DNA of 64,000 nucleotides from Aureimonas ureilytica (GTDB lineage: Bacteria > Pseudomonadota > Alphaproteobacteria > Rhizobiales > Rhizobiaceae), in assembly GCF_001475935.1 (NCBI RefSeq), contig NZ_LDQA01000070.1:1-64000 (forward strand), in the 5' to 3' direction. The notes under the pieces were generated by a model. The model did not search any database. It was not told the DNA's origin and saw only the letters and a list, made by a program, of their open reading frames with translations. Both the position numbers and the translations under genes were made by a program. Positions 1-64,000 of the stretch are shown here, piece after piece; the first letter of the stretch is position 1, and the number at the start of each line of letters is the position of its first letter.

Positions 1-61
1 AACGTCGCCCACCGAGACCCAGACAGTGTAGTGCGTCGGCAGCGTCAGATTGGTATAAGAC

Positions 62-91
62 ACGAAAAAGCGGGCCGCATGCGGCCCGCCC
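62..91 (-). terminator. Intrinsic terminator of the DUF1059 gene
   Basis: On the minus strand a perfect GC-rich hairpin (GGGCCGC/GCGGCCC around AT) is followed by a run of five T. It lies about 20 bases past the stop codon of the small gene at 112-288. Bases 1-60 to its left hold nothing I can assign. Confidence 0.75.
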
Positions 92-111
92 CATGACGTC
101 GGACAGGATGG

Positions 112-288
112 TCAGTGCGCGGTTTCGTGCGTGCCGTCGCGGAACGCGTCCATCATGCGCGGAGTGATCTGCGGCACGCCAAGCTGTTTGGCTTGTTCGA
201 CGGCGCGGCGAATGACTTCAGCCTGCGAATCCGCCCGGATGACGCGGCTGCAGCCTGGAATGACACCGGAACAATTGAGTTCGAACAT
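112..288 (-). CDS. DUF1059 family small protein
   Basis: This 58-residue protein begins MFELNCSGVIPGC and matches the short DUF1059 family: an N-terminal beta strand with two cysteines (C6 and C13) around a P-G-C motif, then a helix of the type seen as 'AEVIRRAVEQAKQLG', ending in a histidine-containing tail. The function of the family is unknown. The ATG at 288 follows a clear GGGAGG ribosome-binding site, and an intrinsic terminator lies just past the stop, so this is a complete monocistronic gene. It is shorter than common gene-calling cut-offs and easily missed. Confidence 0.8.
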   Translation of the reverse strand: MFELNCSGVIPGCSRVIRADSQAEVIRRAVEQAKQLGVPQITPRMMDAFRDGTHETAH

Positions 289-603
289 GGATAGCCTCCC
301 TAATCGCGAATGATCAGGCGGGACCGGCGGAAGGGTCGCGCGTGATGATCGTCAATACGGTTTCTGGAGTCGGGTGACGCACACGCTCTCTCCAAAGCCG
401 TACGCACTACCCACGGTTATGTGGGATGAGGTATGTTAACATTTAGAAAAGACTTGTGAAGGGTCAGTCTCACCAAAGCGCGGGGCTTTTTCAGAATTTT
501 TTGTTGTAGGGCTCCAAGTGTGCCCCCTGTAAAGTCCAATCATCAGACAAGTTCAGGCATGAACATTTGTTGTCATGCCAAGCAAATCCCACGAAACAGG
601 GGA
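289..603. other. Intergenic region between the DUF1059 gene and hemF
   Basis: These 315 bases hold the upstream region of the DUF1059 gene and the downstream region of hemF. A small hairpin (CCCAC/GTGGG near 410-425) and a weak plus-strand hairpin followed by T residues (near 474-490) are visible. I see no convincing open reading frame or known RNA. Confidence 0.4.
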
Positions 604-1512
604 TTAGGGCCATTTCACCAACGGTGGGAGCGAGGAGAGAATCGAGTGCACATTGCCACCCGTGCGCAGGCCGAACAGCGTCCCGCGGTCGTAAAGCAGG
701 TTGTACTCGACATAGCGCCCGCGCCGCACCAGCTGCTCGTCGCGGTCGGCCTCGGTATAAGGCTTGACGACGTTCTGCCGAATGAGATGCGGATAGATAA
801 CGAGGAAGGCCTTGCCCACATCCTTGGTGAAGGCGAAATCCGCATCCCAACCGCCCTTTTCGTCGGGCGAATGCAGCCAATCGTAGAAAATGCCGCCGAC
901 GCCGCGCGCTTCATTGCGATGGGGCAGAAAGAAATACTCGTCGCACCATTCCTTGAAGCGGGTGTGATCGGCGACATCCGAATGCCGGTCGCAGACGAAT
1001 TTCAGCGCCTTATGGAAAGCCTGCGTGTCCGGGTCTTCGGCCGTGCGCCGCCGGTCGAGCGTCGGCGTCAGGTCCGCTCCGCCACCGAACCACTGGCTCG
1101 TGGTGACGACCATGCGCGTGTTCATGTGAACGGCCGGCACATTGGGATTGCGCATATGGGCGATCAGCGAAATGCCGGAGGCCCAGAAGCTGCGATCGCC
1201 CGAAGCGCCGGGGATCTGCTTGGAGAAATCTTCCGACAATTCGCCGAAGACGGTCGAGGTGTGGACGCCGACCTTTTCGAACACGCGGCCATGCATCATC
1301 GACATGACACCGCCGCCGCCATCATTGTCCCGGCTCCAGGGCGTGCGCTCGAAGCGTCCGGCCGAAAGGCCGGTTTCCTCGCCGAACTCGTCTTCGAGCT
1401 GTTCGAAGCTCTGGCAGATTCGATCGCGAAGCGCCTCGAACCAGACTTTCGCCATGTCCTTCTTTTCGTCGATCCCTGCGGGAAGGCCTTGGGGCAGTTC
1501 GGGACGATCCAT
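604..1512 (-). CDS. hemF: Oxygen-dependent coproporphyrinogen III oxidase
   Basis: HemF decarboxylates coproporphyrinogen III to protoporphyrinogen IX with oxygen, a late step of haem synthesis in the cytoplasm. The 302-residue protein has the usual family length and its signatures: FGGGADLTP at 142-150, [14 protein letters not shown] at 198-211, and the C-terminal [16 protein letters not shown] at 267-282. The start ATG at 1512 gives the expected N-terminus. The gene stands alone on the minus strand and diverges from the hypothetical gene at 1692. Haem supply fits the cytochrome bc1 operon 5 kb away. No complete iron-response (Irr) or Fnr box was seen upstream. Confidence 0.97.
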
Positions 1513-1691
1513 CCTGCTGGTCTTTCCTATGCCTCAGCGGGCTCAGCCCCCGCGAATCTCGTTTCGGCCTAGCAGCAAGTTTCCGCGCGGAAAAGCCGGG
1601 ACAAGCCCTGTCATGAAGAGCGTTCGAGTTTTACACAGGGGCTGTCGCACAAAGGCAGCAACGGACTCGCCAATTCGCTCGCCGTCACCAT

Positions 1692-1991
1692 ATGGTAGGC
1701 AAGGATATACTGGGATCGAGACCGGCCTTGACCTTGCAGACCTATCCCAAGCCACCGCTCGACGGGCTCCGGCGTCAGTTGCGCCGCGAGCGCTCCCCGC
1801 GTGGCGGCTCGGCGGTCGATCCGTTCCTGCGCGAGACCTACACGCTGCCGCGCGACGAAGCGCGCTGTAAGGCGCGCGAATGGTTTGATCGGTTTCCCAA
1901 GGCCGCTTATTGGACGCAGGTCGAAAGCTGGCGTCTCCTGCCGGGGGACCGGGTGGAATTCACCATGCGGCGCCTGCCGACCGCGGACTGA
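1692..1991 (+). CDS. Conserved hypothetical protein
   Basis: This 99-residue protein has no signal peptide or membrane segment. Its C-terminal half (roughly 45-99) contains the pattern PRDEARCKAREWFDRFPKAAY and ends in FTMRRLPTAD, which I recall as conserved in many Rhizobiales hypothetical proteins. The basic, proline-rich N-terminus is probably disordered. The start is uncertain because no strong ribosome-binding site precedes the ATG at 1692. The gene ends three bases before the convergent trmL stop. The function is unknown. Confidence 0.75.
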   Translation: MVGKDILGSRPALTLQTYPKPPLDGLRRQLRRERSPRGGSAVDPFLRETYTLPRDEARCKAREWFDRFPKAAYWTQVESWRLLPGDRVEFTMRRLPTAD

Positions 1992-1994
1992 CGC

Positions 1995-2453
1995 TCACGA
2001 GACGCGAAGCTGCCGCATCGCTTCGCCGACCACCATGGCAGCGCTGACAGCGAGATTCAAAGAGCGGGCGCCGGGCTGCATCGGAATCACGGCACGGATG
2101 TCAGCGAGATCATGCACGCGATCCGGCACGCCCGCGCTTTCTCGCCCGAAAAGCAGCACATCGTCCGGACCGAAGGCGACGTCGCGATAATCCGTTGCGC
2201 CACGCGTGGTCATCAGCACCATCCGTCGCCCGGCCTGGCGCCGCATCTGCTCGAAAGCCTCGAAATCCACATGCCGCACCAGCCGCGCCATCTCGAGATA
2301 ATCCATGCCCGCGCGCTTGAGGTTGCGATCCGATAGATCGAAGCCGGCCGGCTCGATCACCTCCACATCGATCCCGAGGCAGGCGCCGAGGCGCAGCAAG
2401 GTTCCCGTGTTGCCGGCGATGTCGGGCTGATAAAGAGCAAGGGATAGGGGCAT
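1995..2453 (-). CDS. trmL: tRNA (cytidine(34)-2'-O)-methyltransferase
   Basis: TrmL is a SPOUT-class methyltransferase that 2'-O-methylates the wobble nucleotide of leucine tRNAs, using S-adenosylmethionine. At 152 residues the protein has the minimal TrmL length. The knot motifs are present: LFGRESAGVP at 101-110 and IPMQPGARSLNLAVSAAM at 123-140, and the N-terminus reads LYQPDIAGNTG. The gene converges with the hypothetical gene on its left and diverges from the ABC exporter genes at 2608. Confidence 0.95.
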   Translation of the reverse strand: MPLSLALYQPDIAGNTGTLLRLGACLGIDVEVIEPAGFDLSDRNLKRAGMDYLEMARLVRHVDFEAFEQMRRQAGRRMVLMTTRGATDYRDVAFGPDDVLLFGRESAGVPDRVHDLADIRAVIPMQPGARSLNLAVSAAMVVGEAMRQLRVS

Positions 2454-2607
2454 TCTGGCTCCGTCGTCCTGTGGTCCGTCGTGGCATCGCAGCCCGACTT
2501 CGCTTTTGTCATGAAAGCGCGACGAGCCTGCCTATATGAGCCTCTTCGTCCTGTCCCGTCCCTTTTGCGAGGGGAGGGCGAGCGTATGGCAGCATCGGAT
2601 CGGTCTC

Positions 2608-4506
2608 ATGTTTTCCTATTTCGAACGCCTCGTGGACGCCTTTCCCTCGGAGCGGGCCAGTCCGCCCTCGAGCCTATTCGGCTTCATCTGGCACTACGCC
2701 CGGCCGGTGTGGCCGCTGCTGCTGCTTTATGCCATCGGAACGGCGCTGGTTTCGGCCATCGAAGTCTCGCTCTTCGGCTTTCTCGGCCAGATCGTGGACT
2801 GGCTGTCCTCCACGCCGCGCGAGACCTTTGTTCAGAGCGAGGGATGGCGGCTGGCGCTGATTGGCGCGGTCGTTCTTCTGGCGCTGCCGCTTTTGACCTT
2901 CGCCTCATCGCTCATATCGTTTCAGGCGATCTTCGCGAACTTCCCGATGCGCTTTCGCTGGAGCGTCCACAACTGGCTGCTCAACCAGTCGCTCGGCTTC
3001 TTTCAGGATGAATTCGCCGGCCGCATTTCCACCAAGCTGATGCAGACCGCGCTCGCCGTGCGCGAAACGGTGATGAAGTCGATCGGCGTGATGCTCTACG
3101 TCACGGTCTATTTCAGCGGCATCCTCTTCATGATCGCGGCGGCGGACTGGCGGCTCGTGCTCCCCTTTGTCGCTTGGCTCTTCTTCTATGTCCTGCTGCT
3201 GCGCTACTTCATCCCGCGCCTGATGCGCGTGGCCTCGGAACAGGCCGGCGCGCGCGCGGCGATGACGGGCCGCGTCGTGGACGCCTATTCCAATATCGGC
3301 ACGGTGAAGCTCTTCGCCCATACGGAGCGCGAGGCGGTCCACGCCCGGCGCTCGATGGAGGAGTTCCTTCACACGGTTCATGGGCAGGCGCGCCTTATCA
3401 ACCTTTTCTTCTCGACGCTCTATTTCCTAAACTCGCTGCTTCTTTTCTCGGTCGGCGCGGTCGGCATCGCGCTCTGGATCGACAATCTCCTGACGGTCGG
3501 CGCGATCGCGGTCGGTATAGGCCTCGTCCTGCGTCTCAACGGCATGAGCCAATGGATCATGTGGGAGGTCTCGGAACTCTTCGAGAATATCGGCACGATC
3601 CGCGACGGCATCGCGACCTTCACCCAGCCGATCGCGCTGATCGACGCGCCTAAGGCTCAGCCGCTGATCGTCTCGAAGGGCGAGGTCCGCTTCGAGGCTG
3701 TCGGCTTCTCCTATGGTTCGGCCGTGTCGCACCGCGCGGCCGGACCGGTGCTGCGCGACTTCTCGCTGACCATCCGCCCCGGCGAGAAGATCGGTCTGGT
3801 CGGCCGTTCGGGCGCGGGCAAATCCACGCTTCTGAACCTGCTCCTGCGCTTTTACGACGTAGAGAGCGGGCGCATCCTGATTGACGGGCAGGATATCTCA
3901 CAGGTGACGCAGAACTCGCTGCGCTCGCAGATCGGCGTCGTCACGCAGGACACCTCGCTTCTCCATCGCACGATCGGCGAGAATATCCTTTACGGCCGAC
4001 CGGACGCCTCGGCGGATGATCTGACCCGCGCCATCGATCGCGCCGAAGCGTCGCAATTCATCGCGGCGCTGGCCGACAGCGAAGGCCGGCGGGGCCTCGA
4101 CGCGGAAGTCGGAGAGCGCGGCGTCAAGCTGTCGGGCGGCCAGCGCCAGCGCATCGCGATTGCCCGCGTCATGCTGAAGGACGCGCCGATCCTGCTTCTG
4201 GACGAGGCGACCTCCGCGCTGGATTCCGAAGTGGAAGCGGCGATCGCGGAAAATCTCTATCGCCTGATGGAGGGAAAGACGGTGATCGCCGTCGCCCACC
4301 GCCTGTCCACCATCGCCGCGCTCGATCGTCTCGTCGTGCTCGACAAGGGACAGATCGTGGAGGAAGGCTCCCATACCGAGCTTCTGGAGCGTGGCGGCCT
4401 TTATGCGTCGCTCTGGCGCCGGCAGGTCGGCGGATTCCTCGACGCCGGCGATGACGATACGGACGCCCAGCCCGGCCGTATCGGCGCCAAGCGAGCCGCC
4501 GAATGA
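2608..4506 (+). CDS. ABC exporter half-transporter (permease plus ATPase), first of a tandem pair
   Basis: This is a type IV (ABCB-like) exporter subunit of about 632 residues: a six-helix membrane domain over roughly 45-330, then a nucleotide-binding domain. Walker A (GRSGAGKST) is near residue 398, the signature LSGGQRQR near 508, Walker B LLLDEA near 528 and the switch histidine in AHRLSTI near 563, all canonical. An upstream in-frame ATG at 2536 would add 24 residues; I prefer 2608 because MFSYFERL lines up with MMERLLERFERV of the next gene. The following gene overlaps by four bases (ATGA), so the two are translationally coupled and probably form a heterodimer. The substrate is unknown. 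Confidence 0.92.
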   Translation: MFSYFERLVDAFPSERASPPSSLFGFIWHYARPVWPLLLLYAIGTALVSAIEVSLFGFLGQIVDWLSSTPRETFVQSEGWRLALIGAVVLLALPLLTFASSLISFQAIFANFPMRFRWSVHNWLLNQSLGFFQDEFAGRISTKLMQTALAVRETVMKSIGVMLYVTVYFSGILFMIAAADWRLVLPFVAWLFFYVLLLRYFIPRLMRVASEQAGARAAMTGRVVDAYSNIGTVKLFAHTEREAVHARRSMEEFLHTVHGQARLINLFFSTLYFLNSLLLFSVGAVGIALWIDNLLTVGAIAVGIGLVLRLNGMSQWIMWEVSELFENIGTIRDGIATFTQPIALIDAPKAQPLIVSKGEVRFEAVGFSYGSAVSHRAAGPVLRDFSLTIRPGEKIGLVGRSGAGKSTLLNLLLRFYDVESGRILIDGQDISQVTQNSLRSQIGVVTQDTSLLHRTIGENILYGRPDASADDLTRAIDRAEASQFIAALADSEGRRGLDAEVGERGVKLSGGQRQRIAIARVMLKDAPILLLDEATSALDSEVEAAIAENLYRLMEGKTVIAVAHRLSTIAALDRLVVLDKGQIVEEGSHTELLERGGLYASLWRRQVGGFLDAGDDDTDAQPGRIGAKRAAE

Positions 4507-6386
4507 TGGAGCGCTTGCTGGAGCGCTTCGAGCGCGTGATCGACCCCTATGACGACGAAGGCGGGGAAAGCGAGCGCGCGCGGCGCGTCGGCACGCTGCG
4601 GCCGCTTCCCGCGAACACCAACGCTTTTATCTGGCATTTTGCCCGCGAGGCCAAAGGCCCCTTCATCGCGCTGCTTATTACGGGCGGGCTGACGGGCGGT
4701 GTCGATGCCTTGCTCTATGCGGCCGTTGGCTGGGTGGTGGACGCGCTCGGCTCGTCCTCGCCGGCGACGCTTCTGGCCGACCATTGGGCGCTGCTCGCGG
4801 GGTTGGCCTTTCTGACGTTGGTTCTGCGTACGGTGATTCTCTTCGCGGCGGCCGTGCTGGAACAGCAGATCGTCACGCCCTCGCTCTACAATCGCATTCG
4901 CTGGCAGGCCTATCGCCGGCTGATGGACCAGTCCTACACGTTCTTCCAGAACGATTTCGCCGGGCGCATCTCGCAGAAGGTCCAACAGGTCGGCGAGGCC
5001 ACGGGCGATTTCATCGTGACCACGCTCCAGACGTTTTGGAGCTTCATCACCTTCGCCATTCTCGCGGTCGCGATTCTGGGCGCGATGGATGTCTGGATGG
5101 GCGCGGTTCTGGCCGTCTGGTCGCTCGGCTATGGCTGGATCGTGTTCCACCTTCTGCCGCGCCTGCGCAAGGCGGGACGCGAAACCGCCGATGCGCGCTC
5201 GGTCATGTCCGGCCGCATCGTCGATAGTTTCACCAACATCCTGGCCGTAAAACTCTTCGACACGTCGCGCCGGCAGGACGCTTTCGTGCTCGACGGGTTC
5301 CGCCGCTTCGTGGAAGCCGTTCGCGCCATGACGCGGGCGGTGACGGCCGTGCGCACGGCGGTCGCCATTCTGAACGGCGCGATGATGACGGCCATCGGCG
5401 CCATCGTCGTTCATTCCTGGACGGTCGGCGGTGCCTCCATCGGCGATGTCGCGACCGCCCTCGGCCTCGTGCTTCGGCTCAATCAGATGAGCGGCTGGAT
5501 GATGTTCAACATCAACGGCCTCGTGCGCAATTACGGCACGATTCAGGATGCCGTCGCCACGGTGTCGCTCCAGCCGAGATTGACCGACCAGCCCGACGCG
5601 CCGGACCTTCGCCCTTCGGGCGGGGCGGTGGAGTTTCGCGATGTCACCTTTCATTACGGCAAGGGCGGCGGCGTCATCCAAGGGTTCAACCTTTCGATCC
5701 GCCCCGGCGAGAAGGTCGGGCTCGTGGGGCGCTCGGGGGCGGGCAAGACCACACTCGTCAACCTCCTGCTGCGGCTCTACGACGTGGAAGGCGGGCGCAT
5801 TCTCGTGGACGGCCAGACGATATCCGATGTTGCGCAGGCGTCGCTGCGCGGGGCGATCGGCGTCGTCACGCAGGACACCTCGCTGTTCCATCGCTCGATT
5901 CGCGACAACATCGCTTATGGCCGCCCGGACGCCAATGAGACCGAGATCGAAGCGGCGGCCCGGCGCGCCGACGCGCTGGACTTCATCCAGACTGTGCGCG
6001 ATCCCAACGGGCGCAGCGGAATGGACGCCTATGTCGGCGAGCGCGGCGTCAAGCTGTCCGGTGGCCAGCGCCAGCGTATTGCGATCGCCCGCGTGTTTCT
6101 AAAGGACGCGCCGATCCTCGTTCTAGACGAGGCGACCTCGGCGCTGGACTCGGAGGTCGAGGCCGCCATTCAGGACAATCTCGCAGCGATGATGGAGGGG
6201 AAGACGGTGATCGCCATCGCCCATCGCCTGTCCACCATCGCCAGTCTCGACCGCCTCGTGGTGATCGATGCCGGACGAATCGTGGAAGAAGGCACGCATT
6301 CCGAGCTGATCCGCAGGGGCGGATTGTATGCGTCGCTCTGGCGCCGGCAGTCCGGCGGGTTCCTCGGCGAGGAAGCGGCGGAATAA
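4503..6386 (+). CDS. ABC exporter half-transporter, second of a tandem pair
   Basis: The 627-residue protein has the same architecture as its upstream neighbour: an N-terminal soluble segment, six membrane helices, and an ATPase domain with Walker A GRSGAGKTT near 408, LSGGQRQR near 518, and LVLDEATSALD near 538. Both partners keep the catalytic glutamate after Walker B, so neither ATP site looks degenerate. The start overlaps the upstream stop as ATGA. The two genes look like an old tandem duplication and lie just ahead of petABC. The exported compound cannot be told from sequence. Confidence 0.92.
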   Translation: MMERLLERFERVIDPYDDEGGESERARRVGTLRPLPANTNAFIWHFAREAKGPFIALLITGGLTGGVDALLYAAVGWVVDALGSSSPATLLADHWALLAGLAFLTLVLRTVILFAAAVLEQQIVTPSLYNRIRWQAYRRLMDQSYTFFQNDFAGRISQKVQQVGEATGDFIVTTLQTFWSFITFAILAVAILGAMDVWMGAVLAVWSLGYGWIVFHLLPRLRKAGRETADARSVMSGRIVDSFTNILAVKLFDTSRRQDAFVLDGFRRFVEAVRAMTRAVTAVRTAVAILNGAMMTAIGAIVVHSWTVGGASIGDVATALGLVLRLNQMSGWMMFNINGLVRNYGTIQDAVATVSLQPRLTDQPDAPDLRPSGGAVEFRDVTFHYGKGGGVIQGFNLSIRPGEKVGLVGRSGAGKTTLVNLLLRLYDVEGGRILVDGQTISDVAQASLRGAIGVVTQDTSLFHRSIRDNIAYGRPDANETEIEAAARRADALDFIQTVRDPNGRSGMDAYVGERGVKLSGGQRQRIAIARVFLKDAPILVLDEATSALDSEVEAAIQDNLAAMMEGKTVIAIAHRLSTIASLDRLVVIDAGRIVEEGTHSELIRRGGLYASLWRRQSGGFLGEEAAE

Positions 6387-6431
6387 AAGCTTTCCCGGGT
6401 CGCGACAGAGTGGCTTGTGTTGCCGACACAG

Positions 6432-6491
6432 TCTGGACAAGTTCCAAACCGACGCATAAAAATTTGGCGCAAAACGGGTCTGCGGACCCGA
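6432..6491 (+). promoter_or_regulatory. Candidate petABC promoter region
   Basis: A housekeeping-type promoter can be read as TGGACA, 17 bases, TAAAAA, in the 196-base gap before petA. A dyad CGGGTC-TGCG-GACCCG follows at 6476-6491 and could be an operator or a leader hairpin. This is inferred from sequence only. Confidence 0.35.
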
Positions 6492-6582
6492 GTTTGCCGG
6501 AATGGCTTATGGGGGGCTTTCCGGCTCTGAAACTCGGCTCCAGGGTTCAAACCCTCGGGTCTTCAAGGAGGGGGAGGGGCCC

Positions 6583-7146
6583 GTGAGCGTCGACCATAGC
6601 AGCAGCGAACCCACTCGACGGGATTTTCTCTTCATTGCCACAGGGGCAGCGGGCGCCGTGGGAGCGGTGGCGGCGGTCTGGCCGTTTATCGATCAGATGA
6701 ATCCCGATGCCGCCGCGCTGGCCTTGGCGCAGGTGGATGTGGACGTGACGCAGGTGGCCGAAGGGCAGTCGATCACCGCCAAATGGCGTGGCAAGCCGAT
6801 CTTCATTCGCCAGCGCACGGCGAAGGAGATCGATGAGGCCAAGGGCGTTCCGCTCGCCGATCTGAAGGATCCGATCGCGCGCAACGCCAATATTCCATCC
6901 GACGCACCGGCGACCGATCCCAACCGCGCGGCGATCGGTCAGGAGAAGTGGCTGGTGATGATCGGTGTCTGCACGCATCTCGGCTGCGTGCCGAACGGGC
7001 AGTCGGGCGATTTCGACGGCTGGTTCTGCCCCTGCCACGGGTCGCATTACGACACGGCGGGCCGCATTCGTAAGGGCCCGGCCCCGGAGAATATGGCGAT
7101 TCCGCTCTACCAGTTCACGACACCCACCAAGATTCGTATCGGCTAA
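6583..7146 (+). CDS. petA: Ubiquinol-cytochrome c reductase Rieske iron-sulfur subunit
   Basis: PetA carries the [2Fe-2S] cluster that takes the first electron from ubiquinol in the cytochrome bc1 complex. The 187-residue product starts at GTG 6583, chosen because an AAGGAGGGGGAGG ribosome-binding site lies just upstream. TRRDF at 10-14 is followed by one membrane anchor (about 15-37), fitting Tat-dependent export. The cluster ligands are in CTHLGC (130-135) and CPCHGSH (149-155). It is the first gene of the petABC operon, 17 bases ahead of petB. An in-frame ATG at 6502 would give a longer protein but has no good ribosome-binding site. Confidence 0.96.
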
Positions 7147-7163
7147 GGGAGAGAGAACCGATC

Positions 7164-8462
7164 ATGAGCGGTCATTCGTCCTATGTGCCGTCGAGCGGCG
7201 TGATGCGCTGGCTCGATGCGCGCCTCCCGCTGCCGCGGCTTCTCTATGACTCCTTCGTGGCCTTCCCGGTGCCGCGCAACCTGAACTACGCCTATACGTT
7301 CGGCGGCATTCTGGCGCTGTTCCTCGGCCTTCAGATTCTGACCGGCGTCGTGCTGGCCATGCATTACGCCGCCAATTCCGCCATCGCATTCCAGTCTGTC
7401 GAGAGCATCATGCGCGACGTCAACTGGGGCTGGCTCCTGCGCTATATGCACGCCAATGGCGCGTCCTTCTTCTTCATCGCCGTTTATCTGCATATTTTCC
7501 GTGGTCTCTATTACGGCTCCTACAAGGCCCCGCGCGAAGTCCTCTGGATTCTCGGCGTCATCATCTTCCTTCTCATGATGGCGACCGCCTTCATGGGCTA
7601 CGTTCTCCCCTGGGGCCAGATGTCCTTCTGGGGCGCCACGGTGATCACCGGCTTCTTCACGGCCTTTCCGGGCGTCGGCCACGCGATCCAGACGTTGCTT
7701 TTGGGTGGCTTCGCGGTCGATAACGCGACGCTGAACCGATTCTTCGCGCTGCATTACCTTCTGCCCTTCATGATCGCGGGCCTCGTGATCCTGCATATCT
7801 GGGCGCTGCATGTGACCGGCCAGACCAACCCGACCGGCGTCGAAATCAAGTCGTCCAAGGACACAGTGCCCTTCACGCCTCATGCGACCATCAAGGACGG
7901 TCTCGCGATGGTCGTGTTCCTCGCAGTGTTCTGCTACTTCGTCTTCTATATGCCGAACTATCTGGGCCATCCGGACAACTACATTCCGGCCAACCCGATG
8001 CAGACGCCGGCCCATATCGTGCCGGAATGGTACTTCCTGCCGTTCTATGCGATGCTGCGCGCCATCACCTTCAATATCGGCCCGATCGACTCCAAGCTCG
8101 GCGGCGTCCTGGTGATGTTCGCCTCGATCATCATCCTTCTCTTCCTGCCCTGGCTGGACACGAGCCGCGTGAAGTCGACGAACTACCGGCCCATCTATAA
8201 GATCTTCTTCTGGATCTTCGCGGTGAACGCCGTGGTCCTGGGCTGGCTCGGGTCGCGTCCGGCAGAGGGCATCTATCCGACGCTCGCGCTGATCGGCACG
8301 ATCTACTATTTCTCGCACTTCCTGATCGTTCTCCCGGTTCTCGGGCTGATCGAGAAGCCGCACAAGCTGCCGAACTCGATCACCGAAGCCGTTCTCGCCA
8401 AGCATGGCGGCGGACGTTCCGTGCCTGCGGGCGCGACGGCGACACCGGAAACCAAAGGCTGA
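7164..8462 (+). CDS. petB: Cytochrome b of the bc1 complex
   Basis: PetB is the membrane core of ubiquinol-cytochrome c reductase and holds haems bL and bH. The 432-residue protein shows eight hydrophobic helices. The haem ligands appear as two histidine pairs, each spaced by 14 residues, in helix B (YMHANGA to VYLHIFRG) and helix D (ALHYLLP to VILHIWAL). The quinol-site PEWY motif is at 287-290. GGAGAGAG upstream provides the ribosome-binding site. The stop codon overlaps a possible upstream ATG of petC. Confidence 0.98.
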
Positions 8463-8482
8463 TGGCGCGGGAGAGTTCGACC

Positions 8483-9430
8483 ATGAAGAGACGTCTGTCA
8501 GCGCTCCTCGCAGCTCTGCTGCTGACCGCCAGCATGCCGATCGTCAGTCTGGCGCAGGAGCCTGCTCCCGCTGCCGAAGCCGGCAAGGCGCCGGGTGCCG
8601 CTCCCGAATCCGGGCGCGGTGCGGAGGCGGCCGAGGCAGGTTCGGCGGGTACCGAACATGCAACGCCGCATTATCCCCTCAAGAAACCTCCGCATATGAG
8701 CTGGAGTTTCGCGGGTCCGTTCGGCCATTGGGATCTCGGTCAGCTTCAGCGTGGCCTCAAGATCTACAAGGAGGTCTGTTCGGCCTGCCACTCCATGAAC
8801 CTCGTGTCGTTCCGTAACCTCACGGCCTTGGGGTATTCGGATGCGCAGGTCCGCGCGCTGGCTGCCGAGTATCAGGTCACGGACCCGGCACCGAACGCGC
8901 AGGGCGAAATGTTCCAGCGGCCGGGCATTCCCGCCGACCGCTTGCCGGCGCCTTTCCCCAACCCTGAAGCGGCGGCAGCGGCGCTGGGCGGTGCCCATCC
9001 ACCCGACCTGTCGCTGATCGCCAAGGCGCGCGCTGTCGAGCGTGGCTTCCCCTATTTCGTCTTCGACATCTTCACCCAATATGCCGAAGGGGGGCCGGAC
9101 TACATCCATGGCCTTCTGACCGGCTATGGGCAAACGCCTCCGGAACACACCACCATCGCGCCCGGCACGCATTACAACCCGTACTTCATCTCGGGTCCCG
9201 CCCTCGCCATGGCGCAGCCGCTGACGGACGGGCAGGTTACTTTCGACGACGGCGCGCCGCAGACGGTCGATCAATATGCCCGCGACGTCGCGGCCTTCCT
9301 GATGTGGGCCGCCGAGCCCCATCTCGTAGCCCGCAAGGCGACCGGTTTCGTGGTCATGATCTTCCTGATCGGTTTCGCGGTGATGTTGTATCTCGTCAAG
9401 AAGCGGATCTGGGCTGCAACGCCGCACTGA
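8483..9430 (+). CDS. petC: Cytochrome c1 of the bc1 complex
   Basis: PetC accepts electrons from the Rieske protein and passes them to soluble or membrane cytochrome c. The 315-residue product has a signal peptide (MKRRLSALLAALLLTAS then ...SLAQE), a low-complexity linker, the haem c motif CSACH at 99-103, a methionine-containing AMAQPL segment as likely axial ligand region, and a C-terminal anchor at about 284-303. I chose ATG 8483, which has GGGAG upstream and starts directly with the signal peptide; ATG 8462 overlaps the petB stop and would add seven residues. An intrinsic terminator ends the operon. Confidence 0.96.
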   Translation: MKRRLSALLAALLLTASMPIVSLAQEPAPAAEAGKAPGAAPESGRGAEAAEAGSAGTEHATPHYPLKKPPHMSWSFAGPFGHWDLGQLQRGLKIYKEVCSACHSMNLVSFRNLTALGYSDAQVRALAAEYQVTDPAPNAQGEMFQRPGIPADRLPAPFPNPEAAAAALGGAHPPDLSLIAKARAVERGFPYFVFDIFTQYAEGGPDYIHGLLTGYGQTPPEHTTIAPGTHYNPYFISGPALAMAQPLTDGQVTFDDGAPQTVDQYARDVAAFLMWAAEPHLVARKATGFVVMIFLIGFAVMLYLVKKRIWAATPH

Positions 9431-9450
9431 TCGTGCCGCAGAGGCATTTC

Positions 9451-9482
9451 GAAGAAGGGGGCGTCTTTGCCCCCTTTTTTAT
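9451..9482 (+). terminator. Intrinsic terminator of petABC
   Basis: The hairpin GGGGGC-GTCTTT-GCCCCC is followed by six T and flanked by pairing A and T residues. It lies 21 bases after the petC stop and separates the operon from the diguanylate cyclase gene. Confidence 0.9.
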
Positions 9483-9567
9483 TGGGCATCCGCAACGGAA
9501 GGTGCTCGTCTCTACCCTTCGTTTACCGATCTTCTGCAAACTGACGATCGTTCGTTCGGAGGTTTTA

Positions 9568-11382
9568 ATGCGCCGCCCCAATGCGCTCCAATTGTTCCGT
9601 GCGGGGATGCTGGCGTTGGTTCTGGCATCGACCGCGCTCGGAGCCATGACTCTGACCGGGGCTTTCGAGCAAAGGGCACGCGCGAACGCGAGTCTGGAGG
9701 AACTGGCCACCTTCTCCCTTGCCTTCGATGCGGCCGTGGCGATCGCCGAAGAGCGGCGACCTCTGGAAACCGCGTTGTCGAACACGCGTAATACGGATGG
9801 TCTTGCGACAGATCTCATCGCGACGTCGAGGGCGCATTCAGACGCTGCGCTGCTCCGTTTCGAACACCGAGCGAAGGCGACTGGGCTCGACCAGCAGCTC
9901 AACTTCAATTTTCTGCGGATGCGTTTGAAAGCCGAGCGCGCGCGGGTGGACTCGCTCCTGTCTATGCCGCTGACAGCACGGCCGGTCGGACTTCAGGTCT
10001 CGATCGTTCGGGGCATGTCGTCCATCTCCGAAACGATCGCGCCGATGATCGTCGCTGTGTGCCGGCGCGTCGAGAAGGCCGATCCCAACCTCGGCGGCAA
10101 GGTCGGGGTGGTCTGGCTGCTTGCATCGATGTACGAATCGGCGCTGAGGCTCCCGTCGGAAGTGGTGCCCTATCTTGCGACCGGCGCGATCCTGTCCACC
10201 GATGCGCAGATGCAGGCGCAGCGCATTACGCAGCGCATTCGCTCGCTCTGGGACGTAGGTGAGCCCCAGTTGGGATTTTCTCGCGATGAAGCCGATATCG
10301 GCCAGCTCATTGCCCGAATTCAGGGAGACTATCTCAATCGCGGGCTGCCGTATCTGACGAGACAGGTCGAGTTGAACTCCTACAGGGTTTGGAAGGCCAC
10401 GCCCTCCGCCGCCCAAATTCTTGAAGTCTATCAGGGCACGGCCGACTCGATCGCCGAACTTCGTGACGTCTACCTCGCCAAGATGGTCGAGAAGGCGAGG
10501 GCGCACGACCAAGAGGCGCTTGTCCGCATGATCATGAGCTTTGCGATGACGCTCCTGATCCTCCTCGGCCTGCCGCTTCTGGTCTGGAGCGCGCTCCGGC
10601 AGATCCTGCGCCCGCTTCTCGACTTTCGCGATCAGATCCTCGCGGTGAGCGAGCGGCGGGAGGTCGAGACGAAACCCTATACGGGGTCCGTGCCCCAGGT
10701 GCAGAGCCTGTTTCAAGCGCTCCAAACCCTACGGGAACGCGAGCGGGAGAGGATCGTGGCCGATACGCAGCGCGCCGCCTTGTCCGAGCGCCTCCGGCTC
10801 CTATCGGTGACGGACGAGCTGACGGGACTTTTGAACCGCCGGGGCTTCGATGCGGCGCGTCAGAGCGGGCCTCCATCTCATTTGGCACAGAGCACGAAAC
10901 TCGCCCTCGTGACCTTGGATATTGACCATTTCAAAGCGGTCAACGACACGTTCGGCCACAAGAGCGGGGATCTCGTGCTTCAGGCTATCTCGCGCGTTCT
11001 GGACACGGAAGTCGGTCTGAACGGTTTGGTCGGACGCTATGGGGGAGAAGAGTTCGTGGTGCTTCTCTGGCACGGGGAACTGTTCGAAACGCAGATGCTG
11101 ACCGAACGCCTGCGCGCCCGTATCGAGGCGACGGATGTGGCAATCGGCGACGGGCTGAAGCCCATTCGCGTGACCGCCAGCTTTGGAATCGCCTTCTCCA
11201 CGCGCGACGAATTGGACTGGAACAGCCTCCATCAATATTCGGACGAGGCCCTCTATGCCGCTAAACAAGCTGGCCGAAACCGCGTGCGGATCACCAACCG
11301 CATCGTTTCGACCTGGTCGGACCGAGCGCCGAGAACATCGACCATCAATCCGCTGAATGCCAAGCGGTGGTCCGGCGCGTGA
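9568..11382 (+). CDS. Membrane-bound diguanylate cyclase (GGDEF domain)
   Basis: This 604-residue protein should make cyclic di-GMP from two GTP at the inner membrane. A membrane helix at about 14-34 and another at about 321-345 frame a large helical periplasmic sensor domain. A short HAMP-like linker then leads to a GGDEF domain from about 413, with LTDELTGLLNRRGF and the active-site motif GGEEF at 492-496. The RxxD inhibitory site normally just upstream of the motif reads GLNG, so product inhibition through that site looks absent. ATG 9568 follows a CGGAGG ribosome-binding site; the frame is open further upstream but only antiparallel to petC coding sense. The signal sensed is unknown. Confidence 0.93.
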   Translation: MRRPNALQLFRAGMLALVLASTALGAMTLTGAFEQRARANASLEELATFSLAFDAAVAIAEERRPLETALSNTRNTDGLATDLIATSRAHSDAALLRFEHRAKATGLDQQLNFNFLRMRLKAERARVDSLLSMPLTARPVGLQVSIVRGMSSISETIAPMIVAVCRRVEKADPNLGGKVGVVWLLASMYESALRLPSEVVPYLATGAILSTDAQMQAQRITQRIRSLWDVGEPQLGFSRDEADIGQLIARIQGDYLNRGLPYLTRQVELNSYRVWKATPSAAQILEVYQGTADSIAELRDVYLAKMVEKARAHDQEALVRMIMSFAMTLLILLGLPLLVWSALRQILRPLLDFRDQILAVSERREVETKPYTGSVPQVQSLFQALQTLRERERERIVADTQRAALSERLRLLSVTDELTGLLNRRGFDAARQSGPPSHLAQSTKLALVTLDIDHFKAVNDTFGHKSGDLVLQAISRVLDTEVGLNGLVGRYGGEEFVVLLWHGELFETQMLTERLRARIEATDVAIGDGLKPIRVTASFGIAFSTRDELDWNSLHQYSDEALYAAKQAGRNRVRITNRIVSTWSDRAPRTSTINPLNAKRWSGA

Positions 11383-11385
11383 TCG

Positions 11386-11802
11386 TCAGTCGGTCCGAAG
11401 ATAAACGCGAGCCCGCATCCCGAAGACGAGTTTTCCTGCCTCGTCATGAGCTTCGATCCGGGTGGTCACGATGCCCCAGCCCGGCCTGCGGGGGGCCGAG
11501 CGCTTGTCGAGTATCGTCTGGCGATAGGTGAGCGTTTCCCCTGCCTGAACGGGACGGTGCCAGATCATGTCCGAGACGCCGGGGGAGGGGCCGAACACCG
11601 ACGCCTCGCCGACTGCGGCTTGGCGTCGATGGAACTCGACATTCAAGCGCATGAAGGCCGCGCAGATATGCAGTGGCGATACGGTGGGAGGACGAGTCAG
11701 CGGATCGAACTCGGCTGAGAAGGCTGCGACCTCCGCACCGTCGAACCGAGCGCGCCCGAGATCATCGACACGCCCGATATCCATGGCCTCGAACGTGCTC
11801 AT
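11386..11802 (-). CDS. MaoC-like hot-dog dehydratase, second subunit of a pair
   Basis: The 138-residue protein has a single MaoC-type hot-dog fold pattern (PGVSDMIWHRPVQAGETL; KLVFGMRARVYL at the end). The catalytic Asp-x4-His arrangement seen in its partner is not clear here: the region reads FDPLTRPPTVSPLH. It overlaps the upstream MaoC gene by four bases (ATGA), which suggests a coupled heterodimer resembling two-gene enoyl hydratases. The substrate, probably an acyl-CoA or acyl-ACP, cannot be named. It converges on the diguanylate cyclase gene. Confidence 0.8.
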   Translation of the reverse strand: MSTFEAMDIGRVDDLGRARFDGAEVAAFSAEFDPLTRPPTVSPLHICAAFMRLNVEFHRRQAAVGEASVFGPSPGVSDMIWHRPVQAGETLTYRQTILDKRSAPRRPGWGIVTTRIEAHDEAGKLVFGMRARVYLRTD

Positions 11803-12278
11803 CCGGCGCTTTCGGCCCTGGCGGCCTTCAGCATCACGGCATAGTCGCAGGTCAGCAGCGTCTCGCCCGTGCTCTGCTCCCGCAGCGTGTTACGCATCCG
11901 GCAGATGCCGAGATCGGGCCGGGTGGAGGATCGGCGAGCCTCCAGAACTTCCGCTTCGCCGACCAGAATATATCCGGGGCGCACGGGCCGGATCCATTTG
12001 AGTTCTGAAATGCCCGGCGAGCCCTGCGAGGTACTGTTCAGAAGGAAACTGTCGCACATCATGCGCATCATCATCGCCGCACTATGCCAGCCCGACGCGG
12101 ACAGGCCGCCGAGAAGCGAACGGGCGGCGACTTCCTCGTCGAGATGAAAGGGTTGGGGATCGAAGGCTTCGGCGAAAGCGAGCACCGCCTCGCGCTCCAC
12201 AGGGTAGGGGCCGAGCGCAAATATCGTGCCGGGCGTGAAGTCTTCGTAATGGCGCAATTTGACGGCCTCCCCATCCAT
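11799..12278 (-). CDS. MaoC-like hot-dog dehydratase, catalytic subunit
   Basis: This 159-residue MaoC-family protein carries the hydratase motif DPQPFHLDEE near 45-54, with the catalytic aspartate and histidine, followed by the conserved GLSASGWH segment. Such enzymes hydrate trans-2-enoyl-CoA. The downstream gene overlaps by four bases and lacks a clear histidine, so the pair may act as a heterodimer with one active site. A ychF terminator lies upstream, so the pair has its own promoter. Confidence 0.85.
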   Translation of the reverse strand: MDGEAVKLRHYEDFTPGTIFALGPYPVEREAVLAFAEAFDPQPFHLDEEVAARSLLGGLSASGWHSAAMMMRMMCDSFLLNSTSQGSPGISELKWIRPVRPGYILVGEAEVLEARRSSTRPDLGICRMRNTLREQSTGETLLTCDYAVMLKAARAESAG

Positions 12279-12405
12279 GATGCAGCAGGATCTCCCTCCC
12301 TGCCGCTCGGCACTTGTTTATCATGTGTTGCGAGCGGCGGTCGCCATGTCTCTTTGACGTTCAGTTTACACTCCCGACCCAGCACCGGTCGGTCGACCCC
12401 GAACA

Positions 12406-12434
12406 CAAAGGGCCGCACCAAACGGCGCGGCCTT
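12406..12434 (-). terminator. Intrinsic terminator of ychF
   Basis: On the minus strand GGCCGCGCC-GTTT-GGTGCGGCC is followed by CTTTGT. It lies about 105 bases past the ychF stop codon, ahead of the MaoC genes. Confidence 0.55.
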
Positions 12435-12539
12435 CTTAAAAATTGGGACAGGTCACAGCGAGCCTAGGGCCACCGAGTTGTCGAACGCCAAGGCGATGCT
12501 GCCTCGGTCGGAAACGCTACGGGAGCAGACCGGCCCCGA

Positions 12540-13643
12540 TCAGACGTTGAACTTGAACATCATGATGTCGCCGTCCTGCACGACATATTCCTTGCCTTCG
12601 TCGCGGGCTTTGCCGGCTTCCTTGGCGGCCACTTCTCCGCCCAGCGTCACGAAGTCGTCGTAGCCGATCGTCTGGGCGCGAATGAAGCCCTTCTCGAAGT
12701 CGGTATGGATCACGCCGGCCGCTGCTGGCGCCTTCGCGCCGCGCTTCACCGTCCAGGCGCGCGTCTCCTTCGGCCCCACCGTGAAATAGGTGATGAGGTC
12801 GAGAAGCGCGTAGCCTTCGGAAATCAGGCGGTCGAGGCCGGGCTCTGTCAGACCCATGGCCTCCAGATATTCGCTGACCTCGTCTTCGCCGAGCTGGGCG
12901 ATCTCCGCCTCGATCGCGGCCGAGATCACCACGGCGCGCGCGCCCTGCTTCTTCGCCATCTCATCGACGGCGCGGCTATATTCGTTGCCGGTCGCCGCAT
13001 CCGCTTCCGCCACGTTGCAGACATAGAGAACGGGCTTGGAGGTCAGAAGGTTGAGGTTGCGCAACTCGCGCCTTTCCTCGGCATCGAAGCTCGCCAGAAG
13101 AACGCGTGCCGGCTCGCCGTTCTGAAGGCGCGCGAGCACGGCCTCCATGATCGGCACCTGCGCCATGGCTTCCTTGTCCTTGCCCTGCGCCTTCTTGCGC
13201 ACGCCGACGATGCGGCGCTCCAGGCTTTCGAGGTCCGACAGCATCAGCTCGGTCTCGACCGTCTCCGCGTCGGCCACCGGATTGATGCGACCCTCGACAT
13301 GCGTGATGTCGTCGTCTTCGAAGCAGCGCAGTACGTGGACGATGGCGTCCACCTCGCGGATATTGGCGAGGAACTGATTGCCGAGCCCTTCGCCCTTCGA
13401 TGCGCCGCGCACGAGGCCGGCGATATCGACGAAGGTGATGCGGGTCGGAATGATCTGTGCGGACTTGCCGATCTTGGCGATGGCGCTCATGCGCTTGTCG
13501 GGCACGCCGACATCGCCCGTGTTCGGCTCGATCGTGCAGAACGGATAATTGGCCGCCTGCGCGGCGGCGGTCTTGGTCAAGGCGTTGAAGAGGGTCGATT
13601 TGCCGACGTTCGGAAGACCCACGATGCCGCAGCGAAAGCCCAT
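12540..13643 (-). CDS. ychF: Redox-regulated ATPase YchF (OLA1 type)
   Basis: YchF is a ribosome-associated P-loop NTPase of the Obg superfamily that prefers ATP to GTP. The 367-residue product has the family length. The P-loop GLPNVGKST is at 9-17, a coiled-coil insertion occupies the middle, the nucleotide base motif is NVAE instead of NKxD, and a C-terminal TGS domain follows ([12 protein letters not shown] onward). ATG 13643 has AGGAG upstream; a longer frame to 13676 adds eleven atypical residues. It lies 72 bases after pth on the same strand. Confidence 0.96.
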
Positions 13644-13715
13644 GCTCACTCCTATAGGGGCGCGTGACGCACCCATCGCCGCGCCGCGAAGGCGGGCATT
13701 TGCGTTACGAAACTG

Positions 13716-14444
13716 TCAGTCCCCGCCGAAGAGCTTCTTCAACATGCCCGCCATCGGGCCGCTCGCGGGGAGGCTGGGCTTGCCGCCTTGGCGGGCCTGC
13801 CGGATATGGCTCTGGCCTTTGACGGCGGCTGCGGGCTTGGCGGGTGCAGCGCCCTTCGCGCCGGCGGGCTCCTGCGACCCCCCCGTCGCCAAGGCGAGCT
13901 TGTTCATGAAAACCGCATCCTCGCCCTTGGCGAGAGCGCCGGCGTGGCGCGCGATGTCGGAGAGAAGCGGCTCGAGCCATTCGCGGTCGACTTTGGCGAA
14001 GTCGCCGAGCACATGCGGATTGACCCGCTCCTTCGAGCCGGGATGGCCGATGCCGAGACGCGCGCGGCGATAGTCCTTGCCGAGATGCGCGTCGATCGAG
14101 CGAAGGCCGTTATGACCGCCATGGCCACCACCGAGCTTCACACGCACCTTGCCGGGCGGCAGATCCAGCTCGTCGTGGAACACCACGATGTCGGCGGGGG
14201 CGATCTTGTAGAAGCTGGCGGCGGCCTGCACGGAGCGTCCGCTGTCATTCATGAAGGTGAGGGGCTTGAGCAGGAGGACCTTCCGGCCGTCGATCATGCC
14301 TTCCGCGATCTCACCGTGAAACTTCTTGGTCCAAGGGCCGAAGGAGAAGGCACGCGCGATCTCGTCCACCGCCATGAAACCGATATTGTGCCGGTTTCCC
14401 TCGTATTGCGGGCCAGGATTGCCCAATCCGACCATCAACAGCAT
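13716..14444 (-). CDS. pth: Peptidyl-tRNA hydrolase
   Basis: Pth frees tRNA from peptidyl-tRNAs dropped by the ribosome. The 242-residue protein contains [18 protein letters not shown] at the N-terminus, with the catalytic histidine in NRHN, and the conserved segments FMNDSG and [12 protein letters not shown]. An Ala/Lys/Pro-rich tail of about 50 residues (roughly 190-242) extends past the usual end of the enzyme, as in other Rhizobiales. It lies between rplY and ychF, a common order in this group. Confidence 0.96.
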
Positions 14445-14538
14445 AGTGCGGGATCCCTCGCGCCTTGACTTTGCGCGTTCAAGCGGACGGCGCGGGCGAG
14501 AAGTGTCCCGCCCGCGCCGTATAGCAAGCCGAAACGGC

Positions 14539-15159
14539 TTACTTCTCTTCGGTGTCTTCCGCTTCGCCGGCTTCGGCTTCGTCCGCTTCTTCGCTCATCG
14601 GAGGAACGATCGTGGCGATCACGAAGTCTTCGTCGGTGGAAAGCGAAACGCCCTTCGGCAGCTTGAGATCCGACGCATGGAGCGCGTCACCCATGTCGAG
14701 CTTCGACGCGTCGAGCGTGAAGCCTTCCGGGATCGCCTCGGCCGGGCAGTGCACTTCGATGTCGTGATGGACGACGTTCAGCGTGCCGTTCTTGGCCTTG
14801 ATGCCCGGCGCCGCGTCTTCGTTCTCGAAGTGGACGGGGATGCGGACCGTGACCAGCGTGCGGTCGGAAACGCGCAGGTAGTCGACGTGGGTCAGCGTGT
14901 CCTTCACGACGTCGAGCTGGTAGTCCTTCGGCAGCACCTTGATCTGCTTGCCACCGACGTCGATCGTGATGACCGTCGTCAGGAAGCCGCCAGCGTGCAG
15001 CTTGAGGAAGGTCTCCTTGTAGGGGACCGCGATGGGGAGGGCGTCCTGCTTGTCGCCATAGATGACGGCAGGAACCATGTTGTTCCGGCGCAGATACCTG
15101 GCGGCCCCCTTGCCGACCTTCTCGCGCAGCTCGGCCTTGACCGTGTAGCTCTCGCTCAT
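14539..15159 (-). CDS. rplY: Ribosomal protein L25 (CTC type)
   Basis: The 206-residue protein is the long CTC form of L25, which binds 5S rRNA: an N-terminal L25 domain (about 5-95) with [13 protein letters not shown], then a C-terminal beta domain, then an acidic Glu/Ala tail ([15 protein letters not shown]). AAGGAACTC upstream gives the ribosome-binding site. It is followed by pth after 94 bases. Confidence 0.96.
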
Positions 15160-15225
15160 GATGAGTTCCTTTGGTTTGTTCAGAGGTTGTCGAGGCGGTA
15201 TCCGCCATTGCGGACCGAAACGACG

Positions 15226-15255
15226 AAAAGCGGCCGTGGCAGGCCGCTTCTCGTC
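15226..15255 (-). other. Hairpin in the rplY upstream region
   Basis: AAGCGGCC-TGCCAC-GGCCGCTT on the minus strand is followed by TTCGTCGTTTCGG, about 70 bases upstream of the rplY start. It could be a leader or attenuator structure of the L25 mRNA, or a terminator of transcription entering from prs. No known L25 leader family is claimed. Confidence 0.35.
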
Positions 15256-15392
15256 CGCGCTGCCTCCAAGGGTGTCCGCGCGGACGCCGTGCCTATAGCG
15301 CGGGGCGGCCGGTTTCGCAAGAACGGGGCGTCTTGCGAGGGAGGAAGCGCGCGGCTACGCTTCTCGTCTCAATCTGTTCGGTCTCGATTTCC

Positions 15393-16094
15393 ATGACCCA
15401 ACTCACCACGATCGGCTTCGACGCGGATGATACGCTCTGGCAGAACGAGACGTTCTTCCGGCTGACCGAGGAGCGCTTCGCCGCTCTGCTGGCCGAGCAC
15501 GGCGATCTGCCGAGCATTCGCGCCCGGTTGCTCGAGACCGAAAAGCGCAATCTCCAATTCTATGGTTTCGGCATCAAGGGTTTCACCCTTTCGATGATCG
15601 AGACCGCTCTGGAGTTGACCGACAACGACGCCCCTGCGAGCCTCGTTCGTGACATTCTGACTTTCGGGCGCGAGATGGCGCGCCACCCCGTGGAGCCCCT
15701 GGCAGAGGCTGCGGAGACGCTGGAGCGTCTGGCCGGGCGGTATCGGCTCGTTCTGATCACCAAGGGCGACCTGTTCGACCAGGAGCGCAAGCTGGCAGCG
15801 TCGGGGCTTGGCGAGCTTTTCCAAGCAATCGAGATCGTGTCCGACAAAACAGAGGCGACTTATGCCAAGGTCTTCGACCGGCATGGGGATGGGCCGGCGC
15901 GCGCCATGATGGTCGGCAATTCGCTGCGCTCGGATGTTCTGCCGGCGCTCGCGGCGGGCGCCTGGGGCGTTCACGTGCCCCATGAGCTGACCTGGGAATA
16001 TGAACATGCCGAAGCGCCGCTGGAGGCGCCCCGCTTTCGGCGGATCGAGGGGCTGGCCGATCTGCCCGCCCTCATCGAAACGATCGAGGGCTGA
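15393..16094 (+). CDS. HAD-family hydrolase
   Basis: This 233-residue protein is a haloacid dehalogenase-like phosphatase. Motif I is FDADDTLW near 9-16 with the nucleophile aspartate, motif II is in LVLITKGD, and motif IV is MMVGNSLRSDVLPAL. A helical cap domain lies between motifs I and II. The substrate is unknown. ATG 15393 was chosen because MTQLTTIGFDADDT gives the usual short lead to motif I. The gene sits alone on the plus strand between rplY and prs, which in many relatives are direct neighbours. Confidence 0.9.
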   Translation: MTQLTTIGFDADDTLWQNETFFRLTEERFAALLAEHGDLPSIRARLLETEKRNLQFYGFGIKGFTLSMIETALELTDNDAPASLVRDILTFGREMARHPVEPLAEAAETLERLAGRYRLVLITKGDLFDQERKLAASGLGELFQAIEIVSDKTEATYAKVFDRHGDGPARAMMVGNSLRSDVLPALAAGAWGVHVPHELTWEYEHAEAPLEAPRFRRIEGLADLPALIETIEG

Positions 16095-16159
16095 CGGTTT
16101 TCAGCCCTCCCTCAGGCCTTCGCGCGATGCCGAAGCCGTGTCGCTGCGGCGGCGAGACG

Positions 16160-17092
16160 TCAGTCGAAGAGCGAGGAGACGGACTGTTCTGTCGTGGTGC
16201 GCGAGATGGCCTCGCCGAGCAGGGTTGCGATGGTGACGACGCGGATGTTGCGGGCTTCGCGGATCGCCTTGGTGGGCTCGATCGAGTCCGTGATCACGAG
16301 TTCCTCGATGCTGGACGCCGCGATACGGGCCACCGCGCCGCCCGAAAGAACGCCATGCGTGATATAGGCACGGACGCCCTTGGCGCCGGCCGCCATCAAG
16401 GCGTCGGCCGCGTTGCAGAGCGTGCCGCCGGAATCGATGATGTCGTCGATCAGGATGCAGTGACGCCCCTTCACGTCACCGATGATGTTCATGACCTCGG
16501 ACTCGCCGGGCTTCTCGCGGCGCTTGTCCACGATGGCGAGCGGCGCGTCGAGGCGCTTGGCCAGCGCCCGAGCGCGCACGACGCCGCCGACATCGGGCGA
16601 CACGACCATCACATGGTCCGTCTCCAGATGTTCCTTGATGTCGCGCGCCAGCAGCGGCACGGCGAAGAGATTGTCGGTCGGGATGTCGAAGAAGCCCTGG
16701 ATCTGCCCGGCATGGAGATCCATCGTCATGACGCGGTCGGCACCGGCTTCGGTGATCAGATTGGCCACGAGCTTGGCCGAGATCGGGGTGCGCCCGCCCG
16801 CCTTTCGGTCCTGCCGTGCGTAGCCGAAATAGGGCAGAACCGCCGTGATGCGACGCGCCGAGGCCCGGCGCAGCGCGTCGATCATGATGAGCAATTCCAT
16901 CAGGTGATCGTTGGCGGGGTAGGACGTGGACTGAATGACGAAACAGTCCTCGCCACGCACGTTTTCCTGAATTTCGACGAAGATTTCCTGGTCGGCGAAG
17001 CGCTTGACGGATGCGAGGCCGAGAGGCAGCTCCAGATACTTGCCGATGGACTCGGCGAGGCTGCGATTGGAGTTGCCCACAAATAATTTCAT
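16160..17092 (-). CDS. prs: Ribose-phosphate pyrophosphokinase
   Basis: Prs makes phosphoribosyl pyrophosphate from ribose 5-phosphate and ATP, feeding purine, pyrimidine, histidine and tryptophan synthesis. The 310-residue product has the standard length. It contains the flexible loop [20 protein letters not shown], and the PRPP-binding loop [15 protein letters not shown] chose ATG 17092 (MKLFVGNSN) over a GTG twelve bases upstream. It converges with the HAD gene. Confidence 0.97.
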
Positions 17093-17264
17093 CGTGTCCC
17101 GCACCCGTTCATGAGGGGTCGCTTCGAGCCGCAGGGCGCGGTCGATGGCGGCAGGAACGCCGCCTGTATGAGGGCGCTCTTAGCAAGATCATGGAAAGAT
17201 TCAAGCTTCGAGCACGCAAAAGAAAAGCCTATGGCAAACGCCTCGAAATCCAAGGTTCTGACGC

Positions 17265-18416
17265 TCACGCCGTGAAGGCGAGGTCCAGCGGGAGGCGAGA
17301 CAGGGTTTCGGGCGCGCCGTCGGTCGTCAGATAGGTTTGCCCGAGCGACATGGCCGTTCCGCTGTCCGGCTCCATGATGATCATATGGGCGAACAGCGTC
17401 ATGCCCGGCCGGATGGGCTCGGCATTGCCGGCGACGAACATCTGCGGCTCCATCCAGGAGGGCGCGAAGCGCGCGCCGACAGAGTAGCCGCAGGCCGATA
17501 GCCGGTGTCGCACGAGATCATGCTCTTCCATGACGCGGGCATGGGCGTCGAACACATCGCCGAAACTCTGGCCGGGTCGCATCGCGTCTTCCACGGCGCT
17601 GAGGCCGTCCCGCGCGGCCGCCCACAATTCCTCATGCCGGATCAGCGGGCGGCCGACGATCACGGTGCGCATCGCGGGAGCATGGTAGTGCGCGCGCACG
17701 CCCGACCATTCCACGGTCAACTGGTCCTGCGCGCTCAGCGTCCGGCGCCCGGACCGATAGCGGCACAGAAGCGCATCCTCGCCCGAGCCGAGAACGAAGG
17801 GATTGGCGGGATAGTCGCCGCCGGCACGGAGAATGGAGCCTTGCAGCGCATGGAGCAGGGCGGATTCGTCCGCGCCCTCGCGCACCAGCGGCAGCATCTC
17901 TTCGAACGCGTCGTCGCCCATGCGCGCGGCGTGGCGGATCAGAACAATCTCGGCGTCGCTCTTGATCAGGCGCAGGGCAGGCACGAGGTCCGACGCCTCG
18001 GTCAGCGTGCCGAAGGAGGCGAGCTTCTCCTCGACCAGGCGGCCATTCGCGGCGGTCAGGCCATGGGTTGCCCATTCGACGCCGATCCGCGCGCCGAGCA
18101 GGCCCATATCGTCCATGATATCGCGAAGCTCGATCGCCGGGTTCGCGCCGCCGCGATCGCGCCAGAGCACGATCGTCTCGATATTGGAGGTCTGACGCGC
18201 CTGCCGCAGATCGGCGGAGCGCGTGAGAAGGCGCATCTCGCCATCAGCCTTCACGACGAGGCACTGAAAGAAGCAGAAGCCGAAGGTGTCATAGCCTGTC
18301 AGCCAATACATCGAGTCCTGTGCGAACAAGAGCAGCGCGTCGAGCTTGCGCTCCGCCATCTCGGCCTGGAGGCGGGCGCGGCGGTTTGCGAATTCGTCAG
18401 GCGAAAAATGCAGCAT
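17265..18416 (-). CDS. M24-family pita-bread protein lacking the metal ligands (creatinase/DoeA-like)
   Basis: The 383-residue protein has the two-domain layout of Xaa-Pro peptidases: a creatinase N-terminal domain (1-135) and a pita-bread domain (about 150-375). The five residues that bind the two metals in M24 peptidases are not conserved. The first Asp motif reads VEWSGVRAHYHAPAMRT, the His motif reads GYSVGARF, and the glutamate motifs read LFAHMIIMEPDSG and AMSLGQTYLTTDG. This resembles creatinase and ectoine hydrolase (DoeA/EutD), which work without metal. It may therefore hydrolyse a small amidine or amide instead of a peptide. It follows pgeF by 29 bases and probably shares its operon. 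Confidence 0.8.
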   Translation of the reverse strand: MLHFSPDEFANRRARLQAEMAERKLDALLLFAQDSMYWLTGYDTFGFCFFQCLVVKADGEMRLLTRSADLRQARQTSNIETIVLWRDRGGANPAIELRDIMDDMGLLGARIGVEWATHGLTAANGRLVEEKLASFGTLTEASDLVPALRLIKSDAEIVLIRHAARMGDDAFEEMLPLVREGADESALLHALQGSILRAGGDYPANPFVLGSGEDALLCRYRSGRRTLSAQDQLTVEWSGVRAHYHAPAMRTVIVGRPLIRHEELWAAARDGLSAVEDAMRPGQSFGDVFDAHARVMEEHDLVRHRLSACGYSVGARFAPSWMEPQMFVAGNAEPIRPGMTLFAHMIIMEPDSGTAMSLGQTYLTTDGAPETLSRLPLDLAFTA

Positions 18417-18445
18417 GGATCTCGCTCAAGGGCTGAGGGAGCGGG

Positions 18446-19282
18446 TCAGGCGAGGGTGATGGCCGAAAGTTGGCGACCATAGTCCGGCTCGCCGCGATGA
18501 GTGGTGCGGCGAAACGAGAAGAAGCGGTTCTCGTCGGCATAGGTGCAGGCACCAACGAAGGACGCCTGCGCGCCGAGGCGCGTCAGCCGCGCGACGATAT
18601 AGCCGGGGAGATCGAACTGGCGCTTGTCGGCCGTTCGGCCCGGCGCGAAGAAGCGCTCGCTGGCCGGATTTTCTTCCAGGAAGGGAGCCATCATCGAGGC
18701 GTCGACCTCGTAGTTCGGCTGCGTGATGGTCGGTCCAAGCACGGCGATGATCCGATCGCGCCGTGCGCCGAGCCCCTCCATCGCCTCCAACGTGCGATCC
18801 AGAACACCGCCGAGAGCACCGCGCCAGCCCGCATGGGCCGCCCCGATCACGCCGGCTTCCGCATCCGCGAAGAGCACAGGCCCACAGTCAGCCGTCACGA
18901 CCCCAATCGGTAATCCGGCGACATTCGTTACCACGGCGTCGGCCTTCGGCCGCTCGGTGCCGAACGGTTCCGTCACGACAGCCACATCGGGCGAATGAAT
19001 TTGCCACGGCGTCGCAATCACGCCATCGGCCGAGCCCAGAAACGCGGCGGCGGTCTGGCGATTCCTCTGCACGGCGTCAGGATCGTCGTTCGAGCCGACC
19101 CCGACATTCAAACCGCGATAGATGCCCTCGGAGACGCCGCCCGAGCGCGTGAAGAAGGCATGATGGACTCGGGAACGCGAGAGCGCGTCCGCCTGGAGAA
19201 CGTCGTCGGGCCGCAGGGCGGCTGATGAGGCGGTGCGACCGGACATGTCGCTGATGGTGGGCGAGGGGGACGTGGGAGTCAA
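18446..19282 (-). CDS. pgeF: Peptidoglycan editing factor PgeF (YfiH, laccase-domain)
   Basis: The 278-residue protein is a Cu-oxidase_4/YfiH family member. The family was called polyphenol oxidase and is now linked to removing mis-incorporated amino acids from peptidoglycan precursors. Metal-site motifs are visible: WQIHSPDV, VTADCGPVLF, and AAHAGWRGALGGV. The C-terminus shows CTYADENRFFSFRR. An internal methionine at residue 13 could be the true start. It follows midA by 11 bases. Confidence 0.92.
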   Translation of the reverse strand: MTPTSPSPTISDMSGRTASSAALRPDDVLQADALSRSRVHHAFFTRSGGVSEGIYRGLNVGVGSNDDPDAVQRNRQTAAAFLGSADGVIATPWQIHSPDVAVVTEPFGTERPKADAVVTNVAGLPIGVVTADCGPVLFADAEAGVIGAAHAGWRGALGGVLDRTLEAMEGLGARRDRIIAVLGPTITQPNYEVDASMMAPFLEENPASERFFAPGRTADKRQFDLPGYIVARLTRLGAQASFVGACTYADENRFFSFRRTTHRGEPDYGRQLSAITLA

Positions 19283-19293
19283 TCAAACTCTCC

Positions 19294-20385
19294 TCAAATG
19301 CGAAACGGAGGGAGGGTGAGAGGGGCGCTGGAGAATGCTGCGACCTTGAAGAGATCGCCCATATCACCCGGCCCGTTGCCCGCCAGCCGATGCACGGCCG
19401 CCGTCAAATCGCGCTGCCCAGCCTCGTCCATGGTGGACCCCAGCGCGCCCGCGCGCTCCAAAAGGCCGAGCGCCAGGAGAAAGGCCCCTTGCGTCATCGC
19501 GCCCACATGGGCAACCCCAAGCGCAGATCCAAGCGCCAGCACACGCGCGAAATCCACATGGCTGGTGATGTCGGCTTCACCCACCCCCTCCAACGCGGAA
19601 GCGAAGCGGTGGCGGCGCAAAGCCTGGAGCGTGTCGCCGAAGCCGGTCGCGAGGTGACCGTAATCGATCAGCAGCGCCGCGCCGTTTTGGCTCGCGATAT
19701 GCCCGGCGAGGGTGCCGATAAAGCCGTCGCGTTCGGGCGAAAACTCGAACACTGCGCCTTCTTCGGGCCGCCCGAGTTCCGCCAGTGGCGCGGGCACGGC
19801 GCGCAGGGGCGTGCCGCCGGACAGGACCAAAGCGCCATCCGCATTCAGACCGATCTCTCGCTCGCGCCATGCGCCATCCGCAAAACGGAGCTGACGAATG
19901 GCGATCGCGTCCAGAAGCTCGTTGCCGACGAGAAGCAGCGGCAGGCGATCCAACTCTTCGATCCGGCGATGCCGCGCGATCGGCAGGTCGAAGCGCGACA
20001 CGCGCTCGATCTGCAGCGCGGCCAGATGATCGCTGGTTTCCACGATCCGTACTCGCGCCGCGCGCAGCATATCGGGGTCGATCTGGCGGATGCTGCGCAG
20101 CATGTCGTGAAGCAGCGTTCCGCGCCCCGGCCCCACCTCGCAGAGCACGAAGGGCGAGGGGCGTCCGAGTTCGCGCCAGGCGGCAACGAGCCATGCGCCG
20201 ATCAATTCGCCGAACATCTGGCTGACCTCGGGCGCGGTCACGAAATCACCGCCTGCGCCGAACGGGTCGCGCGTCGCGTAATAGCCATGCTCGCGGTCGA
20301 ATAGCGCGATGTTCCAGAACCGGTCGAGCCGCATCGGCCCGCTCGCCGCGATCTCCGCGCGAATGCGCCGATCGAGCGGCGTCAA
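19294..20385 (-). CDS. MidA/NDUFAF7-like SAM-dependent methyltransferase
   Basis: The 363-residue protein belongs to COG1565, whose mitochondrial member NDUFAF7 dimethylates an arginine of the complex I subunit NDUFS2. The SAM site appears as CEVGPGRGTLLHDML near 100-114, preceded by GDFVTAPEVSQMFGELIG. The GTG/ATG region overlaps the lgt stop by four bases, so it is coupled to lgt. The order lgt-midA-pgeF is standard in Rhizobiales. A bacterial substrate is not established. Confidence 0.92.
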   Translation of the reverse strand: MTPLDRRIRAEIAASGPMRLDRFWNIALFDREHGYYATRDPFGAGGDFVTAPEVSQMFGELIGAWLVAAWRELGRPSPFVLCEVGPGRGTLLHDMLRSIRQIDPDMLRAARVRIVETSDHLAALQIERVSRFDLPIARHRRIEELDRLPLLLVGNELLDAIAIRQLRFADGAWREREIGLNADGALVLSGGTPLRAVPAPLAELGRPEEGAVFEFSPERDGFIGTLAGHIASQNGAALLIDYGHLATGFGDTLQALRRHRFASALEGVGEADITSHVDFARVLALGSALGVAHVGAMTQGAFLLALGLLERAGALGSTMDEAGQRDLTAAVHRLAGNGPGDMGDLFKVAAFSSAPLTLPPFRI

Positions 20386-21251
20386 ACGCGGCTCGGTTCG
20401 GCGTCGCCGCGCGGCTCATAGGCGCGCGGCTTGGCGGTGAGAACGGCCCAGATTCCGACCAGCAGCATGGGGATCGACAGGATCATGCCCATTGTCACCC
20501 AGCTCGTTCCCAGGAGATAGCCGAGTTGTACGTCGGGCATTCGGAAGAATTCCACGAAAATGCGCGCGCAGCCATACAAGAAGATGAAAACGCCCGCCGT
20601 CAGGCGCGGACGGCCGAGGCCCTTCAGCCCGTGTGTCACGAAGCGCAGTGCCAGGAAAAGCACGATACCCTCCAGCCCCGCCTCATAGAGCTGGCTGGGA
20701 TGACGCGGTTCCGGCCCGGCGTGAGGAAACACCATGGCCCAGGCCACATCCGTCGGTGCGCCCCACAGCTCGCCATTGATAAAATTGGCGATGCGTCCGA
20801 AAAAGAGACCGAAGGGCACCGAGGCCGCAACCACATCGACGAGAGAGAAAAAGGGCACCTTCTGCGTGCGGCAGAAGAGGAGCATGGCGATCGTCACGCC
20901 GATCAACCCGCCATGGAAGGACATGCCGCCTTCCCAGATGCGGAAGGCCGAGAGCGGGTCTTCCGCGATGCGCGCGAAATCATAGAAGAAGATCGAGCCG
21001 AGACGCCCGCCGGCGACGATGCCGATCGTGATCCAGACGATGAAATCGTCGATCTGCGTCTTGGTGATCGGCGAGACGCCATTCGGCCAGAGGCGCGGCG
21101 TCGAGACGAGATATCGCCCGTACATCCAGCCGCACAGGATGCCCGCGACATAGGCGAGCCCATACCAGCGCAGCGCGATCGGGCCGATCTGAAGAAAGAC
21201 GGGATCGATCGCGGGATAGGTCAGGACGCCAAAGGCGGCTTGGCTCAGCAT
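20382..21251 (-). CDS. lgt: Prolipoprotein diacylglyceryl transferase
   Basis: Lgt transfers diacylglycerol to the lipobox cysteine of prolipoproteins in the inner membrane. The 289-residue protein has about seven hydrophobic segments and the Lgt signature GRIANFINGELWG near 147-159, followed by HPSQLYEAGLEG. The start MLSQAAFGVLTYPAIDP matches the family. It is the first gene of the lgt-midA-pgeF-M24 run. The window contains at least one likely client, the 45-aa lipoprotein at 36893. Confidence 0.97.
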   Translation of the reverse strand: MLSQAAFGVLTYPAIDPVFLQIGPIALRWYGLAYVAGILCGWMYGRYLVSTPRLWPNGVSPITKTQIDDFIVWITIGIVAGGRLGSIFFYDFARIAEDPLSAFRIWEGGMSFHGGLIGVTIAMLLFCRTQKVPFFSLVDVVAASVPFGLFFGRIANFINGELWGAPTDVAWAMVFPHAGPEPRHPSQLYEAGLEGIVLFLALRFVTHGLKGLGRPRLTAGVFIFLYGCARIFVEFFRMPDVQLGYLLGTSWVTMGMILSIPMLLVGIWAVLTAKPRAYEPRGDAEPSRV

Positions 21252-21397
21252 AGGGCGGTATCCTCAAGGCTGCATGACAGGGCACGCGCGGGGAGGATGT
21301 GCGACGGTGTGCCGTCACGGTCAACCCATGCCGGCTCCATTGCCAAGCGCGGCCCGACCGCCTACCTCAAGGTGAGTTGCAGCCATCGGAGCCAGCC

Positions 21398-21685
21398 ATG
21401 ACCAACCGAGGACCGAACCGCATGTTGGACGAGTTCGCCCGCATGATGACGGACGCTGCGGGCGCGGCCCAGGGCGTGCGGCGCGAGATGGAGACGGTGT
21501 TCCGCACCCAGGGTGAGCGCTTCATCAACCAGATGGACCTCGTGCAGCGCGAGGAGTTCGAAGTCGTGCGCGAAATGGCGGCCAAGGCGCGTATGGAGAA
21601 CGAGGCACTGAAGAAGCGCATCGCCGATCTCGAAGCCAAGCTCGGCGGCGGCGTGAAGCCCGCCGACGTGCCGGACGCGATGTAA
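21398..21685 (+). CDS. UbiK-type accessory factor (BMFP/YqiC family)
   Basis: The 95-residue protein is mostly helical and ends in a coiled coil (VQREEFEVVREMAAKARMEN then LKKRIADLEAKL), the BMFP domain of UbiK/YqiC. In gamma-proteobacteria UbiK aids ubiquinone synthesis and lipid binding; the same role is likely but inferred here. ATG 21398 starts MTNRGPNRMLDEFARM, typical of the family. An intrinsic terminator follows, so it is monocistronic and divergent from lgt. Confidence 0.88.
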   Translation: MTNRGPNRMLDEFARMMTDAAGAAQGVRREMETVFRTQGERFINQMDLVQREEFEVVREMAAKARMENEALKKRIADLEAKLGGGVKPADVPDAM

Positions 21686-22151
21686 GCGCGACCGTCTGTT
21701 CGAGTTTAAGCGAGGCGATTCGGAGGCGATCCGGGTCGCCTTTTTTGTTGCCGCATGGGGCATTTCCCACGTGCCCTCCGGTCGCCCGAGCCCTGTTTCC
21801 GCCTCGTTGAAACCAAGGGGAAAGCCTCTCGAATTTTATCCACAGGCTTTGCACAGATTTGTTGAGCGAAGTCTCCGCTCGCTTGCGAATCGGAAAGTGC
21901 TTTTCGGGGAGTCGCTTACGGCCCGCACCGCCTGGAGAGGGATGGGGAAAGGCGTTTGAAAACCATTAAAATGCCTGCTGCCGTCTGGCATCCGGAATCC
22001 CGCTCTATACACTGATTCATAAGGTTGATTCGCCGCGGCGGCGGATCGGCCGGAATGCGGAAGCGGGGCGTGCGAGGAACGCGTCTTGCGGAGGGCGGGT
22101 CGCGTGCGGCGCCTGCCGATCCCGCATCGGGTGCGGCTTGTGGGGAATGAA
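21686..22151. other. Long intergenic region with terminator and a DnaA-box-like site
   Basis: The first part holds the terminator of the UbiK-type gene (21724-21746). A perfect DnaA-box consensus TTATCCACA lies at 21838-21846, with an imperfect neighbour TTTGCACAG. No further boxes or AT-rich unwinding element are seen, so an origin is unlikely. The right part must hold the promoter of the YbjN-proC-csaA run; no clear -35/-10 pair was found. Confidence 0.4.
21724..21746 (+). terminator. Intrinsic terminator of the UbiK-type gene
   Basis: The stem GGCGA/TCGCC with loop TCCGGG is followed by six T, 39 bases past the stop. Confidence 0.85.
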
Positions 22152-22652
22152 ATGCAACTCGCGGAATGGGAACCGAGACGTCACACCAATCCGGTGGACG
22201 TGATCGAGCATGTCGCGGCGCGGCGCGAATGGGCCTTCGAGCGCCCCTGCGACAATGAGATCGAAGTCTCCGTCGCGGGCGTCTGGTCGGACTACGCCGT
22301 GTCCTTCTCCTGGATGGAGGACGCGGAAGTCCTACACCTTGGTTGTGCATTTTCTATGAAGGTGCCGGCCCGCCGCGAGGGCGAGGTGCTGCGTCTTCTT
22401 GCCAGGATCAACGAGCAGCAATTGCTCGGCCATTTCGACCTCTGGCCCTCCGAAGGCGCGGTCATGTTCCGCCACACGATGCTTTTGCCGGGTGGCGCGC
22501 AGCCGACCGGTCAGCAGGCCGAGCGGCTTCTCGCCGCCGCCTTGCAGGCGTGCGAGCGCTATTATCAGGCCTTCCAGTTCGTGCTCTGGGCGGATCGCGA
22601 CGCGGAAGGGGCCTTGGCCTGCGCAGTGTTCGATACAGTGGGTAATGCCTGA
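22152..22652 (+). CDS. YbjN-domain protein
   Basis: The 166-residue protein has a YbjN-like fold: the pattern WAFERPCDNEIEVSVAG, a central SFSWMEDAEVLHLGC strand pair and a long C-terminal helix. The family resembles type III secretion chaperones and is linked to stress and motility phenotypes in Escherichia coli; the biochemical role is unknown. ATG 22152 with GGGGA upstream was preferred over 22086. The stop is immediately followed by the proC ATG, so the two are coupled. Confidence 0.85.
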   Translation: MQLAEWEPRRHTNPVDVIEHVAARREWAFERPCDNEIEVSVAGVWSDYAVSFSWMEDAEVLHLGCAFSMKVPARREGEVLRLLARINEQQLLGHFDLWPSEGAVMFRHTMLLPGGAQPTGQQAERLLAAALQACERYYQAFQFVLWADRDAEGALACAVFDTVGNA

Positions 22653-23477
22653 ATGAGTCAGACGAGCGGTTTTTCGGCGGGGCGGCTGACGCTGCTGGGC
22701 GGTGGCAATATGGGCGGCGCGATGCTGCGCGGTTGGATCGCGGCGGGGCTCGACCCCGCCAGCGTCACCGTGGTTGATCCGAGCCCGAACGACGCCTTGG
22801 CGGAACTCTTCGAAGCGGGTGTCCACCATCGAACCGCCGCGCCGGACGAGGTGCAGGATGTGATCGTCCTCGCCGTCAAACCTCAGATGCTGGACGAGGC
22901 AGCCTCTCAGCTTGGCGCGGCTGTCGGCGCCGACACGCTGCTGATCTCGGTGGCGGCTGGTCGCACCGTAGCCTCCATCGAAGGCCTGCTCGGCGCGCAT
23001 TCCGTGGTTCGTGCCATGCCCAATACGCCCGCGCTGATCGGTCGGGGCATCACGGGCGCCTTTGCCAATGCGCGCGTGGACGAGAGCAAGCGCGCTTTGG
23101 CCGACCGACTTCTCTCCGCCAGCGGCCCGGTGGAATGGGTGCCGGGCGAAGCCGAGATCGACATGGTGACGGCCGTGTCCGGCAGCGGGCCGGCCTATGT
23201 CTTCCTGCTGGCCGAAGCTTTGGCGGAAGCGGGCGTTGCGGCCGGTCTCGAACCCGCGCTCGCGATGCGCCTCGCGCGCCATACCGTGGCCGGGGCAGGC
23301 GAGCTGATGATCCGCTCTACGGACGAGCCGGCCCAGCTTCGCCGCAACGTGACCTCGCCCAAGGGCACCACGGAAGCGGCCTTGAAAGTTCTGATGGCCG
23401 ACGATGGGTTCGGCCCGCTTCTCACGCGCGCCGTCGCCGCCGCGAAAACGCGCGCCGAAGAGTTGGCGCAGGGATGA
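22653..23477 (+). CDS. proC: Pyrroline-5-carboxylate reductase
   Basis: ProC reduces 1-pyrroline-5-carboxylate to proline with NAD(P)H, the last step of proline synthesis. The 274-residue protein has the Rossmann motif GGGNMGGAMLRGW near 12-24 and the family signature AVSGSGPAYVFLLAEALAEA near 170. It starts directly after the YbjN stop and overlaps csaA by four bases. Confidence 0.97.
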   Translation: MSQTSGFSAGRLTLLGGGNMGGAMLRGWIAAGLDPASVTVVDPSPNDALAELFEAGVHHRTAAPDEVQDVIVLAVKPQMLDEAASQLGAAVGADTLLISVAAGRTVASIEGLLGAHSVVRAMPNTPALIGRGITGAFANARVDESKRALADRLLSASGPVEWVPGEAEIDMVTAVSGSGPAYVFLLAEALAEAGVAAGLEPALAMRLARHTVAGAGELMIRSTDEPAQLRRNVTSPKGTTEAALKVLMADDGFGPLLTRAVAAAKTRAEELAQG

Positions 23478-23833
23478 GTGACGCCAGCACGCCCTCCGCA
23501 TCCATCACCTACGACGACTTCGAGAAGGTGGATATTCGCGTCGGGACGATCGTCTCGGCCGAGCCGTTTCCTGAGGCGCGCAAGCCTGCTTTCCGCCTCC
23601 TGATCGATTTCGGACCCGAGATCGGGCAGAAGAAGTCCTCGGCGCAGATCACGGTACGTCATAGCCCGGACGAGTTGGTCGGGCGTCAGGTGATGGCGGT
23701 CGTCAACTTCCCGCCCCGTCAGATCGGGCCGATGCGTTCCGAAGTGCTGACGCTGGGTTTCCCCGATGCGGACGGACATGTCGTGCTCGCGGCCCTCAGC
23801 CATCCCGTGCCGAACGGCGGCCGTCTTTTCTGA
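23474..23833 (+). CDS. csaA: CsaA-like tRNA-binding protein
   Basis: The 119-residue protein is a single EMAPII/Trbp111-type tRNA-binding OB fold, as in CsaA: DFEKVDIRVGTIVSAEPFPE near 15-34, KKSSAQIT, and GRQVMAVVNFPPRQIGP. CsaA proteins have been described as chaperone-like in Bacillus. The ATG overlaps the proC stop (ATGA). A 12-bp hairpin near 23840-23868 lies between it and the convergent kinase gene. Confidence 0.9.
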   Translation: MSDASTPSASITYDDFEKVDIRVGTIVSAEPFPEARKPAFRLLIDFGPEIGQKKSSAQITVRHSPDELVGRQVMAVVNFPPRQIGPMRSEVLTLGFPDADGHVVLAALSHPVPNGGRLF

Positions 23834-23851
23834 TCCGAGCGCGCCATCCCG

Positions 23852-25270
23852 TCAGACGGGAAGGCGCACCATGGCTTTAAGTCCGCCCAGTGTGGATTCG
23901 GACAAGAGGATGTCGCCGCCGTGGCTGCGAGCGATGTCTCGGGCGATCGCGAGGCCAAGGCCCGTGCCGCCCGCGTCGATATTGCGCGCCTCGTCCAGCC
24001 GAACGAAGGGTTTGAACACGTCCTCGCGCCGATCGGCCGGAATGCCCGGCCCGTCATCCTCGACGGAGATCGTCAGCCAGCGGTCGTCATGCCGGGCTGT
24101 CAGGCGCACCCGCGTTCCATGCCGCATGGCATTGGCCACGAGATTGCCGATGAGGCGAGTGAACGAGTCCGGCCGAACGGTGATCAGCGGATCGCCCAGG
24201 ATGTCGGTTTCGATCAAGCGCTCCTTCAGCGCCGCTTCGCTTTCGAAACGGGCGAAAAGCCGCTCCAAATCGAGTTCGCCGACATCCTCGCCCGCTTCTC
24301 CCTTGGCGAAGGCGAGATAGCCTTCGAGCATTCGACCCATCTCGTCGACGTCCTGCTCGAGTTCCTGACGGTCCTCGTTTTCATCGAGCAAGGCGAGCTG
24401 AAGCCGGAAGCGGGTGAGAACGGTGCGAAGATCGTGGCTGACGCCGTTGAGCATCTGCGTGCGCTGCTCGATCTGACGCTCGATCCGGTCTCGCATCTGG
24501 ATGAAGGCGACCGAGGCGCGACGCACTTCCGACGCGCCCCGAACGCGAAAATTCTCGGGCATCGGAAGCCCGCGCCCGAACCCTTCGGCGGCCTGAGCCA
24601 GCTTCTGGATGGGCCGGATCTGGTTGCGGAGGAACAGAATGGCGATCAGCAGAAGCACCGCCGACGTCCCGACCATCCAGACCAGGAAGATATGAGTGTT
24701 CGACGCATAGGCCGAGTTTCGCGGCGCGAAGACGCGCAGGAGATGATGCGGCAGCTGAATGCGGATTTCGAGGATGCGCGACTCGCCCACGGAGTCGATC
24801 CAGAACGGACGCCCGATCTGGCGCGTCAGCTCCTCCGACAGAATGCTGTCGAGAATATTGAAGAAGGGCTTGGGCGCCGGTGGTGGCAGGGGCTCGGGCG
24901 GCAGGACGAGAACGTTCAGCCCGAGCCTTTCCCGAGCGATCCGGTTGATGGTCAGAAATTCCGGGTCTTGCGGGTATTGATCGATAATATCAATGATCGC
25001 CGCGATGTCCTGCACCACGGCGGTGGACAGGCGCTGCGTCACCGTCTGCCAGTGCCGCTCCATGAAGACGAAGGCCAGGACGGATTGCAGCAGCACCATG
25101 GGCGCGATGATGATGATCAGCGAGCGCGCATAAAGGCCCTTGGGCGTGCGGCGGGAGACAAAGCGCGGCACGTGCCGAAAGGGTCCGCGCCAGATGCGGG
25201 GCTTCTTCAAAAAGCTCAGGCCGGGCAGGGAGGGCCACCGCTCCGTGCGCCAGCGCTCGAACAGCGTCAT
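23852..25270 (-). CDS. EnvZ-like sensor histidine kinase
   Basis: The 472-residue kinase has membrane helices at about 49-70 and 194-215, a periplasmic sensor of about 120 residues with a proline-rich stretch, a HAMP domain at about 216-270, and the phospho-acceptor H279 in GVSHDLRT. The ATP-binding motifs are NLVANAMRHG, DDGPGIP and GTGLGLAIARDI. It lies 25 bases after the OmpR-type regulator gene and is surely its partner. The signal is unknown. An N-terminal cytoplasmic arm of about 45 basic residues is longer than in EnvZ. Confidence 0.94.
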   Translation of the reverse strand: MTLFERWRTERWPSLPGLSFLKKPRIWRGPFRHVPRFVSRRTPKGLYARSLIIIIAPMVLLQSVLAFVFMERHWQTVTQRLSTAVVQDIAAIIDIIDQYPQDPEFLTINRIARERLGLNVLVLPPEPLPPPAPKPFFNILDSILSEELTRQIGRPFWIDSVGESRILEIRIQLPHHLLRVFAPRNSAYASNTHIFLVWMVGTSAVLLLIAILFLRNQIRPIQKLAQAAEGFGRGLPMPENFRVRGASEVRRASVAFIQMRDRIERQIEQRTQMLNGVSHDLRTVLTRFRLQLALLDENEDRQELEQDVDEMGRMLEGYLAFAKGEAGEDVGELDLERLFARFESEAALKERLIETDILGDPLITVRPDSFTRLIGNLVANAMRHGTRVRLTARHDDRWLTISVEDDGPGIPADRREDVFKPFVRLDEARNIDAGGTGLGLAIARDIARSHGGDILLSESTLGGLKAMVRLPV

Positions 25271-25295
25271 CGCGCCGAAGCTCCTGTTGCCGGGG

Positions 25296-26015
25296 TCAAT
25301 CGACGTTCAGCCGGTATCCGATGCCGCGCACGGTCTGGAGCCAGAGCGGGTTGGCGGGATCGCTCTCGATCTTGCGGCGCAGCCGGTTGATCTGCACGTC
25401 CACCGTCCGCTCCCCGACATCGGCCTCACCGCCGAGCAGGTCCTGACGGTGGATCGTATCACCTGCCTTCTGGGCGAACTGAACCATGATGTCCTGTTCA
25501 CGCTCCGTCAGGCGGATGATCTCGGCGCCGCGCTTCAGCTCGCGGCGCGACAGGGAGAAGCTGAACGGTCCGAAGCGCACATGCTCCACCTTTTGGATCG
25601 GCTGCGTGTTGCCGCGCTTGAGGATGTTGTTGACGCGCAGCAGCAGTTCGCGCGGGTCGAAAGGCTTGGACAGATAATCCTCCGCGCCCGCTTCCAGCCC
25701 CAGAATGCGGTCGTCCGTTTCCGAGCGCGCCGTCAGCATCAGGATCGGAATGTCTCTGATAGCCGAGAGCGAACGCGTGAGGTCCAGCCCGCTTTCGCCG
25801 GGCATCATCACGTCCACGATCATCAGGTCGAAGTCGAGCCCGGTCAGGATGCGCCGCGCCTCGGCGGCGTCGGCTGCGACCGACACGCGAAAGCCGCGCT
25901 CGCTGAGGAACCGCGACAGGAGACTGCGGATGCGCCGGTCGTCATCCACCACGAGAAGATGCGGCGCGTCGTCATCGAGAGCCGCGTGGCGCGCCACGCT
26001 TTCGGACAATGTCAC
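25296..26015 (-). CDS. petR: PetR-like OmpR-family response regulator
   Basis: The 239-residue protein has a receiver domain with the acidic triad at 24-26, phospho-acceptor D68 (LMIVDVMMP), T95 and K117 (DYLSKPFD), and a winged-helix DNA-binding domain over about 145-237. The gene follows a MarR-type gene by four bases. A MarR-OmpR pair named petP-petR was described near the bc1 genes of Rhodobacter capsulatus; the symbol is given by that analogy. Here the pair lies about 16 kb from petABC and is followed by a kinase gene. Confidence 0.85.
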   Translation of the reverse strand: MTLSESVARHAALDDDAPHLLVVDDDRRIRSLLSRFLSERGFRVSVAADAAEARRILTGLDFDLMIVDVMMPGESGLDLTRSLSAIRDIPILMLTARSETDDRILGLEAGAEDYLSKPFDPRELLLRVNNILKRGNTQPIQKVEHVRFGPFSFSLSRRELKRGAEIIRLTEREQDIMVQFAQKAGDTIHRQDLLGGEADVGERTVDVQINRLRRKIESDPANPLWLQTVRGIGYRLNVD

Positions 26016-26019
26016 GGCC

Positions 26020-26571
26020 TCATGTCTCCCTTCCGATGCCCTGTCGCGTAAACCAGTCGCGCGTCGCCTTCCGGTCGTTGCTCATTTCCAGAAGGAAATC
26101 GTTCACTCGGCCCGGATCGTCCACCGCCGCCTCGCGAAACGCCGCGTCGATCCGGCGAACCTGCGCGCGCGACAGTTCCAGCGTCAGAGTACGGCCTTTT
26201 TCCGTCGGATAGAGCCGCCGCTGCCTTCGATCGTCGCTTCCCTGCACCTGGACGACGAATTCCTCGTCGATCAACTGGCGCAACACGCGCGACAGCGACT
26301 GCTTGGTGATCTGCAGAAGCTCCAGAAGATCGGCCACCGTCATGCCCGGCGCGCGATTGACGAAATGCAGGATGCGGTGATGCGCCCGTCCGAACCCGTA
26401 GCGCTCCAGAATGGAATCCGCATCGGCCGTGAATTCGCGATAGGCGAAGAAGAACAACTCGATCAGGCGAAAGTCCAGCTCGCCGCGCGTCGGCAGGGGC
26501 TCTTCCACGATGCGAGGGCTCTCTGGCCGGAGAGTTTCGGGCAATGCGGCATCCATCGATTCAGTCAGCAA
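26020..26571 (-). CDS. petP: PetP-like MarR-family regulator
   Basis: The 183-residue protein has a MarR winged helix: MTVADLLELLQITKQSLSRV is the recognition region near 98-117, and DDRRQRRLYPTEKG is the wing near 134-147. It is the first gene of the run with the OmpR regulator and histidine kinase. An internal methionine at residue 6 is an equally good start. The petP name rests on the conserved pairing with petR in alphaproteobacteria. It diverges from the metallo-hydrolase gene with a 196-base gap that must hold both promoters. Confidence 0.8.
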   Translation of the reverse strand: MLTESMDAALPETLRPESPRIVEEPLPTRGELDFRLIELFFFAYREFTADADSILERYGFGRAHHRILHFVNRAPGMTVADLLELLQITKQSLSRVLRQLIDEEFVVQVQGSDDRRQRRLYPTEKGRTLTLELSRAQVRRIDAAFREAAVDDPGRVNDFLLEMSNDRKATRDWFTRQGIGRET

Positions 26572-26767
26572 CCATGACGTCTTGTTGGTCGATTGTTACA
26601 CCCTGCCATTCTCTTGGAACAGCCTGTCGCCGAGACCTCGCATGGCAGGACAACGGAACGAGGGAGTGTACCGTTTTGAAACATGTCGCCCAAACGGCCG
26701 TCATCCATTTGTCCCTTCCTGCCGCTCCATGTTAGGCCCAGGAGGCCGCGAGTGCCGGAGGATTGCC

Positions 26768-27409
26768 ATGAGCCGCCTGTCGATCGAGATCGTGCCTGTC
26801 ACGCCCTTCCAGCAAAATTGCTGCATCCTCTTCGATGCCGACGAGAAGCGCGGCGTCGTGGTCGATCCTGGCGGCGACGTGCCTGATATTCTCGCGGCGC
26901 TGGATCGTCTGGGGGTCTCGCTGGAGGCGATTTGGATCACTCACGGTCATATCGACCATGCCGGCGGCGCGATGGACCTGAAGGATGCAACCGGCGTCGA
27001 CATCATCGGCCCGCATCGTGACGACCAGCCGCTTCTGTCCCGGCTCGAAGATCAGGCCCGCATGTTCGGCCTGTCGGGTGGCGTGCGCAACGCCGTGCCC
27101 GACCGTTGGCTCGGCGAGGGCGAGACGCTGTCCATCGGCTCTCACAAGTTCGAAGTCCTGCATACGCCAGGCCATTCGCCGGGCCATGTCGTCTTCTTCA
27201 ACCGCGCCGCCCGCTTTCTTCATGCGGGCGACGTTCTGTTCGCGGGCTCGATCGGGCGGACCGATCTTCCGGGCGGAGACCACGCCACGCTTCTGCGCTC
27301 GATCCGCGAAAAGGTTCTGCCCCTCGGAGACGATGTCGGCTTCATCTGCGGACACGGTCCGGGAAGCCGCCTCGGCACCGAACGCCGAAGCAATCCGTTC
27401 CTGGTTTGA
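26768..27409 (+). CDS. MBL-fold metallo-hydrolase (glyoxalase II-like)
   Basis: The 213-residue protein has the metallo-beta-lactamase zinc motif THGHIDH (58-64), further ligands in HTPGHSPGH, GDVLFAGSIGRTDLPGGD and the final CGHGPGS. This matches the YcbL/GloB-like group, which often hydrolyses thioesters such as S-lactoylglutathione. ATG 26768 has GGAGG seven bases upstream. The gene stands alone and converges on the BA14K-like gene. Confidence 0.92.
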   Translation: MSRLSIEIVPVTPFQQNCCILFDADEKRGVVVDPGGDVPDILAALDRLGVSLEAIWITHGHIDHAGGAMDLKDATGVDIIGPHRDDQPLLSRLEDQARMFGLSGGVRNAVPDRWLGEGETLSIGSHKFEVLHTPGHSPGHVVFFNRAARFLHAGDVLFAGSIGRTDLPGGDHATLLRSIREKVLPLGDDVGFICGHGPGSRLGTERRSNPFLV

Positions 27410-27442
27410 GACCGCGTTGTTCCGTTTTGAAACGGAGCCTCG

Positions 27443-28300
27443 TCAGTTTGCGGCGTCGCCCGTACAGAAGCGGCGGCGACCGGTTTCGTCCGTATAGGTG
27501 CCGAGTGAGGCATCGAAGTTCGGATAGCGAGACACGCAGTCGCGCAGCCAGTCCTCCGTCCAGGGCTCGAAGCCGGACGAGGCTTTGGCGGGCGTAGCAG
27601 GCGTGGCGGTGGGCGCGGCACGTTGCGCTACCCGTCCACCCTCCGGAGCGGGCGTGGGCACGGGCACGCGCATGGCGTCCGGCATCTGGGCCTGCGGACG
27701 AGCGGGCTCGGGCTTGTCCACCGGCACGTCCGGGTCCGGGTAGACGGTGACGGCCTGTTCGGCCGGGCTGAGCTTGGCGAACTCCACCGAACCCGGCGCG
27801 CGGCCGAGTTGCACATCGTCCTTTTCAGGTGACGCGCGGCGGAAATCCGGGCTGATGCGAATGATCTTGGTGGTGCCGGAATACACGATGTCCAGCCCGT
27901 CCGGGCCGTAGGGTCGCCGGTCGAGACGAGCCGTTTCCACATCGATGATCTTCGGCGCATGTGCGCCGGGCAGAGTATGGAAGCTCGGCGCGATCTGCTT
28001 CTCGTCCAAGGCGCGATTGATCTGGATCACCGAAATGCTGCCGCCCCCGGTTCCGGAGGTTCCATACGGCGCGCCCTCCGATCCCGGCCACCCGCCATCC
28101 TCCAGACGCGACACCGAGCCATGGTGACGGCGGCCGCTATACGAGCCGTAGCCGCCATGGGGATCGTGAAGTCTGGGATAGCGCGCCAGTTCAACGCCGT
28201 CCGAAACGGAGCCGACCGAACCCACGGCTCGGCCCGCCATCGCCGAGGGCGCTGCCGACACGGCCATGGCCATGGAAAACAGGATGTGCTGGAGCCGCAT
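27443..28300 (-). CDS. Secreted protein with BA14K-like C-terminal domain
   Basis: The 285-residue protein starts with a signal peptide (MRLQHILFSMAMAVSAAPSA, then MAG). A Gly/Ser/His-rich segment follows, then a hydrophilic middle, a Pro/Ala-rich linker (about 195-245), and a C-terminal motif W-L-x-D-C-x2-R-Y-x2-F-D...G-T-Y...R-x-F-C. That motif resembles the BA14K repeat of Brucella and relatives, whose role is unclear. A TTAA-N7-TTAAC site lies 15 bases upstream of the start, suggesting CtrA control. I see no enzymatic motif. Confidence 0.8.
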   Translation of the reverse strand: MRLQHILFSMAMAVSAAPSAMAGRAVGSVGSVSDGVELARYPRLHDPHGGYGSYSGRRHHGSVSRLEDGGWPGSEGAPYGTSGTGGGSISVIQINRALDEKQIAPSFHTLPGAHAPKIIDVETARLDRRPYGPDGLDIVYSGTTKIIRISPDFRRASPEKDDVQLGRAPGSVEFAKLSPAEQAVTVYPDPDVPVDKPEPARPQAQMPDAMRVPVPTPAPEGGRVAQRAAPTATPATPAKASSGFEPWTEDWLRDCVSRYPNFDASLGTYTDETGRRRFCTGDAAN

Positions 28301-28313
28301 GTGCTGATCTCGT

Positions 28314-28330
28314 GTTAACGATTCGTTAAC
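28314..28330 (-). promoter_or_regulatory. CtrA-type binding site
   Basis: The near-perfect palindrome GTTAACGATTCGTTAAC contains TTAA-N7-TTAAC, the CtrA consensus, readable on both strands. It lies 14 bases upstream of the BA14K-like start codon, where it could cover the promoter or block initiation. Confidence 0.6.
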
Positions 28331-28604
28331 AAGGATACAGCAAGGCGCGTGCCAGGAAAGCCGTTCCGATCTGGAACGGGGCGGTGGCGTCTATGGCCGG
28401 TATGGGGTGGAGGAGCCGGCCTGTCGACCGGTGGCGCAGATCGGGCAGGGGCACCGCATGGTGTTGGACGCTGCCGCCGTGAACCGTTGAGCGACGGCGA
28501 TGTGATCCTTGTCACGATCGACGTCCACGGTGAACCGTCCTTCGCGCCGGAGCCGCAGAGCGATCTCGAGTTCACGGGGCGGAAAATGGTTCGGCGTCAA
28601 ACGA

Positions 28605-28637
28605 AAGGCGGCCCGTTTGACGAGGTCAAACGAGCCG
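28605..28637 (-). terminator. Terminator-like hairpin after cspA
   Basis: CGTTTGAC/GTCAAACG with loop CTC on the minus strand is extended by further GC pairs and followed by CCTTTCGTTT. It lies about 45 bases past the cspA stop. Confidence 0.5.
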
Positions 28638-28681
28638 CTGAAACTGTGGAACGCTCGCCGAGGCGGCGTCTTGTTCGGGTG

Positions 28682-28897
28682 TCAGCCCGCCATCTCGAGG
28701 TTCACAGCCTTCGGGCCCTTGCCGCGCTTGTCCGGCTCGGTGTCGTAAGACACTTTCTGGTTTTCCACGAGGCCGGGAAGGCCGGAGGCCTGAACAGCCG
28801 AGATATGGACGAAGATATCGGCGCCGCCATTGTCAGGCTTGATGAAACCGAAACCCTTTTCGGTATTGAAGAACTTGACTGTACCGGTCTGTGACAT
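28682..28897 (-). CDS. cspA: Cold-shock protein
   Basis: The 71-residue protein is a single OB-fold cold-shock domain that binds single-stranded RNA and DNA. RNP1 is KGFGFI at 14-19 and RNP2 is DIFVHI at 27-32. AAGGAAAAAGG upstream of the ATG gives the ribosome-binding site. It stands alone and has a long AT-richer upstream region that could form a regulatory leader, as in other csp genes. Confidence 0.96.
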   Translation of the reverse strand: MSQTGTVKFFNTEKGFGFIKPDNGGADIFVHISAVQASGLPGLVENQKVSYDTEPDKRGKGPKAVNLEMAG

Positions 28898-29409
28898 GTG
28901 GAACCTTTTTCCTTATGCTTTTCAGGTTTCCCTGATCTGTATTGCAGGCAAGTCTTGATGCGAGGAAAAGGAACCGATACATCGCGACCCGCTTTCGCGG
29001 ACCACCCGGAGGATGCGCCTCCGATACGCAATTCGTCCATTACCCGAGTTCGCGAATTTGCCCGAACACGAACTTTGTGAAACGAGTTTCTAGACTTTGC
29101 AAGCAAAAGTTTTTCGACGCCCACTTGTCCTATACGTCATCTGACAAATGGAGATTTGAACCGCTCGGTAAAAAATCCGCGCAAACTTCTGATATGTCAT
29201 CGAGTTTTACTCCAGACAGATAAGAGGCCGAAGAAGCGCTTTGAGGAATAGACGCGCGAATCTTGCATGAATCGTTTCTCGAAAGAGCGTTCACGTTGCT
29301 TTCCGGGAAGTGTGAAGTCACCCTTCTTGATATGGGGAACTTATCGATGCGGGAGGCCTTCCTCGCTCGAACGTTCGCAAGCCGAACAGAGATCAGAAGG
29401 AAGCTCCCC
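28898..29409. other. Long divergent promoter region between cspA and a secreted-protein gene
   Basis: About 510 bases hold the cspA leader on the minus strand and the promoter of the gene at 29410 on the plus strand. It is AT-richer than the flanks near 29050-29220. Short dyads such as CGAACGTTCG (29370 region) are visible. No reading frame or known RNA family is supported. Confidence 0.4.
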
Positions 29410-29766
29410 ATGTTGAAGACCATTCTCGTCGCCACCGGGTTTGCCGCGATCGCGGCCTTCCCCGCTCTTGCGCAGTCCACCGATGGCGCGTCCACCTCCG
29501 CAGCGCCGGTCATGCCGCAGGCCTCGCAGACAACGCCGGATCAGATGGGCCGCGCCGCCACGACGGGTAACACGTCGGCCGCCCCGTCCACCGGCACGAT
29601 GTCGGATGGAGCTATGGCGCCGCAGGGCTCGGACACGATGTCAACCGGCTCGGTCGATCGTGACCCGAGCGAAATCCAGATCCAAGGCATGGACCCGAAT
29701 GCGGCCGCAGCGGCCCAGGAAAGCACCCCATCAAACGGCCTCGTTCCGGGTCAGAGCCCGAACTGA
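29410..29766 (+). CDS. Small secreted protein, Ser/Thr/Ala-rich
   Basis: The 118-residue protein has a clear signal peptide ending ...FPALAQ, then a low-complexity chain rich in Ser, Thr, Ala, Met and Gln. The C-terminus NGLVPGQSPN resembles that of the third small protein nearby (GGIVPGQDPE). AAGGAAG precedes the ATG at 29410. No enzyme motif is seen. It is the first of three consecutive small exported proteins and ends at an intrinsic terminator. Confidence 0.75.
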   Translation: MLKTILVATGFAAIAAFPALAQSTDGASTSAAPVMPQASQTTPDQMGRAATTGNTSAAPSTGTMSDGAMAPQGSDTMSTGSVDRDPSEIQIQGMDPNAAAAAQESTPSNGLVPGQSPN

Positions 29767-29790
29767 TCTCACGTCAAATCTCGAAGGGGG

Positions 29791-29820
29791 AGGCCGTCTT
29801 TCGGGGCGGCCTTTTCTTTT
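29791..29820 (+). terminator. Intrinsic terminator
   Basis: AGGCCG/CGGCCT with a ten-base loop is followed by TTTTCTTTT, 24 bases after the stop at 29766. Confidence 0.85.
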
Positions 29821-29839
29821 GGCTTTCGTCTCTCTCGCA

Positions 29840-29865
29840 GGAACGGCAGGCCGACGGCGACCGTT
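29840..29865 (+). promoter_or_regulatory. EcfG-type (general stress response) promoter
   Basis: GGAAC, 17 bases, CGTT matches the alphaproteobacterial EcfG consensus GGAAC-N16/17-CGTT. It ends 31 bases before the ATG of the secreted protein at 29897. Confidence 0.65.
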
Positions 29866-29896
29866 TCCTCGCATATGTTTTTCGAAGGATCAGATC

Positions 29897-30259
29897 ATGA
29901 ATCGTCCCATCGGGATCGTAGCTCTGGGTCTATGGACCGTTGCCATGGCCTTGCCTGCGGCTGCACAGGATTCCGCGCCCATTCCCCGCAATGGAGGCGT
30001 GGTGCAGGTCGAAGCCGGCCGCAGCGTCGCGCGGGAAGCGCCCGGACTACCGGGTGTCGGCCTCGATGGCGGCAGCGCGGAGCGGGATTTGCCGCGTGGA
30101 CCGGGCGGCCTTGCCAATGGTGTCGGCGCCTATGGCGTCATGGCCCCGGACGCATCGGGAACCGCCGGCAATACGCTGACCCGCATCCCCGGAGCCATCC
30201 CGGATACGAACGACAGTTCGGGCATTCCGCTCGCGTCACCCGGCGCGCCGGTACGCTGA
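29897..30259 (+). CDS. Small secreted protein, Gly/Pro-rich
   Basis: The 120-residue protein has a signal peptide (cleavage probably after ...LPAAAQ) and a Gly/Pro/Asp-rich mature part with no recognised domain. GAAGGA lies upstream of the ATG. An EcfG-type promoter 31 bases upstream suggests induction in the general stress response. The C-terminus SGIPLASPGAPVR lacks the VPGQ tail of its neighbours. Confidence 0.75.
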   Translation: MNRPIGIVALGLWTVAMALPAAAQDSAPIPRNGGVVQVEAGRSVAREAPGLPGVGLDGGSAERDLPRGPGGLANGVGAYGVMAPDASGTAGNTLTRIPGAIPDTNDSSGIPLASPGAPVR

Positions 30260-30335
30260 TGTCTCGAAGCTGACGCCTTACAGCCGCGCGCCAGCGTGCG
30301 CGGCGTCGGACCCCAGCCCAGGAAAGGCATATATC

Positions 30336-30644
30336 ATGAAACATTCTCGGTTCTGGTTCGCCGGACTGGCGATCCTCAGCGTTGTGGCAGTGGTGGATAG
30401 CGCGGCCGCATCGGAAGAAACGCTCCAGCTTTCGCCGCGCGAGCGCGAACAAGTGGTCGGTCATTATGTCAGGCCCGATGGCCGCGTCGTGCCGCTCGTG
30501 GAGAACAACGGCATTCCGTTCCTGTTCGGGCTCGGCGATGCGCGCGGGAAGCCGTCCAGCGTCCCGCTCGTGAATGGCAAAACCGCGACGGTCGAAGCTT
30601 CGACGGCATCGGGAGGGATCGTTCCGGGCCAAGATCCCGAGTAA
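30336..30644 (+). CDS. Small secreted protein with VPGQ tail
   Basis: The 102-residue protein starts with a signal peptide (MKHSRFWFAGLAILSVVAVV, cleaved near ...SAAAS) and has a compact mature domain containing YVRPDGRVVPLVENNGIPFL. It ends GGIVPGQDPE, like the protein at 29410. The family is unknown to me. AGGAAAGG upstream is a good ribosome-binding site, and an intrinsic terminator follows. Confidence 0.75.
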   Translation: MKHSRFWFAGLAILSVVAVVDSAAASEETLQLSPREREQVVGHYVRPDGRVVPLVENNGIPFLFGLGDARGKPSSVPLVNGKTATVEASTASGGIVPGQDPE

Positions 30645-30669
30645 CGGTCGCCTGCACTCGTCCCGATCC

Positions 30670-30704
30670 GCGAAGCTGCTCGGAGAGCGGCAGGTCTTTT
30701 TTTG
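30670..30704 (+). terminator. Intrinsic terminator
   Basis: GCTGCTC-GGA-GAGCGGC (675-691) is followed by AGGTC and seven T, separating the small secreted gene from metQ. Confidence 0.8.
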
Positions 30705-30812
30705 CGCAAAGGGCACAGAAAATAGGCGATGGTTGTTGGAAAGATCGCAGGGCATCCTTTCAATTGTCCGACGTCCAGTGTCAAACCCGCTGGAGATCGT
30801 GTTCCAAAGCCG

Positions 30813-31670
30813 ATGAAGAAAGTTCCGATGCGTTTTCCTGTCGCCTTTTCGCCCCTTGCCGCGACTCGTCGCTCCGTCCTGAGCCTCTTGACCTTGTCTG
30901 CCGTCCTGATCGGTGGCGGCGCCATGTTGGGCTCCGAGGCCAAGGCCGCGGAAACCGTGAAGGTCGGCATCATGGCGGGCGAGGATGAAGAGGTCTGGAA
31001 GGTCGTAGCTGCGGAAGCGGCAAAGAACGGCCTCGACGTCGAACGCGTGGTGTTCTCGGATTATGTGCAGCCGAATGAGTCACTGGCGAATGGTGAGATC
31101 CAGGCCAATGCCTTCCAGCATCAGCCCTATCTCGACGCGCAGGTGCAGCAGCACGGCTACAAGATCGTGCCGGTCGGCTACACGCTGATTCAGCCGATCG
31201 GCCTCTACTCCCGCAAGCACAAGAGCGTTGCCGACCTGCCCGAAGGAGCTTCGATCGGCATTCCCAACGATCCGTCGAACGCCGGCCGCGCGCTGAACCT
31301 TCTCCAAGCTCAGGGGTTGATCAAGCTACGCGAGGGCGCGGGCATTCTTGCGACCGCGATCGATGTCGAAAGCAACCCGAAGACCATTCAGATTCGCGAG
31401 CTGGATGCCGGGATCGTGGGGCGCTCGATCGACGATCTCGACGCGGGCGTCGTCAACACGGATTGGGCACTGAAGAGCGGTATCGATCCCCAGAAGGAGC
31501 GCATCGCGCAGGAGCCTCTGGAAAACAATCCCTACCGCAACTTCATCGCCGTCCGCGAGCAGGACAAGGACGCGCCTTGGGTCAAGACGCTCGTCAGCGC
31601 CTATCAGACCGACGCGGTGAAGCAGGCTCTGGCCACATGGTACAAGGGAACGACCCTGCCGGCTTGGTGA
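30813..31670 (+). CDS. metQ: Methionine ABC transporter substrate-binding protein
   Basis: MetQ (NlpA family) binds methionine in the periplasm and hands it to MetNI. The mature part shows VKVGIMAGEDEEVWKVV, NEIQANAFQHQPYLD-type motifs (NGEIQANAFQHQPYLD here), and GIPNDPSNAGRALNLL. The signal peptide ends near SEAKAAE and has no lipobox cysteine, so the protein is soluble, unlike Escherichia coli MetQ. Starts at 30813 and 30828 are both possible. No SAM-II riboswitch was recognised upstream. metN and metI follow. Confidence 0.93.
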   Translation: MKKVPMRFPVAFSPLAATRRSVLSLLTLSAVLIGGGAMLGSEAKAAETVKVGIMAGEDEEVWKVVAAEAAKNGLDVERVVFSDYVQPNESLANGEIQANAFQHQPYLDAQVQQHGYKIVPVGYTLIQPIGLYSRKHKSVADLPEGASIGIPNDPSNAGRALNLLQAQGLIKLREGAGILATAIDVESNPKTIQIRELDAGIVGRSIDDLDAGVVNTDWALKSGIDPQKERIAQEPLENNPYRNFIAVREQDKDAPWVKTLVSAYQTDAVKQALATWYKGTTLPAW

Positions 31671-31696
31671 TCTCAAGCCCGTCCTGAACGAATCCA

Positions 31697-31740
31697 CCCG
31701 TTTTGAACGGGCGGTGGCTGCCCTGCCGGGCAACCGCCGC
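31697..31740 (+). repeat. Two consecutive hairpins between metQ and metN
   Basis: CCCGTT-TTG-AACGGG (697-711) is followed by a second stem built from TGCCC/GGGCA and GCGGT/ACCGC. No T tract follows directly. They probably stabilise the metQ message 3' end so that more binding protein than transporter is made. Confidence 0.5.
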
Positions 31741-31778
31741 CCGCTTCTCGTTTTAAAAAGGCCTGTGATCGCATCGCC

Positions 31779-32855
31779 ATGACAATCTCACCTCTTGGCT
31801 CCTCGCCCAGCCCGGATAGGACGACCCCCATCCTTCGGTTGGCGGATGTTTCCAAACGTTTCGGTTCCCATCAAGCTCTGCGAGGGATCGACCTGTCCGT
31901 TCAAAAGGGCGAAATCCTCGGCATTATCGGCCGCTCGGGCGCCGGCAAATCGACGTTGATCCGTTGCATCAACGGCCTGGAACAGCCGGATGAAGGCCGA
32001 GTGGAGGTCGAGGGGCGTTCGATCGAGCGCCTCAGCGAGCGTGAGCTTCAGCCGCTGCGTCGCCGCGTCGGCATGGTCTTCCAGCACTTCAACCTTCTGG
32101 CCAATCGCACGGCCGCCGAGAATATCGCCCTGCCGCTCAAGATCGCCGGTGTTGGGCGGGCCGAGCGCACGCGGCGCGTCGCCGAGCTGCTCGATCTCGT
32201 AGGGCTCGGCGGGCGCGGCGAGCGCTTTCCAGCGCAAATGTCGGGTGGGCAGAAGCAGCGCGTCGGCATCGCGCGCGCCCTCGCGGCCGACCCGGCTCTG
32301 CTTCTGTCCGACGAGGCGACCTCCGCGCTCGACCCGGAAACGACCGAGCAGATTCTGGCGCTTCTCGGCGACATCAACCAGAGGCTCGGCCTCACCATCG
32401 TTCTGATCACGCATGAGATGGAAGTCGTGCGCCGCATCGCGAACCGTGTCGTGGTTCTGGAAGGGGGCGTCGTCGCGGAAGAGGGGCCTGTCTGGCAGGT
32501 CTTCGCTGAGCCGGCTTCGCCGGTGACGCGCGGGCTACTCCAATCCATCACGCCCGAACTGCCACAGCGCATCCTCTCTACCCTCTCTTCGAAGCCGCCC
32601 GGCGAGGCCGTCCTGCGCCTCGACTTCGGCGGAGAACGCGCGGACGATCCGGTGATCTCGGATTTCACGCAGGCCTTTGGCCGGCCGGCCCGCATCGTCG
32701 GCGGTCATGTGGACGAAATCCAGGGCCGTCCGGTCGGTCGTCTCTTCATCGGCGTCGAGCAAAGCGGACCGGACGACCTCAAGGCCGTCATGGATTTCCT
32801 CGCCGCCCGAACCCTCAAGACGGAGTGCCTAGGGTATGTCCGCCGCGCTGTATGA
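31779..32855 (+). CDS. metN: Methionine ABC transporter ATPase
   Basis: MetN powers methionine import. The 358-residue protein has Walker A GRSGAGKST near 48-56, the signature MSGGQKQR near 153, Walker B LLLSDEATSALD, and the C-terminal NIL regulatory domain (about 270-345) that senses internal methionine. metI starts inside its 3' end, overlapping by 20 bases. Confidence 0.95.
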   Translation: MTISPLGSSPSPDRTTPILRLADVSKRFGSHQALRGIDLSVQKGEILGIIGRSGAGKSTLIRCINGLEQPDEGRVEVEGRSIERLSERELQPLRRRVGMVFQHFNLLANRTAAENIALPLKIAGVGRAERTRRVAELLDLVGLGGRGERFPAQMSGGQKQRVGIARALAADPALLLSDEATSALDPETTEQILALLGDINQRLGLTIVLITHEMEVVRRIANRVVVLEGGVVAEEGPVWQVFAEPASPVTRGLLQSITPELPQRILSTLSSKPPGEAVLRLDFGGERADDPVISDFTQAFGRPARIVGGHVDEIQGRPVGRLFIGVEQSGPDDLKAVMDFLAARTLKTECLGYVRRAV

Positions 32856-33492
32856 TCTTCTCTGGCGCTCCACATGGGAGACGCTGCTGATGACCGGAGC
32901 CTCGGGCCTCGCCTCGCTTGCGTTCGGTCTGCCGATCGGTCTGCTTCTCGTTCTGACTGATCGGGGCGCGATCCTGCAGAACCTCTGGCTGAATCGCATT
33001 CTGGGCGGCGTCGTGAACGCCTTCCGCTCCGTGCCCTTCATCATTCTCCTGGTGGCGCTGATCCCCTTCACGCGCCTTGTCGTCGGCACCTCGATCGGTA
33101 CCTTCGCCGCCATCGTGCCGCTCTCGGTCGCCGCCATTCCCTATTACGCGCGGATCGCGGAGGTCTCCTTGCGCGAGGTCGATCCGAACCTGGTGGAAGC
33201 GGCGCGTGCCATGGGGGCGGGGCGCTGGACGATCGTGCGCGAGGTGCTGATCCCCGAAGCGCTGCCGGGTCTAGTGTCGGGCTTCGTCGTAACGCTGGTG
33301 ACGCTCATTGGCGCGACGGCCGTGGCGGGCGCCATCGGCGCGGGGGGCTTGGGCGATCTCGCGATCCGCTACGGCTATCAGCGCTTCGAGACCAGCGTCA
33401 TGGTCGCGGTGGTCGCGATCCTGATCGTCATGGTCTGCCTTCTGCAATGGGGCGGCGACCGGCTGGTGGCCCGGCTCGACCATCGCAAGTGA
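32836..33492 (+). CDS. metI: Methionine ABC transporter permease
   Basis: MetI forms the membrane channel of the D/L-methionine importer. The 218-residue protein has five hydrophobic helices and the permease EAA loop EAARAMGAGRWTIVREVLIP. Its start lies within metN, so the two are translated together. A strong hairpin terminator follows. Confidence 0.95.
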   Translation: MSAALYDLLWRSTWETLLMTGASGLASLAFGLPIGLLLVLTDRGAILQNLWLNRILGGVVNAFRSVPFIILLVALIPFTRLVVGTSIGTFAAIVPLSVAAIPYYARIAEVSLREVDPNLVEAARAMGAGRWTIVREVLIPEALPGLVSGFVVTLVTLIGATAVAGAIGAGGLGDLAIRYGYQRFETSVMVAVVAILIVMVCLLQWGGDRLVARLDHRK

Positions 33493-33498
33493 CAACGA

Positions 33499-33537
33499 GA
33501 AAGGCCGCCGCGAAGGGATCGCGGCGGCCTCTTGTTC
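33499..33537. terminator. Bidirectional intrinsic terminator
   Basis: A 12-bp perfect stem (AGGCCGCCGCGA/TCGCGGCGGCCT) with loop AGGGA has CTTGTT on the plus side and TTTCTCG on the minus side, between the convergent metI and BI-1 genes. Confidence 0.8.
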
Positions 33538-33555
33538 GGTCCCGACGGGTAGCGA

Positions 33556-34272
33556 TTACTCGCGCTCGCCCGTGAAGTTCAGAAGAAGCTGGAAGATGTT
33601 GACGAAGTTCAGGTAGAGCGAGAGCGCCCCGAACACGGCCATCTTCTGCTGCGACTCCGCCGAGAAGTTCTCGGCATACTGCTCCTTGATCGTCTGCGTA
33701 TCCCAAGCGGTCAGGCCGACGAAGACGATGATGCCGATCACCGACACGGCGAACTGAAGCGCCGAGGAGCCGATGAAGATATTGGCGATCGAGGCGATGA
33801 TGATGCCGATCAGGCCCATCACCAGAAGCGAGCCCATCTTCGTCAGGTCACGCTTCGTCGTGTAGCCGTAGAGGCTGGTCGCGCCGAACATGGCGGCGGC
33901 AATGAAGAACGTGTTGGCGATGCTGGCGCCCGTGAACACGAGGAACACGGAGGACAGCGACAGGCCCATCACGGCGCAGAAGGCCCAGAAGGTCATCTGT
34001 GCGGCGCCCGCCGACATGGCATGAATGCGGAACGAGAAGAACAGAACGAAGCCCAGCGGGGCCAGCATCACCACCCATTTCAGGGGCGAGTTGAAGATCG
34101 GCACGTAGAGGGCCGGCGTGTTGCCGACGACGAAGGCGACGAGGCCCGTGACAACGAGGCCGAGGCCCATATAGTTGAAGACGCGCAGCATATGCTGGCG
34201 CAGGCCCTCGTCGAACAGGGCGCCGGAGGCAGGCGCGGCCTGCGTGCCCCAGCCGTAATGCGGTGTGTTCAT
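33556..34272 (-). CDS. Bax inhibitor-1/YccA family membrane protein
   Basis: The 238-residue protein has seven hydrophobic helices and a C-terminal segment typical of TMBIM/YccA proteins (GLTAWDTQTIKEQYA, then YLNFVNIFQLLL). Relatives act as pH-sensitive calcium leak channels or bind the FtsH protease. ATG 34272 with GGAG eight bases upstream was chosen; the frame is open further upstream. It stands alone, convergent with metI. Confidence 0.93.
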   Translation of the reverse strand: MNTPHYGWGTQAAPASGALFDEGLRQHMLRVFNYMGLGLVVTGLVAFVVGNTPALYVPIFNSPLKWVVMLAPLGFVLFFSFRIHAMSAGAAQMTFWAFCAVMGLSLSSVFLVFTGASIANTFFIAAAMFGATSLYGYTTKRDLTKMGSLLVMGLIGIIIASIANIFIGSSALQFAVSVIGIIVFVGLTAWDTQTIKEQYAENFSAESQQKMAVFGALSLYLNFVNIFQLLLNFTGERE

Positions 34273-34336
34273 CGGTGTAACTCCATGAAACGCGGGTGAG
34301 AGGTCCGAGCCGTTCCGCCTGGGAGGGGCGTCGGGC

Positions 34337-35107
34337 TCAGTAGAGGCTGCGAGCGAGCCGCTCGGCGGCATCGCTCAACTCGTCACGCTCGCCGGCGGGG
34401 CCGACCAGCGCGTAGGCGATGGGCCCCTGCTGCCAGAAGGCGGCGGCGAGCGGGCCGGATACGGCGGTCTGCGGCTTCGTCACCTCGAACGTGCCGGGGC
34501 GGATGCCGTAGAGCGACAGGGCCTCGCCGGAGCGATCGGCCAGCGCGATCTCGACGCTGGGCCCGGAGGGCGAGGGGAAGACCTGCACGTCGCGCACCGT
34601 CCAGCCGCGCGGCGCGTCCGGCATGGTGATGGCGGTCGCGGCGCTGATTTCGGCCGGGTCGTAGCGCGGCGTCTCGACCTGCGAGACCATGTCCGAGCGC
34701 AGGACGCTGGTGCGATGGGCGGCCAGCGCTTCTTCCACGAAGCTCGGCGGCGCGGAGGACGCAACGCTTTGGCGAACGGCGAGCGGCCCGGTGCCCTCAT
34801 GGGCGAGCCAGCCGAGCGCGACGAAGACGCCGATGGCGGCGACGCGGCGGAGCACATCCAGCTTGCGCCGACGGCCGAGGCCGCCCTGAAGTCGGCGGGC
34901 AAGGTCGGCCAGCTCGCGGCTGCCCGGCGCATCCGGCGCGGTGACGGCGAGGCGCAGCTCGTCGCGCAGGCGCAGGTCCGCCATGATGCGGGCCGCGTCG
35001 TCCGGGCGGGTGGCGAGCCAGGCCTCGACCTCGATGCGGCGCAGCGGGGGCAGGCGGTCGTCGACATAGGCGACGAGATCGGCCTCGAGGATGGGATCAA
35101 CGGCCAT
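34337..35107 (-). CDS. Membrane anti-sigma factor
   Basis: The 256-residue protein begins MAVDPILEADLVAYVDDRLP, the helical N-terminal pattern of ECF anti-sigma factors, but without the HxxxCxxC zinc motif. One membrane helix lies at about 95-113 (VAAIGVFVALGWLA). The periplasmic part is about 140 residues. GGGAGG precedes the ATG, which overlaps the sigma-factor gene by 11 bases, so it is cotranslated with its target. Confidence 0.85.
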   Translation of the reverse strand: MAVDPILEADLVAYVDDRLPPLRRIEVEAWLATRPDDAARIMADLRLRDELRLAVTAPDAPGSRELADLARRLQGGLGRRRKLDVLRRVAAIGVFVALGWLAHEGTGPLAVRQSVASSAPPSFVEEALAAHRTSVLRSDMVSQVETPRYDPAEISAATAITMPDAPRGWTVRDVQVFPSPSGPSVEIALADRSGEALSLYGIRPGTFEVTKPQTAVSGPLAAAFWQQGPIAYALVGPAGERDELSDAAERLARSLY

Positions 35108-35639
35108 CGGAACCTCCCGCAGACTTGAAGGGAACGACGTTGCTCTCGGCCGACGCACCGTTCTCCATCTCGCGAAGGCGGGCGCGGGCGCGAGAGACGC
35201 GCGAGACCAGCGTGCCGACGGGAATGCCGAGCGAGGCGGCGGCGTCCTCGTAAGAGAGGCCCTCGATCGAGACGAGATGGAGCGCGGCGCGCTGCTCTTC
35301 GGGCAGGGTCAGGAAGGCGCGGCGCACTTCGGAGAGGCGCAGGGCGTGATCCTGCGACGGACCCAGCTCGGCCGAGCCCGCATAGGAGATCTCGGCGTCG
35401 CGGCGGGACTCGGCGCGGCGGGCGCGTAGGCGGTCCACGAACCCGTTGTGCAGGATCGTGAGCAGCCAGGGCCGCAGCGCGAGGCCGGGGCGGAACTGGT
35501 GCTGGCGCTCGATAGCCCGCACCAGCGTGTCGTGAACCAGATCCTCGGCGTCGTCACGATTGCGCGTGAGCGTCAGCGCGTAGCGGCGCAGGGCGCCGAG
35601 CTGGCCAAGGACATCCGGGGGCGAAGATTTCGTCGTCAT
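35097..35639 (-). CDS. ECF-type RNA polymerase sigma factor
   Basis: The 180-residue protein has sigma region 2 (DDAEDLVHDTLVRAIER then LRPWLLTILHNGFVDRLR) and region 4 (LPEEQRAALHLVSIEGLSYE then GTLVSRVSRARARLRE). It is followed by its anti-sigma gene with an 11-base overlap. ATG 35639 lacks a ribosome-binding site; a longer start at 35672 adds eleven residues. A possible promoter ends nine bases upstream of 35639, so the message could be leaderless and autoregulated. The signal and regulon are unknown. Confidence 0.9.
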   Translation of the reverse strand: MTTKSSPPDVLGQLGALRRYALTLTRNRDDAEDLVHDTLVRAIERQHQFRPGLALRPWLLTILHNGFVDRLRARRAESRRDAEISYAGSAELGPSQDHALRLSEVRRAFLTLPEEQRAALHLVSIEGLSYEDAAASLGIPVGTLVSRVSRARARLREMENGASAESNVVPFKSAGGSDGR

Positions 35640-35647
35640 CACCCGCG

Positions 35648-35675
35648 TATACGGAGGGGAACGGGATTCCATCCC
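35648..35675 (-). promoter_or_regulatory. Candidate ECF autoregulatory promoter
   Basis: GGGATG, 16 bases, CGTATA reads on the minus strand just upstream of the sigma-factor start. Spacing suits an ECF promoter, but the motif is inferred from one site only. Confidence 0.3.
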
Positions 35676-35696
35676 GCACCCCCGCGCTTTTTTCGA

Positions 35697-36326
35697 TCAC
35701 ACACGCGTGAGGCTTTGGAGGTCCACGTCGCCCTTCTGGCTGGTGAAGCGCAGGCTGCCCACCCCGCCGCCGCTCTGGCTCTGCGAAACGCCCGAAATCT
35801 GGTGGTCGCCCGTATCATAGAGCGAGACCTTACCGCCTTCCTCGATGGCGAGGCGGCGCGAACTCGGGAAGGCGGCGTAGCGCACGCCGTTCTGCGCGCC
35901 CGAGGAGGAGGGGGAGCCGAGATCGCCCGGCCACCACTGGCCCGAATTGCCGTTGGAGGCGGCGCGCGGCGCGCTGTCGCTCTCGTCGCCCGGCGCGCGG
36001 TTGTCGTTGAGGCTGCCGGTCTGCGCCCAGGGGCTGCTGGAATTCGCCGCGCTCTCCGGCCGGCCACCGCCGCCGCCGCCCGTCACACCACCGGCCGCGA
36101 TCTCTTCGGCCAGGCGGCCGACACGGGCCTTCAGGTCATGGTCGTTCATGGCCGAGATCATCAACATGCCGCCGCGCGACCATTGGCCCATGCCGCCGAG
36201 CTCGGGATGGGAAAACTGCGCCATCGAGCCTCCCCCTGAGCGGATGGCGTCGGCCATGGCGCGCGCCGCGCCTTCCGAAAAGCCGTTGCGCTTCGCGATC
36301 TCGTTCAGTGCCGTCTCGTCGCTCAT
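35697..36326 (-). CDS. SHOCT-like domain protein
   Basis: The 209-residue protein has an N-terminal helical segment with AIRSGGGSMAQFSHPELGGM (residues about 28-47) and a short C-terminal helix pair (DLKARVGRLAEEI), a pattern annotated as SHOCT-like in Rhizobiales. A Gly/Ser/Asn-rich linker (about 80-140) leads to a beta-rich C-terminal part. There is no signal peptide. The role is unknown. It lies 24 bases upstream of the sigma-factor reading frame and could share its neighbourhood regulation. Confidence 0.75.
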   Translation of the reverse strand: MSDETALNEIAKRNGFSEGAARAMADAIRSGGGSMAQFSHPELGGMGQWSRGGMLMISAMNDHDLKARVGRLAEEIAAGGVTGGGGGGRPESAANSSSPWAQTGSLNDNRAPGDESDSAPRAASNGNSGQWWPGDLGSPSSSGAQNGVRYAAFPSSRRLAIEEGGKVSLYDTGDHQISGVSQSQSGGGVGSLRFTSQKGDVDLQSLTRV

Positions 36327-36410
36327 GCCGAACCCCTCTTTGGCTGACTGGTCGTGTCAGCCTCCATATAGGGCGCGCGCGGAAACGGCCCGCGCCTGTG
36401 ACGGCCGGGG

Positions 36411-36440
36411 GAGAGCAAAAGGCCCTTCATGGTGAAGGGC
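36411..36440 (-). terminator. Intrinsic terminator of an unassigned minus-strand transcript
   Basis: GCCCTTCA-CCA-TGAAGGGC on the minus strand is followed by CTTTTGCTC. It coincides with the stop codon of the 108-codon frame 36427-36753. Confidence 0.65.
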
Positions 36441-36753
36441 GGGCGGGACGCCGGAGGCGAACCTCCGTTGTAGTATGTATGTGGTCCGCTTCCGGCGTCC
36501 CGCGCGGTGTTGTCCGGCCCACGAGGCGCTGCCAACGCCCCGTCCGCTTTCCGGGCCGCGCTTGCGCTGCTCCTCGGCCCGCACCCCGGTCATCCCGAGG
36601 GAGGGCTGTCACCGGAACAGGGCGCCGCTGATTGCGAACCCCTTCGTTGTGAGAGGCCGCCCGGCATGCCAGAACCGTCCGAGCCGCGCCGCCTCCGGAA
36701 GGCAACGCACCGCGGACACCGCCCCACAGCCCCCGAACGATCCCGGTGATCAT
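36427..36753 (-). CDS. Possible small protein or structured RNA unit
   Basis: A 108-codon frame starts at ATG 36753 with AAGGAG five bases upstream and ends inside an intrinsic terminator. The start reads MITGIVRGLWGGVRG. The rest is Arg/Gly/Pro-rich and looks like chance translation of GC-rich DNA. The ribosome-binding site and terminator show that a transcript is likely; whether it codes protein or acts as RNA I cannot tell. Confidence 0.3.
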   Translation of the reverse strand: MITGIVRGLWGGVRGALPSGGGAARTVLACRAASHNEGVRNQRRPVPVTALPRDDRGAGRGAAQARPGKRTGRWQRLVGRTTPRGTPEADHIHTTTEVRLRRPARPSP

Positions 36754-36892
36754 TCGCGCTCCTTCGTGAGCCGCAGGTGAGGGCAAGAGTGCCCCGCTTT
36801 CCGGGGACGGGGAGAGATGGGGGATTGATTCGCCTTGCCCCCGCCGCAAGAGCCCTGCATTCGCGGAAGCGTTCCTCTCACGGAGTTCCGAT

Positions 36893-37030
36893 TTGTCCCT
36901 CATCAAACCCCTCTGCGCCCTCCTCGGCCTCGTGCTTCTCGCGGGCTGCGCGGAAATCAACAAGCCGATCACCCCCGGCGACAGCTGGCGCGAAAAGGCC
37001 ACGAGCGACCTGAACGCCCCGCCGCGCTGA
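36893..37030 (+). CDS. Small lipoprotein with TTG start
   Basis: This 45-residue protein starts at TTG 36893 with CGGAG eight bases upstream. The sequence runs LIKPLCALLGLVLLAGCAE, a lipoprotein signal with lipobox LLAGC, so the mature protein is only about 25 residues (ending ATSDLNAPPR). It resembles the many tiny entericidin-like or hypothetical lipoproteins of alphaproteobacteria. Two secreted Arg-rich proteins follow on the same strand. Confidence 0.65.
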   Translation: MSLIKPLCALLGLVLLAGCAEINKPITPGDSWREKATSDLNAPPR

Positions 37031-37203
37031 GCGACCCCTTTCGGGCTGATATCGCCCTCGGCCCTGCCCGCATCCGGCGGGGCCAGCCGACCGCCCAATC
37101 TGGCGAGCTCGGCTTAACCATCATTCCGGCTGAATATCCGGTTCAGGAACCATTCAGGCGGGAGGGGCTTTCATCGGGTCAGTTCAGTTGGAGGAACGAA
37201 CCT

Positions 37204-37524
37204 ATGAAGAAGTCCCTCATCGTCGCGATCGCCGGATTGCTCGTCGCGACCGCCGTGCCCGCTAGCGCGCAGAGCTATCATTCCGACGTTCGCCAGTATC
37301 GCCAGCAGGAGCGCATCGAGCGCGGCTATCGCCACGGCCGCATCAGCCCGCGCGAGGCCGCGCGCCTGGAGCGCCAGCAGCGCCGCATCGAGCGCGTCGA
37401 GCGCCGCGCCCGCTATTACAACAATGGACGGATCGACCCGCGCTCGGCGCACAAGATCAAGCGGATGCAGGACCGCGCCAACCACGCGATCCGCCGCGCC
37501 AATCGCGACGGCTACTACCGCTAA
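37204..37524 (+). CDS. Secreted Arg-rich helical protein
   Basis: The 106-residue protein has a signal peptide ending ...VPASAQ and a highly basic helical mature part. Two related units are visible, GRISPREAARLERQQRRI and GRIDPRSAHKIKRMQDRA, each like a helix-turn-helix with a Gly-x-Ile-x-Pro turn. Similar periplasmic proteins are common in Rhizobiales; the function is unknown. GGAGG lies nine bases upstream of the ATG. A CtrA-like half-site TTAACCAT lies near 37116. Confidence 0.8.
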   Translation: MKKSLIVAIAGLLVATAVPASAQSYHSDVRQYRQQERIERGYRHGRISPREAARLERQQRRIERVERRARYYNNGRIDPRSAHKIKRMQDRANHAIRRANRDGYYR

Positions 37525-37674
37525 ACAGGCCGCTCACGCCCGGCCGAGGGCGTGACACCTGCGGGAGATGCGGAGGGCGGCGCTGTCCGCCTTTCCCTCC
37601 GATCCCGCCTCTGCCGCAACCCTTCGCAAACCGGGGCGTTTTGCGCTTCGAAGCCACGTTCAGGAATGGGTCCG

Positions 37675-37998
37675 ATGAAGAAGAGCATTCTCCTGTCCCT
37701 CGCCATGCTCGGGTTCGCGAGCGCCCCGGCCCTCGCGCAAGAGCTGATGCTGCCCTCCGGCCCGCCGCGCAACGCGGCCGAGCAACGCTTGCAGGATCAG
37801 GTGAATGCGCAGATCCAGCTCAACCGCGCGCGCGGCCTGCAAAGCTCGGACGAGGTGCGCCGGCAGGGCTACCGCTATCAGGCCCCGCAGCCGCGCTACG
37901 AGCGCCGCGAACGGGCGGAGCGGCGCTGGGAGCGGGAGGATCGGCGTCGGTGGGAGCGGCAGGAGCGCCGCCGGGATCGGTATTGGGATGGGTGGTGA
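37675..37998 (+). CDS. Secreted Arg/Glu-rich protein
   Basis: The 107-residue protein has a signal peptide ending ...APALAQ. A neutral mature N-terminus is followed by a C-terminal third made almost only of Arg, Glu, Trp and Asp (ERRERAERRWEREDRRRWER). Such a charged helix could bind polyanions such as LPS or nucleic acid, but this is inference. An alternative ATG lies nine bases upstream. The AT-rich island starts right after the stop. Confidence 0.75.
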   Translation: MKKSILLSLAMLGFASAPALAQELMLPSGPPRNAAEQRLQDQVNAQIQLNRARGLQSSDEVRRQGYRYQAPQPRYERRERAERRWEREDRRRWERQERRRDRYWDGW

Positions 37999-38132
37999 TG
38001 CTGGCGATTTGAGCAGTTAAGATGGCTTAGATCGACTATTGGATTGTCTTGAGTAGCCTGTCCTGTTAAGGCAATATACTTTCTTATTATATTATATTAA
38101 CGGAAAACAATCGGAGCTTCAGAATAAAATAT

Positions 38133-39332
38133 CTAAAGAACCCAACTATTTTTTGGGCTTTTGAGTTTGAGATGGCGCCTTATTTCGCGGCATTCATTTT
38201 CAAGTTGGCTAAAATACTGCATAAAAGCTAGCCCATTCGCAGGCTTTGGAAGGGCTCTGGACCTAGCGATTTGACGTAGCTTTAAAATGGAAAGCCATTC
38301 CTTAGTTTCCAAGTAAATCCTAGCATTCATTCCGAAATGAGGCAGCGTGGGAATTTCATCTTGCATCAAATCTCCGTTTTTAAATGTGATGCGCTTTCCA
38401 TTCCTATACAAAAAGATTCTTCCAGTCCCATCTTCATGCAAGGCATGCGAGCTGGCTGCGATATTAGAAATAGGATAGTACTTTCGTATCGCTTGCCCAA
38501 TAATGAGGGGCTCGCTAAGAGTTAATTTTTTATCTGTAAATTGGTTGCTAATTTTTTTAAACTTGCGTTCCAGGAGGAATTTACCATCGTTCGTAAGGCG
38601 ATGTATGTTTTTGAGTCCCAGCGAATCTCCGATCAGATCTATGTCGGATATTGAGATTAAAATTAAGTTGAATATCCTTATCGCGAAGCAGGAGGGGGTG
38701 GATATATAATTGTGATCATCAAAGGGAAATACGTATAGATCCTCGTCGAAAAAAGCGTCAACTCGAAACAGGTAAACAAGGCGGTCGGCGGCTTCTACTC
38801 TGATGTGAGGGTAGTTGTTTAGGCCGAAACGAAGCTGGCGCATTAAGCCGCTTACACTGGCAACACTCAAATAGTATGTTGTTCTGATCTTATCCATCCA
38901 GTTGAGTAGGTATAGTATATCTTTGCTGCTAATTTTGTCGCGCGAGAAGATTTTCTTCAGCGCTTTGCTGCCCGGAATTTCAATTTTTTCTCCGAACTGG
39001 CTATTGCAAAACGCATGGGAAACAAATGTCGTTTTAATCCTTGTAATATTGTCAGATTCTTTTTCAAGCAATTCTAAAGGTTGATTGTTGTGTGAATTAG
39101 TGAAACGCATTAGCCACTTAGGAATAGTGTGTTCTTCGTTTGTTATCTCGTTCGGCATAACTACACCGCCACACAGAATGCACGTGTGAGGGCTGGTCAA
39201 ATATTTCCGCCCAAAAATTTTCGAAAGTTCTTTGCCGGGGTCGATTCTTAGTGGGTATTCATGGTAAATTGCCGTCGCCCATTGATGTTCTTTTCCGTCA
39301 AAACCGACAACGCCGTATGGAAAAATTGCCAT
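38133..39332 (-). CDS. AT-rich HNH-like zinc-finger protein, probably horizontally acquired
   Basis: The 399-residue protein has an N-terminal module with CILC (51-54), NEEHTIPKWL (65-74) and HAFCN (106-110). This is the Cys2...Glu-His...His/Cys-Asn layout of HNH-type nuclease folds. The remaining 280 residues match nothing I recognise. The base composition is far below the rest of the window (for example 17 G/C in bases 38521-38580) and codon use is Lys/Ile/Asn-rich. ATG 39332 lies seven bases after the uvrB stop with no ribosome-binding site, so translation may depend on uvrB. A hairpin overlaps its stop. Nuclease activity, perhaps defence-related, is inferred. Confidence 0.7.
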   Translation of the reverse strand: MAIFPYGVVGFDGKEHQWATAIYHEYPLRIDPGKELSKIFGRKYLTSPHTCILCGGVVMPNEITNEEHTIPKWLMRFTNSHNNQPLELLEKESDNITRIKTTFVSHAFCNSQFGEKIEIPGSKALKKIFSRDKISSKDILYLLNWMDKIRTTYYLSVASVSGLMRQLRFGLNNYPHIRVEAADRLVYLFRVDAFFDEDLYVFPFDDHNYISTPSCFAIRIFNLILISISDIDLIGDSLGLKNIHRLTNDGKFLLERKFKKISNQFTDKKLTLSEPLIIGQAIRKYYPISNIAASSHALHEDGTGRIFLYRNGKRITFKNGDLMQDEIPTLPHFGMNARIYLETKEWLSILKLRQIARSRALPKPANGLAFMQYFSQLENECREIRRHLKLKSPKNSWVL

Positions 39333-39339
39333 TTTAAAA

Positions 39340-42330
39340 CTACCGCCCCGGCCGCCCCGTCTTCCCCGGCCGGCGCTTTCTGCGCTTCTCGTCCCCCGCA
39401 TCCTCGTAACTCCCCACGCCGATCTTCTCGCGACGGATCGCCTTGGCGTCCTCGCCGGCGCTCGGGCGCGCGGGGAGGGGGCCGTCGTGCTTGGGCTTTT
39501 CCGTGCGGCCAACCGTCATCTCGTCCAGCGAGTTCTTGCGGAAGAGCGTGCGGTTGGGCGTCGGCGTGTCGGTGCCCGGTCCCATGTCGTCCAGCGTCGG
39601 GCGCTGGAAATAGGAATGGCTTTCGTCGGCACGTGTGTCGTCCGCATCCTTCGGGCGGAGGGCCTTCACGCTCTCATGGTCGCCCTTGATGCGCGCGGCG
39701 AGGGGCTCGCCGTTCGGCCCGAAGCGCGGGTTCTGGTGGTTGGCCCCCTTGCCGCGCGCGGGGCGCTTGCCGCGTGAGGGCTCGCCGCCGCCATAAAGCG
39801 CCGTGTCCACCTCGCGGGCCATGGGATCGTCCGCGACGGCGAGTTCGGTCGCCTGAAGGCGCTTGATCTCGTCGCGCAGGCGCGCGGCTTTTTCGAAGTC
39901 GAGATCGGCGGCGGCGTGGCGCATCTCCTTTTCGAGATGCTCCAGATGGCTCTTGAGATTGTTGCCGACCAGCGCGCCTTCCTTGGCGGTGGGGCCGGCG
40001 CCGACGCGCACGGAATCCTTTTCGTAATAGCTGTCCAGAATGTCCGCGATCTTGGCCTTGACCGATTCCGGCGTGATGCCGTGCTCGCGGTTATAGGCCT
40101 CCTGCTTGTCGCGGCGGCGGTTGGTCTCGGCGATGGCGCGCTCCATCGAGCCGGTGGTGCGGTCGGCATAGAGGATGACGCGGCCGTCCACATTGCGCGC
40201 GGCGCGGCCGATCGTCTGGATCAGCGAGGTTTCCGAACGCAGGAAGCCTTCCTTGTCCGCATCCAGAATGGCGACGAGACCGCATTCGGGAATGTCGAGA
40301 CCCTCGCGCAGGAGGTTGATGCCGACCAGAACGTCGAACGCGCCGAGGCGCAGATCGCGGATGATCTCGATGCGCTCCAGCGTGTCGATGTCCGAGTGCA
40401 TGTAGCGCACGCGGATGCCCTGCTCGTGCAGATATTCGGTGAGGTCCTCGGCCATGCGCTTGGTGAGCACGGTGCAGAGCACGCGGTAGCCGTTGGCGGT
40501 GACCTCGCGGATTTCGCCCAGGAGATCGTCCACCTGTGAGCGGGCGGGGCGAATGTCGATCGGGGGATCTGTGAGGCCGGTCGGGCGGATGACCTGCTCG
40601 GCGAAGACGCCGCCGGACTGCTCCAGCTCCCACGAGCCGGGCGTGGCCGAGACGGCGACGGTGGGCGGGCGCATGGCGTTCCACTCCTCGAAGCGGAGCG
40701 GGCGATTGTCCATGCAGGAGGGCAGGCGGAAGCCGTATTCGGCCAGCGTCGCCTTGCGACGGAAGTCGCCCCGGTACATCGCGCCGATCTGCGGAATGGT
40801 GACATGGCTTTCGTCGATGAAGACGAGCGCGTTGTCGGGCAGGTATTCGAACAGGGTCGGCGGCGGGTGGCCGGGCTGGCGGCCGGTGAGATACCGCGAA
40901 TAGTTCTCGATGCCGTTGCAGGCGCCGGTCGCCTCGATCATCTCGATGTCGAAGGTGACGCGCTGCTCCAGCCGCTGCGCCTCCAGAAGGCGGCCGGCCT
41001 TGTTCAGCTCGATCAGGCGAAGGCGCAGCTCCTCCTTGATCGACTTCACGGCCTGCTGCAGCGTCGGGCGCGGCGTCACATAGTGCGAATTGGCGTAGAT
41101 CTTCACCGACTTGAGATCGTCGGTCTTGGAGCCCGTCAGCGGGTCGAACTCGTGGATCGCCTCGATCTCGTCCCCGAAGAGCGAGATGCGCCAGGCGCGA
41201 TCCTCCAGGTGGGCCGGGAAGATTTCGATCGTGTCGCCCCGCACGCGGAAGGAGCCGCGCGTGAAATCCATGTCGCGGCGCTTGTATTGCTGGGCGACGA
41301 GATCGGCGAGGAGCTGGCGCTGGTCCAGCCGGTCCCCGATCGACATCTGGAAGGTCATGGCCGTGTAGGTCTCGACCGAGCCGATACCGTAGATGCAGGA
41401 GACGGAGGCGACGATGATCACGTCGTCACGCTCCAGAAGCGCGCGGGTGGCGGCGTGGCGCATCCGGTCGATCTGCTCGTTGATCGAGGATTCCTTCTCG
41501 ATGAACGTGTCGGAGCGCGGGACGTAGGCTTCCGGCTGGTAATAATCGTAGTAGGAAACGAAATACTCGACCGCGTTGTCCGGGAAGAAGTTCTTGAACT
41601 CGCCATAGAGCTGGGCCGCCAGCGTCTTGTTGGGCGCGAGGATCAGCGCGGGGCGCTGCGTCTTTTCGATGACGTTGGCCACCGTGAAGGTCTTGCCCGA
41701 GCCGGTGACGCCGAGCAGCACCTGCGTCATGTCGCCGTCCGACACGCCCGACACGAGGTCGGCGATCGCGGTCGGCTGGTCGCCCGCCGGGGTGTAGTCG
41801 GAGGCGATGCGGAAGGCGTGGCCGCCCTCCGACTTCTGCGGGCGGGCGGGGCGGTGGGGAATCCACAGCTCGCCGTTCTTGTGCAGCGGGTTGCCGGAGG
41901 TGATGAGGTCCTGCAGCGCCTGCACGGTGGCCGTCACGCCGCTTTCAGGCAGGGCGGCGGCGTCCTCCAGGCTGACATCGAGGCCCGCCACGGGGTTGAG
42001 CCCCGCGCGCGCTCGCTCAGCCGGCGTCGCCGCGACGCCCATGGAGGTGCCGCGCGCGGTCTTGGATGCGCCGGCCTTGGACGGCTTGGTCTTCGGGGCA
42101 TCAACGGGCGCGGAGGGCTTCTTCGCCTTCGCCGGCTTCTGCGCAGCCTTGCGCTGCGCCTCCTCCTCGAGGTTCTGCGCGATCTCGTCGGCCCAGCCGG
42201 ACAGGGGGCCGGAGAGCGGCGTGCCGGTCAGCTCCGGCTGCGGGCTTTCGCCGAAGCCCGGATGCAGGCGCTCCGACGCGTCGGCATAGTCGAGAATGGG
42301 GGAGCGGCGGGGCTTCTTGGGATCGGGCAT
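39340..42330 (-). CDS. uvrB: UvrABC system protein B, long Rhizobiales form
   Basis: UvrB is the damage-verifying helicase of nucleotide excision repair. The 996-residue protein is about 320 residues longer than Escherichia coli UvrB. It has an N-terminal Ala/Lys/Pro-rich extension of about 170 residues; then the core, starting [18 protein letters not shown], with motif [11 protein letters not shown], the beta-hairpin [11 protein letters not shown] and motif II DESHV; a UVR domain ([17 protein letters not shown]); and a C-terminal tail of about 160 residues with repeated elements PTLDDM and NSLDEM. The AT-rich HNH-like gene follows seven bases after its stop. Confidence 0.97.
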
Positions 42331-42539
42331 GGGGCGAATATGGCCTCGCGCTGCGGCAGAATAAAGGGGGAACGAACCATCTCCGCGAAACGCTCCGGCG
42401 GGCGTTTGAGACGGGGTGCGACAAAAGGGTGGTTCGGAATCTCACGCATTCGCGATTCCGCGTTCATCATTCGCTTACCAAATTATCTCATCCTGCTCCT
42501 GTCCGCTCGAGTTTCGCGGAGGATGTAAAGGCCGCCCCG

Positions 42540-43805
42540 ATGGTTCTGCGTAAGACGGGTTGGCGCATCGTCACGCTCGCCGTTGCCGTGTATGCGACGG
42601 CGAGCGCCGATGATCTGGCCGAGGCGCTCGACTCCGGTTTTCCCATGCCGCCGGTCTCCGCGCCAGAGCCTTCACACATGCCGACGGCGCGCGATGCGCG
42701 CACGGGCGGCCGCCTCGTCTGGGGCGGTGCCGCGCCGGCCGAGGGCGGATATGTTCCCAGTCCCGCCTTCGGCGATCCGCCGCCGCGCAAACGGACGACC
42801 CGCTCGGCCAAACCCGCGCCGCCGCCTGTGGCTGCCGCGCTCGAGCCGGCCGAGCCGGCCGCCGAGCCCGTGCCCGAGCATGAGCGCGGCCCCGGCGATT
42901 ACGGCCGCACCTATCCCGTGCGCGATGCCTCCACCAGCCTCGTCAGCCCCGCGAGCACCCGCGACGATCCGATCCGCCGCATGATCGAAGAAGCGTCGCT
43001 GCCCGATGCGATGCCGGGCATTGGCGGCTCCTACGGCGCGCGGCCCGAGGCGGAGTTCGACCCGTGGGAAGGGCTGACCGAGGCCGAGCCGCCGGAGATC
43101 GAAGCCGAGCCAGAGGCAAGCCCGGCACCCGCCCGCAAGCCGCCACCCGCGCGAACGCCGCTGCCCTCCTACGCCTCGCTGTCAGCGCGCGTTCCGCCGC
43201 CCTCCATTGCGCGCCCGCCGCGCGGTGCGTTGGAGCGCGAAACGCCCCCCGGATACCGACCGCTCGCCAGCGACGAGGCCATGTGCCGGCGCGAGCTGCG
43301 CAAGCTCGGCGTGCGCTTCACCGACGTTTCGCCGATCGAGACGAGCCGGTCCTGCGGCATTCCCAATCCGGTGCGCGTGACCGAGGCGGTCAAAGGCATC
43401 GCCATGACGCCGGCCGCGACGATGAATTGCGAGGCGGCGTTGCGCGTGGCCCGCTGGCTCGACAAGGACGTGAAGCCTGCCGCGCGCTGGAAGCTCTGGA
43501 AGAAGCCCACGGCACTGATCAACATGTCGTCCTACCGCTGCTCGCGCATTGCAGGTTCGCGCACGATCTCGGAACATGCCAGCGGCAATGCGCTCGATGT
43601 CGGCGGCTTCCGCTTCAGCGACGGCTCCACCATGCGCGTCAGCCGTAAGGGCATGTTCTCGTTCCGCGAGAAGGCGTTTCAAGCCGCGATCCGCCAGGGC
43701 AGCTGCCGCTATTTCGGCACGGTTCTGGGGCCGGGATACAACCGCGCCCATGCCGACCATCTTCATCTCGACGTGAAGGCGCGGCTGCGGCCCATCTGCA
43801 AGTGA
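42540..43805 (+). CDS. Extensin-like C-terminal domain protein
   Basis: The 421-residue exported protein has an N-terminal signal-like segment (WRIVTLAVAVYATASA), a long Pro/Ala/Glu-rich linker (about 60-235) and a C-terminal extensin-like domain (about 240-421). The domain contains SCGIPNPVRVTEA, ISEHASGNALDVGGF and HADHLHLD. The SxHxxGxAxD and HxH motifs resemble zinc sites of M15/LAS peptidoglycan peptidases, so a cell-wall role is likely. The ribosome-binding site GGAGG is rather far (about 17 bases) from ATG 42540. Confidence 0.88.
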   Translation: MVLRKTGWRIVTLAVAVYATASADDLAEALDSGFPMPPVSAPEPSHMPTARDARTGGRLVWGGAAPAEGGYVPSPAFGDPPPRKRTTRSAKPAPPPVAAALEPAEPAAEPVPEHERGPGDYGRTYPVRDASTSLVSPASTRDDPIRRMIEEASLPDAMPGIGGSYGARPEAEFDPWEGLTEAEPPEIEAEPEASPAPARKPPPARTPLPSYASLSARVPPPSIARPPRGALERETPPGYRPLASDEAMCRRELRKLGVRFTDVSPIETSRSCGIPNPVRVTEAVKGIAMTPAATMNCEAALRVARWLDKDVKPAARWKLWKKPTALINMSSYRCSRIAGSRTISEHASGNALDVGGFRFSDGSTMRVSRKGMFSFREKAFQAAIRQGSCRYFGTVLGPGYNRAHADHLHLDVKARLRPICK

Positions 43806-43943
43806 GTGCGAGCCGCAAGCACGGCGGCCCATGCGGGTTGATATGCGACTGTCCGTCGAGGCTGGGCAAAATGGCTTCAGCGCCCCGGTCCAGGATTGGA
43901 CGGCTCGGTGTATGAGCTGTCGCTGAACTCTTGGGAGGACCCT

Positions 43944-44195
43944 ATGAAGCCAATCCAGTTCAATCGCGACGAGACCAGGGCGATCGTCGCCGACATTCAG
44001 GACTATTTTCGCGAGGAACTGGACCAATCGATCGGTGCCATTCCGGCGGAGATGCTGATGCGGTTTTTCGCCGAGAAGATGGGCGGGTACTTCTACAATG
44101 CCGGGCTGCACGATGCACAGGCGCTGGTGCGCAGGAAAATCGACGACGTGAGCGACGAAATTTTCGGCCTGGAGCAGCCGACCGGGCGGCGCTGA
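43944..44195 (+). CDS. DUF2164 family protein
   Basis: The 83-residue protein matches DUF2164: FNRDETRAIVADIQDYFREE at the start, then FFAEKMGGYFYNAGLHDAQA. It is a small helical protein of unknown function. ATG 43944 has GGGAGG seven bases upstream; a longer frame from 43896 is less likely. Confidence 0.85.
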   Translation: MKPIQFNRDETRAIVADIQDYFREELDQSIGAIPAEMLMRFFAEKMGGYFYNAGLHDAQALVRRKIDDVSDEIFGLEQPTGRR

Positions 44196-44310
44196 ATGGG
44201 CGGTCTTCACGACAATCGGAGTCAGCTGATCTCGAAGCGCAGCAACGCTTTGGCCCATCACGCGTTGAAGGCGCGCGGAACCCGATCCGCACGGAGATAA
44301 GGAACCAGCC

Positions 44311-44964
44311 ATGCTGAAACCCTTGACATTGGCCGCCGTGCTTCTTGCGGCCGCGTCGCCTCTGGCGCACGCGCAGGAAGACGGCCCCGACCGCGAGGAT
44401 CGCGGCGGACGATACGAACGGGACGTGCGCCCGGACGACGACCTGCCCCCCTATCGCGACCGGAGCGACATCGACCGCTCACGCGACATGCGCCATGGCG
44501 ATCGTTGGGCGCGGACCAATGACGGCGATGACGAGGCGGGCGACCGCGATCGCGACATGCGCGATCTCTACCGGGATCGGGACGACAAGGATCGCGACCA
44601 CAAGGGCAAGGACAAGGATCGGGAGAAGCGCGACCGGGACCGCGATCGTGAAAAGGGTCCGCGCGGCGAACGCGGCGGCCCGGACGGCCGTCATGGCCCG
44701 CCCATGCCCGCCCGCGCCGGCTTCGAAATCAATATGGGCCCAGGCCAGACGCTTCGCGTGACCTGTGGCGACGAGGATCTGGCGGACTGCATGGCGGCCG
44801 CAAAGCCCATCCTCGACGCCTTCACCAAGAAGGTCGAGGACGCCGGCACCCGCGTTCCGCCTCCGCCGCCCAGCCTCGTGAACGGCGACGCACCGCCTCC
44901 GCCGCCGCCAGCTGGCGATCGTCCGGCTCCGGCCGGCGCGACACCGCCGCCGCCGGCGAACTGA
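44311..44964 (+). CDS. Secreted protein with Asp/Arg/Lys repeat and proline tail
   Basis: The 217-residue protein has a signal peptide ending ...PLAHAQ. Residues about 25-120 are a charged low-complexity stretch of alternating Asp, Arg and Lys (for example DRDDKDRDHKGKDKDREKRD). A compact segment with two cysteines follows (VTCGDEDLADCMAAA), and the end is a run of prolines (PPPPPP). The charge alternation recalls a single extended polyampholyte. No function is known. AAGGAA lies upstream of the ATG. Confidence 0.75.
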   Translation: MLKPLTLAAVLLAAASPLAHAQEDGPDREDRGGRYERDVRPDDDLPPYRDRSDIDRSRDMRHGDRWARTNDGDDEAGDRDRDMRDLYRDRDDKDRDHKGKDKDREKRDRDRDREKGPRGERGGPDGRHGPPMPARAGFEINMGPGQTLRVTCGDEDLADCMAAAKPILDAFTKKVEDAGTRVPPPPPSLVNGDAPPPPPPAGDRPAPAGATPPPPAN

Positions 44965-44972
44965 GACGTCGA

Positions 44973-45010
44973 AGGATAGGGGCCGGGCGAGATGATCGCC
45001 CGGCTCCATG
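44973..45010 (+). other. Hairpin between convergent genes
   Basis: GCCGGGCGA-GATGA-TCGCCCGGC lies 20 bases past the charged-repeat gene. It lacks a T tract and may act as a weak terminator or message stabiliser. Confidence 0.4.
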
Positions 45011-45184
45011 GCTTGATCCGGGTCTGACACCGGAAGGATCGTGAGGCCGGCGGAGGCAGCGTTTCGATAGAAGGCGCAAACCTCACAACGAGCGGGGCCT
45101 CTGAAACACGGCCGGGACAGGTTCGAGTGGCGCGTCTGCCTATCTCACGCTCATCGGAGGTGAGGGGCACGATCCCCGGCTTCC

Positions 45185-45481
45185 TTATCGATCAGGGCAG
45201 GAGCCAGAACCGCCCTTGCCGCCCTTGCCACCTTTTCCTCCGCTAACCCCTTTTCCGTCCTGACCATCACGCCCGTCCGTCCCGGATGTGCCGCATTGTT
45301 TCGTAGGGGCCTTGCTCGTTCTCAGTGAACCCTTTGGGGCATCACTCTTGCTGGTCTGTGTTTCGGCTGGCACCGGAATCTTTTCGCCAGCTTCCTGCGC
45401 CCTGGCTTCGATTGCCAACGTGCCGACAGACGAAATGGCGATCATCAGGAGTAGCCTTCCGGAGATGCGATTGCTGAGCAT
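45185..45481 (-). CDS. Small secreted Gly/Lys-rich protein
   Basis: The 98-residue protein has a signal peptide (about MLSNRISGRLLLMIAISSVG, cleaved after ...ARAQ) and a hydrophilic mature part with CGTSGTDGRDGQDG, then a collagen-like GGKGGKGGKGG run and a final cysteine (SCPDR). Two cysteines may pair. ATG 45481 has GAGGGA upstream; a start 18 bases earlier is possible. No family is recognised. Confidence 0.6.
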   Translation of the reverse strand: MLSNRISGRLLLMIAISSVGTLAIEARAQEAGEKIPVPAETQTSKSDAPKGSLRTSKAPTKQCGTSGTDGRDGQDGKGVSGGKGGKGGKGGSGSCPDR

Positions 45482-45630
45482 CGATCTTGATTCCCTCATT
45501 GAGCGATCGACGGCACCGCGCTGTCACCGTCTATAGGGCAGCGTGAAGAAACCGCCGTTTCCGGTTCGATGCCGGTCCTTTGCCGAAGTGAAGCGCGACC
45601 GTGGCGCGTTTCGCGGCGGGTAGAAGGCCT

Positions 45631-46026
45631 TCAGTCGTCCGAAACCGGAACGGGCGTCGGCCTGCCGTCTTCATCCAGCGCCACCATGACGAAGACGCCC
45701 TCCGTCACCTTCACGCGTTCGGAGGTGAGGTAGCGGCGCGCCCAAGCCTCGATCTTCAAGCGGATCGACGTGCGCCCGACCTTCTCGATGGAAGAATAAA
45801 CGCAGAGCGTGTCCCCCACCTTCACAGGGCGGCGGAATGCCAGCGTCTCGACGGCAACCGTGGCGACCCGCCCCTGCGCGCGCTCGGCCCCGCGAATGCC
45901 GGCGGCCAGATCCATCTGCGACATCACCCAGCCGCCGAAAATATCGCCGGCCGCATTGCGGTCGGCCGGCATGGCCAGAATGCGCACCGTGAGTTCGCCG
46001 CTCGGATGCTCTTCGTCTTCGATCAT
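45631..46026 (-). CDS. Acyl-CoA thioesterase (YciA-like hot-dog)
   Basis: The 131-residue protein is a single hot-dog thioesterase of the acyl-CoA hydrolase group: MPADRNAAGDIFGGWVMSQMD holds the catalytic region near 21-41, followed by ETLAFRRPVKVGDTL. It should hydrolyse acyl-CoA to free acid and CoA in the cytoplasm. ATG 46026 (MIEDEEHPSGELTVR) has CAAGG upstream. The longer frame to 46203 is not family-like. Confidence 0.9.
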   Translation of the reverse strand: MIEDEEHPSGELTVRILAMPADRNAAGDIFGGWVMSQMDLAAGIRGAERAQGRVATVAVETLAFRRPVKVGDTLCVYSSIEKVGRTSIRLKIEAWARRYLTSERVKVTEGVFVMVALDEDGRPTPVPVSDD

Positions 46027-46325
46027 GCTGGCGCCTTGGAGATTGAACCTGCCGCAGGTGTGCGCGAGACGACCCGGCGGCGCAAGCGCGATCCCGCGAT
46101 GCGAACGCCTGCCGGGTGGTCCATGCCAAAATACGCCACGATCGGCTGGCGAAACAGCGCGCATACGTTGTGATGTCCGCGCGGGATCGACTATCTTTCG
46201 CACAGGCCCTTAGCCGGCGAACCCCGTCGAAGCAGGCTTCGCCGGTCGGCGAGAATGGTTGCGAGATCGCCAAAGGCTTGCGGGTCAGACAGGGCCTTGT
46301 GGGCGGGCGAATGGGAGGACGGAAA

Positions 46326-47345
46326 TTGCGCGTGACACGAATGGCCATCGCCTTGACTGGGCTTGCTGCAACCGGAGCGCTGGCCGCCACGGGCGGCATC
46401 TATCGCGACTGGTCGTTGACCTGCACGTCAGGACTCGACTGCGACGCTTCCACCTTTTCGAAAGGGAACGCCCCGCTCATCACCCTGGGGATTCGGCGGG
46501 GATCTGGCGCGGCGGACGTGCCGAAGCTTGCGATCGGGTTGCGCGAGGCCGCTCCGTTGTCCGGCCAGGTAACGCTGCGCTTCGACGATGGCGCGAGCCG
46601 GGAGCTGCCGGCGAGCGCCTTTCATGCCGACAAGGAAGGCCAAGCCGTCAGCGCCGATCTCGGTGATCTTCTGGCCGATCTCAAGCGCGCCTCGACTGTC
46701 GAGATCAGCCTGACGCCGGCAGGCAAGACGCAGAGCACGACATTCTCGCTGTCCGGGCTGGTGGCGGCCCTGCGCAAGATGGACGAGGATCAGCAACGAA
46801 CCGGCACCCCCAATGCTCTGATCGACAAGGGCGATAAGGCGCCGACCAAGCCCAGCCTGTTGGCGAGCGATATCACCGATGCGGCCGCGCTGCCGGCCAG
46901 CGTGCGCAGGCTTTGGAGCGAAGGCCCGGGGCAGTGCTCGGACTTCAACGGCTTTCCGCCATCGATTCTGGGTTTCTCCGTGCCGATGGGCGATCAGGCG
47001 CGTCTCTACGTTCTGGCCTGCGGGAGCCCCGGCGCGTACAATGAGCCGTCCCGCCTCTATCTTCAGGAGGGGGACTCGGCGGACGTGTTCCCCGTGGTGT
47101 CCATGGCCGCCGATGGTCCGGTGGCCACGATGACGATCTGGAACGCGGGCTGGGACGGGAACCGGCTGATCACTTTCCTGAAGGGGCGTGGCATCGGAGA
47201 TTGCGGCATCTCTGCCGAATATGAGCTCGATCCGGAAGCGCTCCAGTTGCGGCTGGTGGACGCTCGGGAGCAATCCGAATGCAACGGGCAGGACGATATG
47301 AGCCGGTGGCCCCAAACCTGGCCCTTGCGGAACTCCAAACGCTGA
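46326..47345 (+). CDS. DUF1176 family secreted protein
   Basis: The 339-residue protein has a signal peptide (RMAIALTGLAATGALAAT) and the DUF1176 pattern: YRDWSLTCTSGLDCDAS near the mature start, paired cysteines (GQCSDF, VLACGS, GDCGIS, QSECNG) and a C-terminal RWPQTW motif. The family is periplasmic with no known activity. I chose TTG 46326 because GGGAGG lies seven bases upstream; ATG 46341 or 46311 are alternatives. sodC follows after 117 bases. Confidence 0.82.
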   Translation: MRVTRMAIALTGLAATGALAATGGIYRDWSLTCTSGLDCDASTFSKGNAPLITLGIRRGSGAADVPKLAIGLREAAPLSGQVTLRFDDGASRELPASAFHADKEGQAVSADLGDLLADLKRASTVEISLTPAGKTQSTTFSLSGLVAALRKMDEDQQRTGTPNALIDKGDKAPTKPSLLASDITDAAALPASVRRLWSEGPGQCSDFNGFPPSILGFSVPMGDQARLYVLACGSPGAYNEPSRLYLQEGDSADVFPVVSMAADGPVATMTIWNAGWDGNRLITFLKGRGIGDCGISAEYELDPEALQLRLVDAREQSECNGQDDMSRWPQTWPLRNSKR

Positions 47346-47385
47346 GCGGCGGCCTTCACGCTCGCGCGAGGACGCCGATCGGCTG

Positions 47386-47410
47386 GGAACGGCTCCGGCA
47401 AGGTGGCGTT
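47386..47410 (+). promoter_or_regulatory. EcfG-type (general stress response) promoter of the superoxide dismutase
   Basis: GGAAC, 16 bases, CGTT matches the EcfG consensus and lies 52 bases upstream of the sodC ATG, a normal leader length. Confidence 0.65.
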
Positions 47411-47462
47411 GGCCCAGCATGGCGGAGCCGGCTCGGCTTGCCGCCCCGACCGGAGACACCCG

Positions 47463-47999
47463 ATGAAAGCCCTCCTTCTTTCCGCCACCGCCATAGCCCT
47501 GTCGGCCGCTCTTCCGGCCTTCGCGCAGACCCCGGCGCCTGCCGCGACGAGCGAGCCGATCGGCGTGACCATGCGCGGTGCGGACGGCCAGCCGCATGGC
47601 ACGATCCGTATCACGCAAACGCCGAACGGCGTGATCGTCGATGGCGACCTGACGGGAATGCAGGACGGGGAATATGGCCTGCATTTCCACGCGAAGGGCC
47701 TCTGCGAAGGCAATTTCGACTCGGCTGGCGGCCATCATAACCCGACGAACAAGCAGCACGGGTTCGAGGTCGAGGGCGGACCCCATGCGGGCGACATGGC
47801 CAATATCTATGTGCAGGGTGGTGTCGCGCGCTTCCAGCAATTCAACCCCATGGTTCGCTTCGAGGATGGCGACGCGCCGCTGAAGGATGCGGACGGCACG
47901 GCCATCATGGTGCACGGCGCGCCGGACGATCATCACTCGCAGCCGACCGGCAATGCCGGCTCGCGCATGGCCTGCGGCGTGGTCTTCCCTGCCTCCTGA
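47463..47999 (+). CDS. sodC: Periplasmic Cu/Zn superoxide dismutase
   Basis: SodC converts superoxide to peroxide and oxygen in the periplasm. The 178-residue protein has a signal peptide ending ...LPAFAQ. The copper and zinc ligands are present in GLHFHAKGLC, SAGGHHNP, QHGFEVEGGPHAGD and MVHGAPDDHHS, and the end is GNAGSRMACGVVF with the disulfide cysteine. An EcfG-type promoter upstream fits an oxidative-stress role. Confidence 0.95.
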   Translation: MKALLLSATAIALSAALPAFAQTPAPAATSEPIGVTMRGADGQPHGTIRITQTPNGVIVDGDLTGMQDGEYGLHFHAKGLCEGNFDSAGGHHNPTNKQHGFEVEGGPHAGDMANIYVQGGVARFQQFNPMVRFEDGDAPLKDADGTAIMVHGAPDDHHSQPTGNAGSRMACGVVFPAS

Positions 48000-48139
48000 G
48001 GCCGGAAGTGTGCGGTTCGGTTCCTGGCCATGAAATGCGATCGTGGCCGGGAACCGATCCCTTGTCGCGACATTCTGTCTCCGTGATCCGAAGCGCGTTT
48101 CTTGTCTTCGGAGCCTTTTGTAAAAGGAATGATCCGCGT

Positions 48140-48589
48140 ATGAAGTCCCTCGTTCTCGCCGCCGGTTTCGCCACGCTTCTCGGCTCCGCCGCTTTCGCGC
48201 AGACGGCCACGACGACCGCTGCTCCCGCCGCCACCGGAGCTGCCAATAGCGAAGTGATCATCGTCCTTCCGGAATTCGTCACCGGCGCCGCGCCGGCCCG
48301 CTTCCTGGCCGACAAGCTCGAAGGCAAGGACGTCTACGGCGCGAATAACGAGAAGATCGGCGAGATCGAGGATTTCGTGCTCGGTTCCGACGGAACGGTT
48401 CAGGCCGTCGTGATCGAAGTCGGCGGCTTCCTCGGCATCGGCGAGAAGGACGTTCTGGTGAACTGGTCGGCCCTGCAGATGACCATGGACGGGAGCAAGA
48501 CGCGCGTGACCGCGCCGACGCTGACGCGCGACATTCTCCAGAACGCGCCGACCGTGGACCTCGACAAGATCGTCCCCGGCGACGATTGA
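48140..48589 (+). CDS. Secreted PRC-barrel domain protein
   Basis: The 149-residue protein has a signal peptide ending ...AAFAQ and a PRC-barrel domain (about 55-120): ADKLEGKDVYGANNEKIGEI, then VIEVGGFLGIGEKDVLV. Secreted PRC-barrel proteins are frequent in alphaproteobacteria and often stress-induced. Upstream, GGAAC-N16-CATT (48049 onward) is one base off the EcfG consensus. A terminator follows. Confidence 0.88.
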   Translation: MKSLVLAAGFATLLGSAAFAQTATTTAAPAATGAANSEVIIVLPEFVTGAAPARFLADKLEGKDVYGANNEKIGEIEDFVLGSDGTVQAVVIEVGGFLGIGEKDVLVNWSALQMTMDGSKTRVTAPTLTRDILQNAPTVDLDKIVPGDD

Positions 48590-48614
48590 TATCGAACGCG
48601 TGAGTTGAGCCTTT

Positions 48615-48653
48615 GGCGGCCTGTCCGATCCTCCCTCGGGCAGGCCGTTTTTC
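48615..48653 (+). terminator. Intrinsic terminator after the PRC-barrel gene
   Basis: CGGCCTG (617-623) pairs with CAGGCCG (641-647) and is followed by five T. It lies between the convergent PRC-barrel and glutathione transferase genes. Confidence 0.85.
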
Positions 48654-48654
48654 G

Positions 48655-49272
48655 TCAGGGCGAGGGAGCCCAACCGACCGGCTGGAAACCCGGCAGAGCT
48701 TCCACACTGGCCAGCCAGCTGCGAACGGCGGGGAAGCCGTCGAGCGAGAAGCCGCCATCGGCGGCCGTGGCGGTGTAGGGATAGAGCGCGATGTCGGCGA
48801 CGCTGGGGCGGCCCGGTCCGAACCAGGGCGCGGCCGTCAGATGTCGTTCCATCACGGCGAGGGCGCGCATTCCATTCTCGACGGTGAGCGCCATGCGCTC
48901 AGGCGTCGCGGCGCTCTTGCGCTCCGGGTAGACCGTCAGCGAGCGGCGGACGGCGATGCTGACCTCATGCGCGTTCTGCTCGAAGAACATCCAGCGCAGC
49001 GTTTCGGCGCGCTCGAACGGGTCGGTGGGGAGGAAGTCCGTGCCATCAGCGAGATACGTCAGAATGGCGTTGGATTCGGCGAGGAGCCGGCCATCCTCCA
49101 GTTCCAGAAGCGGACATTGGCCGGCCGGGTTGCGCTTCAGGAACGCTTCCGTGCGGGTGGAGCCATCGCGCGTCGAGACCTCGACATGGCGGAACGGGCG
49201 ACCCAGTAGCGAGAGAAGAAGGCGCGGCTTGTAGCAATTGCCGCTGTCGCTCATGCCATAGACGGTCAGCAT
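48655..49272 (-). CDS. Glutathione S-transferase family protein
   Basis: The 205-residue protein has a thioredoxin-like N-terminal domain (MLTVYGMSDSGNCYKPRLLL, with S10/C13 region as active-site candidate; NPAGQCPLLELEDGRLLAES) and a helical C-terminal domain (PSVADIALYPY). The substrate is unknown. ATG 49272 has AAGGAG upstream. It diverges from the aminotransferase gene. Confidence 0.92.
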   Translation of the reverse strand: MLTVYGMSDSGNCYKPRLLLSLLGRPFRHVEVSTRDGSTRTEAFLKRNPAGQCPLLELEDGRLLAESNAILTYLADGTDFLPTDPFERAETLRWMFFEQNAHEVSIAVRRSLTVYPERKSAATPERMALTVENGMRALAVMERHLTAAPWFGPGRPSVADIALYPYTATAADGGFSLDGFPAVRSWLASVEALPGFQPVGWAPSP

Positions 49273-49452
49273 TCCCGGAGATCTCCTTATTGATCTCCCC
49301 GTATTGGAGCCAAGCGCGGCTCGAACGGCCAATTCCTTTTTGTGCGCCTGGCATCAGCGATCTTGATGGGTCTTCGCCTTGCGCCGAGGCGGGTGCGGGA
49401 CTAGGGTCCGCCGATTTTCGCGCTCGGCCGGCCGCGGGCGAAAGTCGAGTGA

Positions 49453-50688
<1,236 letters not shown>

Positions 50689-50711
50689 TCCGGGCCAAGC
50701 GCGGATCGATC

Positions 50712-50741
50712 GAGGCGGCTGGGCAACCAGCCGCCTTTTTC
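50712..50741 (+). terminator. Intrinsic terminator of the aminotransferase gene
   Basis: GGCGGCT-GGGCAACC-AGCCGCC is followed by five T and lies 25 bases after the stop. Confidence 0.9.
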
Positions 50742-50745
50742 GTGC

Positions 50746-51951
50746 TCATACGATGAAGCCCGCCGCGATGAGCGCGAGGGCGACCTGCCAGGGCGGGCGC
50801 GACCAGAGGACCAGCAGCAGGAAGCCGGTGACGGCGAGCAGCATGTCGCGCGGGCTCGTCACGGCATGGGTCCAGACGGGATCGTAGAGCGCGGCGGCGA
50901 GCACGCCGACCACGGCAGCGTTGGCTCCGCGCAGGGCGGCGCGCGCGGATGGGCGCTGCCGCAACTCGTCCCAGAAGGGCAGGGCCGCCAGCACCAGGAG
51001 CAGGCCCGGCATGAAGATTGCGAGCGTTGCCAGAGCCGCGCCGACGAGGCCGCCCGGCGCGGGGGAGAGCGCGCCGAGATAGGTGGCGAAGGTGAAAAGC
51101 GGGCCAGGCACCAGCTGAGCCGCGCCATAGCCCGCGAGGAAGGCATCGGCCCCGACGAAGCCCGGCCGAACCGTCTCAGCTTCGAGGAGCGGCAGCACCA
51201 CATGGCCGCCGCCGAAGACGAAGGCTCCCGAGCGTAGGAACCCATCGAAGAGATGCAGCGCAGGCGAGGGCACGAGCGGGGCGAGGAGGGGCAGAATGAA
51301 GACCAATGCCGCAAAAAGCGCGAGGGCCGCAAAGGCGAGACGCCGGCGCGCCGGCGGGGTGTCATGGAGCGGAGAGGACACCGGTTCCCTTGGCCCGCGG
51401 CAGAAAAAGAGACCCAGAAGCGCACCGACCGCGATCGACAAACCCTGCGCCAGCGCGGTCGGGCCGAGGGCGACCAGCGTCAGCGCCACGAGTGCGATGG
51501 CGGCGCGTTTGCGATCGGGTGTCAGCGTCCGGCTCATGCCCCAGACCGCCTGCGCCACGACAGCGACGGCGAGGATCTTCAGCGATCGAACGAGATCGCT
51601 GCCGGCGCCAGTGTCGAAGCGTCCGGCACCGAGCGCGACGACGTACATGAGAAGGGCGGAGGGCAGGGTGAAGCCAGCCCAGGCGGCAAGCGCACCGCGC
51701 AGGCCCGCACGCTGAAACCCGATGGCGAAGCCCACCTGACTGGAGGCCGGGCCGGGCAGGAACTGGCAGAGCGCCACGAGATCGGCATAGCTCGCTTCGT
51801 CCATCCACTTGCGCCGCTCGACGAAGGCCTGCCGGAAGTAGCCGAGATGCGCGATCGGGCCGCCAAACGAGGTGAGACCCAAAACAAGAAAGACGCAGAG
51901 GGCTCCCGCTGGCTTTGCGGCGGTGGGCGAGACGGAGGGAAGCGCGACCAT
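50746..51951 (-). CDS. chrA: Chromate efflux transporter (long-chain CHR family)
   Basis: ChrA exports chromate. The 401-residue protein has two homologous CHR domains: the first with LTSFGGPIAHLGYFRQAFVE and LCQFLPGPASSQVGFAIG, the second with FVFGGGHVVLPLLEAE and GAAQLVPGPLFTFATYLG. About ten to twelve membrane helices are visible. ATG 51951 was preferred to a TTG at 51990; neither has a strong ribosome-binding site. The AbcR-like sRNA locus lies just upstream. Confidence 0.93.
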   Translation of the reverse strand: MVALPSVSPTAAKPAGALCVFLVLGLTSFGGPIAHLGYFRQAFVERRKWMDEASYADLVALCQFLPGPASSQVGFAIGFQRAGLRGALAAWAGFTLPSALLMYVVALGAGRFDTGAGSDLVRSLKILAVAVVAQAVWGMSRTLTPDRKRAAIALVALTLVALGPTALAQGLSIAVGALLGLFFCRGPREPVSSPLHDTPPARRRLAFAALALFAALVFILPLLAPLVPSPALHLFDGFLRSGAFVFGGGHVVLPLLEAETVRPGFVGADAFLAGYGAAQLVPGPLFTFATYLGALSPAPGGLVGAALATLAIFMPGLLLVLAALPFWDELRQRPSARAALRGANAAVVGVLAAALYDPVWTHAVTSPRDMLLAVTGFLLLVLWSRPPWQVALALIAAGFIV

Positions 51952-52032
51952 GCTGCGGTTTAGGAGACCAGCAAGACAAACCGATGACAAGTCGGCTCGT
52001 CGGTTTCGCGCAGCCTGTGGGCCATTGTACCT

Positions 52033-52150
52033 AAAAGAAAAGCCGAGCTCGAAAGCCCGGCCTGAAGTTGGAATGCCTGGAGCATCCCTGGGAGGAAACG
52101 GCCGGAGAAGAAAGCTCGGGAGGAGGTAAGCTCTCTTCCGTCCGACTGAG
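52033..52150 (-). ncRNA. Candidate AbcR-type (alpha-r15) small RNA
   Basis: On the minus strand a strong intrinsic terminator (GCCGGGC-TTTCGA-GCTCGGC, then TTTTCTTTT) ends a stretch of about 118 bases without a reading frame. It contains two unpaired-looking CCTCCC segments (52118-52123 and 52090-52095), the anti-Shine-Dalgarno motif pair typical of AbcR sRNAs, which repress ABC-transporter mRNAs with Hfq. The second sits in TTTCCTCCCAGGGA, as I recall for the family. The locus lies directly downstream of lsrB, where relatives carry AbcR genes. The 5' end is estimated from a TTTAAT -10 element at 52157-52162. Confidence 0.65.
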
Positions 52151-52197
52151 ACTCAAATTAAATCGATTTTGTGGGTATCACCAGACGCAAAGGCACA

Positions 52198-52214
52198 TGC
52201 CTGCTATGCAGGCA
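52198..52214 (-). promoter_or_regulatory. LysR-type operator dyad upstream of the sRNA
   Basis: TGCCTGC-TAT-GCAGGCA is a perfect 7-bp dyad that contains two T-N11-A boxes. Its centre lies about 56 bases upstream of the inferred sRNA start, the usual place for a LysR-type activator such as the adjacent LsrB. Confidence 0.5.
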
Positions 52215-52380
52215 ATGCATGAAACTTCTCAGCTTCTGATCAGCTTGCCATGCCTTGCTGGACGGAGTTGCCTAGCGACGATGCAATCTGGTTCGAATCT
52301 CGTCGCGTAGCGCCGCGTTTCCAAGCAGTCTTCGGCGCTGCATAGCACTGTGCGGCGGTCTGCCGCAAGCGATCCAGCCT

Positions 52381-53277
52381 TCAATAGGACCAGGTTCTGG
52401 CCTTGCCGATCAGGAAGTCGCGAAAAACCTTCAGCTTGGCGGCATCGCGAAGCTGTTCGGGATAGCAGAAATACGTATCGAAGGAGGCGAGATCGAGATC
52501 GGGCAGAACCTGCACGAGCTTGGTGTCCTTGTCGATCATATAGTCCGGCAGCAGGGCAAGGCCGATGCCACGCTCGATGGCCGATTTCATCGCCATCAGA
52601 TTGTTGATCTGGAGAATAGCCGGCCGAATCTGGCCTTCGGGCAGGCCGGCCGTTTCCAGCGCGTTGAGATTGCGCAGGTAGTTGGGCGCGGGTTCGCCGA
52701 AGGTGATGATGCGGTGACGGTCGAGATCGTCCACTGTCTCGGGCGTGCCGTATCGGGAGAGATAGGCGGGCGCGGCATAGACATGCAGATGCACGGTGAA
52801 GAGGCGGCGCTGGATGAGGTCCGGCTGCTGCGGTTGACGCAGGCGGATCGCGGCGTCGGCCTTGCGCATGGTCAGGTCGATTTCCTCGTTGTCGAACACG
52901 AGTTGAAGCTCGACATCGGGATAAAGTTCGAGAAATTCCTGCGCGCGCTGGGTCAGCCAGCCGGAGCCGAGGCCGACCGTGGTCGTCACGCGCAGCTTGC
53001 CGGTCGGCTTCTCGCGCGTTTCGGTGAGCTGCATCCGAACGTTCTCGAGCCGTTTGAGAACGTCGCTGGCCGTTTGATAGAGAAGCTCCCCCGGCTCTGA
53101 CAGAACGAGGCCGCGCGCATGGCGGTGGAAGAGGGGGGAGCCGATCTCCTGCTCCAGCGCCGCCACCTGCCGCGAAATCGCGGACTGGCTGAGATTCAGC
53201 GCATTGGCCGCATGGGTGAAGGACCCGGCTTCGGCCGCTGCGTGGAAAATGCGCAGCTTGTCCCAGTCGAGCGCCAT
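52381..53277 (-). CDS. lsrB: LysR-type regulator LsrB/VtlR
   Basis: The 298-residue protein begins MALDWDKLRIFHAAAEAGSF with the winged-helix domain (1-63; SQSAISRQVAALEQEIG as recognition helix). A LysR effector domain follows with RVTTTVGLGSGWL and AIRLRQPQQPDLIQRRLFTV. These strings match LsrB of Sinorhizobium and VtlR of Brucella, regulators needed for host interaction and for AbcR sRNA expression. Only one cysteine is present (near residue 270), fewer than in redox-sensing Sinorhizobium LsrB. The gene follows trxB by 33 bases. Confidence 0.9.
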   Translation of the reverse strand: MALDWDKLRIFHAAAEAGSFTHAANALNLSQSAISRQVAALEQEIGSPLFHRHARGLVLSEPGELLYQTASDVLKRLENVRMQLTETREKPTGKLRVTTTVGLGSGWLTQRAQEFLELYPDVELQLVFDNEEIDLTMRKADAAIRLRQPQQPDLIQRRLFTVHLHVYAAPAYLSRYGTPETVDDLDRHRIITFGEPAPNYLRNLNALETAGLPEGQIRPAILQINNLMAMKSAIERGIGLALLPDYMIDKDTKLVQVLPDLDLASFDTYFCYPEQLRDAAKLKVFRDFLIGKARTWSY

Positions 53278-53310
53278 GGTCCGCCCCTCGCTCCCTGTTC
53301 CGTTCCGGTC

Positions 53311-54288
53311 TTATTCGGCCGCTTGCCGCGCGGCGTCAGCGTCCAGAGCCTGAGCCGCAAGCCAGCGCTCGGCTTCGAGCGCAGCCATGCAGCCGAGACC
53401 CGCCGCCGTGACCGCCTGACGATAGACGTCGTCCGCCACGTCGCCGGCCGCGAAGACGCCCTCGACCGACGTCTTCGTGGTGCCGGGCTCGACCCAGAGA
53501 TAGCCGCCATCCTTCTGGCGCAGCTGGCCACCGAAGACCTCGGTGGCGGGCGCATGGCCGATCGCGACGAACACGCCGTGCGTCGCGATCTCCTGGAACT
53601 CGCCCGTTTCGCGGTTGCGCAGACGAACGCCGGTGACCGACTTCATCGGCTGGCTCTGTCCGAGGATCTCATCGACCTCGCTGTTCCAGATGACCCGCAC
53701 GTTCTCCTTGGCGAAGAGCCGGTTCTGCATGATGCGCTCGGCCCGGAACTCGGAGCGGCGATGAACCACCGTCACGGAACGGGCGATATGGGAGAGATAG
53801 AGCGCTTCCTCCACCGCCGTGTTGCCGCCGCCGACCACCACGACATCCTTGCCGCGATAGAAGAAGCCGTCGCAGGTGGCGCAGGCCGAAACGCCGAAGC
53901 CCTGGAAAGCAGCCTCGGAGTCGAGACCCAGCCAGCGCGCCTGCGCACCCGTCGCGATGATCACGGCATTGGCCGTATAGATCGTGCCGCTGTCGCCCTT
54001 GAAGCGGAAGGGGCGAACCGAAAGATCGGCTTCCACGATGAGATCGGACGCCATCTCCGCGCCGACATTCAGCGCCTGAGCCTTCATCTCTTCCATCAGG
54101 AACGGGCCGCCGATCGGATCGCGGAAGCCGGGATAGTTCTCGACATCGGAGGTGATGGTGAGCTGCCCGCCTTCCTGCAGGCCGGCGACGAGCAGCGGCT
54201 TCATCATGGCACGCGCGGCGTAGATGGCGGCCGTATAGCCGGCCGGTCCGGAGCCGATCACGAGAACTTCGGCAAAACGCTCAGACAT
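53311..54288 (-). CDS. trxB: Thioredoxin reductase
   Basis: TrxB reduces thioredoxin with NADPH. The 325-residue protein has the FAD motif GSGPAGYTAAIYAARA, the redox pair in SACATCDGFF, the NADPH motif VVGGGNTAVEEALYL and the closing GVFAAGDVAD. ATG 54288 (MSERFAEVLVIGSG) is the family start; an ATG 33 bases upstream is possible. The order trxB-lsrB is conserved in Rhizobiales and links thiol redox control with the regulator. Confidence 0.96.
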   Translation of the reverse strand: MSERFAEVLVIGSGPAGYTAAIYAARAMMKPLLVAGLQEGGQLTITSDVENYPGFRDPIGGPFLMEEMKAQALNVGAEMASDLIVEADLSVRPFRFKGDSGTIYTANAVIIATGAQARWLGLDSEAAFQGFGVSACATCDGFFYRGKDVVVVGGGNTAVEEALYLSHIARSVTVVHRRSEFRAERIMQNRLFAKENVRVIWNSEVDEILGQSQPMKSVTGVRLRNRETGEFQEIATHGVFVAIGHAPATEVFGGQLRQKDGGYLWVEPGTTKTSVEGVFAAGDVADDVYRQAVTAAGLGCMAALEAERWLAAQALDADAARQAAE

Positions 54289-54842
54289 GGCGAAACCCGC
54301 ATTGATGCTTTTGCCGGACATGGGACCGGCTCGTCCCTCAATCAATACGGGAGGCTTGTTGCGGCGACAACCGAAAGAGCCGCCAACTGGACCCCCCAAA
54401 TCTTGTTTTCCGGCTGTTTACGCTCGAACGCATCGCCGGATGATCCCTTCCGGCATCAAATCGGCGAGATCAGGCAGGCTGAGCGAGACCCGGTTTCGTT
54501 TCCAGCTTGCATCGGCAGGCCATCAGGTTGTGTCCTGCCTGCCACACCGGGCGCGCTTCGACGAATCCGACTGGACGGTGACGATTCGTCTCGCTACGCT
54601 TGCCAAGCTTTCAACACTGGAAAGGGGAGAGTTCATGATCTGTGATATGTTCGTTTCCCCCGCCGGGGCCCGTCGCCATCCTTCGACGCTTCGCCCGGCT
54701 TCAGCTTCGTCCCGGGTCTGATCCCCGCCACAGGCTGTCCATCCGTGTTGTGTCCCCTGCGGACCTGACGCTTTCCCCGATTTCCGTCGCGCCCTGACGC
54801 GGCCACCCGAGGAGACGGCGACGCTTTGCGCGCCGGAACGCC
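54289..54842. other. Divergent intergenic region between trxB and the third ABC exporter
   Basis: About 550 bases separate the two genes. The left part is the trxB upstream region. A 28-codon frame with a good ribosome-binding site lies at 54635-54721 (separate entry). No operator or known RNA was recognised in the rest. Confidence 0.4.
54635..54721 (+). CDS. Possible upstream peptide of the ABC exporter gene
   Basis: A 28-residue frame (MICDMFVSPAGARRHP at the start) follows GGGGAGAG at a suitable distance and ends 121 bases before the exporter ATG. It could be a leader peptide or chance. No attenuator hairpin was seen. Confidence 0.25.
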   Translation: MICDMFVSPAGARRHPSTLRPASASSRV

Positions 54843-56648
54843 ATGACTCTTTCTTCCGAACGCGATCGCGGCGACGCGATCCGCACCGTTCTTCGTTTCA
54901 CGATGCGCAACTGGCGGTCCGAGCGCCGTCTGGCCTGGACGGTCGGGCTCGCCATCACTGTGGCGACGCTCGCCGATATTTTCGTGCCCTTCTTCGCCGG
55001 GCGGCTGGTGGATGCCGTGGCCTCCACCAATCTCTCGCGCGATGACGCGCTGGGCCAGGGGCTTCGTGCGCTCGGCGCCATGGCCGCGCTCGGCTTCGTG
55101 TTTCTCGTGTTTCGGCACTGGGCCTGGGCGTCCGTCGTGCCGATGACGCTTGGTATCATGCGGCGCGTGTCGGAGGGCGCGTTCGGGCGCGTGCAGCGCT
55201 TCTCGACCGATTGGCACGCCAACAGCTTTTCCGGCTCGGTGGTGCGCCAGATCACGCGCGGCATGTGGGCGCTGGATCTCCTGCATGACGTCCTTCTGCT
55301 GGCGCTCCTGCCGTCCGCCGTGGTGCTCGTCGGCACGGTGGCGCTCATGGCCCTGCAATGGCCGCTGATGGGTCTCGTCATGGCGCTCGGCGCGGTCGCT
55401 TATGTCTCGATGACCGTGCTTCTGTCCGTGCGCTATGTCGCGCCGGCCTCGCGCGTTTCCAACAAGATGGACACGCGGGTCGGCGGCGTCCTGGCCGATG
55501 CGCTCGCTTGCAACGCCGTCGTCAAGGCCTTCGGGGCCGAGCGGCGGGAGGACGAACGCCTGTCGGGGGCATTGGGCGAGTGGCAGCGCGAGACGCAGCG
55601 CACCTGGATGCGGCACACTTGGTCCGGCACGGTGCAGACTACCGTGCTTTGGCTGGTGCGCGTGTCGATCGCGGGCGTGGCGCTCTGGCTCTGGTGGCGG
55701 GGGCAGGCAAGTCCGGGCGACATCACCTATGTCCTGACCACCTATTTCGTGGTCCACGGCTATCTCCGCGACATCGGCATGCATGTGAACAACCTGCAGA
55801 AGTCGGTGAACGAGATGGAGGAACTGGTGGACCTCCATGATCTCGTGCCCGAAATCGCCGACGCGGCGGATGCGAGGCCACTCGTGGTCAGGGGCGGCGA
55901 GATTCGCTTCGAGCGTGTGCGCTTCCATTACGGCGCGCATGGCACCCCGCTCTATGACGGGCTGGACGTGACGATCCGGGCCGGTGAGCGGGTGGGGCTG
56001 GTCGGGCATTCCGGCTCGGGCAAGACGACCTTCGTCAAGCTCGTGCAGCGCCTGCACGACATCTCGGATGGCGCCATTCGCATCGACGGGCAGAGCGTCG
56101 CCGCGCTCACGCAGGAATCGCTTCGGCGGCAGATCGCCATCGTGCCGCAGGAATCGATCCTGTTCCACCGGACGCTGCGCGAGAACATCGCCTATGGCCG
56201 GCCGGATGCCACGCGCAAGGAGATCGAGGCTGCGGCGGAGCTCGCCCATGCCGCCGAGTTCATCCAGCGCCTGCCGCAGGGCTATGAGACCATGGTGGGG
56301 GAGCGCGGCGTCAAGCTCTCGGGCGGCGAGCGTCAGCGCGTGGCTCTCGCCCGTGCCTTCCTGGCGGATGCGCCGATCCTGATCCTCGACGAGGCGACCT
56401 CGGCGCTGGATTCGGAATCGGAGCGCCTGATCCAGGAGGCGATGGAGCGCTTGATGGTCGGGCGCACGGCGCTCGTCATCGCCCACCGCCTGTCCACGGT
56501 GCGCGCGCTCGACCGCATTCTCGTGTTCGAGCGCGGGCGGATCGTGGAGGACGGGCCGCATGAAAAGCTCATGCGCCTGCCCGGCGGTACCTATCGCCGG
56601 CTGGCGGAGCGGCAGGGCGAAACGCCCATGCTGCGCGACGCCGGATAA
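54843..56648 (+). CDS. ABC exporter half-transporter (third copy)
   Basis: The 601-residue protein is another ABCB-type exporter: a membrane domain over about 20-330 and an ATPase domain with Walker A GHSGSGKTT near 388, LSGGERQR near 492 and LILDEATSALD. It differs from the pair at 2.6-6.4 kb in its signature (GERQR versus GQRQR) and stands alone, so it probably forms a homodimer. The substrate is unknown. A strong terminator follows. Confidence 0.92.
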   Translation: MTLSSERDRGDAIRTVLRFTMRNWRSERRLAWTVGLAITVATLADIFVPFFAGRLVDAVASTNLSRDDALGQGLRALGAMAALGFVFLVFRHWAWASVVPMTLGIMRRVSEGAFGRVQRFSTDWHANSFSGSVVRQITRGMWALDLLHDVLLLALLPSAVVLVGTVALMALQWPLMGLVMALGAVAYVSMTVLLSVRYVAPASRVSNKMDTRVGGVLADALACNAVVKAFGAERREDERLSGALGEWQRETQRTWMRHTWSGTVQTTVLWLVRVSIAGVALWLWWRGQASPGDITYVLTTYFVVHGYLRDIGMHVNNLQKSVNEMEELVDLHDLVPEIADAADARPLVVRGGEIRFERVRFHYGAHGTPLYDGLDVTIRAGERVGLVGHSGSGKTTFVKLVQRLHDISDGAIRIDGQSVAALTQESLRRQIAIVPQESILFHRTLRENIAYGRPDATRKEIEAAAELAHAAEFIQRLPQGYETMVGERGVKLSGGERQRVALARAFLADAPILILDEATSALDSESERLIQEAMERLMVGRTALVIAHRLSTVRALDRILVFERGRIVEDGPHEKLMRLPGGTYRRLAERQGETPMLRDAG

Positions 56649-56654
56649 GAATCG

Positions 56655-56693
56655 AGGCGGGCGGGTCTCATATGAGGCCCGCCCGCTTTGTTG
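56655..56693 (+). terminator. Intrinsic terminator of the third ABC exporter gene
   Basis: A 13-bp stem from GCGGGCGGGTCTC and GAGGCCCGCCCGC with loop ATAT is followed by TTTGTT. Confidence 0.8.
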
Positions 56694-56839
56694 CCGGGCT
56701 GGGTCTCAACTTGTAGAACGACCACCATCGGGCGCGCGGCAAGGGGAGGCGGCGGGCGTCGAAGCTTTCGGGGGACCGCGTCATCTTCAGGACCATCGCG
56801 CATGTCGCCTCGATCTTCGGTCTGGTTCTGGCGGGCGCC

Positions 56840-58225
56840 ATGCTGCTCCCCGCCCTGGTGGACGTGATCGACTCGAACCGGGACTGGATCGTCTTCGTCG
56901 GCTCGGCGGTGGTGATCGCGGCCATCTGCACGCTGATCGCGGTCGCGACGCGCGGCGAGCCCTTCCGTCCGAGCCCTCGTCTCGGCTTCCTGCTGGTCAC
57001 GGTGATCTGGAGCACGGGCAGTCTGATCGGCACGATCCCGATCTATTTCGCCCTGCCGCAACTGGGTTTTGCCGCGGCCCTGTTCGAGTCGGTCTCCGGG
57101 CTGACGACCACAGGAGCGACCACGATCTCGGGCCTCGACGCCTTGCCGCGCGGACTGCTCCTCTGGCGCTCGCTCCTGAGTTTTCTCGGCGGCATCGGGA
57201 TCATCGGAATGGCGCTTCTGATCTTTCCCTCGCTGCGCGTCGGCGGCATGGCGCTGTTCCATCTCGAAAGCTCGGATCGCTCCGGCAAGCTCCTGCCGCG
57301 CGTGAGCCAGCTTTCGGCAGGGATCGTGGGGGTCTATGTCTCGCTGACGCTGCTCTGCGCCATTCTCTATCACGTCTGCGGCATGCCGCTCTTCGACGCG
57401 GTGAACCATGCCATGTCGACGCTGGCGACGGGCGGTTTCTCCACCCATGACGAGTCGCTCGGCTTCTACCAGTCCGATGCGATCCTGATGGTCGCGACCG
57501 TCTTCATGATTTTGGGGGCCTTGCCCTTCGTGCTTTACATCAGGCTGTTCCTGCCGCGCCGCTTTCAGCGCTGGCGCGATCCGCAGATCGGCCTGTTCCT
57601 CGTGATCTGCCTCGTGCTGACGCTCGTGCTGGCGGCCACGCGGATCGTCATCAACAATGTGTCGATCAAGGAGGCCCTGATCTCGTCGGCCTTCAATCTC
57701 GTCTCGGTCATCACGACGACGGGCTTCGTGTCGGAGGATTTCACGCTCTGGTCGAATGCCGCGATCGGCATTTTCTTCTTTGCCATGTTCATCGGCGGCT
57801 GCGCGGGCTCGACGGCGGGCGGCATCAAGGTCAACCGCATCATCATTCTCTATGCGTTAGTCCGGGCCAATTTCCGGCGCGTGCTGCGGCCTCATTCGGT
57901 GCAGCGGCTGAAATACGGGCATGACGACATCTCGCTCGAAACGCTTCAAAGCGTGACGATCTTCATCTTCCTGTTCTTCCTGTCGCTGCTGGTCGGCACG
58001 ACCGCGCTGTCGATCTGCGGGCTGGACCTTCTCACCGCGTTCTCCGCTTCGCTGACGGCGGTCGGCAATGTCGGCCCCGGCTTCGGCCAGTTGATCGGCC
58101 CCGCCGGCAACTTCTCCTTCCTGCCGGCACCGGCGCTCTGGATCCTCTCCTTCATGATGCTGATCGGCCGTCTCGAACTCGTCACCGTGCTCGTGCTTCT
58201 GTCGCCGAGCTTCTGGAGGGATTGA
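56840..58225 (+). CDS. TrkH-family potassium uptake channel
   Basis: TrkH is the membrane part of the Trk potassium uptake system. The 461-residue protein shows four selectivity-filter-like loops: TTTGATTISG, TLATGGFSTHD, ITTTGFVSEDF and AVGNVGPGFG. The open frame runs upstream to 56717 and codes a hydrophobic helix (IAHVASIFGLVLAGAMLLPA) typical of TrkH helix 1, but no ATG, GTG or TTG lies in frame before 56840. The true start may be a rare codon (for example GTC or ATC near 56780) or CTG 56822. No trkA gene is in the window. Confidence 0.9.
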   Translation: MLLPALVDVIDSNRDWIVFVGSAVVIAAICTLIAVATRGEPFRPSPRLGFLLVTVIWSTGSLIGTIPIYFALPQLGFAAALFESVSGLTTTGATTISGLDALPRGLLLWRSLLSFLGGIGIIGMALLIFPSLRVGGMALFHLESSDRSGKLLPRVSQLSAGIVGVYVSLTLLCAILYHVCGMPLFDAVNHAMSTLATGGFSTHDESLGFYQSDAILMVATVFMILGALPFVLYIRLFLPRRFQRWRDPQIGLFLVICLVLTLVLAATRIVINNVSIKEALISSAFNLVSVITTTGFVSEDFTLWSNAAIGIFFFAMFIGGCAGSTAGGIKVNRIIILYALVRANFRRVLRPHSVQRLKYGHDDISLETLQSVTIFIFLFFLSLLVGTTALSICGLDLLTAFSASLTAVGNVGPGFGQLIGPAGNFSFLPAPALWILSFMMLIGRLELVTVLVLLSPSFWRD

Positions 58226-59007
58226 TGCGCATCGCCTTCATCAATCTCGACCGCGCCACCGAACGCCGCGCCTTCATGGAGGCGCAGGGCGACAAGCTGG
58301 GACTCGCCTTCGAGCGGGTGCGCGCGGTGGAGGCGGGGGAGATCGAGGAGGCGCTGGCCGCGCGGCTGAACGGGCGCTGGGAACGTCCCCTGACGCGCGC
58401 CGAACTCGGCTGCTTCCTGTCGCATCATATGCTTTGGCGGGAGGTGACGGAGGGGCGGGGGCCGATGCTTGTCTTGGAGGATGATGCGATCCTTTCGCGT
58501 CAGCTCCCTTCGGCCTTGCCAAGCTTGACGGCTTTCGCCGGAGCGGAGTTTCTCAATCTGGAGAGTTTCGAGCGGCAGCGCTTCGTGGCGCGGCAGGCTT
58601 CGGGCTTGGGGCCAGGGCTCGCCGTGCGGCGCGTCTTTCGCGACAAGTCGGGTTCGGCGGCCTATCTTCTCTGGCCAGCGGGCGCGCGCAAGCTGCTGGC
58701 GCGTGCCGAGCGGGGCGCGGCCCCGGTGGACGCCTTTCTTCATGGACTCTCCGGCCTGAACGCGTGGCAGGTCGAGCCTGCGCTGGCCATTCAGGCGCAT
58801 CTTTGGGAGCGGCGGAGCGGCGGCGCGCCGATCGATGCTGCCACCTCGATCCAAGCCCCGCGCGGCCACTTGCCGCTGACCCTCGCCAATCTCCCGTTCC
58901 GCGCCCGGCGGATCGCGACGCAGATCAGGCTCGCGGGGCAGCATCTCCGCCGTCTCGGCCCCGCGACCTATCGCAGGACGGATTTGCGCGACGAGGATTT
59001 CCGTTAA
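58225..59007 (+). CDS. Glycosyltransferase family 25 protein
   Basis: The 260-residue protein matches GT25 enzymes of LPS core synthesis: FINLDRATERRAFM at the start, RAELGCFLSHHMLWREV near 57-73, and LVLEDDAIL with the metal-binding acidic pair near 86. It would add a sugar, often galactose, to lipooligosaccharide. ATG 58225 has GGAGGG upstream and overlaps the trkH stop by one base. Its stop overlaps that of the convergent glycosyltransferase gene. Confidence 0.88.
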   Translation: MRIAFINLDRATERRAFMEAQGDKLGLAFERVRAVEAGEIEEALAARLNGRWERPLTRAELGCFLSHHMLWREVTEGRGPMLVLEDDAILSRQLPSALPSLTAFAGAEFLNLESFERQRFVARQASGLGPGLAVRRVFRDKSGSAAYLLWPAGARKLLARAERGAAPVDAFLHGLSGLNAWQVEPALAIQAHLWERRSGGAPIDAATSIQAPRGHLPLTLANLPFRARRIATQIRLAGQHLRRLGPATYRRTDLRDEDFR

Positions 59008-60080
59008 CGGCCTTCGCGCCACAGCCGCTCATAAACGGCGTTGATCGCCTCCGCCTCGCGCGAGAGGGGAAACTCGGCGCGGGCCTTGGCGAGCGCGGCG
59101 CCGACCGCAGCCTCGCGCGCCGTGTCATCCGCCATCCACCTCTCGCAGGCCGCGATCAGCGCGGGCAGGTCTCCGGGTGGGAAGATCGTGCCGGTCTCGG
59201 GCGTCACCACGTCGGAGAAGACGCCGACATCGGCGGCGACCACCGGAACGCCGGTGGACATAGCCTCCAGCGGCGTGAGGCCGAAACCCTCCCAGCGCTG
59301 CGGGGCGACGAAGAGGTCCAGCGCCTGATACCAGCGCTCGATGTCGCGATGTTCGCCGACGAAGAGAATGCGGGATGTGAGGCCGGCGGCCTCGACACGT
59401 TGTCGAAGCTCTGCCTCGAAACCGTGGTGCTCCGCCGTGGCGCGCCCGGCGACGATGGCCTGCCAGCCGGGGTGATGGGGCAGGAGGCCGATCATCGCCT
59501 CAACGAAGAGATCCGTGCCCTTCTGCCGGCGCACGCGGCCGAAGCAGCCAAGCGTGCGAAGCGAGGGCTCCAGCCCGAGCGCGGCCCGCGCTGTCTCGCG
59601 GCTCTCTGCGGGGCGAAAGCGCGTCTGGTCGATCCCATGGGTGACGACCTTGCTCGGAACGCCGAGATAGGCCGATGTGCGCGAACTCGTGGCGATCACC
59701 GCGTCCATGCGCGCAATGAGCCAGCGCGTATAGGCTGTGTGCCGACGCTGCGAGGCGGAGGTGAAGACGAGGCGCAGCGGCATTCGCAGGACATCGCGCA
59801 GGAGGATGCCCGGCAGCATTTCCACGTTGCGGCGGGCATGCCAGATGCGGAAGGGCCGGCCGTTCGGTTTTTGCCAGAGGCCGGGCAGGGCGAGCCAGCT
59901 GAGCTTGGGGAGATGAGCGGGGAGACCGGGGCCGAGCGCGCGAATGCCGAGCGAGCGTGCCTGTTCGGGAACGAGCTGGATAATGGTGGAGGTCACGCCG
60001 GACAGTCGGCGCTTGAAGTTGGGCGCGATGACCTCGACCCGGCGGATCGAGCCGCCAGGTTCGGAGCCGGGATCAGACAT
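59004..60080 (-). CDS. lpcC: LpcC-like LPS core glycosyltransferase (GT4)
   Basis: The 358-residue GT-B enzyme begins with VIAPNFKRRLSGVTSTIIQL and contains RIWHARRNVEMLPG, which I recall from the Rhizobium core mannosyltransferase LpcC. The donor-binding domain has FVGEHRDIERWYQALDLFV and the E-x7-E motif in EGFGLTPLEAMSTGVPVV. It should extend the LPS inner core. ATG 60080 was preferred over a start at 60137. The HD-domain gene lies 53 bases upstream. Confidence 0.85.
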   Translation of the reverse strand: MSDPGSEPGGSIRRVEVIAPNFKRRLSGVTSTIIQLVPEQARSLGIRALGPGLPAHLPKLSWLALPGLWQKPNGRPFRIWHARRNVEMLPGILLRDVLRMPLRLVFTSASQRRHTAYTRWLIARMDAVIATSSRTSAYLGVPSKVVTHGIDQTRFRPAESRETARAALGLEPSLRTLGCFGRVRRQKGTDLFVEAMIGLLPHHPGWQAIVAGRATAEHHGFEAELRQRVEAAGLTSRILFVGEHRDIERWYQALDLFVAPQRWEGFGLTPLEAMSTGVPVVAADVGVFSDVVTPETGTIFPPGDLPALIAACERWMADDTAREAAVGAALAKARAEFPLSREAEAINAVYERLWREGR

Positions 60081-60133
60081 TCCGCGTCGGCTTTCCGCCG
60101 CAGGGGTCTGTCCCCGGTTCCTAGACGTCCATG

Positions 60134-60580
60134 TCACGCGGCGGCCTGGATGGCGTCATCGAGAATGCGCAACTCGGCCTCGTAGCGTGCGACACGCTGC
60201 TCGGCTTCTGGGCCGGTCATGAACTGCCGGGCGCTTTCCAGATTGTCCTTGAGGTCGGCGCGCTTGACCGCGCGGGCAAGCGGCAGCGCGACGGCGCGGG
60301 CGACGAACTCTTCCTCCCGCTCACCCTCGCGGCGCGTCAGTGCGTCCACGGCGGCGACGATCTCGGGCGAGAAACCCTTGGCGGCCAGCGCGTCCAGTGT
60401 CCAGCCGGGGCCTTTTTCGACCACGTCGTGAAGCAGGGCGACGATGCGCTCGTCCTCGCCACAGACGCAGCCCGCGACGCGGCGAAGATGGGCCAGAAAG
60501 GGCCGACCGCGCTTGTCGGTCTGGCCTTCATGTGCGACCGAGGCGATCGCCTCGGCCTTTTCGAGAAGAGACGTCGGCAT
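60134..60580 (-). CDS. HD-domain phosphohydrolase-like protein
   Basis: The 148-residue protein resembles the hydrolase half of RelA/SpoT, alone: H17, H31 and the H51-D52 pair in ALLHDVVEKG, with a further aspartate in KRADLKDNLESAR. Such single-domain proteins may hydrolyse (p)ppGpp or other nucleotides; the substrate here is not proven. ATG 60580 was chosen; a GTG 12 bases upstream is possible. It lies between greA and lpcC on the same strand. Confidence 0.8.
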   Translation of the reverse strand: MPTSLLEKAEAIASVAHEGQTDKRGRPFLAHLRRVAGCVCGEDERIVALLHDVVEKGPGWTLDALAAKGFSPEIVAAVDALTRREGEREEEFVARAVALPLARAVKRADLKDNLESARQFMTGPEAEQRVARYEAELRILDDAIQAAA

Positions 60581-60700
60581 GATGAAAGGCACTCAAAGTC
60601 TGTTTGACAATTCGCCGGCGCGAGGCCGGCGAGGTATGGTTCGTTCCCGCTGGGCCGCGAGGCTATGAAAGCCGAGCGGCATCAGCAAGGATTTGCAAGG

Positions 60701-60724
60701 AGAAACCGGCCAATCCCGGCCGGC
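60701..60724 (-). terminator. Intrinsic terminator of greA
   Basis: On the minus strand CCGGCC-GGGATT-GGCCGG is followed by TTTCT, just past the greA stop. Confidence 0.65.
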
Positions 60725-60731
60725 CGAGGGC

Positions 60732-61205
60732 TCAGACCCAGCGCAGCTCGATGATCTCGTAGGAGCGGGCTCCACCGGGGGCCGCGACCTCGACCGTGTC
60801 ACCCTCGCTCTTCCCGATCAGCGCGCGCGCGATGGGCGACGAGATGGAGATGCGGCCCTGTTTCACATCGGCCTCGGCATCGCCGACAATCTGATAGACC
60901 TTCTCTTCTTCCGTGTCTTCGTCCACGAGCTTCACGGTGGCGCCGAACTTGATCCTGTCGCCGGAAAGCTTGGAAACGTCGATGACCTCGGCCCGTGCGG
61001 TGAGATCCTCCAGCTCGCCGATGCGCCCCTCGTTGAGGCTCTGGGCTTCCTTGGCGGAGTGATATTCGGCGTTCTCGGACAGGTCGCCATGCGCCCGCGC
61101 TTCCGAGATCGCGGTGATAATCCGGGGGCGTTCTTCCTGCTGGCGGCGGCGCAGCTCTTCCTTGAGAGCCTCGAAACCGCCGACAGTCATCGGCACTTTT
61201 TCCAT
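60732..61205 (-). CDS. greA: Transcription elongation factor GreA
   Basis: GreA rescues backtracked RNA polymerase by stimulating transcript cleavage. The 157-residue protein has the standard length: an N-terminal coiled coil with the tip [20 protein letters not shown] and a C-terminal domain ending with [20 protein letters not shown] 61205 ([14 protein letters not shown]) has AAGGG upstream. It follows carB, a frequent order in Rhizobiales, with a terminator between. Confidence 0.97.
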
Positions 61206-61276
61206 GCCATCTACCCTTGCTTTTCGGACACCCGGCGCTCGCCGGATCGTCTCGCATCGTCCGGCGCCTGCCGGAA

Positions 61277-61320
61277 TTAAAAAGCCGGCCGGCTTCCCGA
61301 GGGATGCCAGCCGACCGGTC
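61277..61320 (-). terminator. Intrinsic terminator of carB
   Basis: On the minus strand CCGGTCGGCT pairs with AGCCGGCCGG across a 15-base loop and is followed by TTTTTAATT, between carB and greA. Confidence 0.8.
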
Positions 61321-61359
61321 ATTCATGATCAAACGAACTTAGCGACGTTCGCCCGTAAC

Positions 61360-64000
61360 TCAAGCGGCTTCAAAATAAGACTGAAGCGAGCGGACTTCAA
61401 GGCTTCCGGCTTTCAGCGCCGCGATCGCCTGCGCGGCGGCTTCCATTCCGGCCAGCGTGGTGAAGTAGGGCACCTTGTGCATCAGGGCCGCGCGGCGCAG
61501 CGAACGCGAGTCGGACAGCGCCTTGGCGCCTTCCGTCGTGTTCAGGACGATCTGTACCTGACGGTTGCGGATCGCGTCCTCGATATGCGGACGCCCTTCC
61601 AGCACCTTGTTCACCTTCTCGGCCACGACGCCGTTCTCGGCGAGGAAGCGATGGGTGCCCTCGGTGGCCGAGACGCGGAAGCCCAGCTCCACCATACGCT
61701 TGACGGTCGGCAGCATCTTCGCCTTATCGCCGTCGCGCACGGACACGAACATCGTGCCATCGCGCGGCAAATCGACCGAGGCGCCGAGCTGGGCCTTGGC
61801 GAAGGCCAGAGCGTAGCCCTTGTCGAGACCCATCACCTCGCCCGTCGAGCGCATCTCGGGGCCTAGCAGCGTGTCGACACCGGGGAAGCGCGCGAAGGGG
61901 AAGACGGCTTCCTTGACCGCGATGTGCTTGAGGTTCTTCACATCCGGCTTGCCGCCATAGGAAGCGAAAGCGCTTTCCAGCGTCTCGCCCGCCATGATGC
62001 GCGCGGCGATCTTGGCGACCGGCGAGCCGATGGTCTTGGCCACGAACGGCACGGTGCGCGACGCGCGCGGGTTCACTTCGAGAACGTAGATCTCGTCGCC
62101 CTTGATGGCGAACTGCACGTTCATCAGGCCGCCGACCTTGAGAGCCAGCGCCATGTCGCGGGTCTGACGCTCCAGCTCGTCGGTGATGGCGCGCGACAGC
62201 GAGTGGACCGGCAGCGAACAGGCCGAGTCGCCCGAATGGATGCCAGCTTCCTCGATATGCTCCATGATGCCGGCGACGAACGTGTCCGTGCCGTCGCAGA
62301 GGCAGTCGACGTCCACTTCCGTCGCGTCCGACAGGTAGCTGTCGATCAGGACCGGCGACTTGCCGGAGACGACCACGGCTTCCTTCATGTAGCGCTCGAA
62401 CTGCGTGTCGCCGCGCACGATCTCCATCGCGCGTCCGCCCAGCACGTAGGACGGGCGGATGACGACGGGATAGCCGATGCGCTCCACGATGACGCGCGCT
62501 TCCTCGACCGAGCGCGCGATGCCGTTGTTGGGCTGGCGCAGGTTCAGGTCGTGCAGGAGCTTCTGGAAGCGGTCGCGATCTTCGGCGAGATCGATCGCGT
62601 CGGGCGAGGTCCCGAGGATCGGGATGCCGGCTTCTTCCAGCGCATTGGCGAGCTTGAGCGGAGTCTGGCCGCCGAACTGGACGATGACGCCGTGCAGCGT
62701 GCCCTTCGACTTCTCGACGCGCAGGATTTCGAGCACGTCCTCGGCCGTCAGCGGCTCGAAATAGAGACGATCGGACGTGTCGTAATCGGTCGAGACCGTT
62801 TCGGGGTTGCAGTTGATCATGATGGCTTCGAGGCCGGCGTCGCGCAGCGCGAAGGCGGCGTGGCAGCAGCAATAGTCGAACTCGATGCCTTGGCCGATCC
62901 GGTTCGGACCGCCGCCGAGGATGACGACCTTCTTTCGGTCCGACACGCCGGCTTCCGAGCGCAGCTCGCCCGCGAAGGGCCGCTCATAGGTCGAATACAT
63001 GTAGGGCGTCGGGGAGGCGAATTCGGCGGCGCAGGTGTCGATGCGCTTGAAGACGGGATGCACGTCGAGACGCTCGCGCAGCGCCTGAACCTCGGCTTCG
63101 CTCCGGCCGGCGAGCTTGGCAAGGCGCGCGTCGGAGAAGCCGACCGACTTCAGGAAGCGCAGGTTCTCCGCGTCCTCGGGCAGACCGGCCGTCTTGATCT
63201 TGGCTTCCAGGTCGATGATCGCCTTGAACCGGTCGATGAACCAGGGATCGATCTTGGAGGAGCGATGGACCTGCTCCTTGGTGGCGCCCTCACGCAGGGC
63301 CTGCGCCACCATGCGCAGGCGATCGGGCGTCGGCGTGCCGAGCGCGGCACGGATGGCGTTCTTGTCGTCGCCTTCGCCGAGGCCGGGGATCACGATCTCG
63401 TCCAAGCCGTCGAGGCCGGTTTCGAGGCCGCGCAGCGCCTTCTGGAGGGATTCCTCGAAGGTGCGGCCGATCGCCATCACCTCGCCGACCGACTTCATGG
63501 CGGTGGTCAGGACCGGAGATGCGCCGGGGAACTTCTCGAAGGCAAAACGCGGGATCTTCGTGACGACATAGTCGATCGTCGGCTCAAACGAGGCCGGCGT
63601 CGCGCCGCCCGTGATGTCGTTCTTGAGTTCGTCCAGCGTGTAGCCGACCGCGAGCTTGGCCGCGATCTTGGCGATCGGGAAGCCGGTGGCCTTGGACGCC
63701 AGCGCGGAGGAGCGCGAGACGCGCGGGTTCATCTCGATGACGACCAGACGGCCGTTCTCGGGGTTCACCGCGAACTGGACGTTGGAGCCGCCTGTCTCGA
63801 CGCCGATCTCGCGCAGAACCGCGATCGAGGCGTTGCGCATGACCTGATATTCTTTGTCGGTCAGCGTGAGGGCGGGGGCGACGGTGATCGAGTCGCCCGT
63901 GTGAACGCCCATCGGATCGACGTTCTCGATGGAGCAGACGATGATGCAATTGTCCGCCTTATCGCGGACGACTTCCATCTCGTATTCCTTCCAGCCGAGA
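61360..64000 (-). CDS. carB: Carbamoyl-phosphate synthase large subunit (3' part)
   Basis: CarB makes carbamoyl phosphate from ammonia (delivered by CarA), bicarbonate and two ATP, for arginine and pyrimidine synthesis. About 880 residues are in the window; the first 250 or so lie beyond base 64000. The visible part begins [19 protein letters not shown] in the first ATP-grasp domain. It continues with the oligomerisation domain, the second ATP-grasp domain ([32 protein letters not shown]) and the regulatory MGS domain ([17 protein letters not shown]). No break is seen. Confidence 0.97.

Follow-up and report, generated by a model that had tools for sequence, protein, structure and literature searches.

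A predicted AbcR-type small RNA of divergent sequence behind lsrB in Aureimonas ureilytica

The closest described relatives of the locus examined here are the small RNAs (sRNAs) AbcR1 and AbcR2 (alpha-r15) of Sinorhizobium, Agrobacterium and Brucella, which lie adjacent to lsrB, carry an LsrB-type box upstream and are made of three hairpins with a terminator; hairpin 1 carries an anti-Shine-Dalgarno segment in its loop, and a second motif separates it from hairpin 2. In the published layout the first motif (M1) is in hairpin 1 and the second (M2, GUUCCC) between hairpins 1 and 2 (PMC5461406). LsrB of S. meliloti is reported to bind and activate abcR1 at the same syntenic place as that described below, the consensus GCAT-N3-TG-N3-T standing at -61 to -49 (PMC8844928), and to activate NfeR1 (ar14) as well (PMC10746234); in A. 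tumefaciens, VtlR/LsrB is reported to activate both AbcR1 and VrsA (PMC7486931). The AbcR literature describes activation by LsrB, Hfq-assisted anti-Shine-Dalgarno pairing and a lower uptake of nutrients (PMC8844928, PMC3712013, PMC5461406). In the open-licence literature, to which the search was confined, no report of AbcR in Aureimonas or Aurantimonas was found, and none of the papers among the matches listed holds both Aureimonas and LsrB.

Here, I describe a locus of this kind in Aureimonas ureilytica, in a window of 64,000 nucleotides, that is, the whole stretch of DNA that was analysed. Behind lsrB the minus strand carries what its sequence features predict to be an sRNA gene (Table 1). 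Read along that strand, the order is an LsrB-type box, a promoter, a hairpin with CCUCCUCCC in its loop, a single-stranded GUUUCCUCCCA, hairpin 2 and the terminator, with about 233 bases from the end of lsrB to the start of the sRNA. The 5' end was inferred from the published spacing of S. meliloti abcR1, and the 3' end was set at the T tract. An earlier note, made from the letters of the stretch, had proposed an AbcR-type sRNA at this place from a pair of anti-Shine-Dalgarno segments, the lack of a reading frame and a terminator with a T tract, and these three observations hold: the CCTCCC cores of motifs 1 and 2 are 28 bases apart on the minus strand, the terminator stem is followed by its T tract, and the sole start codon in the transcript stretch (ATG at 52085) opens a frame that overruns the terminator. 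A coding reading of the stretch was rejected on this last ground.

Table 1. Predicted features of the sRNA locus and its neighbours (positions in the window)
Feature	Position	Strand	Remarks
AbcR-type sRNA gene (predicted)	52033..52148	-	about 115 nt; model R1 match 52152-52036, 92.2 bits
LsrB/VtlR-type box GCATAGCAGGCAT (predicted)	52197..52209	-	fits GCAT-N3-TG-N3-T save A for T at position 8
Perfect 6-bp dyad GCCTGC-ATA-GCAGGC	52199..52213	-	overlaps box; two T-N11-A spacings
-35 element CTGGTG	52179..52184	-	read from alignment
-10 element TTAATT	52156..52161	-	read from alignment; TTTAAT at 52162-52157 one base upstream
Target motif 1 CCTCCTCCC, loop of hairpin 1	52118..52126	-	hairpin 1 about 52146-52101
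Target motif 2 GTTTCCTCCCA, single-stranded between hairpins 1 and 2	52089..52099	-	
Hairpin 2 GGGATGCTCCAGGCATTCC	52070..52088	-	
Intrinsic terminator hairpin and T tract	52033..52063	-	stem 52063-52040, T tract 52041-52033
lsrB/vtlR, LysR-type regulator, 298 aa	52381..53277	-	98% identical to A. ureilytica DSM 18598
trxB-like reductase, usual lsrB neighbour, upstream of lsrB	53311..54306	-	
chrA-like chromate transporter, downstream of sRNA	50746..51951	-	neighbour only; position not conserved

The segment 52152-52028 folds at -48.2 kcal/mol against -38.3 +/- 3.3 kcal/mol for shuffled sequences (z -2.98; 0/200 shuffles as good), and in this fold hairpin 1 presents motif 1 in its loop, while motif 2 is left unpaired. 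The terminator scan is weak when taken alone (2 found vs 0.9 expected), and the loose box pattern GCATNNNWGNNNT is not enriched in the window (9 vs 11.7 expected); it is conservation, as read from the comparison of genomes, and not single signals of this sort, that decides the reality of the sRNA.

Indeed, lsrB was found in 57 of the 61 relatives searched, and in 20 of the 21 same-genus genomes the sRNA element lies behind it, the place published for S. meliloti. In an alignment of 25 Aureimonas copies the invariant columns concentrate in the two motifs and the terminator, and the single folds of 26 copies (these 25 and one from Consotaella, L096) mostly follow the same three-hairpin plan, most of them leaving both motifs unpaired, motif 1 in the apical loop. 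The exceptions in accessibility are L071, L088 and L099, in which motif 2 is partly paired (mean unpaired 0.53-0.61), L071 also folding differently. Since MAFFT had misaligned hairpins 1 and 2, so that the RNAalifold consensus of this first alignment was poor, covariation was counted on a loop-anchored alignment of 25 sequences, 20 of them distinct, in which the misfitting copies L017, L071, L072, L088 and L099 were kept. In this alignment the five pairs that close the loop of hairpin 1 are formed in 91% of 100 cells, as against 60% in shuffles; all five show changes on both sides, and their covariation amounts to 0.873, with 0.261 in shuffles (0/500 shuffles as high) and no more than 0.354 when the pairing is slid.

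The same comparison bears on the gene that follows. In the window chrA is on the same strand, some 80 bases past the terminator, as would be expected of a gene whose cis-acting 5' leader or attenuator is the element itself; yet chrA is the next same-strand gene in only 8 of the 26 copies (the window and 7/25), and elsewhere, where a convergent aminotransferase or another gene comes next, the sRNA is still conserved. With a downstream neighbour that varies in this way, the leader of chrA was rejected, and I consider it highly improbable.

The kinship of the sRNA with AbcR was assessed with the Rfam family ar15 (RF02345) and, from the opposite side, with a model (R1) that rests on the MAFFT alignment of the 25 Aureimonas copies (16 pairs). 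A covariance-model search with ar15 had been put forward as a check in the earlier note, and its outcome goes partly against the proposal: there is no match in the window at the gathering score (40 bits), and searches of 451 bases at E <= 5 and of the organism's own genome at E <= 10 found none either, but three of the 21 Aureimonas genomes do give weak matches at the orthologous place (E 0.0013 in G018, 0.0050 in G007 and 0.0066 in G013). A further weak match, in G016, is elsewhere (E 0.56). Among the 61 relatives ar15 exceeds its cut-off in 9, and 25 give a match at E <= 1; the locus L075 reaches 28.8 bits. The weak same-genus matches prove little on their own because, at E <= 1, ar15 also matches 3 of 14 unrelated control genomes.

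The reciprocal model reaches farther. Of 69 other lsrB loci or stretches, 39 match R1 at E <= 0.0032, all on the strand of lsrB, and family-wide 74 of 151 genomes match at E <= 0.001. At a Brucella-group locus (L139) R1 scores 36.2 bits at 3171-3285 and ar15 70.7 bits at 3176-3287, and the spans of the two models agree likewise in G028, G021 and G036, where ar15 is above its cut-off too. The weakest among the 39 matches lean on their place, for their score equals the background in the own genome, where the next best R1 match after the window stands at 25.8 bits. The gap between that background and the score at the locus bears out the claim of a single copy, and six of the weaker own-genome loci, scanned against Rfam, gave no convincing match. 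In A. pseudogalii (L064/G011) there is no copy behind lsrB, nor one anywhere in the genome at E <= 0.01 with R1 (150 of 2406 candidates scored), an apparent loss of AbcR. Two loci of relatives, L025 and L029, have two tandem AbcR-like copies behind lsrB, as in S. meliloti.

The best sub-threshold Rfam matches in the window are not to ar15 but to suhB/mmgR (RF00519; 22.6 bits, cut-off 41) and ar14/NfeR1 (RF02344; 21.3 bits, cut-off 58.8), both below their gathering scores, and this suggests that the sRNA might be an anti-Shine-Dalgarno RNA of one of these other alphaproteobacterial families which is found near lsrB by chance. NfeR1 has anti-Shine-Dalgarno loops too and is reported to be likewise activated by LsrB in S. 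meliloti (PMC10746234), and MmgR has GUUUCCUCCC followed by a terminator and belongs to the suhB family, which shares an Rfam clan with ar15. Against this, the place behind lsrB and the spacing match those of recognised AbcR genes, with which box and motifs are collinear; the AbcR layout is followed as well, with three hairpins, the last of which is the terminator, an anti-Shine-Dalgarno segment that hairpin 1 carries in its loop, and motif 2 separating hairpin 1 from hairpin 2, whereas NfeR1 differs in place and layout and MmgR is shorter and without the hairpin 1 anti-Shine-Dalgarno loop; moreover, separate Aureimonas loci score 35-41 bits with ar14. Membership of another family is therefore improbable. 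The Aureimonas sRNA is best read as a divergent orthologue of AbcR: position, operator, layout and reciprocal model make it, by comparison, an AbcR orthologue of divergent sequence, both of whose target motifs contain CCUCCC. It differs from AbcR1 and AbcR2 in lying beneath the reach of the Rfam model, in being a single copy and not a tandem or a pair, and in its motif 2, which is GUUUCCUCCCA and not GUUCCCCUC; the motif between hairpins 1 and 2 reads GUUUCCUCCC where the published M2 is GUUCCC. It is filed as a variant of AbcR rather than as a plain member since it falls below the Rfam family score. The central proposal of the earlier note, an AbcR-type sRNA behind lsrB with an LsrB-type box, is thus supported by conservation, by covariation and by the model link to recognised AbcR.

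The box of the window has A at position 8, where the published consensus has T; A is frequent at this position in the genus, T being found in only 11 of the 26 copies. With either base allowed, the box stands 75-85 bases ahead of TCCTCCC in 23 of the 26 copies (there is no recognisable box in L063, L071 and L072), and 78-81 bases ahead of it in 31 of the 34 loci (L108-L141) that belong to other genera and carry classical AbcR; motif 2 follows TCCTCCC after 23-30 bases in both groups. The background of this A/T pattern, true boxes included, is 150 in 771,388 positions. When the box-bearing copies are anchored on the box, TGG of the -35 element comes at one fixed distance in 23/23, T of the -10 element is found in 23/23, and CATGC or TATGC lies ahead in 23/23. 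Two details of the earlier note need amendment here. The TTTAAT that it took for a -10 element is present, but the alignment favours TTAATT one base downstream; likewise, the perfect dyad, which contains two T-N11-A spacings and has its centre some 58 bases ahead of the inferred start, does exist, but it recurs in only 3 of the 23 box-bearing copies and was ruled out as the conserved operator, which is instead GCAT-N2-CWG-N-CATG. With a stricter, 15-base form of the box, and no more than one mismatch allowed, the own genome yields four sites, and the reversed pattern yields none; in the sequence read at two near-exact sites (L158 and L160) there was no sRNA signature.

As T-N11-A and GCAT half-sites are generic and the box of the window is one base off the published consensus, the sRNA could be real and its box read by another LysR-type regulator, LsrB having no part in its control. 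The constancy of the distance in the classical loci speaks against this, as does the DNA-binding part of LsrB, which is nearly invariant across Aureimonas, Phyllobacterium and Brucella-group proteins, and binding of LsrB at the equivalent site has been published for S. meliloti and A. tumefaciens (PMC8844928, PMC7486931); control by a different regulator is unlikely, if slightly less so than membership of another sRNA family, and LsrB is kept here as the probable reader of the box. In Aurantimonas sp. CSK15Z-1 (L102) the RNA follows lsrB at a distance of about 1.8 kb and has its box at -81, and in other-genera loci that have no lsrB in reach (L151, L153-L156) the box is found at -79 to -82 in four of five. 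Judged from these places, the predicted box travels with the RNA rather than with lsrB.

The LsrB proteins of the Aureimonas group mostly lack one cysteine. At loci L062-L107 there is no cysteine at 142 (equivalent to C144 of A. tumefaciens) in 40/46, and C271 (equivalent to C273) is kept in 45/46, counting one at 272; at loci L108-L141 a cysteine is present at 140 or 142 in 34/34. The C144-C273 disulfide proposed for A. tumefaciens LsrB (PMC11975290) could not form in the LsrB of the Aureimonas group, because the equivalent of C144 is mostly absent.

By analogy with the described systems, LsrB, the product of the adjoining gene, would bind the box at 52209-52197 and activate the sigma-70-type promoter CTGGTG / TTAATT. 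The resulting transcript of about 115 nt would have three hairpins, exposing one anti-Shine-Dalgarno segment in the first hairpin's loop and another in the stretch that joins hairpins 1 and 2; together with Hfq, for which the genome has one gene, it would pair with the ribosome-binding sites of mRNAs, translation would be blocked and nutrient uptake reduced. The Aureimonas AbcR orthologue is very probably a trans-acting sRNA, which LsrB would activate and which, with the help of Hfq, would block the translation of uptake mRNAs.

Its targets probably include substrate-binding proteins of ABC transporters of the LivK type. In a duplex-energy test with starts chosen by their Shine-Dalgarno sequences, 30 genes for substrate-binding proteins were no different from 37 control genes (p 0.65 for motif 1, p 0.30 for motif 2), one of the 31 substrate-binding loci (L214) having no usable start. 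Counted post hoc, at least seven perfect complementary bases to motif 2 stand just before the start in 6 of 18 Peripla_BP_6 genes but in none of the 13 SBP_bac_5 genes or the 37 window genes; taken together, the 31 substrate-binding genes differ from the controls with a Fisher p of 0.007. Starts were here assigned by signal-peptide likeness, the motif, the start rule and the split were chosen after the null duplex test, and 4 of the 18 Peripla_BP_6 matches are below the Pfam cut-off. This complementarity may reflect strong expression only, since GGGAGGA is a strong Shine-Dalgarno sequence too, and the complementarity of Peripla_BP_6 genes to motif 2 is a lead.

The box is also found ahead of other candidate sRNAs. 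The pattern GCATNNCWGNNATGN{49,79}TCCTCCC, which joins box, spacer and TCCTCCC, has 33 matches in 19 of the 21 Aureimonas genomes, and its reversed control has 0 in all 21. By coordinates, 14 of these matches are the lsrB locus, and the remaining 19, in 12 genomes, are away from it. In the 17 of these 19 that were read, each is followed by a terminator-like hairpin and a T tract, and the terminator loop itself carries GGTCCTCCCCC in 16. Rfam, applied to nine off-lsrB loci, gave ar14 at 35.0-41.5 bits (below its cut-off) in seven, mmgR at 29.1 bits in another and no match in the last. The own genome has such a second locus (L179, L159) on contig C106, from 74678 on the plus strand, which folds at -29.0 kcal/mol (z -6.4) and has no relevant Rfam match. 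A. pseudogalii, which is without AbcR, has three box-linked anti-Shine-Dalgarno loci. LsrB, as far as such patterns indicate, probably drives several anti-Shine-Dalgarno sRNAs in Aureimonas. A parallel is VrsA of Agrobacterium, an extra sRNA of about 300 nt reported to be controlled by VtlR/LsrB beside AbcR1 (PMC7486931), with no kinship to the Aureimonas RNAs shown here. A broader proposition, which I hold to be evenly poised between true and false, is that LsrB is the dedicated driver of an anti-Shine-Dalgarno sRNA regulon, made up of the divergent AbcR and one to three NfeR1- or MmgR-like RNAs with the same box, most of them having an anti-Shine-Dalgarno terminator loop, of which A. pseudogalii would have lost AbcR and kept three others.

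To sum up, AbcR, known from symbionts and pathogens of the Rhizobium group, would extend to the Aureimonas lineage in a form missed by the standard family model; surveys made with the Rfam ar15 model would undercount AbcR, because the Aureimonas form escapes its detection. The constant spacing of box and promoter before a much-changed RNA suggests that the wiring, from LsrB to an anti-Shine-Dalgarno sRNA, has been held while the RNA drifts. Along the same line, whether one LysR-type regulator has a whole set of such RNAs under its control becomes, with the extra box-linked sRNAs, a question open to direct testing in a non-symbiotic genus. If this were true, strong ribosome-binding sites would be subject to a general, tunable block set by a single regulator, the sRNA copies being interchangeable parts.
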